Shown here one piece after another: positions 1 to 64,000 of a stretch of DNA of 64,000 nt (its first letter is position 1; the number at the start of each line of letters is the position of its first letter). Location: positions 1 through 64,000 of the forward strand of contig CANHGM010000002.1 in assembly GCA_947460345.1 (NCBI GenBank), given 5' to 3'. A model generated the notes under the pieces. That model did no database searches. It was given only the letters and a program-made list of their open reading frames with translations, and was not told the DNA's origin. This stretch comes from Bacteroidota bacterium (GTDB lineage: Bacteria; Bacteroidota; Bacteroidia; UKL13-3). A program made the translations under genes and the position numbers.

Positions 1-140
1 CTAAAACAAACACTTTCCTCATATTTAAAAAGTTTTCAACATAGGTAAAAGTATGCATAGCTTTTTAAGGTAGTATTTTGTTTTGGAGTTAAAATTTGGA
101 TAATATCAGCCAAAAGCTTGAAAAAGTTTAATTGTATTAC

Positions 141-308
141 GTGCAATTGAATATATATGAAAAGCTTTGGGAAATAGAGGATTTTGAACCTACATTTAAA
201 AGTTTCGATAAATTACAAGTTGAAATTATTTACTTCCTTGGATTTGAAATTTTCCTAAAGGAGGTTGAGAGGAATTTTGAAGGAAAGAAACAAAAAGAAT
301 TAACTTAG
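141..308 (+). CDS. Possible small protein or gene remnant, 55 aa
   Basis: Not recognised. The frame opens at a GTG and encodes a short acidic-aromatic segment followed by a Lys/Glu-rich tail (ends EGKKQKELT). An upstream in-frame TTG at 132 follows a stop codon closely, so the frame cannot extend much further. Its amino-acid mix (Trp, Phe, Glu, Lys) looks coding-like rather than random AT-rich translation, but there is no ATG, no visible promoter and no family I can name. It could be a small accessory gene of the mobile element or the tail of a decayed one. Confidence 0.2.
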   Translation: MQLNIYEKLWEIEDFEPTFKSFDKLQVEIIYFLGFEIFLKEVERNFEGKKQKELT

Positions 309-415
309 TTTGAAATAGCTTAAGTAAATTAATAATAATATTAGACCCAATAGAAACAGTTACTGATTAATAAACTATCAATTTTAATATTAATTCTCAA
401 GGATTTGCCATTACT

Positions 416-448
416 TTCCTGAAATTAGTCCAACACTAATTTCAGGAA
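416..448. repeat. Perfect 14-bp inverted repeat with 5-nt loop
   Basis: Arms TTCCTGAAATTAGT (416-429) and ACTAATTTCAGGAA (435-448) are exact reverse complements around CCAAC. It lies about 85 bp past the stop of the minus-strand recombinase gene, so it could end that transcript, but neither side has the T-run of a standard intrinsic terminator. A protein-binding site of the element is the alternative. Confidence 0.6.
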
Positions 449-533
449 TAGAAATGGTTATTCCAAACGAGTAATTTTTTTAGTCCGTTTTCTCAGAAAT
501 GATTGGGCTATTATACATCGTTTTGGTATCAGA

Positions 534-1787
534 TTATCGATTTGTTATTTGTGAAAGCTCAAATCGTTCTCCAATTTTGCCAGCTAATTCTCGCATATCA
601 TTTCCTATCTTCGAATCAACAATTCGGGCATAGTGCTGAGTTGTTTTAATGTTCTTGTGTCCGAGCATCCTGGCTACAGATTCAATTGGTACTCCGTTTA
701 GCATTGTCACTGTTGTAGCGAAGGTATGTCGAGCCACATGAAAGGTCAATATTTTATCAATTTTAGCAGTCATTTGTATTTCCTTTAAATACGAATTGAG
801 CTTTTGATTACTCATCACTGGTAATACCTTTTGTTCGGCTGAAAGCAGTCTCAAATCGCAATACTTATCAATGATGGCAGTAGGTATTTGCAATAATGGG
901 ATTTGAGCTTTTACTTTGGTTTTTTGTCTTCGCGTTTTAATCCAAAGGACACCTCTGGGGTCACGCTCGAGTTCTGAGCCTTTAAGCTTCAGAATATCGG
1001 AATAGGACAGACCGCTGAAGCATGAAAATATAAATAGGTCTCGCACTACTTCTAGCCTTGGAATTTGTATTTCCATCTCCATAATTCGTCTTAATTCATC
1101 TTCAGTAAGGTAAGGTCGGTCAACTTCTTTAAAACTGAGTTTAAAGTCGTCAAATGGATTTATTTTCAGCCAACCATTTCTTATACCAATAGTAACAATT
1201 CTTTTGAATTTTTGAAGGTATTTAACTGAGGTATTGTAGCCACATTGTTTTTTTGTTTTTAGAAACAAATCAAACTTGGCCACTATTTGCCTGTTAATGA
1301 GTTTTATGGGCATATCTAATGCTTTATACTCCTCTTGCAGAAATTGCCTCATGTATTTGAGAACGGTTATATATTTTTGACAGTTGCTATAAGAAGTATC
1401 CCTACCGATTAAAGCTTTTAGGTCTTTGATATGGTCTTCCCAAATATCACACAAGTTCTTTGATTGAGAAGTTCCTATACCTTGAATAGCATCTCTTAGA
1501 AGTTCAGTTGTAACATTCTGATGTTCGGCTAACAAGTCAGTATACTTGTTATAAACTATACCACGATAAACTTCAATAAATGAATTGATTTCATTGGCTT
1601 CTTTGGTATTTTCGATAGCCATGCCTTTGTTAGCATCCCAAATATTTGGGTTAATATTTCTTTTGGTGTAAATTGCTAATCGCTTAGAATTGATACTAAT
1701 GCGTAAATAGAGAGGGCATTCTCCATTTTTTCTGGTGCGGGCTCCGTTAATATAGAATAACAGAGCAAAGGTTGTCCGAGTAGACAT
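534..1787 (-). CDS. Tyrosine recombinase (Bacteroidetes-type integrase)
   Basis: A 417-residue tyrosine recombinase that would cut and rejoin DNA during integration and excision of a mobile element. An arm-binding N-terminal domain covers about residues 1-100, a SAM-like core-binding domain about 105-210 and the catalytic domain about 220-400. Visible catalytic residues are the HxxR pair (His350, Arg353), His377 in LGHKN and nucleophile Tyr386 in TTQHYARI. The usual first catalytic Arg (TGLRxSD) is Ser261 here (SGLSYSD), a substitution known from CTnDOT-type integrases, so the protein need not be inactive. The gene reads away from the 3' end of the tRNA-Arg at 2053-2124, the standard position for an element integrated at a tRNA. 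The rest of the element would lie left of the window. Function is confident; element type is not known. Confidence 0.93.
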   Translation of the reverse strand: MSTRTTFALLFYINGARTRKNGECPLYLRISINSKRLAIYTKRNINPNIWDANKGMAIENTKEANEINSFIEVYRGIVYNKYTDLLAEHQNVTTELLRDAIQGIGTSQSKNLCDIWEDHIKDLKALIGRDTSYSNCQKYITVLKYMRQFLQEEYKALDMPIKLINRQIVAKFDLFLKTKKQCGYNTSVKYLQKFKRIVTIGIRNGWLKINPFDDFKLSFKEVDRPYLTEDELRRIMEMEIQIPRLEVVRDLFIFSCFSGLSYSDILKLKGSELERDPRGVLWIKTRRQKTKVKAQIPLLQIPTAIIDKYCDLRLLSAEQKVLPVMSNQKLNSYLKEIQMTAKIDKILTFHVARHTFATTVTMLNGVPIESVARMLGHKNIKTTQHYARIVDSKIGNDMRELAGKIGERFELSQITNR

Positions 1788-1835
1788 GATTTTAATTTGT
1801 GTTTATGAATCCCCAATAATATTGGAACAAATTAA

Positions 1836-1928
1836 GTTACCCTTTTGCACATTCTAAAACGTCAATACTAGACAGGACAAGACAAATAAGCATTCTGATC
1901 AACTTTTTGTGCTTTAAAAAAGGGTAAC
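1836..1928. repeat. Inverted 11-bp pair upstream of the recombinase
   Basis: GTTACCCTTTT at 1836-1846 recurs as its exact reverse complement AAAAGGGTAAC at 1918-1928. The pair lies between the recombinase start and the tRNA, where integrases commonly bind arm-type sites and where excisive recombination would join ends. An att or regulatory role is inferred from position only. Confidence 0.5.
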
Positions 1929-1945
1929 CTTTAAGCATCAAAATA

Positions 1946-1974
1946 TGTCGTTTTGTGTCGTTTTATGTCGTTTT
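1946..1974. repeat. Three tandem TGTCGTTTT copies, 10-bp period
   Basis: TGTCGTTTT occurs at 1946-1954, 1956-1964 and 1966-1974, exactly one helical turn apart and so on the same DNA face. The array lies between the recombinase gene and the tRNA. A cooperative binding site, such as recombinase arm sites or a regulator site, is plausible but unproven. Confidence 0.6.
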
Positions 1975-2052
1975 ATTTTGATATTTTCGAGCTAGATAAA
2001 ATAATATTTTATTTGATAATCAGTATTTTAACTGTTTTAATTTTTGTAGTAG

Positions 2053-2124
2053 TGGTCTTGTCGGGAATCGAACCTGAATCTGAAGCTTCGGAGACCTCCG
2101 TACTATCCATTGTACTACAAGACC
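2053..2124 (-). tRNA. tRNA-Arg (anticodon CCG)
   Basis: Read on the minus strand, the sequence folds as a complete cloverleaf. The acceptor arms GGTCTTG and CAAGACC pair perfectly. The D stem is GTAC/GTAC, and the anticodon stem GAGGT/GCTTC carries loop CTCCGAA with T33 and anticodon CCG. The variable loop has 4 nt, and the T arm with loop TTCGATT has one A-C mismatch. The discriminator is A and CCA is not encoded. Anticodon CCG reads CGG (Arg). The 3' end faces the recombinase gene, marking the probable integration site. Confidence 0.95.
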
Positions 2125-2206
2125 GATTTTCGGTAGTGCAAATTTAATTACATTCACATTTAGAATTTAAAATAATATTGTATTTAATTCGTTGCTATTT
2201 TAATCT

Positions 2207-2214
2207 TAATTTTG
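2207..2214 (+). promoter_or_regulatory. -7 promoter box of ftsX
   Basis: TAATTTTG matches the Bacteroidota -7 consensus TAnnTTTG. The start point expected a few bases downstream lies just before the ATG at 2229. That supports the 2229 start over the earlier in-frame ATG at 2178, which is upstream of the box. No clear -33 TTTG at ideal spacing is seen. Confidence 0.6.
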
Positions 2215-2228
2215 CAACCCAATTATAC

Positions 2229-3101
2229 ATGGCTAACTCTAAACGTATACACTTCATTTCTTCAATTATAAGCACAACATTAGTATTGTATGTGTTTGCT
2301 TTGCTAGGCTTAGTAGTATATGTTAGCAACAATTTATCAAAACACTTAAAAGAGAACATACTGCTTCAAGTTGTTTTAGACAAAGAAGCAACTGCTGACC
2401 AACAAATAGAGATTTCAAATTATTTAAAGAGTGCTGAATATGTTAAATCATTTGAGTTTATAGATAGCACTAGGGCTGCAAAAGATTTTATTGCAGAAAC
2501 AGGCCAAGATTTTATTGCAGATTTGGGTTACAACCCTTTGTCTTCATCATTTGATATCTATTTAAAACAAGAATTTTCAGACCAAACAAGTGCTAATCAA
2601 ATCATGAATAGTTTAAGGAAATTTCCAGCTTGTAAAGATTTTAAATATCAAGAAACGCTTATAGACCAAATAAATGACACTTTTAAATCTATCACCCCTG
2701 TGTTATTAGGATTGACCTTGTTGTTTTTTATCATTTCAGTAATATTAATAAACAATACAGTTAGGCTAAATATCTTTTCTCAAAGATTTATCATCAAAAG
2801 CATGCAATATGTGGGTGCTACTAGAAGTTTTATAATTAAACCATTCTTAATAAGAGGTATTTGGAATGGACTTATAGCTGGTGTTATTTCATCTCTCCTT
2901 ATTTTTAATACAACTTATATTTTACTTTATATAATGCCTTATTTAGAAGTGGTTTTACCAGATTTTGATAGGGGAATTAATTTGTCTTTGTTACTTATTA
3001 TGACGGTTGTATTATCTTTGGCCGGTATAATATTAAATGCTACTTGTACTTGGGTAGCCACTCGAAAATATTTAAAAACTAAAATTGACGAACTCTATTA
3101 A
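2229..3101 (+). CDS. ftsX: Cell division protein FtsX
   Basis: A 290-residue FtsX-type permease-like protein. With the ATPase FtsE it forms the inner-membrane complex that couples division to activation of wall hydrolases. It has a cytosolic N-terminus, a first membrane segment at about residues 15-37, an extracytoplasmic domain (about 38-150) and three C-terminal membrane segments. The start at 2229 (MANSKRIHF) is preferred because a -7 box ends at 2214; an upstream ATG would add 17 residues lying before that promoter. FtsE is not adjacent but at 46.5-47.2 kb. The stop is followed after one base by the DUF3098 start, and uppP and truB follow closely, so this is the first gene of a four-gene operon. 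Confidence 0.9.
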   Translation: MANSKRIHFISSIISTTLVLYVFALLGLVVYVSNNLSKHLKENILLQVVLDKEATADQQIEISNYLKSAEYVKSFEFIDSTRAAKDFIAETGQDFIADLGYNPLSSSFDIYLKQEFSDQTSANQIMNSLRKFPACKDFKYQETLIDQINDTFKSITPVLLGLTLLFFIISVILINNTVRLNIFSQRFIIKSMQYVGATRSFIIKPFLIRGIWNGLIAGVISSLLIFNTTYILLYIMPYLEVVLPDFDRGINLSLLLIMTVVLSLAGIILNATCTWVATRKYLKTKIDELY

Positions 3102-3102
3102 T

Positions 3103-3360
3103 ATGGATAACAATACATCTAAAAAAACTACTGCACAAGCAGCCAAACCAGTTTCAAACAACAACAAACGTTTTATGTTTGACAAAGAAAACTATAAATG
3201 GATGTTTATAGGAATTGCCGTTATTGTTTTAGGTTTTGCTTTAATGAGCGGCTCAACTGATATATATGATACTAGAAAGTTAATAGTGTCTCCTATTGTT
3301 GTGTTAATTGGATTTGGTATTGAAATATATGCCATAATGAAAACGCCTAAAGAAGATTAA
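3103..3360 (+). CDS. DUF3098 small membrane protein
   Basis: An 85-residue protein with a polar, Lys/Asn-rich start and two predicted membrane helices (about residues 35-52 and 62-80) joined by a short loop containing MSGSTDIYDTRK. This architecture and the position between ftsX and uppP match the DUF3098 family, which is typical of Bacteroidota and has no established function. The ATG at 3103 gives one base of spacing after ftsX. An earlier in-frame start would overlap ftsX by 17 bases and is less natural. Co-transcription with ftsX and uppP suggests an envelope role, which is inference. Confidence 0.8.
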   Translation: MDNNTSKKTTAQAAKPVSNNNKRFMFDKENYKWMFIGIAVIVLGFALMSGSTDIYDTRKLIVSPIVVLIGFGIEIYAIMKTPKED

Positions 3361-3366
3361 TTTCAC

Positions 3367-4149
3367 ATGGGATTTATGTATTATTTCATACTTGCAGTAA
3401 TAGAAGGCCTAACAGAATACTTGCCAGTTTCTTCTACTGGGCATTTGATTATGGCTAAAAGAATGCTTGAGTTAACTGATCAAGAAGAAGTTGTAAATAT
3501 TTTTATTATTGCCGTGCAATTTGGAGCTATACTAGCTGTGCCTGTTGTGTTTTATAAAAAATTCTTTACCAGTATTGATTTTTATTTAAAACTATTTGTC
3601 GGATTTATTCCGGCAGGCATCATAGGCTTTTTATTAAATGATGTTTTTGACAAACTTTTGTCTTCTGAGTATGTAGTGGCTTTTACTCTTATCTCAGTTG
3701 GATTTGTGTTAACTATGATGGATGATTGGTACCATAAAAATAAGAACTACGTTTCAAGGCCCATTACTTATAAAGAAGCTTTTGTAATTGGAATTTTTCA
3801 ATGTGTTGCTCTTATACCAGGTGTTTCTCGTTCTGCTGCTACTATTTTTGGCGGATTAAGCCAAAAACTTAATTGGAAACAAGCTACTGAGTTCTCTTTC
3901 TTTCTTGCTGTTCCTACACTTACAGCAGCAGCTGGCTATAAAACCTTAAAAGGATGGGACAAAATTCAAAAGACAGATGGTATGTTAGAATATCTTGTAC
4001 TTGGCAATATTGTTTCATTTGTGGTAGCACTTGTAACCATTTCTTTGTTTATTAAAATTGTACCTAAAATTGGTTTTAGATACATAGGTATATACAGAAT
4101 AATCATTGGTCTTCTGTTTTTGTTTACACTACTTAGAAGTGGGTCGTAA
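3367..4149 (+). CDS. uppP: Undecaprenyl-diphosphatase UppP (BacA)
   Basis: A 260-residue integral membrane enzyme that dephosphorylates undecaprenyl pyrophosphate to recycle the lipid carrier of peptidoglycan and other surface polymers. Both family signatures are present: EGLTEYLPVSSTGHL at residues 13-27 (catalytic Glu17 and the SSTGH segment) and PGVSRSAAT from residue 151, with its Arg at 155. Length and about eight hydrophobic segments fit the family. It starts 6 bases after the DUF3098 stop and ends 5 bases before truB, so it is in the ftsX operon. In this family raised dosage confers bacitracin tolerance. Confidence 0.95.
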   Translation: MGFMYYFILAVIEGLTEYLPVSSTGHLIMAKRMLELTDQEEVVNIFIIAVQFGAILAVPVVFYKKFFTSIDFYLKLFVGFIPAGIIGFLLNDVFDKLLSSEYVVAFTLISVGFVLTMMDDWYHKNKNYVSRPITYKEAFVIGIFQCVALIPGVSRSAATIFGGLSQKLNWKQATEFSFFLAVPTLTAAAGYKTLKGWDKIQKTDGMLEYLVLGNIVSFVVALVTISLFIKIVPKIGFRYIGIYRIIIGLLFLFTLLRSGS

Positions 4150-4154
4150 ATAAT

Positions 4155-4871
4155 ATGATTGATGAAAATCAAGGTGCTGTTTTATTAGTAAACAAACCAC
4201 TTTTTTGGACTTCTTTTGAAGTAGTTAATGCTTTTAAGCATCAAGTAAAACCATTTAAAATTGGTCATGCTGGAACACTTGACCCTATGGCATCAGGTCT
4301 TTTAATATTGTGTACAGGCAAACAGACTAAAATTATTGAATCTATTCAATCTTTACCTAAAACATATACAGGCACCATAAAATTTGGAGCTATTACTGCT
4401 GGTTATGATTTAGAAGCTAAAGAAGAAAATATATATAAAGGCTTGCCTATAGAATTTGAGAAAATTATTGATATGTCTAAAGAATTTATAGGTGATATTT
4501 TGCAAAAACCACCTGTTTTTTCAGCCGTAAAAATTGGTGGTAAAAGAGCTTATAAACTTGGTAGAGAAGGTGTTGAAACAATAATTAAAGAAAAATCAGT
4601 TTCAATATATGAATTTAAATTAACTAATTATCATTGGCCATATATAGATTTTGAAGTTCATTGTTCTAAAGGAACATATATAAGGTCGTTGGCTTTTGAT
4701 TTAGGTAGAATATTGGGTTGCGGGGCATATCTAACCAAGTTGAATAGAACACAAATTGGCGATTATAAATTAGATGATGCTAACAATGAATTAATAGGCC
4801 AAACCACTGCTAAGTCTAGAATTTTAAGAGAAAAAGTTGAAGCATTACATCCAACGCTACTCTTTCATTGA
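4155..4871 (+). CDS. truB: tRNA pseudouridine(55) synthase TruB
   Basis: A 238-residue pseudouridine synthase that isomerises U55 in the T loop of tRNAs. The N-terminus VLLVNKPLFWTSFEVVNAF and the motif GHAGTLDPMASGLL with catalytic Asp43 are diagnostic. KTYTGTIKFG and the later CSKGTYIRSLAFDLG are further family motifs. The C-terminal PUA domain of longer TruB proteins is short or absent, as in many Bacteroidota. It is the last gene of the ftsX operon. Its last 15 bases overlap, on the opposite strand, the 3' end of ysxC, so the two transcripts converge with no room for a terminator between them. Confidence 0.95.
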   Translation: MIDENQGAVLLVNKPLFWTSFEVVNAFKHQVKPFKIGHAGTLDPMASGLLILCTGKQTKIIESIQSLPKTYTGTIKFGAITAGYDLEAKEENIYKGLPIEFEKIIDMSKEFIGDILQKPPVFSAVKIGGKRAYKLGREGVETIIKEKSVSIYEFKLTNYHWPYIDFEVHCSKGTYIRSLAFDLGRILGCGAYLTKLNRTQIGDYKLDDANNELIGQTTAKSRILREKVEALHPTLLFH

Positions 4872-5462
4872 TTCTAACACCTTTCCTATATAGTCTAAAA
4901 GCTCTTTTCTGCCTGATTTACTAACTGATGATGTCACAAAATATTCAGGTAATTGTTCCCAATTGATAGAAAGCTCTTTTAAAAACAAATCAACGTTTTT
5001 ATTAACTTCATTGCTGTTTTTTAATTTATCAGTTTTGGTAAACACAATAGCTAGTGGAACATGATTCTCACCTAACCAATTGATAAACTCTAAATCTATT
5101 TTTTGAGGACTAATTCTTGAATCTATTAGCACACAAATCATAGCCAATGAATCTCTGTCTAATATATAATCAGAAATAAAACCTTCAAATCTTTCACGTT
5201 CGGTTTTGCTCACTCTAGCATAGCCATAGCCTGGCAAGTCAACTATATACCACTTCTTATCCATCAAAAAATGGTTAATACTTCTGGTTTTGCCAGGCGT
5301 AGAAGAAGTTTTAGCAAGGTCTTTTCTATTGCAAAGCATATTTATTAAAGATGACTTACCTACATTACTTCTTCCAATAAAAGCAAATTCTGGAACAGTA
5401 GGTTTAGGACAATCTTTTTCGCTTCCAGAGCTTTTGGTATATTCAGGTTCTTTAATTTCCAC
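4857..5462 (-). CDS. ysxC: Ribosome-biogenesis GTPase YsxC/EngB
   Basis: A 201-residue GTPase of the TrmE-Era-EngA-EngB superfamily, needed for late assembly of the large ribosomal subunit. The G motifs are visible in order: G1 GRSNVGKSS (residues 30-38), G2 region STPGKTRSIN, G3 DLPGYGYARV, G4 TKTDKL and a G5-like VTSSVSKSG. The N-terminal 25 residues form a polar extension (EYTKSSGSEKDCPK). A minus-strand TATCTTTG box at 5482-5489 lies about 20 bases upstream of the ATG. The 3' end overlaps truB antisense by 15 bases. Confidence 0.94.
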   Translation of the reverse strand: MEIKEPEYTKSSGSEKDCPKPTVPEFAFIGRSNVGKSSLINMLCNRKDLAKTSSTPGKTRSINHFLMDKKWYIVDLPGYGYARVSKTERERFEGFISDYILDRDSLAMICVLIDSRISPQKIDLEFINWLGENHVPLAIVFTKTDKLKNSNEVNKNVDLFLKELSINWEQLPEYFVTSSVSKSGRKELLDYIGKVLESMKE

Positions 5463-5481
5463 TTCTTTTAAATTTATTTTG

Positions 5482-5489
5482 CAAAGATA
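5482..5489 (-). promoter_or_regulatory. -7 promoter box of ysxC
   Basis: On the minus strand the sequence reads TATCTTTG, a match to TAnnTTTG, about 20 bases upstream of the ysxC ATG. It predicts a leader of roughly 12 bases. Confidence 0.55.
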
Positions 5490-5635
5490 CTCCTTCTATT
5501 TCTTATACACATTCCTATTGCTAATATAGTGATTGTTTAATTTACCCAATTTTTAAGTTTGTTGTTTTATCATACATACCCACCTTTTGTATTCTAATTT
5601 CGTACTTATAAAAACAATTAATTTTAAATTAACAA

Positions 5636-6418
5636 ATGAAAAAAAATGTACTCTTTGCTTTTACAGTTTCAGCTGTTTTATTGCTAAGTTCAAATGTTCT
5701 TAAGTCAAATCCTTCAGGGGCACCAGCAGGAAGAACCAACTCACCTTCTGATGGAGCTACTTGTAATAGCAGTGGTTGCCATGGTGGTGTTTTGTCTACT
5801 TCCACTAATATATTAACTAATAATATACCAGCAGCTGGATATACGGGTGGAAATAGCTACACATTCACTGTTACTATACCAGGTACCAATAGAAAAGGAT
5901 TTGAAGTTTCACCTCAAAAGGCCGATGGAACTGTTTTAGGAACTTTAACAGCTGGGGCTTCTAACAGAGTACTTTCAAGCACTTATGTAACACAAACTTC
6001 TGCTAAAAACTCAAATCCTGGCGTTTGGTCTTTTTCATGGAAAGCTCCAGTTGCTGGAACTGGTGATGTTGATTTTTATGGCTCATTTGTTAACGGACAA
6101 TTTGGTCAAACAATCACTCAAAAACTCACAGTAAAAGAAGCTGCTATGAATGGAATTGCTGCAAATACGGTAATGCCTATAGCTGTTTATCCTAATCCAT
6201 CTAATGATAAAGTATATATAAATTTATCAGAAAACTTAACAGAAAACTTAAATATAAGACTTTACAACCTAAGTGGGGAAGAAGTGTTAAATGTTTATAA
6301 TGGATCTTATCAATCAAATTTATCTTTCTCTAGTAATGAACTTACTAACGGAGTATATATATTAAGAATAATTTCAGGGAATACTATTTTAAGTCAAAAA
6401 ATAGTTGTAAATAAATAA
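5636..6418 (+). CDS. T9SS cargo protein with CX4CH motif (choice-of-anchor V type)
   Basis: A 260-residue secreted protein with a Sec signal peptide at about residues 1-24. A segment with SPSDGATCNSSGCHGG (Cys43, Cys48, His49) precedes a beta-rich, Reeler-like domain to about residue 175. The last 80 or so residues form a T9SS type A sorting domain (PNPSNDKVYIN, NLSGEEV, LTNGVYILRI, KIVVNK). It resembles proteins that NCBI names choice-of-anchor V, where a cytochrome-like CxxCH near the N-terminus is common. Here the spacing is CX4CH, so heme attachment is uncertain. The T9SS CTD predicts export across the outer membrane and surface attachment or release. A hairpin with a T-run follows the stop. 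Confidence 0.85.
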   Translation: MKKNVLFAFTVSAVLLLSSNVLKSNPSGAPAGRTNSPSDGATCNSSGCHGGVLSTSTNILTNNIPAAGYTGGNSYTFTVTIPGTNRKGFEVSPQKADGTVLGTLTAGASNRVLSSTYVTQTSAKNSNPGVWSFSWKAPVAGTGDVDFYGSFVNGQFGQTITQKLTVKEAAMNGIAANTVMPIAVYPNPSNDKVYINLSENLTENLNIRLYNLSGEEVLNVYNGSYQSNLSFSSNELTNGVYILRIISGNTILSQKIVVNK

Positions 6419-6430
6419 TTTAAAAAACAC

Positions 6431-6480
6431 CTAATGGAAGGGTTTGTTTATTATTCAACTGATTCTTCCATTAGTTTTTT
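6431..6480 (+). terminator. Probable intrinsic terminator of the T9SS gene
   Basis: CTAATGGAAG (6431-6440) pairs exactly with CTTCCATTAG (6465-6474) and is followed by a T-run. The loop is long (24 nt). The right arm lies inside the 3' coding end of cmk on the other strand, so terminator and coding sequence share DNA. Confidence 0.6.
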
Positions 6481-7146
6481 TTCCATCACTAAATTGTATA
6501 CAAATTCCATTTGAGCCTCTTTAGTTAGGTGGCTGTTATCTAAAACTATAGCATCTTCTGCTTGCATTAAAGGGCTTTCTTTTCTAGTTGAATCTATATG
6601 GTCTCTTTCGGCTAAATTTTGAACTACTTCATCCATAGTTACATCTTCACCTTTGGCTTGTAATTCTTTAAATCTTCTTTGAGCTCTTATTTCATGGTTG
6701 GCAGTCATAAATAATTTCAAATCTGCATCTGGAAAAACAGCAGTACCTATATCTCTTCCATCCATTACAATAGCTTTTTGTTTTCCCATTTTCTTTTGTT
6801 GAGCAACCATCGCATATCTCACTTCTTTAATTGTACTCACATTGCTCACATGCTGTGAAACATCCATACCTCTGATTTTTTCCTCCACATTCACATCATT
6901 TAAATAGGTGTCACTATTTTTAGTTTCTTTATTGAAATGAAAATCAATATGTATATGTTGAAGAGCTTCTTTTACTTTTTCAATCTCAGTATAATCAATT
7001 TTATGCGTCATTAAATAATAGGTCACAGCTCTATACATGGCTCCAGAGTCCATATATCTATAATGAAGTTTTTTGGCTAAATCTTTAGCTAAAGTGCTTT
7101 TTCCACAACTCGAAAATCCATCTATGGCTATTATTATTTTACGCAT
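6451..7146 (-). CDS. cmk: Cytidylate kinase
   Basis: A 231-residue (d)CMP kinase that uses ATP to make (d)CDP in pyrimidine salvage and RNA turnover. The P-loop DGFSSCGKSTLAKDLA comes right after the start. MDSGAMYRAVTYY is the CMP-binding region, and DGRDIGTAVFPDADLKLFMTA and RRFKEL complete the family pattern. The ATG at 7146 (MRKIIIAIDG) is chosen because the longer frame would need a TTG five codons earlier. The C-terminal end overlaps the terminator hairpin of the convergent T9SS gene. Confidence 0.95.
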   Translation of the reverse strand: MRKIIIAIDGFSSCGKSTLAKDLAKKLHYRYMDSGAMYRAVTYYLMTHKIDYTEIEKVKEALQHIHIDFHFNKETKNSDTYLNDVNVEEKIRGMDVSQHVSNVSTIKEVRYAMVAQQKKMGKQKAIVMDGRDIGTAVFPDADLKLFMTANHEIRAQRRFKELQAKGEDVTMDEVVQNLAERDHIDSTRKESPLMQAEDAIVLDNSHLTKEAQMEFVYNLVMEKKLMEESVE

Positions 7147-7197
7147 GCTAAAGTGATTCAAAATTGCGTTATTTTTTTAAAACTTTAAAATTATTTT

Positions 7198-7983
7198 TTA
7201 TTCGATTTTTGTTAAGGTAAGCCAATGTGTTTCTGGTTGAATGTCTGGCCAATCGCTCATCCATTCTAAACTTTTTACTTTCCAAATAGTAATTGTATTG
7301 CCTTTTCTAGTAAAACTGTGCCAATACCCTCCTGGTTCATTGGCCTTCGGACTCATATATATCAAATCTGTTTCATCACAATATCTTTTACATTCACCTG
7401 TTAAACAAATTTCATAATACAAACTCAATTGGTTTAATCCACTCATGCTTCCATCTTTATTGAAATTTATTTGCTTGTTCAATAAGTTTCTTGGGCCCAA
7501 ACTTACTTTCCATTTTCCTTCCACTAAAATATTGTTAGCCGTTTTTCTAAGTGCTGTTTTAAACTCAAAGCCATCTATTATATTCTCTTCTTTTGGTCGT
7601 TTTAGTGTATATATATATCCACTATCATTTTTAGCTATAAGTTGATGGTTGTATATTTTAATTTTTAATGCAGAATCTTTTTTATTTTCATATATATATA
7701 TGCTATCTTTTATTTTATATAACTGATATTTTTTTGGTTCCCAATCTCCATCAAGCACATAAGCATAGTTGTTTTTAAAGTTGAGGTAAAGCTCAGTCAG
7801 TTTATGGCTTTGAATAAACTTGGCCGTTTGTTTAGTTGCCAATAAATCTATATATGTTTGATTTATCCATAAACCATCCAAACTGTCAGCATTTATTGGA
7901 GTTTGAGCTGAAGGTTGTGTATTCGTACAACTTTGTGAAAGCAGTAAAATTGTTATTAATATAGTAGCAAAAAAGTTAGGCAA
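7198..7983 (-). CDS. Predicted lipoprotein of unknown function, 261 aa
   Basis: Not assigned to a family. The N-terminus has a hydrophobic stretch and a lipobox ending LLLSQSC (Cys19), so it is probably a lipidated periplasmic or outer-membrane protein. The mature part is Lys-, Tyr- and Ile-rich and seems to hold two similar halves that each open with a GLWINQ or GKWKVS strand, like lipocalin-type or META-type small beta-barrel domains; that is a guess from pattern. Four later cysteines lie in CLTGECKRYC and nearby. The start codon is TTG, since no ATG lies near and a minus-strand TATCTTTG box at 8010-8017 sits about 27 bases upstream. Confidence 0.75.
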   Translation of the reverse strand: MPNFFATILITILLLSQSCTNTQPSAQTPINADSLDGLWINQTYIDLLATKQTAKFIQSHKLTELYLNFKNNYAYVLDGDWEPKKYQLYKIKDSIYIYENKKDSALKIKIYNHQLIAKNDSGYIYTLKRPKEENIIDGFEFKTALRKTANNILVEGKWKVSLGPRNLLNKQINFNKDGSMSGLNQLSLYYEICLTGECKRYCDETDLIYMSPKANEPGGYWHSFTRKGNTITIWKVKSLEWMSDWPDIQPETHWLTLTKIE

Positions 7984-8034
7984 TTTGAAAGAGAATTATA
8001 TATGAATGGCAAAGATAATGCTTTATAATATATA

Positions 8035-8937
8035 TTATTTACCGTCTATAATCACAGGAGTATTCTTACCACCCATAATAATCACTTTGGCATTGGTTGA
8101 AGTAGCTATTTCTTTATTGGCTTTAATGGTTTCATACTGCAGCATCTTATCATTCAATTCTAAACTCACTATTCTTTGATAGTCGGCAATACCTTGAGCC
8201 TCCACTCTTTTACGCTCGGCTTCTTGCTTCTCTTTTTGCAGTACGAAGGTCATTTTTTGAGCATCTTGTTCAGCGTTTATTTTAGATTCAATACTTAATT
8301 TAACTGAAGCAGGAAGGTCTATATTTCTGACTAACATTTGTTCTAAAATTAAACCCCTCTTTTTAAAATCAGTTTCTAAAGTATTGAATATACGCATCTG
8401 AAAAGTATCACGCTTGGTCGAATATAACTCTACTGCGTCATAATAAACAGCATTGTCTCTGATTTTAGTTCGAGCAATTGGGCGAATAATTTTATCTTTA
8501 TAATCGGCCCCTGTTTCTCTTAGCAAACGAGGAGCCTCGCTTGGTAATATTCTATATAATACGGTGAGGTCTATCACCACTTCAAGTCCGTCTTTAGTAA
8601 GAACTCTGATAGCATCGTCACCTTTTTGATCGCCCTCGTCATGCACCGCACTCATGGTGTAATTCTGAGTTTTGGCTTCCAATAACTTGACATCAACCAA
8701 AGGATTCACTATATGCAAACCGCTGTATAACACCTCGTCTTGAACATCCCCAAATAGAATTTTAACTCCAATCTGCCCCGCATCTATTTGTTTGATACTA
8801 GCAGTAGCCAACCCAACGAGAATAAGCAATCCCCCTAGACCATACCCAATGGTAATGTAGCTAACAGTTCTAACATTTTGTTTGAGTATATAATGGGTAA
8901 CGGCTAGTAAAATGATGCCTAAAATAATGAGAATCAT
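8035..8937 (-). CDS. SPFH/prohibitin-family membrane protein
   Basis: A 300-residue protein with two closely spaced hydrophobic segments near the N-terminus (about residues 1-18 and 27-48) followed by an SPFH (stomatin/prohibitin) domain, about 50-210, and a charged helical region rich in Glu, Lys and Gln (about 215-275). It resembles bacterial prohibitin-like proteins and HflC, which form membrane-attached rings that modulate proteases such as FtsH; the role here is unknown. There is no HflK or NfeD partner next to it. A minus-strand TACCTTCG box at 8958-8965 is a plausible promoter about 20 bases upstream. Confidence 0.88.
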   Translation of the reverse strand: MILIILGIILLAVTHYILKQNVRTVSYITIGYGLGGLLILVGLATASIKQIDAGQIGVKILFGDVQDEVLYSGLHIVNPLVDVKLLEAKTQNYTMSAVHDEGDQKGDDAIRVLTKDGLEVVIDLTVLYRILPSEAPRLLRETGADYKDKIIRPIARTKIRDNAVYYDAVELYSTKRDTFQMRIFNTLETDFKKRGLILEQMLVRNIDLPASVKLSIESKINAEQDAQKMTFVLQKEKQEAERKRVEAQGIADYQRIVSLELNDKMLQYETIKANKEIATSTNAKVIIMGGKNTPVIIDGK

Positions 8938-9036
8938 GATTGAGTATAATTAGAGAACGAAGGTAGGGAAATAAGTGCTTTTTAGCATGTTTATATTCCC
9001 CATATTTTCCGATTTCCTAATCTCTCTTCTTCTCAC

Positions 9037-9044
9037 TAAATTTG
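9037..9044 (+). promoter_or_regulatory. -7 promoter box of icmF
   Basis: TAAATTTG matches TAnnTTTG and ends 22 bases before the icmF ATG, predicting a leader of about 15 bases. No regulator site was recognised. Confidence 0.5.
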
Positions 9045-9066
9045 CAAGCTATAATAAGCAAATCAC

Positions 9067-12000
9067 ATGACTGAAGTAGAGAAATATACCCCTATCAATA
9101 AAATTCGTATCGTAACTGCTGCTGCCTTGTTTGACGGCCACGATGCCGCCATCAATATTATGCGTAGAATTATACAAGCCACAGGCGTTGAGGTCATCCA
9201 TTTGGGTCACAACCGCAGTGTGCAAGAGGTAGTAAACTGTGCTATACAAGAAGATGCCCAAGGTATTGCCATTACTAGCTACCAAGGTGGACATGTCGAG
9301 TATTTCAAATATATGTTCGACCTATTGAAAGAGCAAGGTGCTGGGCATATCAAGCTATTTGGCGGTGGCGGTGGTGTAATCCTTCCTAACGAAATTGATG
9401 AACTTCATCAATACGGCATCACCCGCATATATTCTCCTGACGATGGTCGTTCGATGGGTTTGCAAGGCATGATTAATGATTTGGTGAAACAGTGTGATTA
9501 TCCTACCAAAACAACTTTGAACGGAGAAGCCAAACACATTACTGATAAAAATGCGAAAGCCATTGCTCAAACCATCAGCGTAGCCGAAAACTATCCTGAA
9601 AATGCTGGAGAAGTACTCAATCAAATACATAAAGACATTCTCACTCGCACTATACCTGTATTGGGTATAACTGGAACTGGAGGTGCAGGTAAATCTAGTT
9701 TGGTAGACGAATTGGTGAGAAGATATTTACTCGAGTTTAAAGAAAAAACCATTGCTATTATCTCTGTTGACCCAAGCAAACGTAAGACCGGCGGGGCATT
9801 GCTTGGCGATCGTATACGTATGAATGCCATCAACAATCCTCGTGTATATATGCGTAGTATGGCTACCCGTCAGAGTAACCTAGCCTTGAGCAAATATGTG
9901 CAAGAGAGTATAGATATATGTAAAGCAGCTCAGTTTGATTTGATCATCGTAGAAACCTCTGGAATTGGTCAAAGCGATACCGAGATTACTGAACACTGTA
10001 ATGTGAGCTTATATGTGATGACCCCAGAGTTTGGTGCAGCCTCTCAACTCGAAAAGATTGACATGCTTGACTTTGCTGATATGGTTGCCATCAACAAGTT
10101 TGATAAGAAAGGTTCGTTAGATGCTTTACGTGATGTTAAAAAACAATACCGCAGAAACCACAACATGTTTGAAGCGGCTGATGAAACATTGCCTATCTAT
10201 GGAACTATTGCAGCCCAATTTAACGACCCGGGTATGAACCGTTTGTATAAAGCGGTGATGAATAAAATAGCGGAGAAAACAAATATAGAAAGTTTTAAAA
10301 GTAACTTCCCCGTGAGCGATGATGAATCACAAAAAATCATGTTGATTCCGCCACATCGCAACAGATATTTGGCTGAAATTACAGAAGCCAATCATCAATA
10401 TAAAGATTGGGCTGACGAACAAGGTGCTATTGCAAGTAAGTTATATCAACTGCATGGAACCATTGCTATGATTGGCGACAAAGATACTTCACTTGTTGAC
10501 TCATTGAAAAAAATATATACGTCTTTCGAAGAGAAATTAAATATAGAGTGTAAAAAATTATTAGAAGGTTGGAGCGATAAAGTAAAGAAATACAATGCCG
10601 ATGAATTTGTATATGAAGTGAGAGGAAAAGAGATTCGTCAACCATTGGTATCTATAAGTTTAAGTCATACCCGAGTGCCCAAAGTATCATTGCCTAAATA
10701 TCAAGATTGGGGCGATATATTGAAATGGCAATTGATGGAGAATGTACCGGGAGAATTTCCTTATGCTGCTGGGGTATTCCCATTAAAACGTACTGGCGAA
10801 GATCCAACCAGAATGTTCGCAGGAGAAGGTGGACCAGAGCGTACCAACAAGCGTTTCCATTATGTGTCTTTAGGTCAACCTGCTAAACGACTTTCAACAG
10901 CTTTCGACTCAGTGACTTTATATGGTGAAGACCCACATATTCGTCCGGATATCTATGGTAAAATTGGAAATTCAGGAGTATCTATTGCCACACTCGATGA
11001 TGCTAAGAAATTATATAGTGGATTCAATTTGTGCGATCCAGCTACTTCGGTATCGATGACCATCAACGGACCAGCACCTATGATGTTAAGTTTCTTTATG
11101 AATGCAGCTATTGACCAACAATGTGAGCTATATATCAAAGAAAATAATTTAGTAGATGAAGTCAATAAAAAGATTGATGATATATATAGAGCAAAAGGAA
11201 TTAAACGTCCAACTTATAATGGTGAACTACCTGAAGGAAATGACGGCTTGGGATTGATGTTGCTTGGAGTTACAGGCGATCAAGTATTACCCAAAGATAT
11301 ATATGAGCCTATCAGAACCAGAGCCATATCAACTGTTCGTGGTACAGTGCAAGCAGATATATTAAAAGAAGACCAAGCTCAAAACACTTGTATATTCAGT
11401 ACCGAATTTGCCTTGAAAATGATGGGTGATATTCAACATTATTTCATCACCAACAAAGTAAGAAATTTTTACTCGGTGAGTATATCGGGTTATCATATAG
11501 CTGAAGCCGGAGCCAATCCAATTTCGCAACTCGCTTTCACCTTAGCCAATGGTTTTACTTTCGTAGAATATTATCTAAGTCGTGGAATGCATATAGATGA
11601 CTTTGCTCCCAATTTATCGTTCTTTTTCAGCAACGGTATCGACCCTGAATATTCGGTGATTGGTCGTGTGTCACGCCGTATATGGGCTAAGGCCATGAAG
11701 TATAAGTATAAAGGGAACGAGCGTAGTCAGATGTTAAAATATCATATACAAACCTCTGGTCGTTCGTTACACGCTCAAGAGATTGATTTCAACGATATAC
11801 GCACCACTTTACAAGCGTTATATGCCATATATGACAACTGCAACTCGCTTCATACCAACGCATACGACGAAGCTATCACTACACCAACAGAAGAAAGTGT
11901 GAGAAGAGCTATGGCTATACAACTTATCATCAACAGAGAATTGGGATTAGCTAAAAATGAAAACCCATTGCAAGGTTCTTTTATCATTGATGAATTGACA

Positions 12001-12438
12001 GACTTGGTAGAAGAAGCTGTATTGACAGAGTTCAATGCTATCAGCGAAAGAGGCGGGGTACTTGGTGCCATGGAAACCATGTATCAACGCAACAAGATTC
12101 AAGAAGAGAGCCTGTATTATGAAATGCAAAAGCATACGGGTGAATTCCCAATCATAGGAGTGAATACTTTTTTGAGCAGCAAAGGTTCGCCAACCATTAT
12201 ACCGCAAGAAGTGATCAGAAGTACCGAAGAAGAAAAGCAACTACAAATAAGCAATTTGAAAGCCTTCCAAGAGCGAAACAAAGATTCATCAGCAGATGAC
12301 CTAAAAGCCCTTCAAAACGCCGCTATCACCAACCAAAATATATTTGAGCAATTGATGCTTTGTGCCAAGACTTGTAGCTTAGGACAAATGTCGGGAGCGT
12401 TGTATGAGGTGGGCGGGCAGTATAGAAGGAATATGTAG
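9067..12438 (+). CDS. icmF: Fused isobutyryl-CoA mutase IcmF
   Basis: A 1123-residue adenosylcobalamin enzyme joining three parts in one chain. The N-terminal B12-binding domain has DGHDAA with lower axial ligand His25 and a Gly-rich segment at about residue 98. The MeaB-like G-protein chaperone has P-loop GTGGAGKSS near residue 205. The large C-terminal acyl-CoA mutase domain carries SGYHIAEAG with His810. IcmF interconverts isobutyryl-CoA and n-butyryl-CoA, and the G domain guards cofactor loading. Aligning by eye to methylmalonyl-CoA mutase, its Tyr/Arg specificity pair is Phe584 (TRMFAGEG) and Gln772 (AQNTCIF), the pattern of isobutyryl-CoA mutases. No acyl-CoA genes flank it. Substrate assignment is inference from these residues. 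Confidence 0.93.
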
Positions 12439-12449
12439 GAAATTTAAAA

Positions 12450-12709
12450 ATGAGAAAAATCAAAAATTAATTTTCAGTATCCATAGTGGCAGTTCTGATC
12501 GCAACATTTTATTCGATGATTTGATTACACTTTTATTATATTTGAATTTCAATTCTAGAATAAAAGGGAATCATCATATTTTCTTTAAAGAAGGCATCGA
12601 TGAAATAATAAATATTCAACCTGATGGTAACTAAGCAAAGCCATATCAAGTTAAACAAATAAGAAACATCATAACAAAATATAAACTCACCAAAAAAGAT
12701 GAAAAATAA
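12450..12709 (+). pseudogene. hicA: hicA-type toxin remnant, interrupted by TAA
   Basis: The plus-strand frame reads LFDDLITLLLYLNF, then IKGNHHIFFKEG and IINIQPDGN, a HicA mRNA-interferase fold with the catalytic His of the GxHHIF motif. A TAA at 12632-12634 breaks the frame right after PDGN. The same frame then goes on with AKPYQVKQIRNIITKYKL, the expected C-terminal HicA helix, to a second stop at 12707-12709. No in-frame ATG precedes the domain; the ATG at 12450 is in another frame, so the 5' end is probably damaged too. hicB overlaps its 3' end by 11 bases. It is probably inactive, though a readthrough product cannot be excluded. Confidence 0.8.
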
Positions 12710-12911
12710 ATATGAAGTAATCATATATTGGAGCGAAGATGACAAAAAATTCTTGGATGAAGTCCCAGAATTGTAGGGCTGTATGGCCGATGGTAAGACT
12801 CAGATAGAAGCTTTAAAAAATGTTGAATTAATAGTTGAAGAGTGGATTGAAACTGCAAAAAAAACTTGGGCAGAAATATCCCAATCAGTTGATATAAGAT
12901 ATTCTAATTAA
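12699..12911 (+). pseudogene. hicB: hicB-type antitoxin remnant, interrupted by TAG
   Basis: ATG at 12699 opens KYEVIIYWSEDDKKFLDEVPEL, the start of a HicB antitoxin. A TAG at 12774-12776 (codon 26) stands exactly where the family has Pro in PELPGC. The same frame continues GCMADGKTQIEALKNVE, then EEWIETAKK, to a stop at 12909-12911. The conserved motif resuming directly after the stop shows a point nonsense change rather than a deletion. The C-terminus after AKK diverges from the usual LGREIPEP. With both genes interrupted, this toxin-antitoxin module looks dead. Confidence 0.85.
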
Positions 12912-12958
12912 TTACACACTTAAGATTAAGTATCTACAAATCAAATTTTTAACAAATT

Positions 12959-13003
12959 AAAAATGGACAAATATGCATTATGAATGCATATTTGTCCATT
13001 TTT
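12959..13003. repeat. Perfect 45-bp palindrome upstream of the DUF4143 ATPase
   Basis: Two 21-bp arms (12959-12979 and 12983-13003) are exact reverse complements around the 3-nt centre ATG; the core half-site is TGGACAAATATGCATT. It ends 17 bases before the ATPase start codon and 6 bases before the -7 box, so it covers the region where the -33 element should lie. The likely role is an operator for a dimeric regulator or for the ATPase locus itself. A transcribed hairpin or a mobile-element end are alternatives. There is no T-run right after it that would make it a good terminator on the plus strand. Confidence 0.85.
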
Positions 13004-13008
13004 GGTTA

Positions 13009-13016
13009 TATATTTG
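13009..13016 (+). promoter_or_regulatory. -7 promoter box of the DUF4143 ATPase gene
   Basis: TATATTTG matches TAnnTTTG and ends only 4 bases before the ATG at 13021, so the transcript would be nearly leaderless. A TTTG at 12991-12994 inside the palindrome could be a -33 element, although the 14-bp spacing is short. Occupancy of the palindrome should therefore block transcription. Confidence 0.6.
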
Positions 13017-13020
13017 TGTC

Positions 13021-14187
13021 ATGATTGAAAGAAATATTTCGGCAAAAGTTAAATCATTAGCTCGTAAATTTCCAGTGGTAACCATTACTGGGCCAAGACA
13101 ATCAGGTAAAAGTACACTGATTAAAAACTTATTCCCTAAGAAACCTTATATATCTCTTGAAGACCCAGATATGAGAAGACTAGCCATTGAGGATCCACGT
13201 GGCTTTTTAAATAACTATCCTAATGGAGCTATACTAGATGAAGTCCAAAATATTCCAAGCTTATTTTCATATATACAAGGCATTGTTGATCATAAAAACA
13301 AATCAGGAATGTATATACTTAGTGGCTCTCAAAACTTTTTGCTGATGGAAAAAATCACCCAAACCCTTGCAGGAAGAACAGCAATATGTCAACTACTTCC
13401 TTTGAGCAAATCTGAGTTAGAACAATCAGGAATTAAAACATCAGATATTAATACACTTATATATAAAGGATTTTATCCAAGACTATATGATAAAAGAATA
13501 AGCCCAACTGACTTTTATTCCTCCTACTTAAAAACGTATATAGAAAGAGATGTGAGACAAATTCGAAACATCACAGACCACAGTCTATTTCTTAAATTTC
13601 TAAAAATGTGTGCTGCAAGAATAGGTTCTGTGTTGAATATACAATCGCTAGCCAATGACTGCGGCGTATCACTCAATACAGCAAAATCATGGCTATCTGT
13701 CTTAGAAACTGGATATATTATCAATTTACTTCAACCATATCATAACAATTTCAACAAACGATTGATGAAAAGTCCGAAATTGTATTTTTACGATACTGGA
13801 TTGGTTTGCCATTTATTGGGCATTAGCAATTCAAAGGATATTGCTCATCATTATTTGAGAGGAGGTTTATTTGAAAATTTAGTCATAGCAGATACCCTTA
13901 AATTCTACCACAATCAAGCCAAACAGCCCCCAATTTATTATTGGAAAGACAAGACTCAAAAAGAAATTGACTTAATCATAGACAAAGGTAATGACAAACT
14001 TTTGGCTATTGAAATCAAAGCAGGGGAAACCATGACTAAAGACTACTTCGCCAATTTCTCTTATTGGAATAAAATCACGCTATCAAAACCAGAAAAAAAC
14101 ATGGTAGTGTATGCGGGTGAAAAACAATTTCAAACAGTGTCTGGTCTATATGTGCCATTTAATGTATATGAAAATATCATCAAATGA
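13021..14187 (+). CDS. AAA-type ATPase with DUF4143 domain
   Basis: A 388-residue ATPase. Walker A is GPRQSGKST (residues 24-32, Lys30), Walker B is AILDEVQ (Asp73, Glu74), and an SGSQNF sensor segment follows. The C-terminal DUF4143 half ends with KEIDLIIDKG, then AIEIKAGE, a PD-(D/E)xK nuclease-like pattern common in this family. These proteins are widespread, often multicopy and of unknown function; DNA repair or mobile-element roles have been suggested. The ATG at 13021 is chosen because the earlier in-frame ATG at 12973 lies inside the upstream palindrome and before the -7 box. It sits alone between the dead hicAB pair and a broken cytochrome gene, consistent with an accessory patch. Confidence 0.88.
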   Translation: MIERNISAKVKSLARKFPVVTITGPRQSGKSTLIKNLFPKKPYISLEDPDMRRLAIEDPRGFLNNYPNGAILDEVQNIPSLFSYIQGIVDHKNKSGMYILSGSQNFLLMEKITQTLAGRTAICQLLPLSKSELEQSGIKTSDINTLIYKGFYPRLYDKRISPTDFYSSYLKTYIERDVRQIRNITDHSLFLKFLKMCAARIGSVLNIQSLANDCGVSLNTAKSWLSVLETGYIINLLQPYHNNFNKRLMKSPKLYFYDTGLVCHLLGISNSKDIAHHYLRGGLFENLVIADTLKFYHNQAKQPPIYYWKDKTQKEIDLIIDKGNDKLLAIEIKAGETMTKDYFANFSYWNKITLSKPEKNMVVYAGEKQFQTVSGLYVPFNVYENIIK

Positions 14188-14222
14188 TTCTTTCGTGTTA
14201 GAAATAGATAAATGACATTGTA

Positions 14223-15207
14223 TCACTCAGGAAACTTCTCTCCCGGTTTGAATACTATTTTTTCAATCTTGTTTTTTACGCCTGCAGCAGAATTCAAGTA
14301 TCTGAATATCGCTTTCAATTCTACTTCATTCATTCTAGAAAACGCTCCCCATGGCACAGGGAACCTTCAATCATTCGGCCTTTGCGAAAACCATCGACAA
14401 ACATTTGCTCTGTCCATGAAGCAATGCGACCTGTTTCGGTATCTGGAGTGATATTAGGTGTGATGAATGAATAACCTTTTGAGAAAGGATCAGGTGGCAT
14501 TCTAAATCCACCAGCCAATGGCTTACCAGTAAATTCTCTAGTTTTCAAATCTCTCTCGGTATGACATCCCACACAATTGGCAACCGTATTGGCTATATAT
14601 GAACCATACTCGATTGTTGTATCAATAGCCACCGATTTGGGTGGTGTCGATTTAGGTTGAGCGGGCTTCATGCCTCCAAAGGCCAAAATAGCCTTCCCTA
14701 AAAACTTATATTCAGTATTCTTAATCTCATTCTTCACCGCTGGTTGTGATTTTAAAAACGAAACCAATGCCGTTACTTCATCATCGCTCATTTCTTGAAA
14801 TGGCATGAAACGAAACAAGATACTACCATCATGTTTAACCGAATGTCTGAGTGCTCTGGCTAGTTGACCATCACTAAATTTACCAATACCAGTTTCCATG
14901 TCGGGGCTTAAGTTTGGAGCTCTATAGGCTCCAGGAGGGATGTCTAATTCCCAACCACCGCTTAACGGAATTTCTAGTCCATTTTCAACTTCCGAATATT
15001 TGGCCATAGGCATGTGGCAAGTGGCACAATGTCCAGAGGGCCATACGCAAAGTATTTACCACGAGCAATAACAGCTCTATCAGTACTGGCTTTGATTTCG
15101 GGTAAGGCTATATCAAATTTTTTGTCCCAAGAAAAGGAAACAAAACTAAAAATGCCTAAAATAAAAAAGACAATGATGAACTCAGTCCATTTGAAGAATT
15201 TTTTCAT
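14223..15207 (-). pseudogene. Diheme cytochrome c gene with two frameshifts
   Basis: The minus strand encodes a c-type cytochrome in three frames. The first part (MKKFFKWTEFIIVFFILG) is a membrane anchor or signal. At 15038-15040 the frame shifts; one extra base in a GGG (CCC on the coding strand) would restore GHCATCH, the first heme motif. The middle part runs through CVGCH, the second heme motif, to 14359-14361, where another CCC run one base short breaks the frame. Restored, the tail reads PVPWGAFSRM and ends at 14223. About 330 residues would result. Restored, it resembles periplasmic diheme cytochromes linked to alcohol or aldehyde dehydrogenases. Genuine decay and sequencing error at C runs are both possible. 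Confidence 0.85.
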
Positions 15208-15320
15208 TGGATTGAATGTTGGTTGGTTTTCAAACATAAACCAAAAAAATAAAAAACGAAAAATTTGTTTAACTTATTCCTTCAAAAACCATCAAAATAC
15301 AGAAATTGCTTAGACAAAAC

Positions 15321-16793
15321 CTACTCCTCCATATCCCAATTCTTTTCATTGAACAACGAACCGAAGAGGTCACTGAACTTATTACTACCTTCGAGTTGTT
15401 GCTTGCCTAACTGAGAGTGCTCGGCCAAAGCGTGCAATACAAATTCCATCCAACTATATAGTTCATCTTTTGTGATATTTTTTACGTAAGTCTCAACTAT
15501 AGCTGCCAAGCCTGGAATAGAATCTAACTTTTTTCTATATACTTTTTCAGAATCGTCGTATAATAATTCAAGTGCATTACCCGATGTGAACCAAGAAGTT
15601 ACATGCTGGTAAGGACTTGTATCTTTTTTCTTTTTCAATAAAGCTGGATCAGGAAAATGTTGAACGAACATATTTCTAAGGGCTTTACTTATAAGGTTCT
15701 GAGCTACTACCGCCGCTCCTTCTTGCTCACCTTCATATACCAATTCTATCTTTCCATTGATGGCTGGTAAAATGCCTGATAGATCAGCAATTCTTGCATT
15801 GGCTTTCTTCTCACCTGAAAGCAACATTCTTAATTCAATAGCACTTGCCAAATTCTCTAATGCAGAAATGGTAAGCCTTGCTGATACACCACTTTTAGCA
15901 TCAACATATTCGCTCTCTCGGGCTTCAATAGCTACTTGCTCAATAATCATATATAAAAGATGAGATATATTGATATTGGCTTTTTGTGATTCGCTTAACT
16001 TAGCTTCTTGTTTGGTAATCTTCATTGACAGTTCAGCCGTCTTTGGATAGTGAGTCAATATCTGACTTCCAATTCTATCCTTCAATGGCGTAACAATGCT
16101 TCCTCTATTGGTATAATCTTCAGGATTGGCAGTGAATATAAACTCCATATCTAGCGGAATTCTTACTTTAAAACCTCTAATCTGTATATCGCCTTCTTGC
16201 AATATATTGAACAAGGCCACTTGAATTCTTGCTTGCAAATCGGGCAACTCGTTTATCACAAAAATAGAACGATTGCTTCTAGGGATAATTCCATAATGAA
16301 TCACTCGTTCATCGGCATAACTCAATCTTAAATTAGCAGCTTTTATTGGATCCACATCTCCTATCAAATCGGCAACAGACACATCGGGAGTGGCTAATTT
16401 CTCTGCATACCTATCGTTTCTATGAAGCCACTCGATGGGTGTTTTATCACCTAATTCTTGTATTAAATTTTTAGCATAATTGCTTATTGGATTCAAAGGA
16501 TCGTCATTCAATTCGCTACCTTTCACCACGGGTATATATTCATCCAAAAGATTAACCATTTGTCGGGCCAACCTAGTCTTAGCTTGACCTCTCAATCCAA
16601 GTAAATTAATGTTATGTTTGCTTAAAATGGCTCTTTGCAAATCGGGCAATACAGTGTTTTCATATCCATATATACCTTCAAAAACGGTCTTCTTATTTTT
16701 AATACAGTCTATTAAATTGTCTCTTAATTCGTCTTTAATACTCTTATACTTATAGCCTGACTTTTTCAGTGCTCCTAATGTTGTGTCTTTCAT
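15321..16793 (-). CDS. MoxR/magnesium-chelatase-type AAA ATPase
   Basis: A 490-residue AAA+ protein of the MoxR/ChlI branch. Walker A is GLRGQAKTRLAR near residue 75, the Walker B region is SIFVINELPDL, and the sensor segment is EFIFTANPEDYTNRG, followed by the helical lid. It is longer than typical MoxR proteins (about 330 aa) because of a C-terminal helical extension. The ATG at 16793 is preferred; a longer frame would overlap the VWA gene. Ten bases separate it from the upstream VWA-protein gene, the classical MoxR-VWA pairing, in which the ATPase remodels a target and the VWA protein acts as metal-dependent adaptor. The target is unknown. Confidence 0.85.
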   Translation of the reverse strand: MKDTTLGALKKSGYKYKSIKDELRDNLIDCIKNKKTVFEGIYGYENTVLPDLQRAILSKHNINLLGLRGQAKTRLARQMVNLLDEYIPVVKGSELNDDPLNPISNYAKNLIQELGDKTPIEWLHRNDRYAEKLATPDVSVADLIGDVDPIKAANLRLSYADERVIHYGIIPRSNRSIFVINELPDLQARIQVALFNILQEGDIQIRGFKVRIPLDMEFIFTANPEDYTNRGSIVTPLKDRIGSQILTHYPKTAELSMKITKQEAKLSESQKANINISHLLYMIIEQVAIEARESEYVDAKSGVSARLTISALENLASAIELRMLLSGEKKANARIADLSGILPAINGKIELVYEGEQEGAAVVAQNLISKALRNMFVQHFPDPALLKKKKDTSPYQHVTSWFTSGNALELLYDDSEKVYRKKLDSIPGLAAIVETYVKNITKDELYSWMEFVLHALAEHSQLGKQQLEGSNKFSDLFGSLFNEKNWDMEE

Positions 16794-16803
16794 ATATACT
16801 TTA

Positions 16804-17895
16804 CTATAATTTTCTTTTCCTATTTTTTTCGTAATCTTCAAATATCGAATCACCAAGTCCTTTCAAGCCTGAATAAAACGCTTTGCCATTATTGGCTTCT
16901 GTAAATTCATCTACAAAGTTTTGAAGGTAAGGATCGTTGGCCACCATAAAGGTGGTAATTGGAATTTTCAATCTTCTACAAGCTGCAGCCAAGGTCAAAC
17001 ATCTATTCACTATTTTTCTATCTAAACCAAAACTATTTTTATAATAGCCACCAGCTTCTTTCAAACAACTAGGCTTACCATCAGTGATCATAAATATTTG
17101 CTTGTTTGCATTTCTCTTTTTACGGAGTAAATCCATCGCAAGTTCAAGTCCTGCAACTGTGTTGGTATGATATGGCCCTACTTGCAAATAAGGCAAATCT
17201 TTCAATTCTATTTGCCAAGCGTCATCTCCAAAAACAATGATATCTAAAGTATCTTTCTTATACTTTTTACGAATCATTTCTGCTAAAGCCATGGCCACAT
17301 TTTTAGCTGGGGTAATCCTGTCTTCGCCATACAAAATCATGGAGTGGCTAATGTCTATCATCAACACTGTGCTTGTTTGAGTCTGATGCTCACGTTCTTT
17401 TACTTCCAAATCATTTTCACTCATACTAAAGCTATCTAACCCATTATTTACTTGTGAGTTTTTGAACGATTCCAAAAAGGCAATTTGCTCAGGAGTATCT
17501 CCAAACTGATAAGGTCTAATTTCATCATTTAGTTCATCACCTTGGCCAGAATACTTGGTGGCATGATTTCCTTTCTTACCTTTCTTCAATTTGCCAAATA
17601 TTCGTTCCAAGGCTCCTTCTCTGATTTTCTGTTCCATTTTAGAAGTGATGGAAAAATCTCCTTCACCTTCCACTTCTTCTCTCAGATATCCTTTCTTTTT
17701 CAGTTCTTCTATAAAATCGGCCATTGAATAATCTGGCGTAGTAATTTTGTATTCTCTATCCAATTCATTCAACCAACTCAATGCTTCTGACACATCACCT
17801 GAAGTATAGGTCATCATCTGACTAAACAAATCGAATAACGTATCGAAAGGAGTTTTGCCAGAACCCTTAAAATCTGTAAATAAAAAACTACCCAT
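16804..17895 (-). CDS. VWA-domain protein, partner of the MoxR ATPase
   Basis: A 363-residue protein with an N-terminal helical region (about 1-160) rich in Lys, Glu and Gly, and a C-terminal von Willebrand A domain (about 170-355). The MIDAS signature is visible as MIDISHSM (DxSxS), with a Thr in the loop NTVAGLELAMDLL and Asp in MITDGKPS. There is no signal peptide or membrane segment, so the pair is cytosolic. The MoxR ATPase gene starts 10 bases after its stop. Such MoxR-VWA modules act as chaperones or in protein-complex and cofactor maturation; no substrate gene is obvious here. Confidence 0.85.
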   Translation of the reverse strand: MGSFLFTDFKGSGKTPFDTLFDLFSQMMTYTSGDVSEALSWLNELDREYKITTPDYSMADFIEELKKKGYLREEVEGEGDFSITSKMEQKIREGALERIFGKLKKGKKGNHATKYSGQGDELNDEIRPYQFGDTPEQIAFLESFKNSQVNNGLDSFSMSENDLEVKEREHQTQTSTVLMIDISHSMILYGEDRITPAKNVAMALAEMIRKKYKKDTLDIIVFGDDAWQIELKDLPYLQVGPYHTNTVAGLELAMDLLRKKRNANKQIFMITDGKPSCLKEAGGYYKNSFGLDRKIVNRCLTLAAACRRLKIPITTFMVANDPYLQNFVDEFTEANNGKAFYSGLKGLGDSIFEDYEKNRKRKL

Positions 17896-17947
17896 ATATG
17901 TATATAAACCTTTTTAAGTTAGAATAGTTTTAATTTGTATATATAAA

Positions 17948-18976
17948 CTAAATCGAAAACTTAAGACTTTTCTCTACACCCTCATTTAGTTTGGGTAGCT
18001 TACTTCTTTGGATTAGGAATGAGGTAAGTTCTGCAAATTCTTTAAATATATAGTGGCTATCAGCTGCAGCTTTTAAATAACCAGCACCTGAGCTTCCTCC
18101 AGTACCGGTTCTGCTACCAATCATTCGCTTTACCATATTTAAGTGACGTGAACGCCATTGACCTAAAAGTGCGTCAATATCAAGTAATACAGTAATGATT
18201 TCAAAGGGAAGTTGCAACAAAGGATAGTCGTGATATAACATAATAAACAAGGCATGTCTATTGGCTTTATTGCTCAATCTGCGACCTTCGATTTTATCAA
18301 CTTGAATAAAAAGTTCATCAAACCTGCTTATGTTCTCTTTTTCGCCACTTTGTAAAGTTGATAAATATAAGTCTCTGAAAGAAACCCAAAATGGGTGCTC
18401 ACTTCCTTTTTTGTCTGTTTCCCAAGCATTGTGTTCAAAAATTGGCATTCTTTCTAGCCATTGAATGACAAGTTCTAAAAGTGATTGTTCTTGTTCTGCT
18501 TGTTTTACTTTGCCAATATCACCAGTGTTTAATTGTGAGATATAATATTCTTGGCCAAAGCGTTGAACGTATGGCAAACCTAAGGCAGCTTCGAGCATTT
18601 TAAATTGTATACTTTGAAAACCTGATGCGGGTCTTAATAAGTCTCTAAAATCAAGAAAATCTAGCGGAGTCATGGTTTCTAAAATTTCCATTTTTCCCAC
18701 CAACATATTTATAATTTTTGCCACTCTTTTTAAACGATGAACTATATTCATCATATCAGAAGAGTTATCAGTAATATTAGGCTTTTTAAATACAGAAATA
18801 GCAATATTTACCTCGTGCATGATTTGCTTAAACCACAACTCGTAAGATTGATGTATAATAATAAAAAGCATTTCATCGTCTGCTTTGATTCCTTCTTTGT
18901 CACTCTCAGGAAATTGTGCATTAAGAATTTTATCTAATTGAAGATATTCGCTGTAATAAACTGGCTTACGTTCCAT
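17948..18976 (-). CDS. kynA: Tryptophan 2,3-dioxygenase
   Basis: A 342-residue heme dioxygenase that opens the indole ring of L-tryptophan to N-formylkynurenine, the first step of the kynurenine pathway. The active-site segment IIHQSYELWFKQI includes His42, the proximal heme-ligand region is WRSRHLNMVKRMIG, and GSRTGTGGSSGAGYL is the substrate-carboxylate loop. Length is between the short bacterial form (about 280 aa) and the eukaryotic form. The other kynurenine genes are not in the window. A minus-strand TACATTTG box at 18996-19003 lies about 20 bases upstream, so it may be expressed apart from the genes before it. Confidence 0.95.
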   Translation of the reverse strand: MERKPVYYSEYLQLDKILNAQFPESDKEGIKADDEMLFIIIHQSYELWFKQIMHEVNIAISVFKKPNITDNSSDMMNIVHRLKRVAKIINMLVGKMEILETMTPLDFLDFRDLLRPASGFQSIQFKMLEAALGLPYVQRFGQEYYISQLNTGDIGKVKQAEQEQSLLELVIQWLERMPIFEHNAWETDKKGSEHPFWVSFRDLYLSTLQSGEKENISRFDELFIQVDKIEGRRLSNKANRHALFIMLYHDYPLLQLPFEIITVLLDIDALLGQWRSRHLNMVKRMIGSRTGTGGSSGAGYLKAAADSHYIFKEFAELTSFLIQRSKLPKLNEGVEKSLKFSI

Positions 18977-18995
18977 TGTCTTAAATTTTAGTAAG

Positions 18996-19003
18996 CAAAT
19001 GTA
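18996..19003 (-). promoter_or_regulatory. -7 promoter box of kynA
   Basis: The minus strand reads TACATTTG, matching TAnnTTTG, 20 bases upstream of the kynA ATG in the 43-bp gap after the dehydrogenase gene. It suggests an internal promoter within the long minus-strand gene run. Confidence 0.5.
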
Positions 19004-19019
19004 CTATTAAACTTAATAT

Positions 19020-19949
19020 TTATACTTTTAAACTACTAAAACTTTTAAGTAAATAAGATGAGATTCTTTCATAAGATTCGTCAGTCCAGCCGGCTACATG
19101 AGGCGATAAAATGGTGTTGGAGTGAGCAGTTAATTTATCAAACCAACTATAATCTTCTTTGGTAAAGTTACTCAATTTTTCATTTTCTAAAACATCTAAA
19201 ACGCAGCCAAGTACTTTGTTATTTTCTAATGCATAAGTTAAGTCGTTTGTATTTACCACCAAGCCTCTTGATAAATTCATGATGTATATATTTTTTTTAA
19301 AAGAGTATATAAATTCTTGGTTGCACATATACTTAGTTTCACTGGTTAAAGGCACATGAAAAGTAATGATGTCACAGTGTTCAAATATTTCATGCAGCGA
19401 AGACTCTTTTACATACGAAGTTCCAAATTTATTTTTATACTTATCATAAGCATATATATTAACATCAAAACCACTTAGTTTTTTAGCTAAAGCAGAGCCT
19501 GTGTGACCAAAACCAATGATACCAATGTTTTTACCTTTAAGTTCTATACCTCTATTAGCCTCTCTATCCCAAATTTTGTTGCGTACTTGTGAGTCGGCTT
19601 GTTTTAGCTTATTGAAAAGCATCAGCAGCATTCCTACTGCATGTTCACCAACTGCATCGGCGTTTGCCCCACCAGCATGTATACATAGGATGTTTTTTTC
19701 TTTGGCGAAATGTTCGTCAACATTATCCATACCGGCACCTGCTCTTGCAATTATTTTTAACACAGGTGCTTTCTCTATGATTTCTTTTGTGATAGAAAAC
19801 TTGCTTCTAACCACTAAGGCATCAATATCTTTTATATCAATATATAGCTGATCTAGAGTAATATTTGGTTTATATATAACCTGATGGCCAAGTGCAATCA
19901 AACCCTCTTGAAATAGGTTGTGCAAAGAATCTATGATTAGAATTTTCAT
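19020..19949 (-). CDS. D-2-hydroxyacid dehydrogenase (phosphoglycerate dehydrogenase-like)
   Basis: A 309-residue NAD-dependent dehydrogenase of the D-2-hydroxyacid family. The Rossmann motif is IGIIGFGHTGSALAKKL (from residue 142). Catalytic candidates are Arg228 in LSRGLVV, Glu257 in DVLENE and His284 in SPHVAGWT. RAGAGMDNVD is the usual substrate-loop motif. It matches the catalytic core of 3-phosphoglycerate dehydrogenase (serine synthesis) but lacks the C-terminal ACT domain, so glyoxylate or other 2-ketoacids are possible substrates. Neighbours (tatC 26 bases upstream, kynA downstream) do not decide the role. Confidence 0.85.
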   Translation of the reverse strand: MKILIIDSLHNLFQEGLIALGHQVIYKPNITLDQLYIDIKDIDALVVRSKFSITKEIIEKAPVLKIIARAGAGMDNVDEHFAKEKNILCIHAGGANADAVGEHAVGMLLMLFNKLKQADSQVRNKIWDREANRGIELKGKNIGIIGFGHTGSALAKKLSGFDVNIYAYDKYKNKFGTSYVKESSLHEIFEHCDIITFHVPLTSETKYMCNQEFIYSFKKNIYIMNLSRGLVVNTNDLTYALENNKVLGCVLDVLENEKLSNFTKEDYSWFDKLTAHSNTILSPHVAGWTDESYERISSYLLKSFSSLKV

Positions 19950-19975
19950 GGGTAAAGGTTTACCAAAATATTTAA

Positions 19976-20854
19976 TTAAGATTCAGCATTTTTTGTTGCT
20001 TTGTTTTTTTCAACTCTAATGCTCACATATATACTTATTTCATATAAGGCATATAATGGAATAGTCATTAATATCATACTTGTTACATCTGGTGGTGTAA
20101 CAATAGCAGCAATTATAAGTATAACTAAAAATGCATGTCTTCTGTACTTACGCATAAAGGTAGAAGAAAGTACTCCGATTTTAGTTAAAAAATATACAAA
20201 TACAGGCAATTCAAACACCAATCCTGTTCCAAATGTAAGTGAAGTTACGAAAGATATATACGAATCTATAGCTATATAGTTTTCTATTTGTTCACTCATT
20301 TTGTATGAAGAAAGAAATGAAACAGATACAGGAGTTAATGCGTAGTATCCAAACAGTACACCTGCAACAAACAACAACGAACACCAAAACACCAATCCTC
20401 TGGCATGTTTTATTTCTTGGTCTTTTAAAGCAGGTTTTATAAACAACCAAATTTGATATAATATAAATGGAAATGATAAGATTGCCCCTGCAATAAATGA
20501 TATAAAAATACTTTGAGTGAACTGTCCTGAAATATCGGTATTGATGGTTTTAAAGTCTAAATCTTTGGCTGATATACATAGGTCGTCAGTACCACTAATA
20601 AATCTTCCAAGTTCACATAGTTTTCTATAGGTCCAAAAGTTAGGGTCACGAGGGCCTAGTATAATTAAGTCCATCAATTCTCTATTGTATATAAAAGCAA
20701 CAATAGTCATAGCAACAACAGCTATGGCAATTCTAAACAAGTGCTTTCTTAACACATCTACATGGTCTAAAAAGCCCATATCGTCGTTTTGGTCTGCGGG
20801 TGCTGAAGCTACTCTTTTAGTAAAACTTCCTAATATGTTGCCAATTATACTCAA
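19976..20854 (-). CDS. tatC: Sec-independent translocase subunit TatC
   Basis: A 292-residue inner-membrane protein with six predicted helices. It is the receptor for twin-arginine signal peptides and exports folded, cofactor-containing proteins. The N-terminal DDMGFLDHVDVLRKHLFRI is the family signature, and the segment before the fourth helix and GLVFELPVFVYFLTKIGVLS are typical. It is longer than E. coli TatC because of an insertion at about residues 70-115 in the first periplasmic loop, common in Bacteroidota. No tatA is adjacent. A plausible client in this window is ActB (31.8-35.0 kb), which has a twin-arginine-like motif. Confidence 0.95.
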   Translation of the reverse strand: MSIIGNILGSFTKRVASAPADQNDDMGFLDHVDVLRKHLFRIAIAVVAMTIVAFIYNRELMDLIILGPRDPNFWTYRKLCELGRFISGTDDLCISAKDLDFKTINTDISGQFTQSIFISFIAGAILSFPFILYQIWLFIKPALKDQEIKHARGLVFWCSLLFVAGVLFGYYALTPVSVSFLSSYKMSEQIENYIAIDSYISFVTSLTFGTGLVFELPVFVYFLTKIGVLSSTFMRKYRRHAFLVILIIAAIVTPPDVTSMILMTIPLYALYEISIYVSIRVEKNKATKNAES

Positions 20855-20889
20855 AATTTTGAGGGCAAAAATAAGCTTATCTATCTATA

Positions 20890-22509
20890 TTAACGACTAC
20901 TTTCTGTATATACTTTTTGGTTGTTTTGAATTAAACAAATTTTATATAGTTTGTCAATTTTTAATTTTTTTATGATTAAGCTGCCTTCAATTGCTTTATA
21001 TTTAATTTTCTTTCTCCTTATTTGCTTCCAATCTTTATGCTTTTTAATATATATTTTAATTGTAAAATTCATTTCTTCACAAAGTGAATATTTAACTTCT
21101 ATGTCGTTACTATTTATTTTATTGCAAGTGAGTTTTAATATACAAAAATTAAAATCAGTATTTGTAGTGTCTATTAAATCAAATTTGGGCATTCCATATC
21201 CAATATAGTTATCTGTATCAGGGTAGTGGTTACAACTTTTATATAGTTTGGTTTTTAAAGTTTCTATTGATGCTTGTGGAAATTTTTGCATTAGATCGGC
21301 TGCTAAACCACAAATAATTGGCGTAGAATAGGAGCTGCCGCTTTTATAGTGATATAGATTATTTCCTGACGTATTAATTGTATATATATATAACCCAGGG
21401 GCTGAAATAATAGGGCTCATTCTACCATCTGCAGTTGGTCCACTTGATGTGAAGTATGTTTCTTTACCCTCGAAGTTGCATGCACCTACAGTAGTAATTC
21501 CATAAGCATCTGCCGGGGTGGTTATAAAATGCCAAGGGTCATTTCCTTCGTTTCCTGCACTTATAAAAACCCAAATTCCTTTGGATGCTGCAATAGAGGT
21601 AGCTTTTGCTATATATGTTGTTTTTCCATCAAACTCCCTGTAATCATGGCTTTCTCCTTTGTCAAAAATATTATATCCTAATGATGAATTTATGATGTCA
21701 GCCCCAATACTATCTGCATATTCAGCTGCTACTGCCCATAGTATTTCTTCATAAAGCATTTCATGTAAAGCATCTTCTGTTCTAAGCAATATATAGTTAG
21801 CTTTGGGTGCCATGCCAATGATGTTTCCCGAATCAACTGCTGCTAAACAGGATAGTACTTCTGAACCATGTGAATCATCATTATATACATTGGTTTCATT
21901 TGTAACAAAATCATATGTATGCATTATAGAAGTGTGTTTAAAAGAATGGTGTTTATTCACATGTAAAAAACCAGCGTCTATAATTGCTATGTTTATATTT
22001 TTACCTAAGTAGTTTTGTGAAACTAAGTTTGTAGCTTGTAAAGTTTCTATCCATCTATAACTTTGTCCATACTGTTCTTTTAAAGTATTAATTTGAGGTT
22101 TATATATATTGTTCTCTTCAATAGATTCATTATGCACTATTGGTTCATAAAATGTTTGCATATAAGTAACATTAGAAACAAAAGGTAATTGTAACAACGA
22201 GTCTTTCATATTCTCATGACTAAACCTAGCTAAAACGCCATTAAGCCATCGACTTTTTTGCCAAATAACACCTTGCATAGATTCAATGGTTTGAATATAT
22301 TTTAAATTTAGCTGCTTGTCATTGTCATCAAAGGGTATATGTAACTTTTTTCTTCTTTCTATTGACTTCGTAGATAAAGACTGATTTTCACTTACGTTTT
22401 CTGAAGGCTTGTCTTTAAATTGTATAAAATATATGAATTGTTTTTTTTGACCAAATACATCTAAAGTATTAAATAAACATATAAGAAAAAAAAAGCTAAT
22501 AAATTTCAA
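20890..22509 (-). CDS. Secreted subtilisin-like serine protease (S8)
   Basis: A 539-residue protease with a signal peptide (about 1-20) and a propeptide-like region to about 165, including TKSIERRKKL. The peptidase S8 domain follows with catalytic Asp178 (IAIIDAGF), His214 (DDSHGSEV), oxyanion Asn320 (SAGNEGND) and Ser393 (GSSYSTP). The C-terminal about 90 residues are Lys- and Ile-rich and beta-like; I see no clear T9SS sorting motif, so periplasmic or secreted location is open. It starts 11 bases after the upstream lipoprotein gene and precedes tatC by 35 bases, so it is co-transcribed. Confidence 0.92.
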   Translation of the reverse strand: MKFISFFFLICLFNTLDVFGQKKQFIYFIQFKDKPSENVSENQSLSTKSIERRKKLHIPFDDNDKQLNLKYIQTIESMQGVIWQKSRWLNGVLARFSHENMKDSLLQLPFVSNVTYMQTFYEPIVHNESIEENNIYKPQINTLKEQYGQSYRWIETLQATNLVSQNYLGKNINIAIIDAGFLHVNKHHSFKHTSIMHTYDFVTNETNVYNDDSHGSEVLSCLAAVDSGNIIGMAPKANYILLRTEDALHEMLYEEILWAVAAEYADSIGADIINSSLGYNIFDKGESHDYREFDGKTTYIAKATSIAASKGIWVFISAGNEGNDPWHFITTPADAYGITTVGACNFEGKETYFTSSGPTADGRMSPIISAPGLYIYTINTSGNNLYHYKSGSSYSTPIICGLAADLMQKFPQASIETLKTKLYKSCNHYPDTDNYIGYGMPKFDLIDTTNTDFNFCILKLTCNKINSNDIEVKYSLCEEMNFTIKIYIKKHKDWKQIRRKKIKYKAIEGSLIIKKLKIDKLYKICLIQNNQKVYTESSR

Positions 22510-22520
22510 GTAAATGAATT

Positions 22521-23216
22521 TTAGGGTTTGTGTGACAACATGGTTTTACGTAACAATAAACCCTTCCAATAATATTTTTTGGTTGATTGGTTGTAACTGC
22601 CTTGGTAATTAATAGAATCATATTGACCATATACTAATCCAATACTAGAAGCATATATTTCTTTTGATAGGTTTTTTTCAATAAAATTCGAGTCGTTTTC
22701 TTGCTCAACAGAAACCAATGAATCTAAAATAAAACTTCCAACTTTTCCATTAAAATACATTTTACTATAGGTGTAGTTTTTAGGATTTAAAGAGTTATAT
22801 ATATTCCCATTCCATGTTTTATTTGCTGAAACAGGAAAGGAAAGTTTTAGAAACCTAATATTGTCTTCTACTTTTTGCATGTTTTCTAAATTTACATTCA
22901 TACTCACTACTTTATATGGTTCCCAATTGAAAGAGTCGTTCATCCTTTTATAAACAATAATTTTATATGCGTCTTTTCCTGTGTTGTCAGTAAATTTAGA
23001 AGTGATAACTTCTCTTAATTGAAAATTAAAAGAGTCGGGTTTGTTATCGTCTCTCTGTTTAAAATCATCATACACAATAGAGTCTACCGAATATACAACT
23101 TCTCTCCCTATATTTGTTGGGCATAGAGCCAAACCTATTTCTTTAGGTTGATCAACTTCTGTTTGACAAGCTTCTATTGCAATAATGAACAGAAAAAAAT
23201 ATATAATTATTTTCAT
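22521..23216 (-). CDS. Predicted lipoprotein of unknown function, 231 aa
   Basis: Not assigned to a family. Residues 1-16 form a hydrophobic signal ending in IEAC (Cys17), a lipobox, so the mature protein is probably membrane-anchored. The remainder is polar and rich in Asn, Asp, Lys and Tyr with alternating beta-type segments (CPTNIGREVVYSVDSIVYDDF, and YSKMYFNGKVGS). The pattern resembles secreted Bacteroidota proteins of about 200-240 aa that are unnamed. The ATG at 23216 is preferred because it lies 4 bases after the mnmA stop; the longer frame would overlap mnmA. Co-transcription with mnmA and the S8 protease is likely. Confidence 0.75.
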   Translation of the reverse strand: MKIIIYFFLFIIAIEACQTEVDQPKEIGLALCPTNIGREVVYSVDSIVYDDFKQRDDNKPDSFNFQLREVITSKFTDNTGKDAYKIIVYKRMNDSFNWEPYKVVSMNVNLENMQKVEDNIRFLKLSFPVSANKTWNGNIYNSLNPKNYTYSKMYFNGKVGSFILDSLVSVEQENDSNFIEKNLSKEIYASSIGLVYGQYDSINYQGSYNQSTKKYYWKGLLLRKTMLSHKP

Positions 23217-23220
23217 GGGT

Positions 23221-24324
23221 TTAAATTTCAAAACTTTGTTTTATCCAGCCACCACCAATTACATCATTACCTTCATAAAAAACAGCAGCTTGGCCTGGAG
23301 CTATAGCACTTACTTTTTCACTAAACACCACTTCCATCATTTGATCAATTTGCTTTATATGGGCAAAACTACCAGGTGTTTTATACCTTATTTTAGTTAC
23401 AGTTTCTCTTGCTTCAAATATATTCTCATATTTTTGGATATTTAAATCTCCAACCCACATACCATTTCTGTCTAACTCACGCTCTTTACCTAAAACTACA
23501 GTATTAGTTTCAGGTATTATTTTTATTACAAACATGGGTTCGCCAAAAGCAATGTCCAATCCTTTGCGTTGACCTATAGTATAAAAAGGATACCCTTTAT
23601 GTTTTCCTACAATAGTGCCGTCTGCAAATATAAAATTGCCTCCATCAACCCTTTCTTCTAATCCATCAACCCTGCGTTTTAAAAATCCTCTATAATCATT
23701 ATCTGGCACAAAACAAATTTCATAACTTTCGCTTTTGGCAGCTAATTCATGATATCCTCTATTAATAGCCATTTGTTTAATGTCTTTTTTGTGAAATTCT
23801 CCTAACGGCAAAATGGTTCTAGCTAAACTTTTTTGAGACAACCCCCACAAAACATAGCTTTGATCTTTGCTTTCATCAAGTCCTTTAGAAATATAATATC
23901 TGCCATCAGGTGTTTGATTTTTTTGGGCATAATGACCTGTAGCAATAAATTCACAATCTAACATGTCAGCTCTTTTAAGTAAAGCCTCCCATTTGATATG
24001 GGTATTACAAAGTACACATGGGTTTGGTGTTCTGCCTGCCAAATATTCATCCACAAAATTGTCTATTACATAGTTTCCAAACTCTTCTCTGATATCCAAA
24101 ATAATATGGTGTATTCCATGTTCTACAGCTATGTGCCTTGCATCATTGATACTGTCTAAACTGCAACAACCTGTTTCTTTTTTACTTCCACCACTACTAC
24201 TATAGTCCCAGGTTTTCATGGTAACACCCACCACTTCATAACCTTCTTCTCTAAGCATAACTGCAGCTACTGTACTGTCTATACCTCCGCTCATGGCTAC
24301 TAAAATTTTTCCGTGTTTACTCAT
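23221..24324 (-). CDS. mnmA: tRNA-specific 2-thiouridylase MnmA
   Basis: A 367-residue enzyme that adds sulfur to U34 of tRNAs for Lys, Glu and Gln. The PP-loop SGGIDS (residues 12-17) binds ATP. The catalytic cysteines are Cys106 in NPCVLCN and Cys204 in EICFVPD. The segments GHYAQ, KDQSYVLWGL and PFYTIGQRKGL are family hallmarks. It opens the eight-gene minus-strand run down to the MoxR gene. A minus-strand TATTTTTG box at 24339-24346 lies 14 bases upstream of the ATG. Confidence 0.96.
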   Translation of the reverse strand: MSKHGKILVAMSGGIDSTVAAVMLREEGYEVVGVTMKTWDYSSSGGSKKETGCCSLDSINDARHIAVEHGIHHIILDIREEFGNYVIDNFVDEYLAGRTPNPCVLCNTHIKWEALLKRADMLDCEFIATGHYAQKNQTPDGRYYISKGLDESKDQSYVLWGLSQKSLARTILPLGEFHKKDIKQMAINRGYHELAAKSESYEICFVPDNDYRGFLKRRVDGLEERVDGGNFIFADGTIVGKHKGYPFYTIGQRKGLDIAFGEPMFVIKIIPETNTVVLGKERELDRNGMWVGDLNIQKYENIFEARETVTKIRYKTPGSFAHIKQIDQMMEVVFSEKVSAIAPGQAAVFYEGNDVIGGGWIKQSFEI

Positions 24325-24338
24325 ATAATATTAACATG

Positions 24339-24346
24339 CAAAAATA
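24339..24346 (-). promoter_or_regulatory. -7 promoter box of mnmA
   Basis: The minus strand reads TATTTTTG (TAnnTTTG) 14 bases before the mnmA ATG. It is the probable promoter of the long minus-strand run ending near 15.3 kb. Confidence 0.5.
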
Positions 24347-24447
24347 TTACTTGTTTTAAAACATTGATTCAATAAATTAAATATTAAACCTGATTTTTTT
24401 TTGCGTAAGCAAATCTATACCTATAGTCTAAACAATTAAATTTTTAT

Positions 24448-24455
24448 TACCTTCG
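24448..24455 (+). promoter_or_regulatory. -7 promoter box of glmM
   Basis: TACCTTCG, a one-base variant of TAnnTTTG, lies 27 bases before the GTG start of glmM. The variant with C in the third-from-last position recurs upstream of mfd and the SPFH gene. Confidence 0.45.
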
Positions 24456-24482
24456 CAACCATAATTTTTAAATAATATTTAA

Positions 24483-25871
24483 GTGAGTTTAATAAAGTCT
24501 ATATCAGGAATCAGAGGAACCATAGGTGGTAAACAAGGCGAAGCTTTAACACCAATTGATGTAATTAAGTTCACATCAGCATTTGGTCATTGGTTAAGTT
24601 TAAAATCTGAAAATAAAAAAATAGTTATTGGCAGAGACGCCAGATTAAGTGGCCAAATGGTAAACAACTTAGTGTGTGGAACTCTTGTAGGCCTTGGTTT
24701 TGAAGTAATAGACTTAGGCTTGTCTACTACTCCCACTGTAGAGATGGCTGTAACTAAAGAACAAGCATCAGGTGGAATTATTTTAACCGCTTCTCACAAT
24801 CCCAAACAATGGAACGCATTGAAACTTCTAAATAGCAAAGGCGAATTTATTTCAGGTGAAGATGGGGCTGAGGTTCTAACTATAGCTGAAAAAGGTGAAA
24901 TAGAATTTGCTTCTATTAATCAAATTGGTAAAGTTGTTCCTAAAAGTTCTTATATCCAATACCACATCGAACAAATATTGGCCTTAAAATTAGTAGATGT
25001 TAATGCTATAAAAGCTAAGAATTTTAAAATACTAGTTGATGCTGTAAACAGTTCAGGAGGATTTGCTGTTCCAAAATTATTATATGCTTTAGGTGTAAAA
25101 GAAGTGGTGGAAATTAACTGTGAGCCTACTGGAAATTTTGCTCATAATCCTGAACCTCTTCCTGAAAATTTAGTTTCAATTGCTTCTGAAGTTAAGTTTC
25201 ATAAAGCTGATCTTGGAATTGTAGTAGACCCTGACGTAGATAGGTTGGCACTTATATGTGAAGATGGTAGTTTTTTTGGCGAAGAATATTCTCTTGTTTC
25301 AATTGCTGATTATGTATTAAAAAACACACCGGGAAACACCGTTTCAAATCTTTCATCAACAAGAGCTTTGAGAGATGTAACTGAGAAACATAAAGGAACA
25401 CATTTTCAAACAGCAGTTGGCGAAGTGAATGTAGTTAATAAAATGAAAGAAGTGAACGCAGTCATTGGAGGTGAAGGAAATGGTGGCATTATATATCCTG
25501 AACTTCATTATGGAAGAGATGCATTAGTTGGTATAGCTTTGTTTTTAACTCATTTAGCAAAATCTGGACAGGTTTGCTCAATACTGAGAAATACCTATCC
25601 TAATTACTTTATTTCTAAAAATAAAATTGATTTAAGCCCAGACATAGATATTGACAACTTGATGGCTCAGATAGAATCAATGTATGTAAAACAGCCAATC
25701 AATAAAGTTGATGGACTCAAAATAGAGTTTGATAAAGAATGGGTGCATTTAAGAAGAAGCAATACCGAACCTATTATCAGAATATATGCTGAAAGCGAAA
25801 CAGAAAGCACCGCTTCTCATTTGGCTAAAAAAATAATGTCTGATATAACAAATATTTTAAAAGGTAGATAA
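24483..25871 (+). CDS. glmM: Phosphoglucosamine mutase
   Basis: A 462-residue alpha-D-phosphohexomutase. GlmM converts glucosamine-6-P to glucosamine-1-P for UDP-GlcNAc, the precursor of peptidoglycan and LPS. The phosphoserine loop is TASHNPKQWNALKL (Ser104), the metal loop is DPDVDRLAL, the sugar loop is GEGNGG, and the phosphate loop is RRSNTEPIIRIYAE. Phosphomannomutase activity is possible because the family is hard to separate by sequence. The start is GTG (SLIKSISGIRGT); the family N-terminus fits this start exactly. It is followed 2 bases later by an S41 protease gene. Confidence 0.9.
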   Translation: MSLIKSISGIRGTIGGKQGEALTPIDVIKFTSAFGHWLSLKSENKKIVIGRDARLSGQMVNNLVCGTLVGLGFEVIDLGLSTTPTVEMAVTKEQASGGIILTASHNPKQWNALKLLNSKGEFISGEDGAEVLTIAEKGEIEFASINQIGKVVPKSSYIQYHIEQILALKLVDVNAIKAKNFKILVDAVNSSGGFAVPKLLYALGVKEVVEINCEPTGNFAHNPEPLPENLVSIASEVKFHKADLGIVVDPDVDRLALICEDGSFFGEEYSLVSIADYVLKNTPGNTVSNLSSTRALRDVTEKHKGTHFQTAVGEVNVVNKMKEVNAVIGGEGNGGIIYPELHYGRDALVGIALFLTHLAKSGQVCSILRNTYPNYFISKNKIDLSPDIDIDNLMAQIESMYVKQPINKVDGLKIEFDKEWVHLRRSNTEPIIRIYAESETESTASHLAKKIMSDITNILKGR

Positions 25872-25873
25872 TA

Positions 25874-27535
25874 ATGAATTTACAAAATAAACTGAAGAAG
25901 AAATGGTTAATTATAGTTTCAATAACTGTGATTGGATTTTCTTCTCTTGCATTTGTAGCTGATACCTATTTCGAAATTTCAAAAAATATAGATATTTTTA
26001 TTACACTTTACCGAGATGTAAACACCTATTATGTAGATGACACAGATCCTGGCAAACTAATGAAAGTAGCTATAGATAATATGCTTGAAAGTTTAGACCC
26101 TTATACTAACTATATTTCTGAATCTGAGATTGAAGATTATAGGTTTCAAGTAACTGGTCAATATGGTGGCCTAGGAATGCAAATATCTATCAGAGATAAT
26201 TATCCTATGATAACTGAAATTTATGAAGGTTATCCTTGCTATAAAGCCAAACTTTTACCTGGCGACTACATACTAAAAATTGATGGTCAAGACCTTAAAA
26301 ACAAAAACACATCTGATGTGAGTAAACTTTTAAAAGGACAGCCCAAAACTAAAGTAAAACTCACTTACAGAAGAGGAAATGATGCTGAAAAAGAAATTGA
26401 ATTAGAAAGAGAAGAAATACTAATCAAAAATGTTCCTTATAGCGGAATGTTAGATGAGTCAACAGGGTATATTGCTTTAAAAGATTTTAGAAATGATGCA
26501 GGCAAAGATGTAGCATTGGCCCTTAAAGAATTAAAAGAAAAATACACTGGGCTTAAACACGTAATTCTTGACTTAAGAGGCAACCCTGGAGGGCTTTTGA
26601 TAGAGGCTGTTAATGTGGTGAATGTTTTTACGCCAAGAAATCAATTAGTTGTAAGTACCAAAGGTAAAATTAAAGAATGGGAGAAAGAATATAAGACTAA
26701 TAACAACCCTATAGACGATAACATTCCTTTAATAGTTCTTACTAACAGAGGTTCTGCTTCAGCTTCTGAAATTGTCGGCGGAACTATTCAAGATTTAGAT
26801 AGAGGATTAACATTAGGGCAAAGATCGTTTGGCAAAGGTTTGGTTCAAAGTACAAGACCTGTGAGCTACGGCACTCAATTAAAAGTAACCACAGCAAAGT
26901 ACTATACCCCTTCTGGAAGATGTATCCAAGCTTTAAATTATAGCCATAGAAATGAAGATGGATCAGCTGGTGAAATACCTGATTCATTAAAGAAAATGTT
27001 TAAAACTAAAAATGGAAGAATTGTGTTTGACGGTGGTGGCATAGCTCCTGATTTAAAAATAGAAGAAACTAAAATTTCAAATATTACTATGGCCCTTAAA
27101 GCTAAAATGTATTTGTTTGATTTTGCGACCAATTATCATAAAAAAAATTCAACAATAGCTGATGCCAAAACTTTTAAATTAACTGAAAAAGACTGGAGCG
27201 ATTTTAAACTTTATTTAAAAGACAAAAAGTATGATTATCAAACACAGTCAGAAAAAGCATTAGAAGATTTGAAAAAGAAAGCCGAAAATGAAAAATATTT
27301 CGATAAAATTAAAAGTAATTATTTATTACTTAAAAATAGTTTAGAGGCTGAAAAAGAAGCAGATATTGAGACATTTAAACAAGAAATTATAGAAGAATTA
27401 GAACTTGAAATTGTCAAAAGATATTTTTATGAAAAAGGAACTATTCAACATTCTTTTATATACGATAAAGAAGTAAAAGCAGCTATTTCATTGTTCAAAA
27501 ATGAAAAAGAATTTAATAAACTATTGAAACCTTAA
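25874..27535 (+). CDS. C-terminal processing peptidase (S41)
   Basis: A 553-residue S41A protease with an N-terminal membrane anchor (about 11-30). A PDZ domain follows (about 85-170, with GGLGMQISI and GDYILKIDG), then the peptidase core. The catalytic Ser296 lies in GSASASEI and Lys321 in GQRSFGKGLVQ, with the same 25-residue separation as the Ser430/Lys455 dyad of E. coli Prc. The C-terminal about 140 residues are a charged helical extension, common in Bacteroidota members. These proteases trim C-terminal ends of periplasmic proteins. Its stop and the next start overlap as TAATG. Confidence 0.92.
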   Translation: MNLQNKLKKKWLIIVSITVIGFSSLAFVADTYFEISKNIDIFITLYRDVNTYYVDDTDPGKLMKVAIDNMLESLDPYTNYISESEIEDYRFQVTGQYGGLGMQISIRDNYPMITEIYEGYPCYKAKLLPGDYILKIDGQDLKNKNTSDVSKLLKGQPKTKVKLTYRRGNDAEKEIELEREEILIKNVPYSGMLDESTGYIALKDFRNDAGKDVALALKELKEKYTGLKHVILDLRGNPGGLLIEAVNVVNVFTPRNQLVVSTKGKIKEWEKEYKTNNNPIDDNIPLIVLTNRGSASASEIVGGTIQDLDRGLTLGQRSFGKGLVQSTRPVSYGTQLKVTTAKYYTPSGRCIQALNYSHRNEDGSAGEIPDSLKKMFKTKNGRIVFDGGGIAPDLKIEETKISNITMALKAKMYLFDFATNYHKKNSTIADAKTFKLTEKDWSDFKLYLKDKKYDYQTQSEKALEDLKKKAENEKYFDKIKSNYLLLKNSLEAEKEADIETFKQEIIEELELEIVKRYFYEKGTIQHSFIYDKEVKAAISLFKNEKEFNKLLKP

Positions 27536-28353
27536 TGTTTGAATTGTCTGACTATGTTATTATTGCTCTTTTAGGTTCTATTGGGGCTTTTATTTCAGGA
27601 CTACTTGGAGTGGGTGGGGGAGTTATCTTTATTCCTATATTAGACTACTATATAGTAAAAGCAGGAATTCAAGGTTCAGAGCTCGTTAAATTTACATTGG
27701 CTAACTCGTTTTTTGTAATTGTTTTTTCAGGTATTGTTATTAGCATTAAACAATATAAATCAGGTAATTTTTATCCCAAACAAGTTTTTTTTACTGCTTT
27801 GCCGGGCGTCCTTAGCTCTTTTTTAGTTACATATCTTATTTTGTCAGGCAATTGGTATCAGCAGCATATGTTTAAGACTTTGTTTTTGTTAATGCTAATC
27901 CCAATGACCATAAGAATGTTTTCTCAAAAAGAAAAAGCTATCAATAGTGATGTTGTTTTTCCAAGTTATCTTTTGTTTTCTATTACTGGTTTTTTTACAG
28001 GAATTATAACCTCTTTATCAGGTTTAGGTGGAGGTATACTTATGGTTCCTGTTTTTTCTGATTTTTTAAAATTACCAATCAAAATTGCTACCAGCATCTC
28101 TACAGGAGTTATACCTATTTTTACAGCAGTACTTATTATACCTTATATGATGGCTTATCCAGAGGTAATCAATCAATTTCAAATTGGCTATATCGTATTT
28201 CCGATTGTAGCTCCTTTGATCATTAGTGTTATGGTTATTTCGCCTACAGGTGTTAAAGTAGCACATATGCTTAAGCCTTTTCATCTAAGAATTATTTTCG
28301 CATGCGTTTCATCTATAATAATTCTTAAAGAACTATATGGTTTTATCAAGTAG
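27535..28353 (+). CDS. TauE/SafE-family membrane transporter
   Basis: A 272-residue protein with about eight hydrophobic segments and the family-typical GxLGVGGG near residue 22 (GLLGVGGGVIFIPIL) and again GLGGGILMVPVF in the second half, the internal duplication of the TauE/SafE (DUF81) family. Members move sulfonates, sulfite or related anions; the substrate here cannot be told. It is translationally coupled to the S41 protease by a TAATG overlap, so the two are made together, but no functional link is known. Confidence 0.88.
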   Translation: MFELSDYVIIALLGSIGAFISGLLGVGGGVIFIPILDYYIVKAGIQGSELVKFTLANSFFVIVFSGIVISIKQYKSGNFYPKQVFFTALPGVLSSFLVTYLILSGNWYQQHMFKTLFLLMLIPMTIRMFSQKEKAINSDVVFPSYLLFSITGFFTGIITSLSGLGGGILMVPVFSDFLKLPIKIATSISTGVIPIFTAVLIIPYMMAYPEVINQFQIGYIVFPIVAPLIISVMVISPTGVKVAHMLKPFHLRIIFACVSSIIILKELYGFIK

Positions 28354-28435
28354 TTTTTAGTTAAATTTAATAAACCAAAAGCATGTTTCATTTTGTTAAT
28401 CTCAAAAATATGTTTTATATTTTAAATTTGAGTGT

Positions 28436-28443
28436 TACATTTG
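28436..28443 (+). promoter_or_regulatory. -7 promoter box of the DUF177-rpmF-plsX operon
   Basis: TACATTTG matches TAnnTTTG and lies 21 bases before the DUF177 ATG. No exact -33 TTTG lies at the expected spacing. Confidence 0.5.
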
Positions 28444-28464
28444 CCGCCCATTTTTAGCTAGATT

Positions 28465-28986
28465 ATGAAAGGTTCTTTTGTCATTCAATTAACAAAATTA
28501 GAAGATGGTCTTAATAGACTTGATTTTGATATTGATAATAGTTTTTTCGAGAATCTAGAGTATGCTAAAGTCAAAGAAGTTGAAGGGAAATTGGTAGTTG
28601 AGATTGAAAAATCTGAAAGTACTCATAAGCTTTGGCTTCAAGTTCACACAAAAGTTCGCCTATCTTGCGACAGATGTAACGAACTCATATTTATACCTGT
28701 GAATAACAAACACAAGTTAGTGATAAAACAAACTGACGAAGAGGTAACATATGAAGACGAAGACATCATAACCTTAGGCAAAAATAAAAGTGAATTTGAT
28801 TTAGCACCTATAATCTATGATATCATCAATATATCTATACCACTTAAGGTATCATGTGATATTGAAGGTGCAGAAAAAAAATGTGATGAAGAATTATTAG
28901 CTAAACTTAATAATACTGAATCTGAAAATAATGAAAAAGAAATTGACCCTAGATGGGAAAAATTAAAAATATTAAAGAACAACTAA
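28465..28986 (+). CDS. DUF177 (YceD-like) protein
   Basis: A 173-residue protein of the DUF177/YceD family, which almost always lies next to rpmF and is thought to take part in ribosomal RNA or ribosome maturation (YceD and its chloroplast homologue act in 23S rRNA processing). The middle has CDRCNELIFIPV, matching the conserved family Cys pair, and a C-terminal CDIEGAEKKCDEELL second Cys group. The C-terminus ends WEKLKILKNN, the conserved DPRWxxLKxL tail (DPRWEKLKIL). It begins a three-gene unit with rpmF and plsX. Confidence 0.9.
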   Translation: MKGSFVIQLTKLEDGLNRLDFDIDNSFFENLEYAKVKEVEGKLVVEIEKSESTHKLWLQVHTKVRLSCDRCNELIFIPVNNKHKLVIKQTDEEVTYEDEDIITLGKNKSEFDLAPIIYDIINISIPLKVSCDIEGAEKKCDEELLAKLNNTESENNEKEIDPRWEKLKILKNN

Positions 28987-29004
28987 TTTTAATCAGACAA
29001 TAAA

Positions 29005-29190
29005 ATGCCTAATCCTAAACGAAAATTATCGAAATCTCGTCGCGACAAACGTCGTACACACCATGGTATAGATGCTAAAGCATTATTTAAAGATCCTCAA
29101 ACTGGTGAAGTTTCATTGTACCACCGTGTGAATATCGAAACAGGAATGTATCGTGGTCGCAAGGTAATGAAAGGTAAAAACGACGAATAA
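29005..29190 (+). CDS. rpmF: Ribosomal protein L32 (bL32)
   Basis: A 61-residue large-subunit protein. The N-terminus PNPKRKLSKSRRDKRRTHHG is the unmistakable bL32 signature, and YHRV and YRGRKV follow. No cysteines are present, so the zinc-ribbon residues of some bL32 forms are absent, as in many Gram-negative members. It lies 18 bases after DUF177 and 9 bases before plsX, the widely conserved DUF177-rpmF-plsX order linking ribosome and lipid synthesis. Confidence 0.97.
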   Translation: MPNPKRKLSKSRRDKRRTHHGIDAKALFKDPQTGEVSLYHRVNIETGMYRGRKVMKGKNDE

Positions 29191-29199
29191 TTCTAAGCC

Positions 29200-30138
29200 A
29201 TGCTGAGCATTGGTATTGATATTATGGGTGGTGATTTTGCACCACGTGAAGCAGTTCTTGGAGCAATTCAAGCAAGAGAGGAATTTGGAAACAAACTTCA
29301 TCTTTTGCTTATTGGCGATAGAAATCAAGCACTTGAAATAATCAATGAATCTGGAGCTAATCCAGTTGATTTTGATTATATTCATACCACAGAAGTCATT
29401 ACTTTTAATGACCATCCGGCAAAAGCAATTGCAGCTAAAAAAGATTCAAGTATTGCAGTTGGCTTTTCATTGTTAAAAGAAAAAAAAATTGATGCTTTTA
29501 TTAGTGCAGGAAATACAGGTGCAATGCTTGTTGGTTCAATTTTTAGTATTAAACCAATTAATGGTATTATTAGACCTACTATTTCATCTGTACTTCCAAA
29601 AGTAACTGGTGGTTTGGGGGTATTGCTAGATGTAGGTGCCAATGCTGATTGTAGACCTGATGTTTTACAACAATTTGGCTTATTAGGATCTTTGTTTTGT
29701 AAATTAGTTTATAAAATCGATAACCCTAAAGTAGGCTTAATTAATATTGGTGAAGAAAAAGAAAAAGGTAACTTAGTTGCTCAAGCTGCTTTCCAATTAA
29801 TGGAAGAAACAACCCAATACAATTTTATTGGGAATATTGAAGGTAGAGATTTATTCACAGGTAAGGCAGATGTAGCAGTTTGTGATGGTTTTACAGGTAA
29901 TGTAGTTTTAAAAGCTTGTGAATCTATATTCTATATTATGAAAAAGAGGGGTTTGACTGATGATTATTTTGATAGTTTTAATTATGAAAACTATGGTGGT
30001 ACTCCAATTTTGGGAGTAAATGCACCTGTAATAATTGGCCATGGTATATCAAATGCTAAAGCATTTAAAAACATGATTAAAATGGCAAAAGATATTATTG
30101 ATGTAGAGCTTATTGATCAGATAAAAGCAAGTTTTTAA
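29200..30138 (+). CDS. plsX: Phosphate acyltransferase PlsX
   Basis: A 312-residue enzyme that makes acyl-phosphate from acyl-ACP for PlsY in phospholipid synthesis. GIDIMGGDFAPREAVLGA (the MGGD motif) opens the protein, and FISAGNTGAMLVGS, GVLLDVGANADCRPDVL and GNIEGRDLFTGKADVAVCDGFTGNVVLKACE follow as family blocks. It is the last gene of the DUF177-rpmF-plsX unit; no fabH follows, and the next gene is the act operon after 337 bases. Confidence 0.96.
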   Translation: MLSIGIDIMGGDFAPREAVLGAIQAREEFGNKLHLLLIGDRNQALEIINESGANPVDFDYIHTTEVITFNDHPAKAIAAKKDSSIAVGFSLLKEKKIDAFISAGNTGAMLVGSIFSIKPINGIIRPTISSVLPKVTGGLGVLLDVGANADCRPDVLQQFGLLGSLFCKLVYKIDNPKVGLINIGEEKEKGNLVAQAAFQLMEETTQYNFIGNIEGRDLFTGKADVAVCDGFTGNVVLKACESIFYIMKKRGLTDDYFDSFNYENYGGTPILGVNAPVIIGHGISNAKAFKNMIKMAKDIIDVELIDQIKASF

Positions 30139-30475
30139 TTTATTTAACTCCTAAGTCTTGTTATTTAGTATTCTCCATTCAATAATATGAATTTAGATAT
30201 ATTTTTATTTTGAAATAGATAGCTTATGTCTCATAAAATTAGACTGTTACAATCATTTTATACTTGTTTAAATAGAATCGTTCTAAATTACAATTTTGTG
30301 ACAAATCTTTTTGCTATGTAAGGTTGATGTATATCTTTGCGGCTCTATTAAACGTCTGTAAACCCACGCGGCTATTAGGTTTAAATAACTTGAAAGTCAG
30401 TGAGATAAATAAAAAAACAAAACGTCTAAAATAGTCTTTTAAACAAATTTAGATATTAAGCAAGTATCACAAAAA
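30139..30475 (+). other. Intergenic region with act operon promoter and leader
   Basis: No open frame with coding character was found in this 337-bp gap. It holds one strong promoter-like pair (next entry), after which about 130 bases of leader precede actA. I see no clear riboswitch fold; the leader contains AACGTCTGTAAACC and a later AAACGTCTAAAATAGTC, a repeated ACGTCT that may be chance. Confidence 0.5.
30310..30339 (+). promoter_or_regulatory. Promoter of the act (complex III) operon
   Basis: TTTG at 30310-30313 and TATCTTTG at 30332-30339 are separated by 18 bases, the best match in the window to the Bacteroidota -33/-7 promoter. Transcription would start near 30345, leaving an unusually long leader of about 130 bases, unlike most genes here. 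Confidence 0.7.
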
Positions 30476-31741
30476 ATGAAGATAAACGTAAAAATAACCG
30501 TTTTATTATTCTGCTTCATCAATGGCATTATAAGTTTTGCTGGAGCTGCTCCATCGGCTGATGAAGGCAAAAAATTATTTGAAGCAAATTGTGCTTCATG
30601 TCACAAAGTAGATAAAGACCTAGTTGGTCCAGCACTAAAAGATATTGACAAGCGTCGTGACATAGGTTGGATAATTAAATGGGTTAAAAATCCTCAAGCT
30701 GTTATCAAAAGTGGTGATGCTTATGCTACCGCTCTTTATAACAAGTTTAATCAACAAAACATGACTGCTTTTGGTTCATTGAAAGATGATGAAATTAAGT
30801 CGATAGTTGAATACATTAAAGCATATGTTCCTCCTGCTCCAGCTCCTGGAACTGAAACAGCCACTCCTGATCAATCAGGCACTAATAACTCAGACTTTGG
30901 CTCTGCGACACTTTTAGCTTTATTAGCTATTGCAGTATTGTTAATTTTTATTGTGATGTTACTTGGCAGAGTAAATGATGTATTAAAACAAAGAGTTTAC
31001 GAAAAAAAGCCTGAATTAATACCTGAAAACCAAGGATATTCGTTCATAAAAGATACTTTCATGCCATGGGTTCGTGGTTGGAACAAAACAGTAGCTACAG
31101 TAATGGCAATTGTTATATTCGGAATTCTCTTTGCCTATAATGGTTTCAAATATGCTAACAATGAAGTAGGGGTTCAAAAAGGCTATTCTCCAACACAGCC
31201 AATTAATTTTTCTCATAAAATACACGCAGGCGATTATAAAATCAATTGTCAATATTGTCACTCATCTGCTGAAAAAAGCAAACAAGCTTCAATACCTTCT
31301 TTAAGCACTTGTATGAATTGTCATAGCTATGTTACTGCTAAAGATAAATACAATGGACAAACGTCACCTGAAATTGCTAAAATATATAAAGCAATAGGGT
31401 TTAACGAACAAAACAAAAAATACGATCAACCTCAAAGTCCAATAAAATGGATTAGAATTCATAACTTACCTGACCATGCTGTATTCAATCACTCTACCCA
31501 CGTAAAATTAGGTAAAGTTGCTTGTCAAAAATGTCACGGCGAAGTTCAAGAAATGGAGGTTGTTTATCAAAGAAACTCACTTCAAATGGGTTGGTGTATC
31601 AACTGTCACCGCGAAAGTAATGTTGATGTTGCTAGTAATCCTTATTACGAAAAACTACACGCCAGACTTAAAAAAGAAGGCAAAACTGAGATTAAGGTTG
31701 CTCAAAACGGCGGTCTAGAATGCTCAAAATGCCATTATTAA
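30476..31741 (+). CDS. actA: Alternative complex III subunit ActA, multiheme with extra N-terminal cytochrome domain
   Basis: A 421-residue c-type cytochrome of alternative complex III, which oxidises menaquinol and passes electrons to a cytochrome c or oxidase. A signal peptide (about 1-24) precedes a cytochrome c-like domain with CASCH (39-43), an Ala/Pro linker, and hydrophobic segments at about 143-164 and 205-222. The ActA core carries CxxCH motifs at 258, 279, 350, 374 and 416. Six heme sites are thus visible; the Rhodothermus ActA core is pentaheme, so the N-terminal domain adds one. The motifs lie on the periplasmic side. It opens the actABCDEF operon behind a promoter at 30310-30339. 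Confidence 0.9.
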   Translation: MKINVKITVLLFCFINGIISFAGAAPSADEGKKLFEANCASCHKVDKDLVGPALKDIDKRRDIGWIIKWVKNPQAVIKSGDAYATALYNKFNQQNMTAFGSLKDDEIKSIVEYIKAYVPPAPAPGTETATPDQSGTNNSDFGSATLLALLAIAVLLIFIVMLLGRVNDVLKQRVYEKKPELIPENQGYSFIKDTFMPWVRGWNKTVATVMAIVIFGILFAYNGFKYANNEVGVQKGYSPTQPINFSHKIHAGDYKINCQYCHSSAEKSKQASIPSLSTCMNCHSYVTAKDKYNGQTSPEIAKIYKAIGFNEQNKKYDQPQSPIKWIRIHNLPDHAVFNHSTHVKLGKVACQKCHGEVQEMEVVYQRNSLQMGWCINCHRESNVDVASNPYYEKLHARLKKEGKTEIKVAQNGGLECSKCHY

Positions 31742-31785
31742 TTAAAACCTCACTTTAACCATTAATAAAAGACACATCATTAAAG

Positions 31786-34700
31786 ATGGAAAATAATAAA
31801 CAATACTGGAGAGGATTAGAAGAACTTAACCCTTCACCTGAATTCTTGGCTCAACAAAAAAATGAGTTTATGGAAGGTGTTCCAATGGATGAAATGTTAA
31901 ATGAAAATGCATCATCATTTGACCTATCATCAAATCGTCGCGACTTTTTAAAGTATTTCGGTTTTGGAATAGGTGCAGTAGCTTTAGCTGCATGTAATAA
32001 TACTCCTGTTAAAAATGCAATTCCTTATATCGTAAAACCAGAAAATATTACTCCTGGCGTTCCTAATTTTTATGCTTCTACTTGTGGTGCTTGTGCTACT
32101 GCTTGTGGTATAGTAGTTAAAACACGTGAAGGAAGACCAATTAAAATTGATGGTAACGAAAAAACGTTTAATCAAGGTGCTGTTTGTGCTCAAGGTCAAG
32201 CATCTGTGTTAAGTTTATATGATAATAATAGAAATAAAAAACCATCAGTTAAAGGAAAAGAGTCTGATTGGAAATCTATAGATTCATCAATTTCAAAAGA
32301 ATTAGAGGAAATTGCAGCAACTAGTGCTTCAATAAAAATTGTTACGGGTACTATTAATAGTCCTTCAACATTGAAAGCAATAGAAGCTTTTGTTTCTAAA
32401 TATAAAAACGCTTCTTTGGTTCAGTATGATGCTGTTTCTTCTTCAGCTATTATTAATGCCAATGAAATGTGTTTTGGAAAAGCAGTTGTACCTCAATATG
32501 ATTTTTCTAAAGCAAAAGTTATTGTGAGTTTTGGTGCTGATTTCTTAGGTACTTGGATATCACCTGTTGAGTATACCAAGCAATGGTCTAAAACTAGAAA
32601 ACTAAACAATACAAAAAACATGAGCCGCCATATTCAATTCGAATCTGGTTTATCAGTTACAGGCTCAAATGCAGATGTTCGTATTCCAGTTAAACCATCT
32701 CAAGAAGGTTTAGCTATCGTGTCTCTATATAATGAAGTTGCAAAATTATTAGGTGCTTCTACTATTGCAGCTCCTAGTTTTAATGTGGCTGCAAATTTAT
32801 TAACCCATACAGCTCAAGAATTAGTGAATACTAAAGGAGCTTCTATAGTTGTGTCAGGATCAAATGATGTAGATGTTCAAATTATTGTAAATGCTTTAAA
32901 TAGCATGTTAGGTAATATTGGAAATACAGTTGATTTAGATAATTATTCAAAACAACGCACTGCAACTGATGTTAGCTTTGATAAGTTAGTTGAAGACATG
33001 AACGCTGGTTCAGTAGGAGGTGTCATTTTTATGAATGTAAATCCTTTCTATAACTACCATGCTTTAGATAAATTAAAATCAGGTATTTCAAAAGTTAAAT
33101 TGAGTGTTTCTTCATCATACAGCAACGACGAAACAGCTCAAGCAGTTTCATATGTTTGCCCTGATAGTCACTACTTAGAATCTTGGAACGACTATGAACC
33201 TAAAGCTGGTAAATACCAATTAGCACAACCAACTATTACTACTGTTTTCGAAACTCGTCAATCTCAAGAGAGTTTGTTAAAATGGTCAGGTGTTGAGTTA
33301 GATTATTATACATTTATTAAAGAAAATTGGAAAAACACCATATTAGCTGGTTCAGGAAGTTTTATTACTTCATGGAACCAAGCTTTACATGATGGCTTAT
33401 TCTATAAAGATTCAGTTTCAGCTTCAGCTAGATCACTTTCAGCTGATGTTGCTAAATCTGCTTCAAGTTTAACTTCAAATACTTCAAAAGGTATTGAAGT
33501 ACAAGTTTATACTAAAGTATCAATTGGAGATGGTTCTCAAGCGAATAATCCTTGGTTGCAAGAAATGCCTGACCCTATTACTAGAACTACTTGGGATAAC
33601 TATGCTTCTATAAATAAAACAACTGCTGATAATTTAAAATTAAAAGACGGCAGCATCATTAATGTCACCATTGGTAATGATAAAATTACCAACTTACCTG
33701 TAATGATTCAACCAGGTCAAGTTAAAGATACAATTTCAGTAGCTTTAGGCTATGGCCAATCTGAAAAAATTGGTAAAGTAGCTTCTACAAGCGGTAAAAA
33801 TGCATATGGCTTCAGAAATTCTAAAAATGGAAATACCATTTCTTGGTCTGAAAATGCTTCAGTAGAAAAAGTAGGGGAGGATTATGCGTTTGCAAGAACT
33901 CAAACTCACCACACTATTGAGGGTAGAGCAATTGTTAAAGAAACAACTTTAGACCGTTGGACTAAAGATGCTACTTCAGGAAACCATGGACATGCACATA
34001 TCGTTTCTTTATGGGACGAGAAAGATTATAAAGGTCACCGTTGGGCAATGGCTATCGACTTAAATGCTTGTACCGGATGTGGTGCATGTGTGATAGCTTG
34101 TCAAGCTGAAAACAACGTGGCAGTATTAGGTAAAGAAGAAGTTACTAAAGGTCGTGAAATGCATTGGATCAGAATAGATAGATACTATTCATTTAACGCA
34201 AAGAAAGATGGTAAAGATGCTAGAATTACTAGAGAGACTGAATATGATGAAGAAAAAGGCGGAAAACTAGTTCAAGATTGGGAAAATGTATCAGTTGTTT
34301 ACCAACCTGTGATGTGTCAACATTGTACACATGCATCTTGTGAAACAGTTTGTCCAGTATTGGCAACTACACATAGTAGTGAAGGTTTAAATCAAATGAC
34401 TTATAACAGATGTATTGGTACTAAATATTGTGCTAACAACTGTGCTTATAAAGTGAGAAGATTTAACTATTTCAGATACTTCCAAAACGATCGTTTTGAT
34501 TTCAATATGAACAATGATTTGGGAAGAATGGTTTTAAATCCAGATGTTACAGTTCGTTCAAGAGGTGTAATGGAAAAATGTTCATTCTGTGTTCAACGTA
34601 TTAACTTAGGCAAATTAGTTGCAAAACGTGAAGGTCGTGAGTTAGCTAAAGATGAAGTGAAAACAGCTTGTCAAGTTGCTTGCCCTGCAGATGCTATTGT

Positions 34701-35046
34701 ATTTGGAGATAGAAATAACCCTGAATCTGAAATTGCTAAATTGTTTACCAACGAACGTGAATATGCATTAATGACTGATGATGAAAAAGCAATGATGAAG
34801 CCATTTATGGATGTGGTTAATGCAAGCATGACAGAATCTGAAAAAGATAATGTTAAACGTGCATATGCTTTATTAGAAGAAATAAATGTGAAACCATCGG
34901 TTAAATATTTGACTAAAGTTAGAAACAGAGCAGATAAAGCAATTGACAACGAATTGGAGAATGAAATGGCTTTAGACAAACCTCATGGCGAAGAGCATTC
35001 AGGTAAATCACATGGTGAAGAACATAATGCTCCTGCACATCATTAA
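31786..35046 (+). CDS. actB: Alternative complex III subunit ActB (molybdopterin-like plus iron-sulfur)
   Basis: A 1086-residue fusion. The front part resembles molybdopterin oxidoreductases (CGACATACGIVVKTREGRPIKIDGN) and in ActB carries no molybdenum. The back part is a four-cluster ferredoxin-like domain at about residues 755-985 (CTGCGACVIACQ, CQHCTHASCETVCP, CANNCAYKVRRFNYF, and CSFCVQR with CQVACPADAI). The N-terminal SSNRRDFLKYFGF is twin-arginine-like (Arg51-Arg52) and is followed by a lipobox ending LAAC (Cys70), so Tat export and lipidation are likely. The His/Glu-rich tail (HGEEHSGKSHGEEHN) is probably disordered. It is a peripheral periplasmic subunit bound to ActA and ActC. Confidence 0.93.
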   Translation: MENNKQYWRGLEELNPSPEFLAQQKNEFMEGVPMDEMLNENASSFDLSSNRRDFLKYFGFGIGAVALAACNNTPVKNAIPYIVKPENITPGVPNFYASTCGACATACGIVVKTREGRPIKIDGNEKTFNQGAVCAQGQASVLSLYDNNRNKKPSVKGKESDWKSIDSSISKELEEIAATSASIKIVTGTINSPSTLKAIEAFVSKYKNASLVQYDAVSSSAIINANEMCFGKAVVPQYDFSKAKVIVSFGADFLGTWISPVEYTKQWSKTRKLNNTKNMSRHIQFESGLSVTGSNADVRIPVKPSQEGLAIVSLYNEVAKLLGASTIAAPSFNVAANLLTHTAQELVNTKGASIVVSGSNDVDVQIIVNALNSMLGNIGNTVDLDNYSKQRTATDVSFDKLVEDMNAGSVGGVIFMNVNPFYNYHALDKLKSGISKVKLSVSSSYSNDETAQAVSYVCPDSHYLESWNDYEPKAGKYQLAQPTITTVFETRQSQESLLKWSGVELDYYTFIKENWKNTILAGSGSFITSWNQALHDGLFYKDSVSASARSLSADVAKSASSLTSNTSKGIEVQVYTKVSIGDGSQANNPWLQEMPDPITRTTWDNYASINKTTADNLKLKDGSIINVTIGNDKITNLPVMIQPGQVKDTISVALGYGQSEKIGKVASTSGKNAYGFRNSKNGNTISWSENASVEKVGEDYAFARTQTHHTIEGRAIVKETTLDRWTKDATSGNHGHAHIVSLWDEKDYKGHRWAMAIDLNACTGCGACVIACQAENNVAVLGKEEVTKGREMHWIRIDRYYSFNAKKDGKDARITRETEYDEEKGGKLVQDWENVSVVYQPVMCQHCTHASCETVCPVLATTHSSEGLNQMTYNRCIGTKYCANNCAYKVRRFNYFRYFQNDRFDFNMNNDLGRMVLNPDVTVRSRGVMEKCSFCVQRINLGKLVAKREGRELAKDEVKTACQVACPADAIVFGDRNNPESEIAKLFTNEREYALMTDDEKAMMKPFMDVVNASMTESEKDNVKRAYALLEEINVKPSVKYLTKVRNRADKAIDNELENEMALDKPHGEEHSGKSHGEEHNAPAHH

Positions 35047-35089
35047 TTTTTAATAATAGACCATACTTAATTTATAAATAGATTAAAAC

Positions 35090-36484
35090 ATGATTGAATC
35101 ACATTTAAGAGAACGTCTCATTACTGGAGACAAATCGTATGGACAGATATCAGAAGATATATGCCGCCCAATTGAGAATCCTCCTACAAAAGCTTGGTGG
35201 GCTGGTTTTTCATTATCATTTGTATTCCTTTGTATACTAGGATTGAGTTTATCAGTTTCAGTAGGAATAGGATTAGGAATGTGGGGAATTAATAAATCAG
35301 TAGGTTGGGCTTGGGATATAACCAACTTCGTATTTTGGGTTGGTATAGGTCATGCTGGTACACTTATATCAGCTATCTTATTGTTGTTTCGTCAAAAATG
35401 GAGAATGAGTATTAACCGTTCTGCAGAAGCCATGACCATTTTTGCGGTTATGTGTGCTGCTATATTCCCAGTGTTTCACATGGGTAGAGTATGGGATGGT
35501 TTTTGGGCTTTGCCTTTACCAAACAATTTTGGTTCACTTTGGGTAAATTTTAACTCACCACTTCTTTGGGACGTATTTGCGATTTCTACATATTTCACAG
35601 TATCAATATTCTTTTGGTACATGGGTTTGATTCCAGATATTGCTACAGTTCGTGACCGTGCAAAAACTAAAACAGCTAAATGGGCTTATAATTTATTTGC
35701 AATGGGTTGGAATGGTTCAATGAGAACATGGATGCGTTATGAGATTGTTTGTTTAATATTAGCAGGTATTTCTACACCACTAGTATTATCAGTACATACA
35801 ATTGTATCAATGGACTTTGCTACATCAGTTATTCCGGGATGGCATACTACTATATTCCCTCCATATTTTGTAGCAGGTGCAATCTTCTCTGGTTTCGGAA
35901 TGGTGTTGACTCTTTTGGTTATTGCCAGAAAAGTAATGAACTATGAAGATTATATCACTATTCATCATTTAGATGCGATGTGTAAAGTGGTAATGTTAAC
36001 AGGAACTATAGTTGGTTGTGCTTATATTACTGAATTCTTTGTGGCTTGGTATTCTGGTGTTGAATACGAACAATATGCTTTCAAAAATCGTGCATTTGGA
36101 GATTATTGGTGGGCTTATTGGACCATGATGACTTGTAACCTTGTAGCACCTCAAGTGTTTTGGTTTAAAAAGATTCGTCAAAACCCAACTATCATTTTCA
36201 TCATGTCTATCATTGTGAATATTGGTATGTGGTTCGAGCGTTTTGTAATTATAGTAACATCACTTCACAGAGATTATATCCCTTCAAGTTGGACATACTA
36301 TCGTCCTACTATTACTGAGATTGGAATATTCTTAGGAACTTTTGGATTATTCTTTACTTGTTATTTCTTATTCTGTAAATTCTTACCATCTATATCAATA
36401 GCTGAAACTAAAGCAATCATGCCAATAGATCAGTTACCTATTGCAAAAGAAAGAATGAAAAAAGAAGGACATTCACATCACTAA
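35090..36484 (+). CDS. actC: Alternative complex III subunit ActC (NrfD-like quinol-binding)
   Basis: A 464-residue membrane protein with about ten helices of the NrfD/PsrC family. In alternative complex III, ActC forms the quinol-binding membrane core with ActF. The N-terminal segment ERLITGDKSYGQISEDICRPIEN and the motif GHAGTLISAILLLFRQKWR fit family blocks. It starts 43 bases after actB and is followed 38 bases later by actD. No heme motif is present, as expected. Confidence 0.93.
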   Translation: MIESHLRERLITGDKSYGQISEDICRPIENPPTKAWWAGFSLSFVFLCILGLSLSVSVGIGLGMWGINKSVGWAWDITNFVFWVGIGHAGTLISAILLLFRQKWRMSINRSAEAMTIFAVMCAAIFPVFHMGRVWDGFWALPLPNNFGSLWVNFNSPLLWDVFAISTYFTVSIFFWYMGLIPDIATVRDRAKTKTAKWAYNLFAMGWNGSMRTWMRYEIVCLILAGISTPLVLSVHTIVSMDFATSVIPGWHTTIFPPYFVAGAIFSGFGMVLTLLVIARKVMNYEDYITIHHLDAMCKVVMLTGTIVGCAYITEFFVAWYSGVEYEQYAFKNRAFGDYWWAYWTMMTCNLVAPQVFWFKKIRQNPTIIFIMSIIVNIGMWFERFVIIVTSLHRDYIPSSWTYYRPTITEIGIFLGTFGLFFTCYFLFCKFLPSISIAETKAIMPIDQLPIAKERMKKEGHSHH

Positions 36485-36522
36485 TTAATAAACTACATTC
36501 CAACTTATAATACATTAAAAGA

Positions 36523-37068
36523 ATGAAGCCAACAAAATTTATAGCAGGAGTATTTGACGATCCAGTATTGTTATTACGTGCCGCTAAAAAAGCAAAAGAA
36601 ACAGGAATAAAAGTATACGACTGCTACACTCCCTTTGCAGTCCATGGATTAGATAAACATTTAGGTATTAAACGTACTCGTTTATCTATAGCAGCGTTTT
36701 TATATGGATGTACAGGTTTTGTATTGTCATTCATTTTACAAAATTATATTAGCTGGGTAGATTGGCCTATTAACATTGGTGGTAAACCAAACACATTCGC
36801 TCTTGTAACATTTGTACCTGTATGTTTTGAATCTACAGTTTTATGTACAGCTCTACTTACTATTTTTACTTTTTGGGCTAAGAGTAGAATGTTCCACGGA
36901 GTAATTCCTGATTTATTTGATAACCGTCAGACTAGTGATTTATTTATCATGGCTATTGATGCTGATTCAAACAAAAATCACGATGCTATTGAGTCTATGT
37001 TAAAACAAGAAGGAGCAATTGATATTCGTAAAAAAGAATTTGCTTCTAATCACTCACTAATTCAATAA
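36523..37068 (+). CDS. actD: Alternative complex III subunit ActD (DUF3341)
   Basis: A 181-residue protein with the DUF3341 pattern. The N-terminal FDDPVLLLRAAKKAKETGIKVYDCYTPFAVHGLD is soluble. Two membrane helices follow (about 58-77 and 102-122), then a short soluble C-terminal ferredoxin-like part. DUF3341 proteins are the ActD subunits of alternative complex III, bridging membrane and peripheral subunits. The position between actC and actE fits the conserved operon order. Confidence 0.93.
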   Translation: MKPTKFIAGVFDDPVLLLRAAKKAKETGIKVYDCYTPFAVHGLDKHLGIKRTRLSIAAFLYGCTGFVLSFILQNYISWVDWPINIGGKPNTFALVTFVPVCFESTVLCTALLTIFTFWAKSRMFHGVIPDLFDNRQTSDLFIMAIDADSNKNHDAIESMLKQEGAIDIRKKEFASNHSLIQ

Positions 37069-37089
37069 ACTTAATTGACGAAAAAGATT

Positions 37090-37728
37090 ATGAAGTATAA
37101 ATTTTTAACAGCAGTTATAGTATCGTCATTAGCTACAGCTATGCTTGTTTCATCTTGTGGAAAAAGCCGTGGCAATGATCCTGGTACTGAATATATGCCT
37201 GATATGTATGTTTCTGAAGCATACGAACCTTTGACTCAACCTGAAGAGAAACCAAATACCATCAATCCTTATGGGATGAATATGAGAGTTGCTCCTGCCA
37301 ATACTATAGCACGTAATCAATTGAGCTATTACTATCCTTATGAAAAAACACCTGAAGGATACGAGGCTGCTAAAAAAGAATTGAGAATGCCTGCTACTAT
37401 TGAAAGAACGGCTAAAACTTTAACTAAAGGAAAACATCTTTATGATATCAACTGTAGCCCTTGTCATGGTGACCAAGGTTTGGCTGATGGAGCAGTAGCT
37501 GCTAAGCTTCCTTCAATTCCATCATATGCAACTGATAGAATTCAAAACTTAGAAGTGGGAGGTATGTACCATACTATTACTTATGGTTTGAACTTAATGG
37601 GTTCATACGCTTCTGTATTAACTCCAGAAGAGCGTTGGTGTGTAATACAATATGTTGAATTGCTAAGAACCAAAGCAAAACCAGGTGCTACTGAAGCTGC
37701 TCAAGCTGATACCACCAAAAAAAACTAA
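37090..37728 (+). CDS. actE: Alternative complex III subunit ActE (monoheme cytochrome c lipoprotein)
   Basis: A 212-residue lipoprotein cytochrome c. The signal ends at a lipobox (LVSSC, Cys23). The single heme site is CSPCH (Cys122-His126), and the axial Met is likely in the segment LNLMGSYASVLTPEERW. ActE relays electrons between ActA and the downstream oxidase. The ATG at 37090 (MKYKF) is preferred to a TTG at 37075 because a standard lipoprotein signal begins there. It is followed by actF after 35 bases. Confidence 0.93.
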   Translation: MKYKFLTAVIVSSLATAMLVSSCGKSRGNDPGTEYMPDMYVSEAYEPLTQPEEKPNTINPYGMNMRVAPANTIARNQLSYYYPYEKTPEGYEAAKKELRMPATIERTAKTLTKGKHLYDINCSPCHGDQGLADGAVAAKLPSIPSYATDRIQNLEVGGMYHTITYGLNLMGSYASVLTPEERWCVIQYVELLRTKAKPGATEAAQADTTKKN

Positions 37729-37763
37729 TTAATTTTAATAATCAAGATAGTAAAATAATTAAG

Positions 37764-39005
37764 ATGGAAAATCATCAAATAGAATTAACTCAAGAGCGTT
37801 TCGACTTCACTTCAAAAATGAAAAACGTTATATTCATGGCTATTGCAGCTGGAATATTGTTTACCGTTTTAGGTTTTGTGACTGAAAGTGCTGAGTTTAA
37901 AATGAAACATTTTTGGTTAAGTATGCTAATGGGTGCATACTATACTTTCCTAATAAGCTTAGCAGGTTCAGTATTTGTAGGTATTAATTACCTTGCAAAT
38001 GCAGGATGGAGCGTTGCTTTTAAACGTGTACCTGAAGCCATGGGGCAATATGTGATAATTGGAGGTGCAGCTTTAATAGCTATCTTCTTATTAGGTAATC
38101 ATGATATCTACCATTGGATGGGCGAAGAAGCTAAAAATGATCCTGTTTTGGTTGGTAAAAGTAGCTTCTTAAACATGGGTTTCTTTGTAGCTTCAAGTGC
38201 CATATTTTTTGGTCTATACTTTTTCTTTACTAGAAAATTAAGAGCTCTATCTTTAAAAGAAGACAGCATCGAAGGACAAGATAAATTTGGCGGTAAAATA
38301 TTCCATACTTGTCGTAGATATTCAAACGTTTTTATTGCCATATTTGGTTTTACTTTCCCAGTTGTTGCTTGGGAGTGGATGATGAGTATTGACCCACATT
38401 GGTATTCAACTATCTATTCTGTATACAATTTTGCCATCTTATGGGTTTGTGGAATTTCAACAATGGCATTAATTGTATTATTCTTAAAACGTCATGGATA
38501 TTTAAGTATTGTTTCTAAAGAGCATATGCACGACTTAGGAAAAATGATGTTTGCCTTCTCAATCTTCTGGACTTATATCTGGTTATCTCAATACTTATTG
38601 ATATGGTATGCCAATATCCCTGAAGAATCTATTTACTTTACTCAAAGAGGTGTTGGTACTGCAACTGAACCTAATAACTTTACATTGCAATTTTGGTTAA
38701 ACTTAGGTTTAAACTTCTTATGCCCATTATTGATTTTTATGAGCAGCACTGCTAAACGTAAACCAAATGTTATGGCTACTTTAGGAGCTATCATATTAAT
38801 TGGTCACTGGAACGATTTATACCTAATGGTTATGCCAGGTACATTAGGTGAAAATGCACATATCGGTTTCTTTGAAATAGGAGCTACTTTATTATTCTTT
38901 GGAATATTTATTTATGTAACTCTTGCTTCATTAGCTAAACAAAACCTAATCACTATGGGTCACCCATACTTAGAAGAAAGCATCCATCACGAAGTAACAC
39001 CATAG
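37764..39005 (+). CDS. actF: Alternative complex III subunit ActF (membrane)
   Basis: A 413-residue membrane protein with about ten helices and distant NrfD resemblance. ActF pairs with ActC in the membrane core of alternative complex III. The WEWMMSIDPHWYSTIYSVYNF block in the middle is a family hallmark. It is the last act gene; a strong terminator hairpin follows at 39025. No cox or caa3 oxidase genes follow, although they often do in this operon type, so the terminal oxidase is elsewhere. Confidence 0.92.
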   Translation: MENHQIELTQERFDFTSKMKNVIFMAIAAGILFTVLGFVTESAEFKMKHFWLSMLMGAYYTFLISLAGSVFVGINYLANAGWSVAFKRVPEAMGQYVIIGGAALIAIFLLGNHDIYHWMGEEAKNDPVLVGKSSFLNMGFFVASSAIFFGLYFFFTRKLRALSLKEDSIEGQDKFGGKIFHTCRRYSNVFIAIFGFTFPVVAWEWMMSIDPHWYSTIYSVYNFAILWVCGISTMALIVLFLKRHGYLSIVSKEHMHDLGKMMFAFSIFWTYIWLSQYLLIWYANIPEESIYFTQRGVGTATEPNNFTLQFWLNLGLNFLCPLLIFMSSTAKRKPNVMATLGAIILIGHWNDLYLMVMPGTLGENAHIGFFEIGATLLFFGIFIYVTLASLAKQNLITMGHPYLEESIHHEVTP

Positions 39006-39024
39006 TCGTTTATACAAATTTTTA

Positions 39025-39060
39025 AAAAAGTCCTCACATTATTTGTGGGGATTTTTTTTT
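39025..39060 (+). terminator. Intrinsic terminator of the act operon
   Basis: TCCTCACA (39031-39038) pairs with TGTGGGGA (39044-39051), with one G-T pair and loop TTATT, followed by nine Ts and preceded by a run of As. It is a strong rho-independent terminator right after actF. Confidence 0.85.
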
Positions 39061-39101
39061 ATTTAAAGTATTTTCTAAGTTCATTCGTCTTACTTAATAT
39101 T

Positions 39102-39290
39102 ATGGAGACTTTTAATGGGTTAACAATGAGTGAAGATTCAACCATATCAATTACAAATACCATCAGACAGTTTGGAAAAAAACTGTTCGGTTTTGTGCGT
39201 GGTAGGGTAAACTCTAATGAAGACGCTGAAGATATATTGCAGGAGGTATGGTATCAGTTGAGCAATATGAGTAATCTAAACGATATAACC
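39102..39290 (+). pseudogene. Truncated ECF-type sigma factor (5' part only)
   Basis: The frame encodes ITNTIRQFGKKLFGFVRGRV, then SNEDAEDILQEVWYQLSN, region 2 of an ECF sigma factor (RNA polymerase core binding and -10 recognition start). After LNDI the homology stops; the expected SWLYRVARNKI region and all of region 4 are missing. The frame runs on to 39440 without family likeness, so the functional part ends near 39290. The starts ATG 39102 and 39126 are both possible. It is a decayed remnant, probably cut by deletion or replacement, not a functional sigma factor. Confidence 0.75.
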
Positions 39291-39322
39291 ACTGCATTGT
39301 CTAACCACATTCTATACTACAA

Positions 39323-39340
39323 TGTTCCAATATTGGAACA
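39323..39340. repeat. 18-bp perfect dyad TGTTCCAATATTGGAACA
   Basis: The sequence equals its own reverse complement. It lies between the truncated sigma gene and a terminator-like hairpin. The perfect symmetry without a loop suggests a protein-binding operator or an insertion target rather than an RNA hairpin. No matching gene is next to it. Confidence 0.5.
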
Positions 39341-39348
39341 AATAAAAT

Positions 39349-39552
39349 CTACAAAAAGAACTCCTCTATATATGAGGAGTTCTTTTTGTATAATTGTATT
39401 GCAAAACGGGCTGCCCAAAACTTATATAAGCCGGATCTAAGTATATATTCTTCGAAACCTTTAATGGATAAGAGAAATATATCTAAGTTGTCGCCGTTCT
39501 TTAAGAATGGTGACTTATATATAAAAGCAAGGTCTGTGACCTGGTATTCTTG
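39349..39552 (-). pseudogene. Possible 3' remnant of a minus-strand gene
   Basis: The minus strand has an open frame of 67 codons without a start codon. It reads DLAFIYKSPFLKNGDNLDIF and LRSGLYKFWAARFAIQLYKKN, a residue mix that looks coding, ending at a TAG at 39349 on the hairpin edge. No ATG, TTG or GTG in good context lies upstream, so it looks like the tail of a lost gene. I do not recognise the family. The plus-strand frame covering the same bases is unconvincing. Confidence 0.25.
39351..39389. terminator. Bidirectional terminator-like hairpin, 16-bp perfect stem
   Basis: ACAAAAAGAACTCCTC (39351-39366) is the exact reverse complement of GAGGAGTTCTTTTTGT (39374-39389) around a 7-nt loop TATATAT. 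The A-run at one end and the T-run at the other let it end transcripts from both sides. It separates the sigma remnant on the left from the minus-strand remnant on the right. Confidence 0.75.
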
Positions 39553-39707
39553 CTATAAAGTTTTTTAGGATATATAGGTTTTGAACAGTATCTGCAATCA
39601 TGAGTTTGCGTCGCTCTATTAGACATGCGTATGAAATATATTTTTAACATTAACCGTTCTTGGAGAAAGGCGATAACGGGGCAAAACTCACCTGAGGTTA
39701 TTGACCT

Positions 39708-40973
39708 CTACCACCTTCTAAAACTCTTCTTAGGCTTCTGCTCAGACTTATTAGCTGAGGCATTATCCGCAGGCTTAGGTCTGCTTGGACGGCCTTGGTT
39801 GCGTTGTTGAGGAGCAGGAGCTTTTACAGGGTTGTGGTTTACTAATGGATAAGGATGGTCGCTAATGGCGGGTATCTTTTTATCAATTAGTTTTTCAATG
39901 TCTTTGAGGTAGGCTTTTTCTTCAGCATCGCAAAAAGAGAAGGCAGTACCATTGGCTCCGGCTCTGCCTGTACGGCCAATGCGGTGCACATATGTTTCAG
40001 ATACGTTAGGCAATTCAAAATTGATGACATATTCTAGGTCGTCTACGTCTATACCGCGGGCAGCAATATCAGTAGCTACTAACACACGGGTGGTTTTGGC
40101 TTTAAAGCTATTGAGTGCGTTTTGGCGGGCGTTCTGAGCTTTGTTGCCATGAATGGCTTGGGCTTTGATATTGTGTTTTACCAGTAACCTTACTACTTTG
40201 TCGGCCCCGTGTTTGGTGCGGGTAAATACCAAAACTGTTCTTATCTTTTGGTTTTTAAGAATCTCGATGAGTAAGTTGGTTTTGTTTTCTTTATCTACGT
40301 AGTAAATAAATTGTTTAATGGTCTCTGCTGTAGAAGAGATGGGGGTAACTTCCACCTTTTTAGGGTGATGAAGTATGGTATTGGCCAGTTTTATAATCTC
40401 AGCGGGCATGGTTGCAGAGAAAAACAAAGATTGTCTGCGAGCAGGCAGTATGGCTATTAGTTTTTTAACGTCGTGAATAAAGCCCATGTCGAGCATACGG
40501 TCTGCTTCGTCAAGCACAAATATTTCGATATTTTTGAGAGAGATAATGCCTTGGTTGATGAGGTCGAGCAAGCGGCCTGGTGTGGCAATAAGTATATCTA
40601 CTCCGTTTCTTAGAGCAATGGCTTGTGAATGTTGATTAACGCCTCCAAAGATAACGGTGCTGGTCAGGCCTAGGTGTCGGCCATAGGCGTTAAAGCTTTC
40701 GCCAATTTGAATGGCTAATTCGCGGGTAGGCGTTACAATTAGGCTTCTCACTTGTTTTTTGGCATGAGGTACCCTGTTTTGAGCCAAGAGTTGTAAAATA
40801 GGAATGGCAAAAGCGGCTGTTTTGCCGGTGCCTGTTTGAGCACAGCCTAAAAGGTCGGTGCCATCTAAAACAATAGGGATGGCTTGAGCTTGAATGGGTG
40901 TAGGGGTAGTGTATCCTTCTTCTGATAATGATTTAAGAATAGGATCAATGATGTTTAGTTCTTGAAATTGCAT
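39708..40973 (-). CDS. rhlE: DEAD-box RNA helicase (RhlE-type)
   Basis: A 421-residue ATP-dependent RNA helicase. The motifs appear in order: Q motif ([12 protein letters not shown]), [11 protein letters not shown], Ia [14 protein letters not shown] (DEADRMLD), [43 protein letters not shown]. The C-terminal tail ([21 protein letters not shown]) is basic and disordered, typical of RhlE-like proteins that help ribosome assembly and cold adaptation. It is a single gene with about 700-bp low-coding flanks on both sides. Confidence 0.95.
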
Positions 40974-41246
40974 GAAATGTGTGAGAAATAATCTATCAAA
41001 ATAATGAGTGTTAGTCAGCGTCTACTGGCTTTTGATGATTAAAAAAATGTGTTATATGTTGTTAAGTTGTAATTACTAACTAACAGTAGACATATAGTTG
41101 TAAAGAAAGTGCAAAGATAGGTGGGTTGGGGTTGAATTGATTTTTTTTTAATTTTGGGTTTTAATAAGTTTATGGTTTGGAGGTATTATTAAGTTGTTAA
41201 AGAATTTTGTGTATGGGGTTTGAACTTAGTCGGTTATCATTAGTTT

Positions 41247-41294
41247 CCACTTTTTTCATTGCCAAAAAAGTGGTCAAAATTCCGATAGCTATCG
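41247..41294. repeat. Interspersed-repeat-like hairpins
   Basis: CCACTTTTTT (41247-41256) pairs exactly with AAAAAAGTGG (41264-41273), and CGATAGCTATCG (41283-41294) is a perfect 12-bp palindrome just after it. Both motifs are familiar from repeated intergenic elements in Bacteroidota genomes; I cannot count copies beyond this window. Confidence 0.5.
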
Positions 41295-41611
41295 CGAACT
41301 AGGGCTATGGAATCCTCTCTTGAAAAACTACGAAACAGTTTTAAGCACGAACGGCTAAGGTTTGCAAGAGTGGTTGACTCAAGTAAGGGTTTGTGAAGGC
41401 AAACTGCTCGTTCTAGCTGCAGGCCCTCAACACAAAACTGTTTCTTGTTTTTCTGCGAAATGATTCCAATGCCCGTCCCTGCCATTCAGCTTCGGTGGTA
41501 TATTGAACATTAGGCGTAGCTGCATGATTGATAGGGCTGCTGAAACCGTAAAGCATATCTGTGTTCATTTGTCTTATAAGTGAACTAATTTTTTTACGTT
41601 TAATTATAGAG

Positions 41612-41632
41612 ATGCTGAAACAAGTTCAGCAT
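41612..41632. repeat. ATGCTGAA/TTCAGCAT dyad
   Basis: Arms ATGCTGAA (41612-41619) and TTCAGCAT (41625-41632) flank a 5-nt loop. This kind of dyad is frequent in Bacteroidota intergenic repeats. It lies about 60 bases before the mfd promoter and could be a remnant of the same repeat family as 41240-41500. Confidence 0.45.
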
Positions 41633-41690
41633 GACCAATTATAAGAAAATGAAAAATAAAATCGCATTCGGGTAGCGTGCATATAGGCCT

Positions 41691-41698
41691 TATCTTCG
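41691..41698 (+). promoter_or_regulatory. -7 promoter box of mfd
   Basis: TATCTTCG, a near match to TAnnTTTG, ends 13 bases before the ATG at 41712 and 1 base before an in-frame ATG at 41700. The start point would fall near 41704, which favours the 41712 start. Confidence 0.5.
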
Positions 41699-41711
41699 CA
41701 TGTTCATAGCG

Positions 41712-44700
41712 ATGAAACTTACTGAGCTGATAGATGAAATAAAACGTGGAGAAAAGTTTCAAAGTTTGGTAGCTGCATTAGCTGCTAAACAATTACCAGA
41801 TTCTGCCGTTCACCTCTCGGGTTTTTCCGGAGCGGGCAGTTCAGTCATGTCCGCTTGTTTTATTCATGAGTATAGGCAACCTGTACTTTTTATAGTAGAC
41901 AACCTAGACCAAGCCAACTACTTAGCCAACGATTTAAGCAATTTGCTAGAAGGTAAAGTAATAGATGTTTTTCCTTCTTCATTTAAAAGAAGCTTTCAAT
42001 ACAACCAACCTGACAATGCCCTGATACTTCAAAGAGCTGAGGTGTTGAGCAAACTTAATACTACCAGCGAGTCGGCATTGTTTCAGTCTACCTTAAGGCT
42101 CATAGTGAGCTATCCTGAGGCATTAGTAGAGCAAGTAATTACTCAAGATGACTTAACCAAAAGTAGTTATGAAGTGAAGGTAGGAGACAAGCTAGACATA
42201 GAATTCTTTCTTGAGTTTTTGGTTGAGCATGGATTTGAACGAAGTGACTTTGTTTATGAGGCTGGGTTTTTTAGCATCAGAGGTGGTATATTAGATGTGT
42301 ACTCATTCTCAAACCCGTTACCATTTAGAATAGAACTTGATGGCGATATTATAGAAAGCATCAGAGAGTTTAACCCTGAAGACCAACTCTCTACCCGTAA
42401 AATGCAGTTTTTTTCATTGGTGCCCAATGTGCAGTCGGTGGCTTTGCAACAGCAGCATCAATCATTCTTTCAATACCTGCCTCACCACACGTTGGTTTGG
42501 AGCAAAGACTTGCCCTATGCGTTTGATGTGGTAGAAAAGATACAAAACAAAGCCAAAGGAACGCTCATCAACCTAAATACGGCACAAGGTGATATGTTTG
42601 AGTTGCCAGCTATTGAGCTTTTTGCTGACGGTGATACTTTTAAAAAACATTTAAGCAATTTTAAAAAAGTAGAATACGGTCCACGAGCATATTTTAAAGC
42701 GGCTGATCAAGTGGTGTTTAACCAAAGTCCACAGCCATCTTTTAACAAACAGTTTAACTTGATTAAAGATGACCTGAAAGCCAACAAAGACAAAGGATAT
42801 AAAAACTTAGTTTTCTCAGACTCAGGTAAACAGATAGAAAGGTTGTATGCCATATTTGATGATATTGACCCTACTGTTGAGTTCGAACCCGTGTTTCATG
42901 CTATAAGCGAAGGGTATATAGACCATGATTTGAAATTTGTTTGTTACACCGAGCATCAACTTTTTGATAGGTTTTATAAATTCAAATCAAGAGAAAGCCA
43001 CAGCCGTAATAAGATGATTACGCTGAAAGAGTTGAGAGAATTGAAGCCAGGAGATTATGTAGTGCACACCGACCATGGAATTGGTAAGTTTGCTGGACTA
43101 GAGAAAATGGATGTTTCAGGCACCAAAGTAGAAGTGGTGCGTTTGGTGTATAGAGACAATGATTTGTTATATGTGCCAATAAACTCACTCAATAAAATTT
43201 CAAAATATATAGGCAAAGATGGAACAGAACCTAGGCTGAACAAGCTTGGTAGTGATGCTTGGGACAAACTAAAAAGGAATACCAAAGCCAAAGTAAAAGA
43301 CATTGCCAGAGATTTGATACAATTATATGCTGCCAGAAAATCGCAAACAGGATTTCAGTTCAGCCCTGATAATTATATGCAAACTGAGCTTGAGGCAAGT
43401 TTTATATATGAAGACACGCCAGACCAAGCCAAGGCTACTGATGACTTTAAGAAAGACATGGAGAGCCCCAACCCAATGGACAGGTTGATATGTGGCGATG
43501 TAGGATTTGGAAAAACAGAAGTGGCTATTAGAGCGGCATTCAAAGCCGTATGTGACAGTAAGCAAGTAGCTATTTTGGTTCCTACTACTATTTTAGCAAG
43601 CCAACATTATAGAACATTTAAAGAACGGTTAAGAGATTTTCCGGTGAATATTGATTTTGTGAATAGGTTTAGAACAGCCACTGAACAAAAAGACATCCTC
43701 AGAAGAACCAAAGAAGGGAAAATAGATATATTGATAGGCACACACAGAATACTAAGTAAAGATGTTGGGTTTAAAGATTTAGGATTGATGATTATAGATG
43801 AAGAGCAAAAGTTTGGAGTGGCAAGTAAAGAAAAACTAAAACAATTTAGAGTAAATGTAGACACACTAACACTTACAGCTACACCAATACCTCGAACCTT
43901 GCATTTTAGTTTGATGGGAGCTAGAGATTTAAGCATCATCAATACACCACCGCCTAACAGACAGCCAGTGACCACCGAGTTACATGCCATAGATGATGAA
44001 ATAATTAGAGATGCAATAAATGAAGAAATAAGCAGAGGAGGTCAAGTGTTTGTGATACACAACCGGGTAAAAGATATTTATGACTTAGCCGATAAAATCA
44101 GGGGATTGTGCCCACAAGCAAAAGTAGGCGTGGGGCATGGCCAGTTAGAAGGGCATGAGCTAGAAGAAGTGATGATAAAATTTGTAGAAGCAGAGTATGA
44201 TGTGCTTGTAGCTACTACTATTATTGAAAGTGGATTAGATATAACTAATGCCAACACCATATTGATAAACAATGCACATATGTATGGGTTGAGCGATATT
44301 CATCAAATGAGAGGTAGGGTAGGTAGAAGCAATAAAAAAGCATATTGTTACTTGTTGGTGCCTGGGTTAGGAATGCTCACTGAAGATGCTCGAAAAAGAT
44401 TGTCGGCTATAGAAGAGTTTAGTGATTTGGGAAGTGGATTTAATGTAGCCATGAGAGATTTAGACATTAGAGGCAGTGGAAACTTGTTGGGTGCTGAACA
44501 AAGCGGTTTTATTGCTGAGATTGGGTTTGAGATGTACCACAAGATTTTAGATGAAGCTGTTCAAGAGCTAAAAGACTTTGAGTTTAAAGACTTGTTTAAA
44601 GATGAACCAGAAAAAGAAGTAAAGAAAGATGTGACTGTAGATGCAGATATTGCCCTAGTGATTCCAGATTTTTTTGTAAGAAGCAACCAAGAGCGGCTTT

Positions 44701-45074
44701 CGTTGTATTCAGAGCTAGCTACTATAGAAAATGAAAAAGAACTTGAAAAGTTTAAATACAAACTGAAAGACAGGTTTGGACCGTTGCCACCACAAGTAAT
44801 TGATTTGACAGATGCAGTAAAGTTGAAATGGGCAGCCCAAGCGTTACAACTTGAAAAGATTGTGTTAAAGAAAAAAGAAATGGTTTGTTATTTTCCGTCA
44901 GACCAGCAAAGTTCGTATTACGAGAGTAGTTTGTTTAGCAAAATCATGATGTTCATTTCATCAAACCCAACTTTTGTATTGAAACAGACGCCCAAATTTT
45001 TAACTTTAAACATTCCGCATATACATGGCATTATGGATGCAGAACAAAAGTTAAGAGATTTTGAAATAAGATAG
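41712..45074 (+). CDS. mfd: Transcription-repair coupling factor Mfd
   Basis: A 1120-residue DNA translocase that removes RNA polymerase stalled at lesions and recruits UvrA. The N-terminal UvrB-like region (about 1-330, FSGAGSSVMSACF) is followed by the polymerase-interacting domain (about 440-520, GDYVVHTDHGIGKFAGLEKM). The RecG-like helicase core has Walker A GDVGFGKTEVAIRAAF, motif II DEEQKFGV, TATPIPRTL and HQMRGRVGRS, and the C-terminal regulatory TRCF domain follows. Two in-frame ATGs exist (41700 and 41712); 41712 fits the promoter. All expected domains are present. Confidence 0.96.
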   Translation: MKLTELIDEIKRGEKFQSLVAALAAKQLPDSAVHLSGFSGAGSSVMSACFIHEYRQPVLFIVDNLDQANYLANDLSNLLEGKVIDVFPSSFKRSFQYNQPDNALILQRAEVLSKLNTTSESALFQSTLRLIVSYPEALVEQVITQDDLTKSSYEVKVGDKLDIEFFLEFLVEHGFERSDFVYEAGFFSIRGGILDVYSFSNPLPFRIELDGDIIESIREFNPEDQLSTRKMQFFSLVPNVQSVALQQQHQSFFQYLPHHTLVWSKDLPYAFDVVEKIQNKAKGTLINLNTAQGDMFELPAIELFADGDTFKKHLSNFKKVEYGPRAYFKAADQVVFNQSPQPSFNKQFNLIKDDLKANKDKGYKNLVFSDSGKQIERLYAIFDDIDPTVEFEPVFHAISEGYIDHDLKFVCYTEHQLFDRFYKFKSRESHSRNKMITLKELRELKPGDYVVHTDHGIGKFAGLEKMDVSGTKVEVVRLVYRDNDLLYVPINSLNKISKYIGKDGTEPRLNKLGSDAWDKLKRNTKAKVKDIARDLIQLYAARKSQTGFQFSPDNYMQTELEASFIYEDTPDQAKATDDFKKDMESPNPMDRLICGDVGFGKTEVAIRAAFKAVCDSKQVAILVPTTILASQHYRTFKERLRDFPVNIDFVNRFRTATEQKDILRRTKEGKIDILIGTHRILSKDVGFKDLGLMIIDEEQKFGVASKEKLKQFRVNVDTLTLTATPIPRTLHFSLMGARDLSIINTPPPNRQPVTTELHAIDDEIIRDAINEEISRGGQVFVIHNRVKDIYDLADKIRGLCPQAKVGVGHGQLEGHELEEVMIKFVEAEYDVLVATTIIESGLDITNANTILINNAHMYGLSDIHQMRGRVGRSNKKAYCYLLVPGLGMLTEDARKRLSAIEEFSDLGSGFNVAMRDLDIRGSGNLLGAEQSGFIAEIGFEMYHKILDEAVQELKDFEFKDLFKDEPEKEVKKDVTVDADIALVIPDFFVRSNQERLSLYSELATIENEKELEKFKYKLKDRFGPLPPQVIDLTDAVKLKWAAQALQLEKIVLKKKEMVCYFPSDQQSSYYESSLFSKIMMFISSNPTFVLKQTPKFLTLNIPHIHGIMDAEQKLRDFEIR

Positions 45075-45137
45075 CATAAAAAAATCCTTGCCATAAATAT
45101 GACAAAGATTGTATTGAGTATTTTTTAATAAAAACAA

Positions 45138-45614
45138 TTAAAGTTTTTGCAAGATGCTTTTAGGGTCGCCTTTTAAGAAAGCTTCAACATCAATGATTCT
45201 AGGTTTAAGCACTCTGTCGTTTTTTGTAATATAATTGATAGCATGACCTACTCCTAAAAAGATGATATTGTTGCCACAAGTAGTTGCTATACAAAGACAA
45301 GATTTCATATCAAGAGTAGCAGATTTACCTCATGCAGTTATAGTTAACTTACCGCTTTTTTTGAAAGGAAGTTTCAAAGCGGGCATGTTTATTTTGTCAT
45401 AGGTTACTACTTTATATTTAATGTAGTCTTCGTTTGTGACTTCATAGTTTTTGCCTTCGAAAGTGACAGTTGCACCGTTAGGGCAATTCATTAAATACAA
45501 GGTTCTTAAGTCTTTGTCTTCTTTAGACAATGTATTTGCAATAGTTTCATAGTTTAAGAAAATAAGCATTAGAGAAAGAAAGCTAAATAAGTAACTTAAG
45601 TTAATTTTTTTCAT
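45138..45614 (-). pseudogene. Secreted protein gene interrupted by an in-frame TGA
   Basis: On the minus strand a signal-bearing protein starts at 45614 (MKKINLSYLFSFLSLML). It runs 94 residues to a TGA at 45330-45332 after GKLTITA. The same frame continues without a break for 63 codons (GKSATLDMKSCLCIATTCG to FLKGDPKSILQKL), ending at 45138. The continued frame has normal coding character and shows the gene was once 158 codons. No homology is recognised. The TGA could be a recent nonsense mutation, an error, or less likely a recoded codon. The 94-aa product may still be made and secreted. Confidence 0.65.
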
Positions 45615-45759
45615 GAGTATCATTAGTTTAATGTTGGCAAATGCATAGACACACAAAGCATTCAAAAATCACATAAAAGTAGTAATAAAAAATTATGAAT
45701 TAGGGTATATTTAGTCATAGAAGCAAAGTTGATAGCATAAATTAAAACAAATCATAGCT

Positions 45760-45767
45760 TATCTTTG
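45760..45767 (+). promoter_or_regulatory. -7 promoter box of the lycopene cyclase gene
   Basis: TATCTTTG matches TAnnTTTG. It overlaps a TTG at 45765 that opens the longest frame, so translation must begin downstream, most likely at TTG 45789. Confidence 0.6.
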
Positions 45768-45788
45768 TACACATTATATAACTATACT

Positions 45789-46508
45789 TTGCTAACCTAT
45801 TTACTCATAGATTTTTTCTCATTTATTTTTCCATTTTTGTTTTCGTTTGAAACCAAGATGGTTAATTTTAGAAAGTATTGGAAACCGCTTGTGTTTGCAT
45901 TGTTGATTCAGTATGTTTTTATGATTTCATGGGATCATTTGTTTACAGTAATGAATGTATGGTCGTTTAGCAAAGATTATACAATTGGCTTTGATGTTTG
46001 GGAGATGCCTATTGAAGAACACATATTTTTTTTGGCCATCCCTTATTCTTGCTTTTTTATTTACGAGATTTTAAATAAATATGTAAAAGACTATTTAAAA
46101 AGTTTTTCACTTGTGATTAGTTTATTGTTAGTTGCTGTGTTTGTGCTTATCATATGGAATTACTATGATAAGTTGTATACAGCTACTGCTTCCTTATTAA
46201 GTTTGTATTTATTGTTGAATCATATTTTGGTGTTTAGGTCACATAAGAGGTATTTGGGCAGGTTTTATATGGCATACTTAGTGGTATTGATTCCATTTTT
46301 TATCGTAAATGGATTACTAACCTCCTTACCTGTAGTTATGTATAATGCTACAAGCAATATAGGAATAAGGATTTGGACCATACCTATAGAGGATTTTATC
46401 TATAACTTTTTTATGTTATTACTTATAGCAACAGTTTATGAAAGCTTGAAAAAGAAGTTTGGATTATCTCAGTATCCCAAGGACCTAAAAAAAGAAGAAG
46501 TGGTGTAA
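45789..46508 (+). CDS. Lycopene cyclase-domain membrane protein (CrtYcd-type)
   Basis: A 239-residue membrane protein made of two similar halves, each with about three helices and the motif PxE(E/D)xxF: PIEEHIFF in the first and PIEDFIYNF in the second. This is the heterodimeric-type lycopene cyclase fold (CrtYc plus CrtYd fused), which closes the ends of lycopene to beta- or related rings in carotenoid synthesis. The start codon is taken as TTG at 45789 because the longer frame begins inside the -7 box at 45760-45767 and family members begin with the first helix. No other carotenoid genes are near. It converges on ftsE with a 2-base gap. Confidence 0.85.
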   Translation: MLTYLLIDFFSFIFPFLFSFETKMVNFRKYWKPLVFALLIQYVFMISWDHLFTVMNVWSFSKDYTIGFDVWEMPIEEHIFFLAIPYSCFFIYEILNKYVKDYLKSFSLVISLLLVAVFVLIIWNYYDKLYTATASLLSLYLLLNHILVFRSHKRYLGRFYMAYLVVLIPFFIVNGLLTSLPVVMYNATSNIGIRIWTIPIEDFIYNFFMLLLIATVYESLKKKFGLSQYPKDLKKEEVV

Positions 46509-46510
46509 TA

Positions 46511-47182
46511 TTAAATTTCAGTTATTTTGCCATTTTCACATCTTAAAATTCTACCTTTAAATTTTTCGATAATTCTATAATCGTGAGTAGCCATAATAAT
46601 GCTTCTACCTTGAGAAGCAATTTCATGTAGCAGACTTAAAATGTCGTCAGTGGCTTCAGGATCTAAATTACCAGTGGGCTCATCGGCAAGAATAATTTCA
46701 GGGTTGTTAAGAAGTGCTCTAGCAATAACAACTCTTTGTTGTTCGCCGCCGCTAAGTTCATGAGGCATTTTAAAATCTTTAGTAGCTAGGCCAACCATTT
46801 CTAAAACTTCTTTTATTCTAATATTTATTTGAGCTACATCGGTCCAACCAGTAGCTTTTAAAACAAACTCAAGATTTGATTTAATTGTTCTATCGGTAAG
46901 AAGTTGAAAATCTTGAAAAATGATTCCGATTTTACGTCTTAGATAAGGTATTTCAGATTCTGATAACTTTCTAAGATTGAAGCCTGCAATAGATGCTTCA
47001 CCTTCAGTGAGTAATAGGTCAGCATATAAAATTTTAAGGAGAGAACTTTTGCCGCTTCCAGTTTTGCCAATAAGGTAAAGGAAATCTCCCTTTTTTACAT
47101 CAAAAGTAATTCTATCAACTATTAGATTTTTGTTTTGATAGATTGAAACTTCGTTCAAGTTTATGAGTGATATATCGTTCAT
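46511..47182 (-). CDS. ftsE: Cell division ATP-binding protein FtsE
   Basis: A 223-residue ABC-type ATPase that forms a complex with FtsX to drive wall-hydrolase activation at division. Walker A is GKTGSGKSS, the Q-loop is IGIIFQDFQLL, the signature is LSGGEQQR, Walker B is IILADEPTG, and the H-switch is MATHDYRI. FtsX is not adjacent; the only candidate partner in the window is at 2229-3101, 44 kb away. Upstream, a 68-aa gene ends 1 base before the ftsE start. FtsE rather than LolD is favoured by length and sequence pattern; confidence is good but not absolute. Confidence 0.88.
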   Translation of the reverse strand: MNDISLINLNEVSIYQNKNLIVDRITFDVKKGDFLYLIGKTGSGKSSLLKILYADLLLTEGEASIAGFNLRKLSESEIPYLRRKIGIIFQDFQLLTDRTIKSNLEFVLKATGWTDVAQINIRIKEVLEMVGLATKDFKMPHELSGGEQQRVVIARALLNNPEIILADEPTGNLDPEATDDILSLLHEIASQGRSIIMATHDYRIIEKFKGRILRCENGKITEI

Positions 47183-47183
47183 T

Positions 47184-47390
47184 TTAAAGACTAAATTGTT
47201 CTACTTTTCCAAAAGAAATATTATTTGCTAGTTTTAATATCGTGTTTTGATATTTTTCAAGGCCACATTTTTCGAGAGCTCTTTCTGGTCTATCTGCTCT
47301 AAAGTATGCAATTAAAGTAAATGACTTATCGCGTAACTGTATGTAATCGGGTATTTTAGCAGTTCCTTTGATTTTTAATAGGTAATACAT
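47184..47390 (-). CDS. Small conserved-looking protein next to ftsE, 68 aa
   Basis: Not assigned to a family I can name. It is a compact, charged protein with alternating beta/helix character (YYLLKIKGTAKIPDYIQLRD, then SFTLIAYFRADRPERALEKC) and one Cys, without signal or membrane segment. It ends 1 base before the ftsE start on the same strand, so the two genes are very likely co-transcribed and possibly translationally coupled. That spacing and the normal codon use argue that it is real. A role tied to FtsE is inference. Confidence 0.7.
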   Translation of the reverse strand: MYYLLKIKGTAKIPDYIQLRDKSFTLIAYFRADRPERALEKCGLEKYQNTILKLANNISFGKVEQFSL

Positions 47391-47487
47391 TTTTTTTTAA
47401 AAAAAGTTTTTAGATTTGGAATTATTGGTTACTTTTGCGGCTGTCAAAAATAGTGTTTAAAACAAATTGAAACAAAATTTATCTATT

Positions 47488-49332
47488 ATGTTTATTAAAT
47501 TCAGTAGAATCACAGTAAGTACTTTAGCAGCATTAATAGTGGTTACAGCATGTAATCCTATTTCTAAGTTTGCAAAGAACTTAAAAAAAACTACCTACAA
47601 AGCCAATCCAGAAATCTTAGCAGTAAGAGGGGATAGTGTTGATGTTGGGTTTAAAGTTATAATTCCTAAAGGAACTATTCCAGCAAAAGGTATAGTGAAG
47701 TTTGAGCCATTATTAGTTTTTGGAAGTGATGAGATGGTGTTGGACCCTTTGGTCGTAAAAGGTTCGAAAGCTGATGAGCCTAATGCTCAATACACTGCTA
47801 CTGATGGAGGTGTTACAGCAGATTTTATGAAAAGAATCTTATACAGACCTGAATTAAAGAAATGTACTCTTTACGTACAACCTAATTTAAAAATTAAGAG
47901 TTATGAAGACGTATTAGATAAGTGTATAGAAATTAAAAAAGATTCATTAGGAGTAGGTACAATTACTACTGCTTTGTCATACATAAACAATGAAGAAGTA
48001 TCATTACCTGATGCTAAATGTTCTGGTCCTAAAATGGAACGTAAAGCAAATATTTATTATGTGGTTGACCAAACAGATTTCAAACCGAAATTGGTTCAAA
48101 AACAAGCTAAGACAAGTAATCCTGACGAGTTAAAAACTTTAGTATCTTACTTAAAAGAAAAATCTGAGTATAATTTAGTAGCTATCACTCTTCGCTCTAT
48201 GGCTTCACCTGACGGTACATATAAGCGTAACGCTTTATTGGCTCGTAATCGTGACGTGACAGTTTATAACTTCATGAAAAAAGAAATGAAGCGTTTAGGT
48301 TTTAATGAAGTAAATGATTCATTATTTTCTCAACGTTCTACTGTAGTTGAGCAAATGGATGATCTTAAAGCAGCAATTGAAGCCTCAAACATTAAAAGTA
48401 AACAATATTTCTTAGATATTTTAAATTCAAGTGATGCTCCAGATGTTAAAGAACGTAAAATGAGAGATGAGTATAACGATGGTGATAACAGCATTAATCA
48501 CAAAGCTAGAAGAGTTTCTCAACCAAAGTTATATCCACATTGGACTGACTACCGTTACGTATTAACTTATATTATGCCTCGTTTACGTCGTTCTGAAATT
48601 ACAGTTGTTGGCGAAAAAGGTTGTAAGTCATGGAACGATATTTCTGATGCTGCTAAATCAAATACATTGGATAGTTTAAATATTGATGAGGTTTTACAGT
48701 ATGCTTTTAAAACTACTGATATGACTGACAAAGAAAAAACTTACCGTTATTTAACTAACAAATACAACAGCGATTGGAGAGGACATAACAACTTAGGTGC
48801 TGTTTTAATCATGCAAAAGAAATTTGCTGATGCTAAGTCATCACTTGAAAAAGCTGCAAGTTTAAATTCTAATGCTGGCGAAGTTTATAATAATTTAGGT
48901 ATCTGCTTCAGAAACATGAAAATGTATGAAAAAGCTGAAGACAACTATAAAAAAGCTAAATCTATGGGTATTAAGCCTGCTTCTTATAATATCGGTGTAT
49001 TAAATATGTCAAAAGGAAATTACAGTGATGCAATTTCAAACTTTAAAGCTGCTGATAGAAAATGTCAATACAACATGGCCTTAGCTTACACTATGCAAAA
49101 TGAATTATCTGAAGGTCAAAAAGCAATTGATTGTATGGAAACTAAAGATAAAGATGCACAATCATGGTACTTAAAAGCTATTATGGCTGCACGTGCTAAA
49201 GACGCAACCAATATGACTACATATCTTAAAAAATGTATTCAAATGGATAGCAAATACAAACAAATTGCAATGGAAGATTTAGAATTTATTAACTTCTTTA
49301 AGTCTAATGAGTTTAGATCTGCAGTAAACTAA
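47488..49332 (+). CDS. OmpA-like/TPR lipoprotein
   Basis: A 614-residue lipoprotein (Cys22 after VVTA). The N-terminal half is beta-rich. About residues 230-300 resemble an OmpA-type peptidoglycan-binding segment (RNALLARNRDVTVYNFMKKE). At about 415-560 TPR-like repeats appear (WRGHNNLGAVLIMQKKFADA, and GEVYNNLGICFRNMKMYEKA). It probably sits in the outer membrane facing the wall. The related T9SS protein PorE is smaller, and homologues of this length are unnamed outer-membrane proteins. The start is ATG 47488; a TTG at 47467 is less likely. Ends in a bidirectional terminator. Confidence 0.8.
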   Translation: MFIKFSRITVSTLAALIVVTACNPISKFAKNLKKTTYKANPEILAVRGDSVDVGFKVIIPKGTIPAKGIVKFEPLLVFGSDEMVLDPLVVKGSKADEPNAQYTATDGGVTADFMKRILYRPELKKCTLYVQPNLKIKSYEDVLDKCIEIKKDSLGVGTITTALSYINNEEVSLPDAKCSGPKMERKANIYYVVDQTDFKPKLVQKQAKTSNPDELKTLVSYLKEKSEYNLVAITLRSMASPDGTYKRNALLARNRDVTVYNFMKKEMKRLGFNEVNDSLFSQRSTVVEQMDDLKAAIEASNIKSKQYFLDILNSSDAPDVKERKMRDEYNDGDNSINHKARRVSQPKLYPHWTDYRYVLTYIMPRLRRSEITVVGEKGCKSWNDISDAAKSNTLDSLNIDEVLQYAFKTTDMTDKEKTYRYLTNKYNSDWRGHNNLGAVLIMQKKFADAKSSLEKAASLNSNAGEVYNNLGICFRNMKMYEKAEDNYKKAKSMGIKPASYNIGVLNMSKGNYSDAISNFKAADRKCQYNMALAYTMQNELSEGQKAIDCMETKDKDAQSWYLKAIMAARAKDATNMTTYLKKCIQMDSKYKQIAMEDLEFINFFKSNEFRSAVN

Positions 49333-49350
49333 TAGTATTACAATATTTAT

Positions 49351-49387
49351 AAAAAAAGAGCTTCAAGAAATTGAAGCTCTTTTTTTA
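49351..49387. terminator. Bidirectional terminator between the OmpA/TPR gene and ung
   Basis: AAAGAGCTTCAA pairs with TTGAAGCTCTTT around GAAA, with A- and T-runs on both sides. It ends the plus-strand OmpA/TPR gene, and its T-run overlaps the ung stop codon on the minus strand. Confidence 0.85.
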
Positions 49388-50056
49388 TATTTTCCAATCA
49401 ATAGGTTTTAATTTTTTTTCTGATAAGAATTTATTTGCAAGCACAAAATGATTATTTCCTAAAAAGCCATTATAGAAAGAGAATGGAGAAGGATGTGCTG
49501 ATGTTAAAACAAGATGCATTTTATTCGTTATTAAAACTGATTTGCTTTTAGCATAGTTTCCCCATAACATAAATACAATTGGCCTGTTTTGAAAAGCTAT
49601 GTGCTTAATCAAAGCATCCGTAAAAGTTTCCCAACCTATATTTCTATGAGATGCTGGTTCATTTGCTCTAACTGTTAAAATACTGTTTAACAATAAAACA
49701 CCTTGCTTGGCCCAAGGAGTTAAATTACCATTTGACATATTCATTTTAATATGTAATTCGTTTTCTATCTCTTTGTAAATATTGATTAAAGAAGGTGGTG
49801 GTTTGATATGATCATTAACTGAAAAGCTTAATCCATTTGCTTGGGATGATCCATGATAAGGGTCTTGACCTAAGATAACCACTTTTACTTCACTTAATTC
49901 TGTATGGTTAAAGGCTTCAAAAATTTTGTTGTTAGTTGGATAGATCTCGTATTTTTTTTGCTCTTCAACTAATATTGATTTAAGGGCTGTGAAATATGAT
50001 TTATGAAATTCGCTTTCAAATATATTGTTCCATGATTTATGTATATTTAGCATCAT
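49385..50056 (-). CDS. ung: Uracil-DNA glycosylase
   Basis: A 223-residue family 1 enzyme that removes uracil from DNA. The water-activating motif is GQDPYHG (Asp65, His68); LTPWAKQGVLLLNSILTVRA is the second block, and the catalytic His loop is TSAHPSPFS. Length and order fit Ung. A minus-strand TATATTTG box at 50072-50079 lies about 15 bases upstream. The upstream region is shared with the divergent PKD-protein gene. Confidence 0.95.
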   Translation of the reverse strand: MMLNIHKSWNNIFESEFHKSYFTALKSILVEEQKKYEIYPTNNKIFEAFNHTELSEVKVVILGQDPYHGSSQANGLSFSVNDHIKPPPSLINIYKEIENELHIKMNMSNGNLTPWAKQGVLLLNSILTVRANEPASHRNIGWETFTDALIKHIAFQNRPIVFMLWGNYAKSKSVLITNKMHLVLTSAHPSPFSFYNGFLGNNHFVLANKFLSEKKLKPIDWKI

Positions 50057-50071
50057 ATTTATAATTTACTC

Positions 50072-50101
50072 CAAATATATATATATATTCACTTATTTTT
50101 G
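50072..50101. promoter_or_regulatory. Divergent promoter pair for ung and the PKD-protein gene
   Basis: On the minus strand TATATTTG lies at 50072-50079 (for ung), and on the plus strand TATTTTTG lies at 50094-50101 (for the gene at 50111). Only a 14-base AT alternation separates the two boxes, so RNA polymerase could not bind both at the same time. Confidence 0.6.
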
Positions 50102-50110
50102 TATTTCATC

Positions 50111-51895
50111 ATGCATAGAAGATATATTTTTTGCTTACTTGTTTTGCTTTTTAGTATTAAACTAAATGCACAAGTAGTAGCTGATTTTACTTTTACAGAT
50201 TCGATATGCGGCTCGTTAGATATAAAGTTTACTAATAAGTCTTCAAATGCAAGCACTTTTTTTTGGTTTTTTAGTCCTGGTACATCTAATTTAGTAAATC
50301 CAACTAAAACTTTTTTAGCATATGGCAATTACGATATAACATTAATAGCATTTGGTAATGCTTCTCAAACAGATACTATTACTAAAACAATTCATATTTT
50401 TCCTTTACCAAATTCAAGTATAACAGGTACACTGGCCTCACTTTGTCCTGGAGATATTGGTTTTTTAAATGCGTTTTACAATTCACGATATTCATATTTT
50501 TGGAGTCCAGCATTATATTTATCAGATTCTACTAAGCATAATCCACAAACTTCAGCATTGATTACTACACGTTATTATTTATTAGTAAAAGATACAGTTT
50601 CAAATTGTTCAGATACTTCATCATTTGAAATAAAAGTAAAATCATGTAAACCTCCCAAATCAAGTTTTAAAGTATTAAAACCTAATTGTGGTTCTTATAT
50701 AGTAAAATTTGTAAATGAGTCTTCAAATTCATTTGGTAGTAAATGGTATTTTGATGATGGCACACAAATATTAATTGATCCTTCTGATACAGTTATTCAT
50801 GCATATTCCCAATCAGGCATATATAATGTTTCATTGGTTACTATAGATTCATTTGGTATATATACAGATAGTTTTACCTATACCTTAGCAATAGGGAATA
50901 ATGTAGTTGCAACTTTAAATAACACAGATTCTAAAATATGTAGAGGCGATTCAATGATGTTAACTGGAAATGGAGGCACTAAACCACTAAAATGGTTTCC
51001 TAATTTATGGATTGACGATTCTATTGGGTCAGTTGTTATTGTGAAACCAATGAAATCGACAAGGTATTTTCTTGTTGCTGAAGATAATGGTTGTTATGAT
51101 ACAGCAAGTGTATTTATAAGTGTTACTGAATACCCTTCTTTTACTATATATAGCGATTCTCCCTGTATTGGTTCTAAAGCAAGAGCTTGGATTCAGCCAA
51201 AGCCTAAATATGATACATGTTTGATATGGCATTGGGACGATCTTGATTCTTCGGTTGGAAATTATTCGACTCATATATATTCAGACTCAGGTTTATATAG
51301 TCTTCATTTAAAGTATTCAATAGATGGTTGTGATACTATAGCAAACACTCAAGTAAAAGTTTTTCCATTGCCAAAAGCTATTTTTGATCAAAATCCAACG
51401 GATGTTTTTATAGCACAACCTTGGATTCAGTTTTATAATAGGTCGCAAAATGCATCAAGGTATCGGTGGGATTTTGGAGATGGGGTTTATTTGTATGATA
51501 CAAGCACTACGCATATGTATTTAGACACAGGAACTTTTACAGTTCAACTTGTTGCTTTTAATCAATATGGTTGTTCGGATACAGCAAATAATAGATTTAC
51601 CATTCGACCTGAGTTGACTGTGTATATTCCCGATGCATTTACACCAAATAATATTGGACCTCTTGAAAATGAAAAATTCAGGATTTATTTAAACCAAACT
51701 TTGCCTGAGTTTGAATTTACAATATATAATAAATGGGGAGAAAGAGTTTTTGAGACCAATGATCAGAATTTTGAATGGGACGGAACATTTAAAGGTAAAC
51801 CTTGCTTAACCAATTCTTATTTTTGGATAATGAAATATAGGGTTTCTCAAGAAAAAGTTAGCAATGAAAAAGGGATATTATATTTATTTAAATAA
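50111..51895 (+). CDS. PKD-domain surface protein with gliding-type C-terminal domain
   Basis: A 594-residue secreted protein. The signal peptide (about 1-20, ending NAQ) is followed by several PKD-like beta domains (FTNKSSNASTFFWFFSPG, KWYFDDGTQILIDPS, YRWDFGDGVYLYDTSTTHMY). The C-terminal type B (gliding motility-associated, CHU_C) sorting domain has VYIPDAFTPNNIGPLEN, then FTIYNKWGERVFETND and WDGTFKGKPCLTNSYFW. It is exported by the T9SS and probably attached to the surface. The ATG at 50111 is preferred because the TTG at 50099 lies inside the -7 box. It precedes a Kazal-like gene on the other strand with no gap. Confidence 0.88.
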   Translation: MHRRYIFCLLVLLFSIKLNAQVVADFTFTDSICGSLDIKFTNKSSNASTFFWFFSPGTSNLVNPTKTFLAYGNYDITLIAFGNASQTDTITKTIHIFPLPNSSITGTLASLCPGDIGFLNAFYNSRYSYFWSPALYLSDSTKHNPQTSALITTRYYLLVKDTVSNCSDTSSFEIKVKSCKPPKSSFKVLKPNCGSYIVKFVNESSNSFGSKWYFDDGTQILIDPSDTVIHAYSQSGIYNVSLVTIDSFGIYTDSFTYTLAIGNNVVATLNNTDSKICRGDSMMLTGNGGTKPLKWFPNLWIDDSIGSVVIVKPMKSTRYFLVAEDNGCYDTASVFISVTEYPSFTIYSDSPCIGSKARAWIQPKPKYDTCLIWHWDDLDSSVGNYSTHIYSDSGLYSLHLKYSIDGCDTIANTQVKVFPLPKAIFDQNPTDVFIAQPWIQFYNRSQNASRYRWDFGDGVYLYDTSTTHMYLDTGTFTVQLVAFNQYGCSDTANNRFTIRPELTVYIPDAFTPNNIGPLENEKFRIYLNQTLPEFEFTIYNKWGERVFETNDQNFEWDGTFKGKPCLTNSYFWIMKYRVSQEKVSNEKGILYLFK

Positions 51896-52393
51896 TTATC
51901 CAGCTTTTATAACAACTAGTTTTTTTATTAAATATGAATTGTTAGATTCAACCACCATGAAAAAAACACCGGTCTTAAAACTACTAGACTCTTCAATTAC
52001 AAATGTTTCAGTATTAAAAGGTGTTTGAATGGTTCTTCTATATATAATAGCACCATATACATCTACTATATACATATAGGCTAAATTGTAATCGGGTTTC
52101 TTAAATTGAATAAAAAAATTGATTTTATCTGAAGTACCTGACGCTAATTGATTGGGGAAAAAAGAAAAGTCAAAAAAGGAACATACCCCATCAGTAAAAC
52201 TACCATATTTTAGACCAAATTCATTAACCGCAATGCAATCGTTGAAATATGTAATTCCACAACCACAAACTGGATGGTAATATTTTCTATCGCAACCTTG
52301 GTAATAAGGTTTAATTTGAGTAGAATCAACGCATTGTGCAGTCAAACAATTGAAGATTAATAATAACGAAATTGTAAATAAAAATCTGTTCAT
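51896..52393 (-). CDS. Secreted Kazal-like protein with T9SS sorting-type C-terminus
   Basis: A 165-residue secreted protein with a signal peptide (about 1-20, ending TAQ). A cysteine-rich domain (about 21-75) has the spacing of a Kazal-type protease inhibitor (CDRKYYHPVCGCGITYFNDC, ending GVC). The C-terminal domain (about 76-165) resembles a T9SS type A sorting domain (YIVDVYGAIIYRR, and FMVVESNNSYLIKKLVVI). Kazal domains in bacteria are unusual; a role as inhibitor of host or competitor proteases, or of its own proteases, is possible. The ATG at 52393 is used. Its 3' end abuts the stop of the PKD protein with no space. Confidence 0.75.
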   Translation of the reverse strand: MNRFLFTISLLLIFNCLTAQCVDSTQIKPYYQGCDRKYYHPVCGCGITYFNDCIAVNEFGLKYGSFTDGVCSFFDFSFFPNQLASGTSDKINFFIQFKKPDYNLAYMYIVDVYGAIIYRRTIQTPFNTETFVIEESSSFKTGVFFMVVESNNSYLIKKLVVIKAG

Positions 52394-52414
52394 GTATAGT
52401 AGCAAAGTTATACA

Positions 52415-52422
52415 TATATTTG
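52415..52422 (+). promoter_or_regulatory. -7 promoter box of lpxK
   Basis: TATATTTG overlaps a TTG at 52420 that opens the longest frame, so the start is more likely TTG 52429, about 7 bases after the box; the transcript would be nearly leaderless. Confidence 0.5.
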
Positions 52423-52428
52423 CTTAAA

Positions 52429-53478
52429 TTGAAAACAATTAGAATAATAGTACTCTACCCTTTCTCTTTAGTATATGCTTTAATTATGCTTATACGGAAT
52501 AAACTATTTGATACAAATGGAATAAGGTCTTATCAATTTGATATAAAGACAATAAACATAGGGAACCTATCAGTGGGTGGCACAGGAAAATCGCCTCATA
52601 CTTTATGGTTGTCAAATCAGTTTCGTGATGTAAACATGGCTGTTTTAAGTAGAGGATATAAAAGAAAAAGTAAAGAATTTAGAGAAGTACATATACATTC
52701 AGATGTAACAGATGTGGGAGATGAGCCATTGATGATGAAAAAATACAACCCAAGTTTGCCCATATTTGTTGAAGCAGATAGGGTAGTAGGGGTTACAAAT
52801 ATTATTGCAGAATTGCCAGAAACACAATTAATTTTATTAGATGATTGTTTTCAGCATAGATATATAAAGCCTAGTTTTAATATACTACTCACCACATTTG
52901 AAAATCCTTTTTATGAAGATTTTGTATTGCCATCAGGAAATTTAAGAGAGCCTAGAATTGGAGCAGCAAGAGCACAAGCAATTATAGTGACTAAATGTAG
53001 CAAACAAATGACTCAACAACAAAAATTAGTATGTATAAGCAAAATTAAAAAATACACGCATGCACCTGTTTTCTTTTCATACTTTAAATATATAACTCCA
53101 AAACATATTAAATCTTACGAAGATCTAAAGCCTAACGCAAAAATCATTGTTTTAACAGGTTTAGCTAATAACAGTGACTTAGTAAAGCATCTATCCACTC
53201 ACTTTGACGTAGTTGAAATTATAAGCTATCCTGACCACCACCAATATAATAAATTCAATATAGAAAGGTTATTAAAGAAAGTTCAGGCTTTAGGAAATAC
53301 TAATGTCTCCGTTATTACCACTGAAAAAGATTTTGTAAAACTTGTTAACGATAAGGACATGTTGAAATTAATGGATCAACTTCCACTATATATTCAGAAA
53401 GTTGAAGTCGATTTTTTTGATACAGATGGGCCTAAATTGTTAGAATTGATATGTAAAGATTATAAATTAAATTTGTAG
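52429..53478 (+). CDS. lpxK: Tetraacyldisaccharide 4'-kinase LpxK
   Basis: A 349-residue kinase that phosphorylates the lipid A precursor at the 4' position at the inner membrane. A short N-terminal membrane anchor (IRIIVLYPFSLVYALIM) precedes the P-loop segment IGNLSVGGTGKSPHT. DDCFQHRYIKPSFNILLTT is the family block with the catalytic Asp, and VTTEKDFVKL is near the C-terminus. No ATG lies near the N-terminus; TTG at 52429 is taken as start because 52420 lies inside the -7 box. The next gene begins 4 bases after its stop. Confidence 0.9.
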   Translation: MKTIRIIVLYPFSLVYALIMLIRNKLFDTNGIRSYQFDIKTINIGNLSVGGTGKSPHTLWLSNQFRDVNMAVLSRGYKRKSKEFREVHIHSDVTDVGDEPLMMKKYNPSLPIFVEADRVVGVTNIIAELPETQLILLDDCFQHRYIKPSFNILLTTFENPFYEDFVLPSGNLREPRIGAARAQAIIVTKCSKQMTQQQKLVCISKIKKYTHAPVFFSYFKYITPKHIKSYEDLKPNAKIIVLTGLANNSDLVKHLSTHFDVVEIISYPDHHQYNKFNIERLLKKVQALGNTNVSVITTEKDFVKLVNDKDMLKLMDQLPLYIQKVEVDFFDTDGPKLLELICKDYKLNL

Positions 53479-53482
53479 AATT

Positions 53483-54019
53483 ATGGCTTTATATAAAAAT
53501 AGATATAGAATTTCAATTGTAGGGTTTTCTCTTCTTGTGTTAACCAATATATATTTTTTAATCAGATTGAATAATGTTGAAACCCATAACGACATAATTT
53601 TAAAACAAAACGATTCGTTAAGAAAATATATTGGAGATATTTACAGACATCCAGAAATACTTTGTGACAGTTCATTAACCAAAGATAATGTTTTAAATTA
53701 TATTAAATTAAAAGGCATAAAATGGCCCAATGTGGTATGGGCACAGTCTATGGTAGAAACGGGATATTTATCTTGTGACAAATGTTGTTTTTCTTATAAC
53801 AATTTGTTTGGATTTATGCTTAATGGAAAGTGCATGAAATTTAATACTTGGCAAGAAAGTATTGATTATTATTATCGTTGGCAAAATAAACTTTATAAAA
53901 ATAAGAATGAAGATTACTTTAAGTTTTTGAAAAGAATAGGCTATGCAACATTTAAAGAATATAATATTCATATTGCTCAGATTTTGATAGATAATAAAAT
54001 GACATACGTTATAAATTAA
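53483..54019 (+). CDS. Glucosaminidase-domain protein (FlgJ/LytG-like)
   Basis: A 178-residue protein with an N-terminal membrane anchor (about 8-27), a short stalk, and a glucosaminidase (mannosyl-glycoprotein endo-beta-N-acetylglucosaminidase-like) domain of about 65-178. QSMVETGYLSCDKCCFSYNN contains the catalytic Glu candidate in AQSMVETG, and NNLFGFM and FLKRIGYATFKEYN are family pieces. It would hydrolyse peptidoglycan glycan strands from the periplasmic side. It follows lpxK after 4 bases and so is probably co-transcribed with it. Confidence 0.8.
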   Translation: MALYKNRYRISIVGFSLLVLTNIYFLIRLNNVETHNDIILKQNDSLRKYIGDIYRHPEILCDSSLTKDNVLNYIKLKGIKWPNVVWAQSMVETGYLSCDKCCFSYNNLFGFMLNGKCMKFNTWQESIDYYYRWQNKLYKNKNEDYFKFLKRIGYATFKEYNIHIAQILIDNKMTYVIN

Positions 54020-54055
54020 ACCATTTAAAGCTATTATATATATTCTTTTTAGCTA

Positions 54056-54063
54056 TATTTTTG
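54056..54063 (+). promoter_or_regulatory. -7 promoter box of rocD
   Basis: TATTTTTG matches TAnnTTTG and ends only 4 bases before the rocD ATG, so the transcript is probably leaderless. Confidence 0.55.
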
Positions 54064-54067
54064 CAGT

Positions 54068-55303
54068 ATGATTATAGAGTCAGGTATTAATAAATCAGAA
54101 TATTATATTGAGTTAGAAAACCGATATGGGGCTAAAAATTATAAACCTTTACCCGTAGTAATAGAAAGAGGTGAAGGCGTTTTTTTATGGGATGTTGAAG
54201 GAAAAAAGTATTTCGATTTTTTATCAGCTTATTCTGCTGTTAACCAAGGGCACTGTCATCCTAGAATTTTAAAGACTTTGTTAGAACAAAGTAGTAAACT
54301 AACTTTAACATCTAGAGCATTTCATAACAACATACTTGGTGAGTATGAAAAGTATATATGTGAGTATTTTGGTTATGAAAGAGTTTTGCCAATGAATTCA
54401 GGAGTTGAAGCAGGAGAAACAGCTATAAAATTAGCTAGAAAGTGGGGATATGAAGTAAAAAGAATACCTGAAAATCAAGCTAAAATAATTTTTGTTGAAG
54501 GAAATTTTTGGGGAAGGACAATTGCAGCCATTTCTTCAAGTTCAGATCCTTCAAGCTATACAGGATTTGGTCCGCTTCTTTCAGGATATATTAAAATACC
54601 ATATAACAATTTGGAAGCTTTAGCTCAAGCTGTTGCTGATAAAAATGTTGCAGCATTTATGGTAGAACCTATTCAAGGTGAAGCTGGTGTTGTAATGCCT
54701 GATGAGGGATATTTGAAAAAAGCTTTTGAAATTTGTAATAATGCTGGAGTTTTGTTTATAGCAGATGAAATACAAACTGGTTTAGCAAGAACAGGTAAGA
54801 TGCTTGCATGTGATTGGGAGGATGTAAAGCCAGATATTTTAATATTAGGTAAAGCATTGTCAGGTGGTTTTTTACCTATAAGTGCAGTATTGGCAAGCAA
54901 TGAAGTAATGCTAACTATAAAACCCGGAGAACATGGAAGTACATATGGTGGTAACCCACTGGCTTGTGCTGTAGCAATGGAAGCTTTGCAAGTTATCAAA
55001 GATGAAAACTTAGCTGAAAATGCTGAAAAAATGGGAAAGATATTGAGAGAAAAATTAAGAAAAATAAATTCTCCATTGATTAAAGAAGTTAGAGGTAAAG
55101 GTCTTTTAAATGCTATAGTTATACATCCTTTTGGAGACAATAAAACGGCATATGATGTGTGCTTAGAATTAATGAAGAATGGGTTACTTTGTAAACAAAC
55201 ACATGGTGATATTATAAGATTTGCATGCCCTTTGGTAATTACAGAAGAACAAATAAATATATGTGCTGACATTATAGAAAATGTAATTGTTTCTTTAAAA
55301 TAA
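54068..55303 (+). CDS. rocD: Ornithine aminotransferase
   Basis: A 411-residue class III PLP aminotransferase that turns ornithine plus 2-oxoglutarate into glutamate-5-semialdehyde and glutamate. Family markers are [17 protein letters not shown]-type ([20 protein letters not shown]), [34 protein letters not shown] and ILGKALSGG with the PLP Lys. The [11 protein letters not shown] block and the [10 protein letters not shown] motif are specific for ornithine aminotransferase. It is followed by aroA after 4 bases, so they are likely co-transcribed. Confidence 0.94.
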
Positions 55304-55307
55304 TACT

Positions 55308-56567
55308 TTGATAGAAAGTTTTGACTTATTAAATACTGGTATAAAATCAACAATAAATATTGATTTACCTGCTTCTAAAAGTATTAGTAATAGGTTATTA
55401 GTACTTGATTTTTTATATGAAAGTAATATTGAACTTAAAAACTTGTCAGAAGCAAATGACACAAAAGTTTTAATTTCAGCTATAAATTCAATTAAAAACA
55501 AAGAAGAAAACATATATGTAGCAGATTGTGGTACAGCAATGCGTTTTTTGATTTCTGTTTTAGCAATCACCCCAGGTCAGTGGTATATTTATGGCACAGA
55601 AGATATGCATAAAAGAAGTGTAAGACCTTTAGTAGAAGCATTAATTCATTTAGGAGCAGATATATGCTATTCGAACGAGGAAGGATACCCTCCTTTGAAA
55701 ATTACTGGAAATCAAATAAAAGGAGGTGAAGTGCATATTGATGGCAGTATTAGTAGTCAATTTGTGTCCTCATTGATGATGATTGCAGGCATTTTACCTC
55801 AAGGTATAAATATATATATTGAAAATAAATCTGTTTCATTGCCATATATATATATGACAAGTAAACTGATGAGTTGTTATATTCAATCAAATAACAAGCT
55901 GCAAATTTTAAATTTTGATTTAAAGAAAATTGCTCATGAAAAAATTAATAAGATTCAACGGTATAAAGTAGAAGCAGATTGGAGTTCAGCATCATATTGG
56001 TATGCATTGGTTGCTTGCGGAATTGGAGAAGTCAATCTGTTAAATTTAAGTTTAAATTCTATTCAGGGTGATTCAATATGTGCAGAGATTTTTAAGTCAT
56101 TTGGTGTTGTTACTGAAGAGTTGAATGATGGTTTAAGGATATATAAAAATATGGATGCAAAATTGAATGTTGAATTTGATTTTAGTCAGTGCCCTGACTT
56201 AGTTCAAACGGTAGCAGTTACCTGTGCAATTCTTCGAGTTCGAGCAAAATTAAACGGCATAGGTAATTTAGTGCATAAAGAAACAAATCGGATAATTTCT
56301 TTGAGCACTGAGCTTAATAAAATGTATCCAAATTCAATAAAAGCAGTTGGAAATGATAGTATTTTTATAGACACAACTAGTATGTTAAATCCAATGCATA
56401 AAATTTCTATTGAAACATATAAAGACCACAGAATGGCTATGGCGTTTTCTGTATTTTCTGTTATATTTCCAATTAAAATTAACGAACCCAATGTTGTTAA
56501 AAAATCATACCCTGATTGGTGGGAACATATATCAAAAGCGGGGATTCAAATAACACAAAATTATTGA
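55308..56567 (+). CDS. aroA: 3-phosphoshikimate 1-carboxyvinyltransferase (EPSP synthase)
   Basis: A 419-residue enzyme that joins shikimate-3-P and PEP in chorismate synthesis. Markers are LPASKSISNRLLVL at the N-terminus, ADCGTAMRFLISVLAITPG, DGSISSQFVSSLMM, EADWSSASYWYALVACG with the catalytic region, and KDHRMAMAFSVF. The start is TTG 55308, since no ATG lies near and the family N-terminus begins here; the 4-base gap to rocD suggests coupling. The 3' end overlaps murQ antisense by 7 bases. It belongs to the glyphosate-target family; the class was not determined. Confidence 0.93.
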   Translation: MIESFDLLNTGIKSTINIDLPASKSISNRLLVLDFLYESNIELKNLSEANDTKVLISAINSIKNKEENIYVADCGTAMRFLISVLAITPGQWYIYGTEDMHKRSVRPLVEALIHLGADICYSNEEGYPPLKITGNQIKGGEVHIDGSISSQFVSSLMMIAGILPQGINIYIENKSVSLPYIYMTSKLMSCYIQSNNKLQILNFDLKKIAHEKINKIQRYKVEADWSSASYWYALVACGIGEVNLLNLSLNSIQGDSICAEIFKSFGVVTEELNDGLRIYKNMDAKLNVEFDFSQCPDLVQTVAVTCAILRVRAKLNGIGNLVHKETNRIISLSTELNKMYPNSIKAVGNDSIFIDTTSMLNPMHKISIETYKDHRMAMAFSVFSVIFPIKINEPNVVKKSYPDWWEHISKAGIQITQNY

Positions 56568-57367
56568 ATAAGATTATCTAACGACTTTCTCACATTGCCA
56601 TGCTTTTCAAGTAACAATTTAGCTTCTTCATAATTTAAATGGCTTTGTTCCATAATCATTTTAATACCTCTATCAATTAATTTATTATTGCTTGGAGTCA
56701 TGTCAACCATTTTGTTGTCTTTAACTTTTCCAAGTCTTATCATGGTGGCTGTGCTTATCATGTTTAACACCAGTTTTTGAGCAGTGCCCGATTTCATTCT
56801 GGTGCTTCCAGTCACAAACTCAGGACCTACAATTATTTCAATTGGGAACTCTGATGCCTGAGCAAGTTTGCTGTCTTTGTTGCAAGTAATGCAACCAGTT
56901 ATAAGTCCCATTTTTCTTGCTTTTTTAATAGCCGAAATAACATATGGTGTGCTGCCACTGGCTGCAATACCAATTACCACATCATTTGAATTTATTTGGT
57001 AACTTTCTAAATCTTTCCAACCTTGTTCTATATCATCTTCTGCAAACTCTACTGCTTTTCTAATTGCTTTATCACCACCAGCTATAATTCCAATAACTAA
57101 ACCATGAGGCACCCCAAAAGTTGGCGGACATTCAGAAGCATCAACAATTCCGAGTCTTCCGCTTGTGCCTGCACCAATATAAAAAAGACGCCCACCAGAT
57201 GTTAGTTTTAAAACCACTTGGTTAACAAGAGCTTCAATTTGTGGTATTGACTTTTCAACAGCTAATGGAACAGATTTATCTTCCTTGTTTATATTTGTTA
57301 ATAGCTCAATCACAGACATTTTTTCAAGGTGTCTGTATATAGAGTTAGTTTCAGTAGTTCTGTCCAT
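56561..57367 (-). CDS. murQ: N-acetylmuramic acid 6-phosphate etherase MurQ
   Basis: A 268-residue SIS-domain etherase that cleaves the lactyl ether of MurNAc-6-P to give GlcNAc-6-P, recycling peptidoglycan. GAGTSGRLGIVDASECPPTF is the phosphosugar and substrate-binding block with the catalytic Glu (SECPPTFG), IGIAASGSTPYVISA is the second SIS motif, and GSTRMKSGTAQKLVLN is the third. A C-terminal helical (UBA-like) tail follows (LNYEEAKLLLEKHGN). It converges on aroA with a 7-base overlap and no terminator between. Confidence 0.94.
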   Translation of the reverse strand: MDRTTETNSIYRHLEKMSVIELLTNINKEDKSVPLAVEKSIPQIEALVNQVVLKLTSGGRLFYIGAGTSGRLGIVDASECPPTFGVPHGLVIGIIAGGDKAIRKAVEFAEDDIEQGWKDLESYQINSNDVVIGIAASGSTPYVISAIKKARKMGLITGCITCNKDSKLAQASEFPIEIIVGPEFVTGSTRMKSGTAQKLVLNMISTATMIRLGKVKDNKMVDMTPSNNKLIDRGIKMIMEQSHLNYEEAKLLLEKHGNVRKSLDNLIQ

Positions 57368-57433
57368 TTATTTATGAATGATTATTTGCAAAAGTAATAA
57401 TATATGCTTGTAGTATGGATGAAAATAGAGCAT

Positions 57434-57470
57434 AAAAAAACAGGTATGTTGCGTTACATACCTGTTTTTA
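57434..57470. terminator. Intrinsic terminator downstream of the LamG T9SS gene
   Basis: ACAGGTATGT (57440-57449) pairs exactly with ACATACCTGT (57456-57465), loop TGCGTT, with A-run and T-run flanks. It lies directly past the stop of the minus-strand gene at 57486 and upstream of murQ, insulating the two. Confidence 0.8.
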
Positions 57471-57485
57471 AATAAAAAGTTAAAA

Positions 57486-58475
57486 TTATTGTTTAACAAA
57501 TTTTTCAACAAAAGTTTCGCCTTTGTTGTTTGTAAAACTTAAGAAATATAATCCACTTGAAAGATTTCCAATTTCAACAGCAGATTGGTTTAATATATTT
57601 ATATTTTGAATCAATTTGCCTTCAGATGAAAGAATAGATAAAGAATAAGATTGTTCATTCGGAACATTTATATATAACTTTTCTGAAACAGGGTTTGGAT
57701 AAAAACTAATTTTACTGTTAGAAGTTACTTGTTTGAACTCACCAAGGTTAAAGCTGTAAAGTGATGAAATTTCATTATCTGTTAGTGCTCTGTTGTATAA
57801 TCTTAAATCGTCCATCCAACCTTTGAAATATGAGTTGAGTGAAGTTGGATATCCAGTAACACCAACACTAATATTTCTTGAACTTGTAAAGCCAGTTAGT
57901 GAGCCAGAATTTGAATGCTTTTTGTCAAGAACACCATTGATGAAAAACTTTAATTCTTTTGTTGAATTAGAAAAAGTAACAGCAATATGGCACCAAGAAT
58001 CGGCAGTATATGTCCCTGTGCTATAATTATAGATTGATGCAGTATTGGTAACAGGTTCAGCACTTATGAACCCTAATGACTGCAGCCCTTGCTCAAACCA
58101 AAAAGTATAATTACCATTAATTTTATTGTCAGGACCAACAGTTAAAGTTCGAGCATTACTTTTTTGAATACCTTCAGATTTTACCCATGCTGATATGGTA
58201 ATTTCATTTGGTGAAAAACCAGTATCAGCAACTCCATAGCAATAGGCAGAGCTGCCATTAAAATATAATGATGAAGAAGACCTGCCGTCTTTATCATTAG
58301 CAAAAGCAGTATTTACAGATGTTAAGTTTCTATTATTACCTGATAAATCACTGGTGTTACCATTAAAAGGATACCATGCAATCATCCCTTGATTAATAGA
58401 TTGAGCAAAAATTAATGAAGATGTAAATAAAATTGCTAATAGAGTTAAAATTGATTTAAAGTTGATTTTTTTCAT
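57486..58475 (-). CDS. LamG-domain T9SS cargo protein
   Basis: A 329-residue secreted protein. The signal peptide (about 1-24) is followed by a LamG/concanavalin A-like domain at about residues 30-245, with GMIAWYPFNGNTSDLSGNNR, ITISAWVKSEG, FFINGVLDKKHSNSGSL and WMDDLRLYNRALTDNEI, the typical laminin G-like blocks. The C-terminal T9SS type A sorting domain (about 250-329) has FYPNPVSEKLYINV and SGLYFLSFTNNKGET. It probably binds a carbohydrate at the cell surface. It has its own terminator. Confidence 0.88.
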   Translation of the reverse strand: MKKINFKSILTLLAILFTSSLIFAQSINQGMIAWYPFNGNTSDLSGNNRNLTSVNTAFANDKDGRSSSSLYFNGSSAYCYGVADTGFSPNEITISAWVKSEGIQKSNARTLTVGPDNKINGNYTFWFEQGLQSLGFISAEPVTNTASIYNYSTGTYTADSWCHIAVTFSNSTKELKFFINGVLDKKHSNSGSLTGFTSSRNISVGVTGYPTSLNSYFKGWMDDLRLYNRALTDNEISSLYSFNLGEFKQVTSNSKISFYPNPVSEKLYINVPNEQSYSLSILSSEGKLIQNINILNQSAVEIGNLSSGLYFLSFTNNKGETFVEKFVKQ

Positions 58476-58616
58476 ATTTTTTTATTTGGTTTCAAATGTA
58501 ATTACAAATTTAAAAAAAAACTAATATTCAGATTATTTAAGTCATTTGAAGGTCATTTAACCTACCTAAAAATTCATTATTCAACTATGCATCCTTTTAA
58601 CTTAAATTTTCATCAT

Positions 58617-58624
58617 TATATTTG
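58617..58624 (+). promoter_or_regulatory. -7 promoter box of the BNR-repeat protein gene
   Basis: TATATTTG matches TAnnTTTG and ends 13 bases before the ATG at 58638, predicting a leader of about 6 bases. The earlier in-frame ATG at 58587 lies upstream of the box. Confidence 0.55.
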
Positions 58625-58637
58625 CATTCTGTCACAA

Positions 58638-61600
58638 ATGAAAAAAACTATTACCTTATTATCTTTACTATTTTTAATAGTATTAACTTCAAAGCAAATA
58701 AAAGCACAGCCTTGGAACCAGCAAATTGATTCAAATAAAGTTAACAACTTTTTTGATATTCAAAAAGCATTTGAAAACTATTGGTCAAATAAGACAATTG
58801 AGAAAGGTAAAGGGTATAATACTTTTAAAAGATGGGAAAATTTTTGGGAGCAAAGAGTAGGTGCTACTGGTATAATGCCACCCAATAATGTAGTGTGGAA
58901 TGAGTGGAATAGTTATTTAGTAAAACAAAGAATTAACCAATCGTTAAGAGGTGCTTTTGATAGTGGCAATTGGGTTAATTTAGGTCCAAATCAAACTACA
59001 GGAGGATACAATGGACTTGGTCGTATAAATTGTATTACTTTTCACCCAACGGACAGTAATATTTTTTGGATAGGAACACCTGCAGGTGGCCTATGGGTAA
59101 CAAAAGATTTTGGTAAAACCTGGACATCTAAAGGAGATAAATTGCCTTCTATGGGTGTTTCTGATATCATAATTGATTATACCAACCCTAATGTGATGTA
59201 TATTGCTACAGGAGATAGAGATTTCGGAAGTTTTGGTGGAATTCAAGGTTTAAGTGGAACAGGCGATACTAAAAGTATTGGAGTAATGAAAAGTACTGAT
59301 GGAGGGACAACTTGGCGTTTATTGTCTAATTTAAGTTTTACAATATCTAATATGGATAAAGTAAATAGACTGATAATGCATCCTACCAATAACAAATTAA
59401 TATATGCAGCTACTAGTAAAGGTATATATATATCCAATGATAGTGGTGCCACTTGGACCATTAAAAAAGCAGGGTATTATATAGATATGGAGATTAATCC
59501 TAAAAACCCGAATATATTATATGCTACATCTTATAGTTCAAGTGCACAAATTTTTAGAACTAAAGATGGCGGGACAGTATGGACCCAAGTAACATCTTTA
59601 AGTGGTGTTGGTAGAATTAATGTAGAATTGACAAAAGCTAATGCTGCTATTGTTATAGCAGTTGGAGCTAATGCTAGCGATGAAGGATTAAATGGAATAT
59701 ATAAGTCTACAGATAGTGGAGCCACATTTAGCTTAATATTTAATGGTGGTGTATCAGGTCAAAACTTGCTAAACTCTTCTGAGTTCGCAAATGGTGTTGG
59801 AGGTCAAGGTTGGTATGACTTATCTTTAGCTATTCATCCAAATAATGCAAATATTGTTTTTTTAGGAGGAGTAAATACTTGGTTAAGTGAATCTGGAGGG
59901 ACATCATGGAATATAAACAGTTATTGGTCTAATAGCACTAGAGGAGTTCCAACAGTACATGCAGATAAACATTATCATGCTTTTCATCCACTGTCTAAAG
60001 TTACAAACGGAACAATTTTCGAATGTAACGATGGTGGTGTATATTATAGTAAAAACAAAGGAAGTAATTGGGTGAATTCAACCAATGGTTTAGCAATTGG
60101 CCAAATATATAGAATTGCATTATCTAACAATGGAAGCCTAATGTTGGCCGGGCACCAAGACAATGGAACCATGAAAAGTAGTTCTGGTGCATGGACTAAC
60201 TCTTATGGTGGTGATGGTATGAACTGTCAAATAGATCAAAGCAACTCTAATTATATGTATGCTGGTGTTCAAAATGGAAAAATCATAAGATCTAGTGATG
60301 CATTTAGTAGCGGAAACAACAACGTAACGATATCTGACAATATATCTGGTATACCCAGAGGTGCTTGGGTTACGCCTTATGTATTAGATCCAACAAATAC
60401 TTCTACAATTGTTGCTGGTTTTGCTGATGTATATAAATCAACTAATAGAGGCAATGTTTGGACTAAAATTTCGACTAACTTAACAGGAAGCTCTACTAAT
60501 TATTTACGTTCTATTGCTATAGCTCCTTCAAATAGCAATGTTATATATGCTGCAACTTTTTATAATATATGGAAAACAACCAATGGTGGTTCAAATTGGA
60601 TAACAGTAAAGAATGGTTTGCCTTCTTCATCAGCATTAACATATATATGTGTACATCCAACAGATCCAAATATTGTATGGATTACTTATTCAGGATATGA
60701 TGCTGGTAAAAAAATATATAAAACAATTGATGGTGGTACAAGTTGGACAAACATTAGCGGTACTTTACCAAATCTGCCTGTAAACTGTATAGTACATGAA
60801 AAAAATTCAATAAAAAACAATTTATATATAGGAACTGATGTTGGAATTTTTGTTAGAAATGATGCTTTTGGAGATTGGGTATATTTTAGTAGAAATTTAC
60901 CTAATGTCCCGGTTGCTGAATTAGAAATTAACTATCAAGGTCAAAAAATAGTTGCTGGTACACATGGCAGAGGTTTATGGCAAAGTAATCTTTGGAGTGC
61001 AACACCACCGCCTTCGCCAAAGGCAATCTTAACAGCTGATGACACAACTATATGTCAAGGTGGAAACGTATTATTCACTAGTAAGTCTAACAATACCAAT
61101 GGTGTAAGTTGGATTTTTCAAGGAGGTATCCCTAGTACCTCTTTAGATACTATTCCATCTGTTTTATACACTAATGCAGGAACCTTTAAAGTGACATTGA
61201 TTGCCAATGGATCAGGAGGGATAGATACATTAATTAAAGATAAGTATATTACTGTGTATCCATTACCAACTAAGCCATCTATTTCACAAGATACTAATAA
61301 ACTTATTGCTTCTGCTGATACAATGGTACAATGGATATTAAATGGTAACGCAATAGCTGGTGCTAATTCAAAAATATTGTTAGCAAAGGTTGATGGAAGC
61401 TATAGAGTTGAATATACTGACAGCAATGGATGTAAATCTATTTCAGCACCATTTAGTTTTAAATATACTAGGGTAGGACTTGAATCTATTTATCAAAGCA
61501 AATCATTGAAAATATGGCCTAACCCAACTGAAGGTGTTTTTAGTATCGAGTCGTTAAACCAAAATAAAATAACGCAAATCAAAGTGATAGATTTTTCAGG

Positions 61601-61742
61601 TAAATCAATTATTAATCATTTAACAATCCAAGGTTTATCAAATAGTTCAATTGATATTTCGAATGCTGAAAAAGGATTATATATTGTTGAAATAACTATG
61701 AATGATGGAAGTATAGGATATGGTGTTGTAAGTAAATTATAA
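58638..61742 (+). CDS. Large T9SS-exported beta-propeller protein (BNR/VPS10-like) with PKD domain
   Basis: A 1034-residue secreted protein. The signal peptide (about 1-24, ending KAQ) is followed by a long array of BNR/sortilin-like repeats with the Asp-box STDGGTTWRLLS, SNDSGATWTIKK, TIDGGTSWTNIS pattern, folding as one or two beta-propellers (about 100-800). A PKD-like domain (about 810-900) follows, and the C-terminus is a T9SS type A sorting domain (LKIWPNPTEGVFSIES and SNAEKGLYIVEITMNDG). Such proteins bind or cleave polysaccharides or mediate adhesion; the catalytic residues of sialidases were not confirmed. The ATG 58638 is preferred because of the -7 box. Confidence 0.85.
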   Translation: MKKTITLLSLLFLIVLTSKQIKAQPWNQQIDSNKVNNFFDIQKAFENYWSNKTIEKGKGYNTFKRWENFWEQRVGATGIMPPNNVVWNEWNSYLVKQRINQSLRGAFDSGNWVNLGPNQTTGGYNGLGRINCITFHPTDSNIFWIGTPAGGLWVTKDFGKTWTSKGDKLPSMGVSDIIIDYTNPNVMYIATGDRDFGSFGGIQGLSGTGDTKSIGVMKSTDGGTTWRLLSNLSFTISNMDKVNRLIMHPTNNKLIYAATSKGIYISNDSGATWTIKKAGYYIDMEINPKNPNILYATSYSSSAQIFRTKDGGTVWTQVTSLSGVGRINVELTKANAAIVIAVGANASDEGLNGIYKSTDSGATFSLIFNGGVSGQNLLNSSEFANGVGGQGWYDLSLAIHPNNANIVFLGGVNTWLSESGGTSWNINSYWSNSTRGVPTVHADKHYHAFHPLSKVTNGTIFECNDGGVYYSKNKGSNWVNSTNGLAIGQIYRIALSNNGSLMLAGHQDNGTMKSSSGAWTNSYGGDGMNCQIDQSNSNYMYAGVQNGKIIRSSDAFSSGNNNVTISDNISGIPRGAWVTPYVLDPTNTSTIVAGFADVYKSTNRGNVWTKISTNLTGSSTNYLRSIAIAPSNSNVIYAATFYNIWKTTNGGSNWITVKNGLPSSSALTYICVHPTDPNIVWITYSGYDAGKKIYKTIDGGTSWTNISGTLPNLPVNCIVHEKNSIKNNLYIGTDVGIFVRNDAFGDWVYFSRNLPNVPVAELEINYQGQKIVAGTHGRGLWQSNLWSATPPPSPKAILTADDTTICQGGNVLFTSKSNNTNGVSWIFQGGIPSTSLDTIPSVLYTNAGTFKVTLIANGSGGIDTLIKDKYITVYPLPTKPSISQDTNKLIASADTMVQWILNGNAIAGANSKILLAKVDGSYRVEYTDSNGCKSISAPFSFKYTRVGLESIYQSKSLKIWPNPTEGVFSIESLNQNKITQIKVIDFSGKSIINHLTIQGLSNSSIDISNAEKGLYIVEITMNDGSIGYGVVSKL

Positions 61743-63161
61743 AGCTTTTTTCGATACTTTATATATTTCGCACCAAGCTACTCCACTTTTAAACTTCTTT
61801 TCTAAGGTTATATTAAATTTTTTATTAAGCTCATCTAGATTAAAGTCTCTCTCTACAGGAGATAAGATTAAATATTTAGTATCATCATCCATTGATGCAT
61901 CTACATGGCTAAATTCATTTCCTGATAAATATCCGCATGTTTTATGTGAAAGTTGTTCAATCATCAAAAAATGAGTTGTTATATGAGTATTATATAAGTT
62001 TTTACTTTCACAGTATTTAACCATATTGCTATGTACATTTACAAGGCTAGAATATGTTAAATCAACATCAGAAATATCAGCTTTATAGCTTCTAGGAATC
62101 ATGGTAAAACTGAATACACACAACAGACTCATAACAATTATATAGTAGTTTTTTTTAGTAAATAAACTTCCACACATGATAACTATTAATATAATTACAG
62201 CAGGTATTGTACTATATAAATATCGGGTTGAAAGAAAATTGATTGAACAAAAAAGAATATAGATGATAATAAAGGTTGAAAGGATTGTAAATATTGACTT
62301 ATAATCTTGGTTGAATTTAATTTTCTTAAATAATAATAGCAGTATATATATAGCGATAATTGCGATAAAAATAATTCTACCTTGTCTTGAAAAAATAAAT
62401 GTGAGCGACCAACTCATTTTATCAAATATTGAGTTTAAACTCAAATCAATCCAGCCAGTATGTCTTGGATAAAAAAACCATCCAAGTCTAATTTTTTGTA
62501 TAAGATAAAATAAAAATCCTACAATAAAAGGACTACTATATATACTGATTGATTTTAAAACAATCCCGGTTTTTTTGGTTTTTAATGCCTCTAAAAATCC
62601 AAACATTGAAAGAGTTAAACACATAACTATTCCAGCTTCTTTGGTAAGAATAAGGCACGACATAAAAAAGACCATCCAAAATGTTTGCTTTTTTAGAAAA
62701 AAATACAAAGACAGTAAAGTAAAAATAGTTAACAAAATTTCAGATAGCATCATTCCACTTTGAGCTAGCGTAACTGGCTGCCATGCAACTATAATAGAAG
62801 CAAACGAGGCTAAAATAGGTTCATTTGTAGTTTTATTTACTATTAAATAAACTATAATGAACAGGATACAAGCTAAAATTAATGGAAAAATATGAGCAGT
62901 GGTTACATCTGTACCCATTACAGACATCCATAACGAACTTAAAAAATAAAACATCAACGGGTGCCCTGTATATAAATCGGCATTGATACTGCCTGGTAAT
63001 AAACTCGGGCCTTTTTCAATCATTTCATATATTGCTCGAGTATATACCCAACTTTCATCCCAAAAATAAGGCAGACTTAAAAATTGAATTTTAAAGAGGA
63101 TAAATGCCATACAATTTATTGACAGCAATGCTAAACCTATATTATTGATTTTGTTTTTCAA
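61737..63161 (-). CDS. Polytopic membrane protein, GT39/ArnT-like glycosyltransferase candidate
   Basis: A 474-residue membrane protein with about ten hydrophobic segments. The early segment FLSLPYFWDESWVYTRAIY has Asp-Glu after the first helix, where ArnT- and PMT-type (GT-C) enzymes have the catalytic DE. YTGHPLMFYFLSSLWM is a second fit to GT-C loop 1. It is therefore a likely dolichol/undecaprenyl-phosphate-sugar dependent transferase, but the C-terminal soluble part is short and function is not certain. The start is TTG at 63161; a minus-strand TATATTTG box at 63184-63191 lies about 22 bases upstream. Its stop overlaps the BNR gene end by 6 bases. Confidence 0.75.
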   Translation of the reverse strand: MKNKINNIGLALLSINCMAFILFKIQFLSLPYFWDESWVYTRAIYEMIEKGPSLLPGSINADLYTGHPLMFYFLSSLWMSVMGTDVTTAHIFPLILACILFIIVYLIVNKTTNEPILASFASIIVAWQPVTLAQSGMMLSEILLTIFTLLSLYFFLKKQTFWMVFFMSCLILTKEAGIVMCLTLSMFGFLEALKTKKTGIVLKSISIYSSPFIVGFLFYLIQKIRLGWFFYPRHTGWIDLSLNSIFDKMSWSLTFIFSRQGRIIFIAIIAIYILLLLFKKIKFNQDYKSIFTILSTFIIIYILFCSINFLSTRYLYSTIPAVIILIVIMCGSLFTKKNYYIIVMSLLCVFSFTMIPRSYKADISDVDLTYSSLVNVHSNMVKYCESKNLYNTHITTHFLMIEQLSHKTCGYLSGNEFSHVDASMDDDTKYLILSPVERDFNLDELNKKFNITLEKKFKSGVAWCEIYKVSKKAL

Positions 63162-63231
63162 TTTCTTGTTTATGATTTATTTGCAAATATATTGAAAGTG
63201 TTAGCAATACCTTTACTTATTTTGCAACACA

Positions 63232-64000
63232 ATGCATCTTCATAAAATTGAACTTTTACATTTTAAAAATCATGAAAAGTGGGTCGAAAACTTTTGTTCA
63301 GGTGTAAACTGCATTACAGGAAGAAATGGTAGTGGAAAAACTAATATTTTAGATGCTATATATTTATTGTCTTTTTGCAAATCTAACTTTCAGTCTATTG
63401 ATAAAAATATATGCTTCAATCATTCTGACTTTTACTCAGTAAAAGGTGAATATATATCAAATGAGATTGACTTTGAAGTGTCATGTAAATATCAAGAAGG
63501 GAAAAGGAAGATAGTTAAATTCAATAATAATGCGTATAAAAAACTAAGTGAACATATAGGGGTTATACCTTTAGTTATGATTACACCGCTCGACATACAA
63601 TTGATCAATGAAGCTAGTGAAGAGAGAAGACGTTTAATTGACTCTACAATAGGTCAAGTGGATCACATTTATTTAAATAAACTTACTGAATACTATAAAA
63701 TCCTTGAACATAGAAATAAGTTATTAAAAGAATATAGCCAGAATCAAGCAGTCGTATTGTCACAAGTTGATATCTGGAATAAACAACTTGTAGACCGAGG
63801 CAACTATATATATAAGGCTAGGAAAAAGCACTTGCAAAAAATATCTTTATTTGTATCAGATATATATGAGATATTATCAAGTAAAAGAGAAAATATAACT
63901 ATTGAATATATTTCAAAATTAAATACTGAATCGTTTGAACAATTAATTGAAAATAATTTTAAAAAAGATATTGTATTAGAAAGAACAACTGAAGGAATTC
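63232..64000 (+). CDS. recF: DNA replication/repair protein RecF (5' part, cut by window end)
   Basis: The frame opens at ATG 63232 (MHLHKIELLHFKNHEKW) and runs off the window after about 256 codons. The start matches RecF, and Walker A is GRNGSGKTNILDAIY. The segment LVMITPLDIQLINEASEERR with the family-typical RRRxID site (RRRLIDSTIGQV) follows. RecF loads RecA at gaps with RecO and RecR; the missing part would hold the ABC signature and Walker B. No gene of the dnaA-dnaN set precedes it in this window. Confidence 0.92.
   Translation, partial: MHLHKIELLHFKNHEKWVENFCSGVNCITGRNGSGKTNILDAIYLLSFCKSNFQSIDKNICFNHSDFYSVKGEYISNEIDFEVSCKYQEGKRKIVKFNNNAYKKLSEHIGVIPLVMITPLDIQLINEASEERRRLIDSTIGQVDHIYLNKLTEYYKILEHRNKLLKEYSQNQAVVLSQVDIWNKQLVDRGNYIYKARKKHLQKISLFVSDIYEILSSKRENITIEYISKLNTESFEQLIENNFKKDIVLERTTEGI

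Follow-up and report, generated by a model that had tools for sequence, protein, structure and literature searches.

A palindrome overlapping the promoter of a PDC-S01 ATPase gene recurs at homologous loci and covaries with the winged-helix region of the encoded protein

An ATPase gene preceded by a perfect palindrome

The window, by which we mean the whole 64-kb stretch of Bacteroidota DNA that was analyzed, carries an AAA_14-DUF4143 ATPase gene whose promoter adjoins a perfect palindrome, referred to here as PAL_up. The locus is composed of the following features.

12959-13003, no strand: PAL_up, a perfect palindrome with arms of 21 nt (AAAAATGGACAAATATGCATT) and a 3-nt center, its midpoint 40 nt 5' of the start codon
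13009-13016, plus strand: TATATTTG, the -7 promoter box, starting at -12 relative to the gene start
13021-14187, plus strand: AAA_14-DUF4143 ATPase gene (388 aa; PDC-S01 in PADLOC), assigned by Pfam and PADLOC profiles
13072-13419, plus strand: AAA_14 P-loop ATPase domain, residues 18-133, with Walker A GPRQSGKS and Walker B AILDE
13516-13830, plus strand: helix-rich region with a predicted winged helix-turn-helix, residues 166-270, whose similarity tracks the palindrome
13831-14184, plus strand: candidate C-terminal PD-(D/E)XK-like nuclease domain, residues 271-388, with E285, D317, E331 and K333

The initial annotation of this DNA described two 21-nt arms without mismatch, centered on ATG, and considered such length and perfection improbable by chance. 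The description is exact, since the arms at 12959-12979 and 12983-13003 are 100% complementary with 0 mismatches, and PAL_up is the longest perfect inverted repeat of the window when a spacer of up to 20 is allowed. The judgment on chance was borne out by 20 dinucleotide-preserving shuffles of the whole 64 kb, in which the longest arm was 9-12 nt. Folded as single-stranded DNA, PAL_up gave -21 kcal/mol (z = -8.4); its left edge is A-rich and its right edge T-rich. Downstream of it come 5 bases, the TATATTTG box, 4 bases and the start codon at 13021. The consensus of the Bacteroidota-type -7 promoter is TAnnTTTG, and we take the window box at 13009-13016 to be an example. The initial annotation also raised the question of whether the half-site occurs elsewhere in this genome, and a 17-nt half-site pattern allowing 0-1 mismatches had no further occurrence in the 3.0 Mb.

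Two other perfect inverted repeats of the window, at 49348-49389 (19-nt arms) and 39350-39390 (17-nt arms), resemble ordinary terminators. Just 5' of PAL_up, positions 12482-12910 hold a decayed HicA-HicB toxin-antitoxin pair: what is left of HicA (E 6e-6) is interrupted by an internal stop, and the HicB/UPF0150-like remnant by an internal TAG.

The encoded protein matches Pfam AAA_14 (E 3.5e-27) followed by DUF4143 (E 1.9e-51), both above cut-offs, and these were the only domains found, with no known transposase or HUH domain among them. The PADLOC profile PDC-S01 spans residues 1-376 (E 9.9e-102), a full-length match. Residues E285, D317, E331 and K333, the latter two forming E331-x-K333, are invariant across an alignment of 8 homologous sequences, and the nuclease-like C-terminus, where model confidence (pLDDT) is low, gives weak profile matches to CARF_PDDEXK (1e-4) and Can2 (E 0.12). 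The AlphaFold model is modest overall (pLDDT 67). A structure search placed the archaeal AAA+ ATPases 2qen and 2fna nearest to it, with STAND and ORC/Cdc6 proteins further down, and a sequence search of solved structures returned no full-length relative. A start codon inside the palindrome (12973, giving a 404-aa ORF) was disfavored, since the alignment of the homologues begins at 13021, which the -7 box closely precedes. The window gene was the only close AAA_14-DUF4143 gene found in the 3.0-Mb genome.

By its profile match and its predicted ATPase and PD-(D/E)XK-like architecture, the gene is a member of PDC-S01, a candidate defense gene in PADLOC; the initial annotation, which called the ATPase family widespread and functionally unexplained, had missed this identity. 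PDC-S01 was the fourth commonest putative defense system of prokaryotes in one survey, with about 29,494 genes in bacteria and 9,986 in archaea, and is described there as an ATPase plus a PD-(D/E)XK-like domain, experimental validation being pending for most PDC candidates (PMC12988326). The family is reported to be very abundant in rumen genomes (PMC13356809). A search of open-access papers found none linking DUF4143 to palindromes.

Palindromes at homologous genes, upstream and downstream

The initial annotation predicted recurrence near DUF4143 homologues, and such recurrence was found. Among the 94 loci assembled first, 52% scored 15 or more for a palindrome inside the 100 nt 5' of the start, compared with 0.1% of 2658 control 100-mers and 0 of 940 shuffles. 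By a fixed criterion, a comparable upstream palindrome was present at 91 of 174 non-identical homologous loci from Bacteroidota and other phyla (51 of 96 clusters formed at 60% identity) and in 20 of 2453 control windows (0.8%), an enrichment of about 60-fold at the ATPase family; these percentages are approximate, since homologue sampling leaned to Bacteroidota, start codons were placed by alignment and thresholds were set by hand.

The half-site TGGACAAATATGCAAT is common to the window and to homologues of 72% identity, one of which, in a Flavobacteriaceae MAG and in a different context, has TGGACAAATATGCAATTTGATTGCGGATTTGTCCA at nearly the same position; a site homologous to PAL_up is present at loci L010, L018 and L019. 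Near-perfect palindromes 15-60 nt 5' of the start are common in relatives of the same family and the same class, and perfect or near-perfect examples were found outside these in Coxiellaceae MAGs and on plasmids of Moraxella bovis and Azotobacter, while a Treponema succinifaciens plasmid has a palindrome on each side of the gene with an identical inner core. Arms range from 17 to 30 nt across the family, and the sequence varies between subfamilies, following the protein (CAAATACGG marks one clade), with related half-sites found in Coxiellaceae and Bacteroidota. About half of the homologues score as palindrome-free under the criterion applied, among them the majority of G+C-rich plasmid copies from alphaproteobacteria, and the palindrome is therefore a feature of many subfamilies and not of all. 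Extending the search to viral contigs added three relatives only.

The motifs that were searched are confined to the gene. When the motif of one subfamily was searched over 64 genomes, it occurred in 1-2 places per positive genome, every one at a DUF4143 gene (in one case a truncated gene at a contig end), and palindromes searched in two Coxiellaceae genomes occurred in 1 and 2 places only. A scattered MITE or a global operator was rejected, as the half-site and a sister motif are confined to the ATPase gene.

An unusual expansion is seen in the Coxiellaceae MAGs behind L013 and L014 (G481 and G482), which have 19 and 27 DUF4143 genes at genome sizes of ~3 Mb. In related genomes, DUF4143 genes of two distant subfamilies lie beside the same host gene pair (L160 in G002; L034/L027 in G015 and G045), with about 26% and about 50% identity to the window protein, respectively, and the copy in G002 bears palindromic repeats in tandem, TTTTTGGGGAA/TTCCCC.

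At 24 loci (7 clusters), a second palindrome matching PAL_up, here called PAL_dn, follows the stop codon, usually centered 20-45 nt beyond it, and the half-sites of the two palindromes of one locus are mostly 94-100% identical. The initial annotation was right about the upstream copy and missed the downstream copy of relatives. PAL_dn is present in the closest relatives of the window (L018 and L019) at +2 to +42; a decayed PAL_dn sought 3' of the window gene was not found, so that the window copy has PAL_up alone. At another locus (L055), a perfect palindrome with 29-nt arms follows the stop, the outer part of which, AACCACCCTTCAACT, lies outside the shared core.

Promoter geometry and covariation with the protein

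Of the 46 palindrome-bearing loci with an exact TAnnTTTG box near the start codon, 39 place its first base at -12, as does the window. With the box fixed at this position, transcripts should be leaderless or nearly so, and at most Bacteroidota loci the palindrome therefore lies outside the mRNA, as a feature of the DNA. Measured from the ATG, palindrome centers group around -40/-37, -30 and -20, with a periodicity of about 10 bp (R = 0.42, p = 0.0024, n = 42, one value per cluster), and hence overlap the promoter in helical steps. The constant box and the helical phasing favor a putative operator that keeps to one helical face with respect to RNA polymerase.

This geometry also bears on the idea that the palindrome is a bidirectional transcription terminator or an RNA hairpin that insulates the gene. 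A consensus scan flags it as terminator-like on both strands, and the A-rich left and T-rich right ends fit this description, but at most Bacteroidota loci PAL_up precedes the gene's own promoter, whose transcript would be nearly leaderless, and the stems of the palindrome are A+T-rich. Moreover, its sequence tracks the winged-helix region, and PAL_up and PAL_dn have the same sequence, which a terminator does not require. Nor is it the 3'-end hairpin with a T-run that makes an intrinsic terminator, the palindrome being upstream of the promoter, and a known RNA family was rejected, since only chance matches to miRNA models were obtained, well under the Rfam gathering score. We consider a terminator or insulating hairpin highly improbable.

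Within the palindromes, arm pairing is 0.92-0.99 over positions 8-16 despite sequences that differ between clades, and is still 0.66-0.74 at positions 17-19, where the sequence varies by locus; composition alone would give ~0.26, and distant positions give about 0.3. Such extended pairing may mean either that symmetric recognition reaches far out, or that a hairpin or cruciform form matters, or that template switching keeps the palindromes perfect.

The more similar two proteins are, the more similar are their half-sites (Mantel r = 0.65, p <= 5e-4, 2000 permutations; the sequences share ancestry and are not independent). After whole-protein similarity was removed, residues 166-270 alone remained positively associated with the site, with a small partial correlation (partial r = 0.148, p <= 5e-4), while the ATPase part was unassociated and the nuclease part was negative. 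The site sequence thus covaries with the putative DNA-binding, winged-helix region of the product, which is where self-recognition predicts the association to lie, and this suggests that each protein of the family may recognize its own gene. Together with the promoter overlap and the helical phasing, the covariation supports the earlier reading of PAL_up as a cis site that would occlude the promoter.

These results weigh as well on whether the palindrome might serve a different host regulator as its operator, or be a chance or neutral sequence kept perfect by replication slippage with template-switch correction. Pairing that reaches positions varying between loci would fit such an account. The enrichment at the ATPase family, the absence of the searched motifs elsewhere in the genomes, the covariation with the encoded protein and the related half-sites in Coxiellaceae and Bacteroidota all argue against both versions, which we rank as the least probable account of the site.

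Unit boundaries and possible mobility

Homology was compared between non-syntenic pairs, in unrelated contexts, whose proteins are at least 78% identical. On the upstream side, about 90 of the 121 pairs (30 genes) lost homology no farther than about 10 nt from the outer edge of PAL_up, with a tail further out. Downstream, it ended no more than 12 nt from the outer edge of PAL_dn in 71 of the 82 pairs with that palindrome, and at the stop codon, mostly at 0-2 nt, in the 76 pairs without it. Syntenic flanks at similar divergence kept their homology. Since homology ends at the palindromes or at the stop, the gene and its palindrome or palindromes behave as one unit.

The unit occupies many unrelated gene contexts, plasmids included. 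On plasmid pEMTOL02 of Emticicia oligotrophica (L246), the ATPase gene is flanked by araD and araA and oriented opposite to both, suggesting insertion into the arabinose operon. Other contexts, at aspS and asnS, are common to genera or genomes, and inheritance is therefore often vertical. Five close pairs of units (L084/L085, L086/L088, L035/L038, L075/L076 and L065/L068) have one flank in common and differ in the other, a pattern that rearrangement breakpoints at the unit would produce. Three loci of genus g124 (L188, L180 and L175) have the ATPase gene adjoining fragments of an apparent DNA methyltransferase gene, and their upstream and downstream flanks are recombined as a mosaic among relatives of ~96% protein identity.

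The initial annotation had offered a mobile-element end as an alternative, which gains support from the loss of homology at the palindromes that flank the gene on either side. On this account the palindromes would be the ends of a mobile single-gene element, their overlap with the promoter would be secondary, and the ATPase with its PD-(D/E)XK-like domain would move or copy the unit by acting on them, perhaps in hairpin or cruciform form. Consistent with this are the abrupt loss of homology between non-syntenic relatives, the unrelated contexts, the plasmid locations including that between araD and araA, the 19 and 27 copies of the wider family in two Coxiellaceae MAGs, and a gene-less aspS-pth site in one genome (G037), where a single decayed palindrome is left. 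Against it, no target-site duplications were seen by eye at loci with both palindromes, inheritance at aspS and asnS appears often vertical, units without PAL_dn have changed context too, and the protein has no known transposase or HUH domain. Clean empty sites were sought in the aspS-pth and U0-prmC/rpsU contexts, which showed losses, remnants and different neighbors with no unambiguous insertion; the gene-less sites resemble losses instead of pre-insertion sites, and functional units transferred in other ways could give similar boundaries. We regard a mobile element as a rather unlikely primary explanation, one that is compatible with an operator role for the same palindromes.

A candidate self-recognizing unit and its relation to known systems

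We think it probable that the adjacent ATPase recognizes the palindrome, which overlaps the promoter, as its cognate site and hence regulates its own gene, in a self-contained unit; binding and repression are deduced here from sequence comparisons. The ATPase, probably a dimer or higher oligomer, would bind both half-sites through its winged-helix region, and since the site covers the DNA immediately 5' of the -7 box, its occupation would shut off, or otherwise control, the ATPase's own promoter. Protein and site would travel together, and in the several lineages with PAL_dn one oligomer could bridge both ends of its own gene. Several observations go against this explanation. Arms of 17-30 nt exceed those of usual operators and are perfect even where the sequence changes from locus to locus, as if a hairpin or cruciform were required or a copying process were at work, and PAL_dn is unnecessary for simple autorepression. 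The lack of a palindrome at about half of the homologues, the small partial correlation among sequences of shared ancestry and the weak structure model count against it as well.

The palindrome may possibly also mark the ends of a mobile single-gene unit. A stronger proposal, that PDC-S01 is, or derives from, a self-mobilizing single-gene element moving by a transposition or homing mechanism undescribed before, would have the winged helix recognize a palindrome with two roles, control of the promoter and, where it is paired, delimitation of the moving unit; we find it doubtful. Under autoregulation through a cognate site, the reading we prefer, an unexplained ATPase-nuclease becomes directly assayable, with its own palindrome as substrate and a binding specificity that can be swapped, and whether the PDC-S01 family comprises defense genes, self-regulating elements or mobile elements becomes decidable.

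The window gene is a clear member of PDC-S01 (COG1373-type AAA_14 plus DUF4143 ATPase-nucleases) by profile and architecture; the literature found treats this family as a stand-alone defense candidate, without the palindrome, its downstream copy or the unit boundaries. Toxin-antitoxin operators and phage repressors likewise place an inverted repeat over their own promoter that is matched to the product's DNA-binding domain. Their arms, however, are of about 6-10, in contrast to the 17-30 nt and near-perfect pairing seen here, and the present system differs further in the copy that follows the stop codon and in its product, an AAA+ ATPase bearing a nuclease-like domain. Cdc6/Orc1 proteins bind inverted-repeat origin boxes, and the archaeal proteins PABY2304/SSO1545 and Orc1/Cdc6 resemble the ATPase in that an AAA+ core is followed by a winged helix, with 2qen and 2fna as the nearest folds to the model, although TM-scores are low (about 0.3-0.4); they differ from it in its C-terminal PD-(D/E)XK-like domain and in its single-locus site instead of an origin. 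Finally, IS200/IS605 and REPIN-RAYT elements, like the units described here, consist of a single gene bounded by perfect or imperfect palindromes with no obvious target duplication, but they depend on HUH Y1 transposases, which are absent here, and the ATPase-nuclease is unrelated to known transposases.
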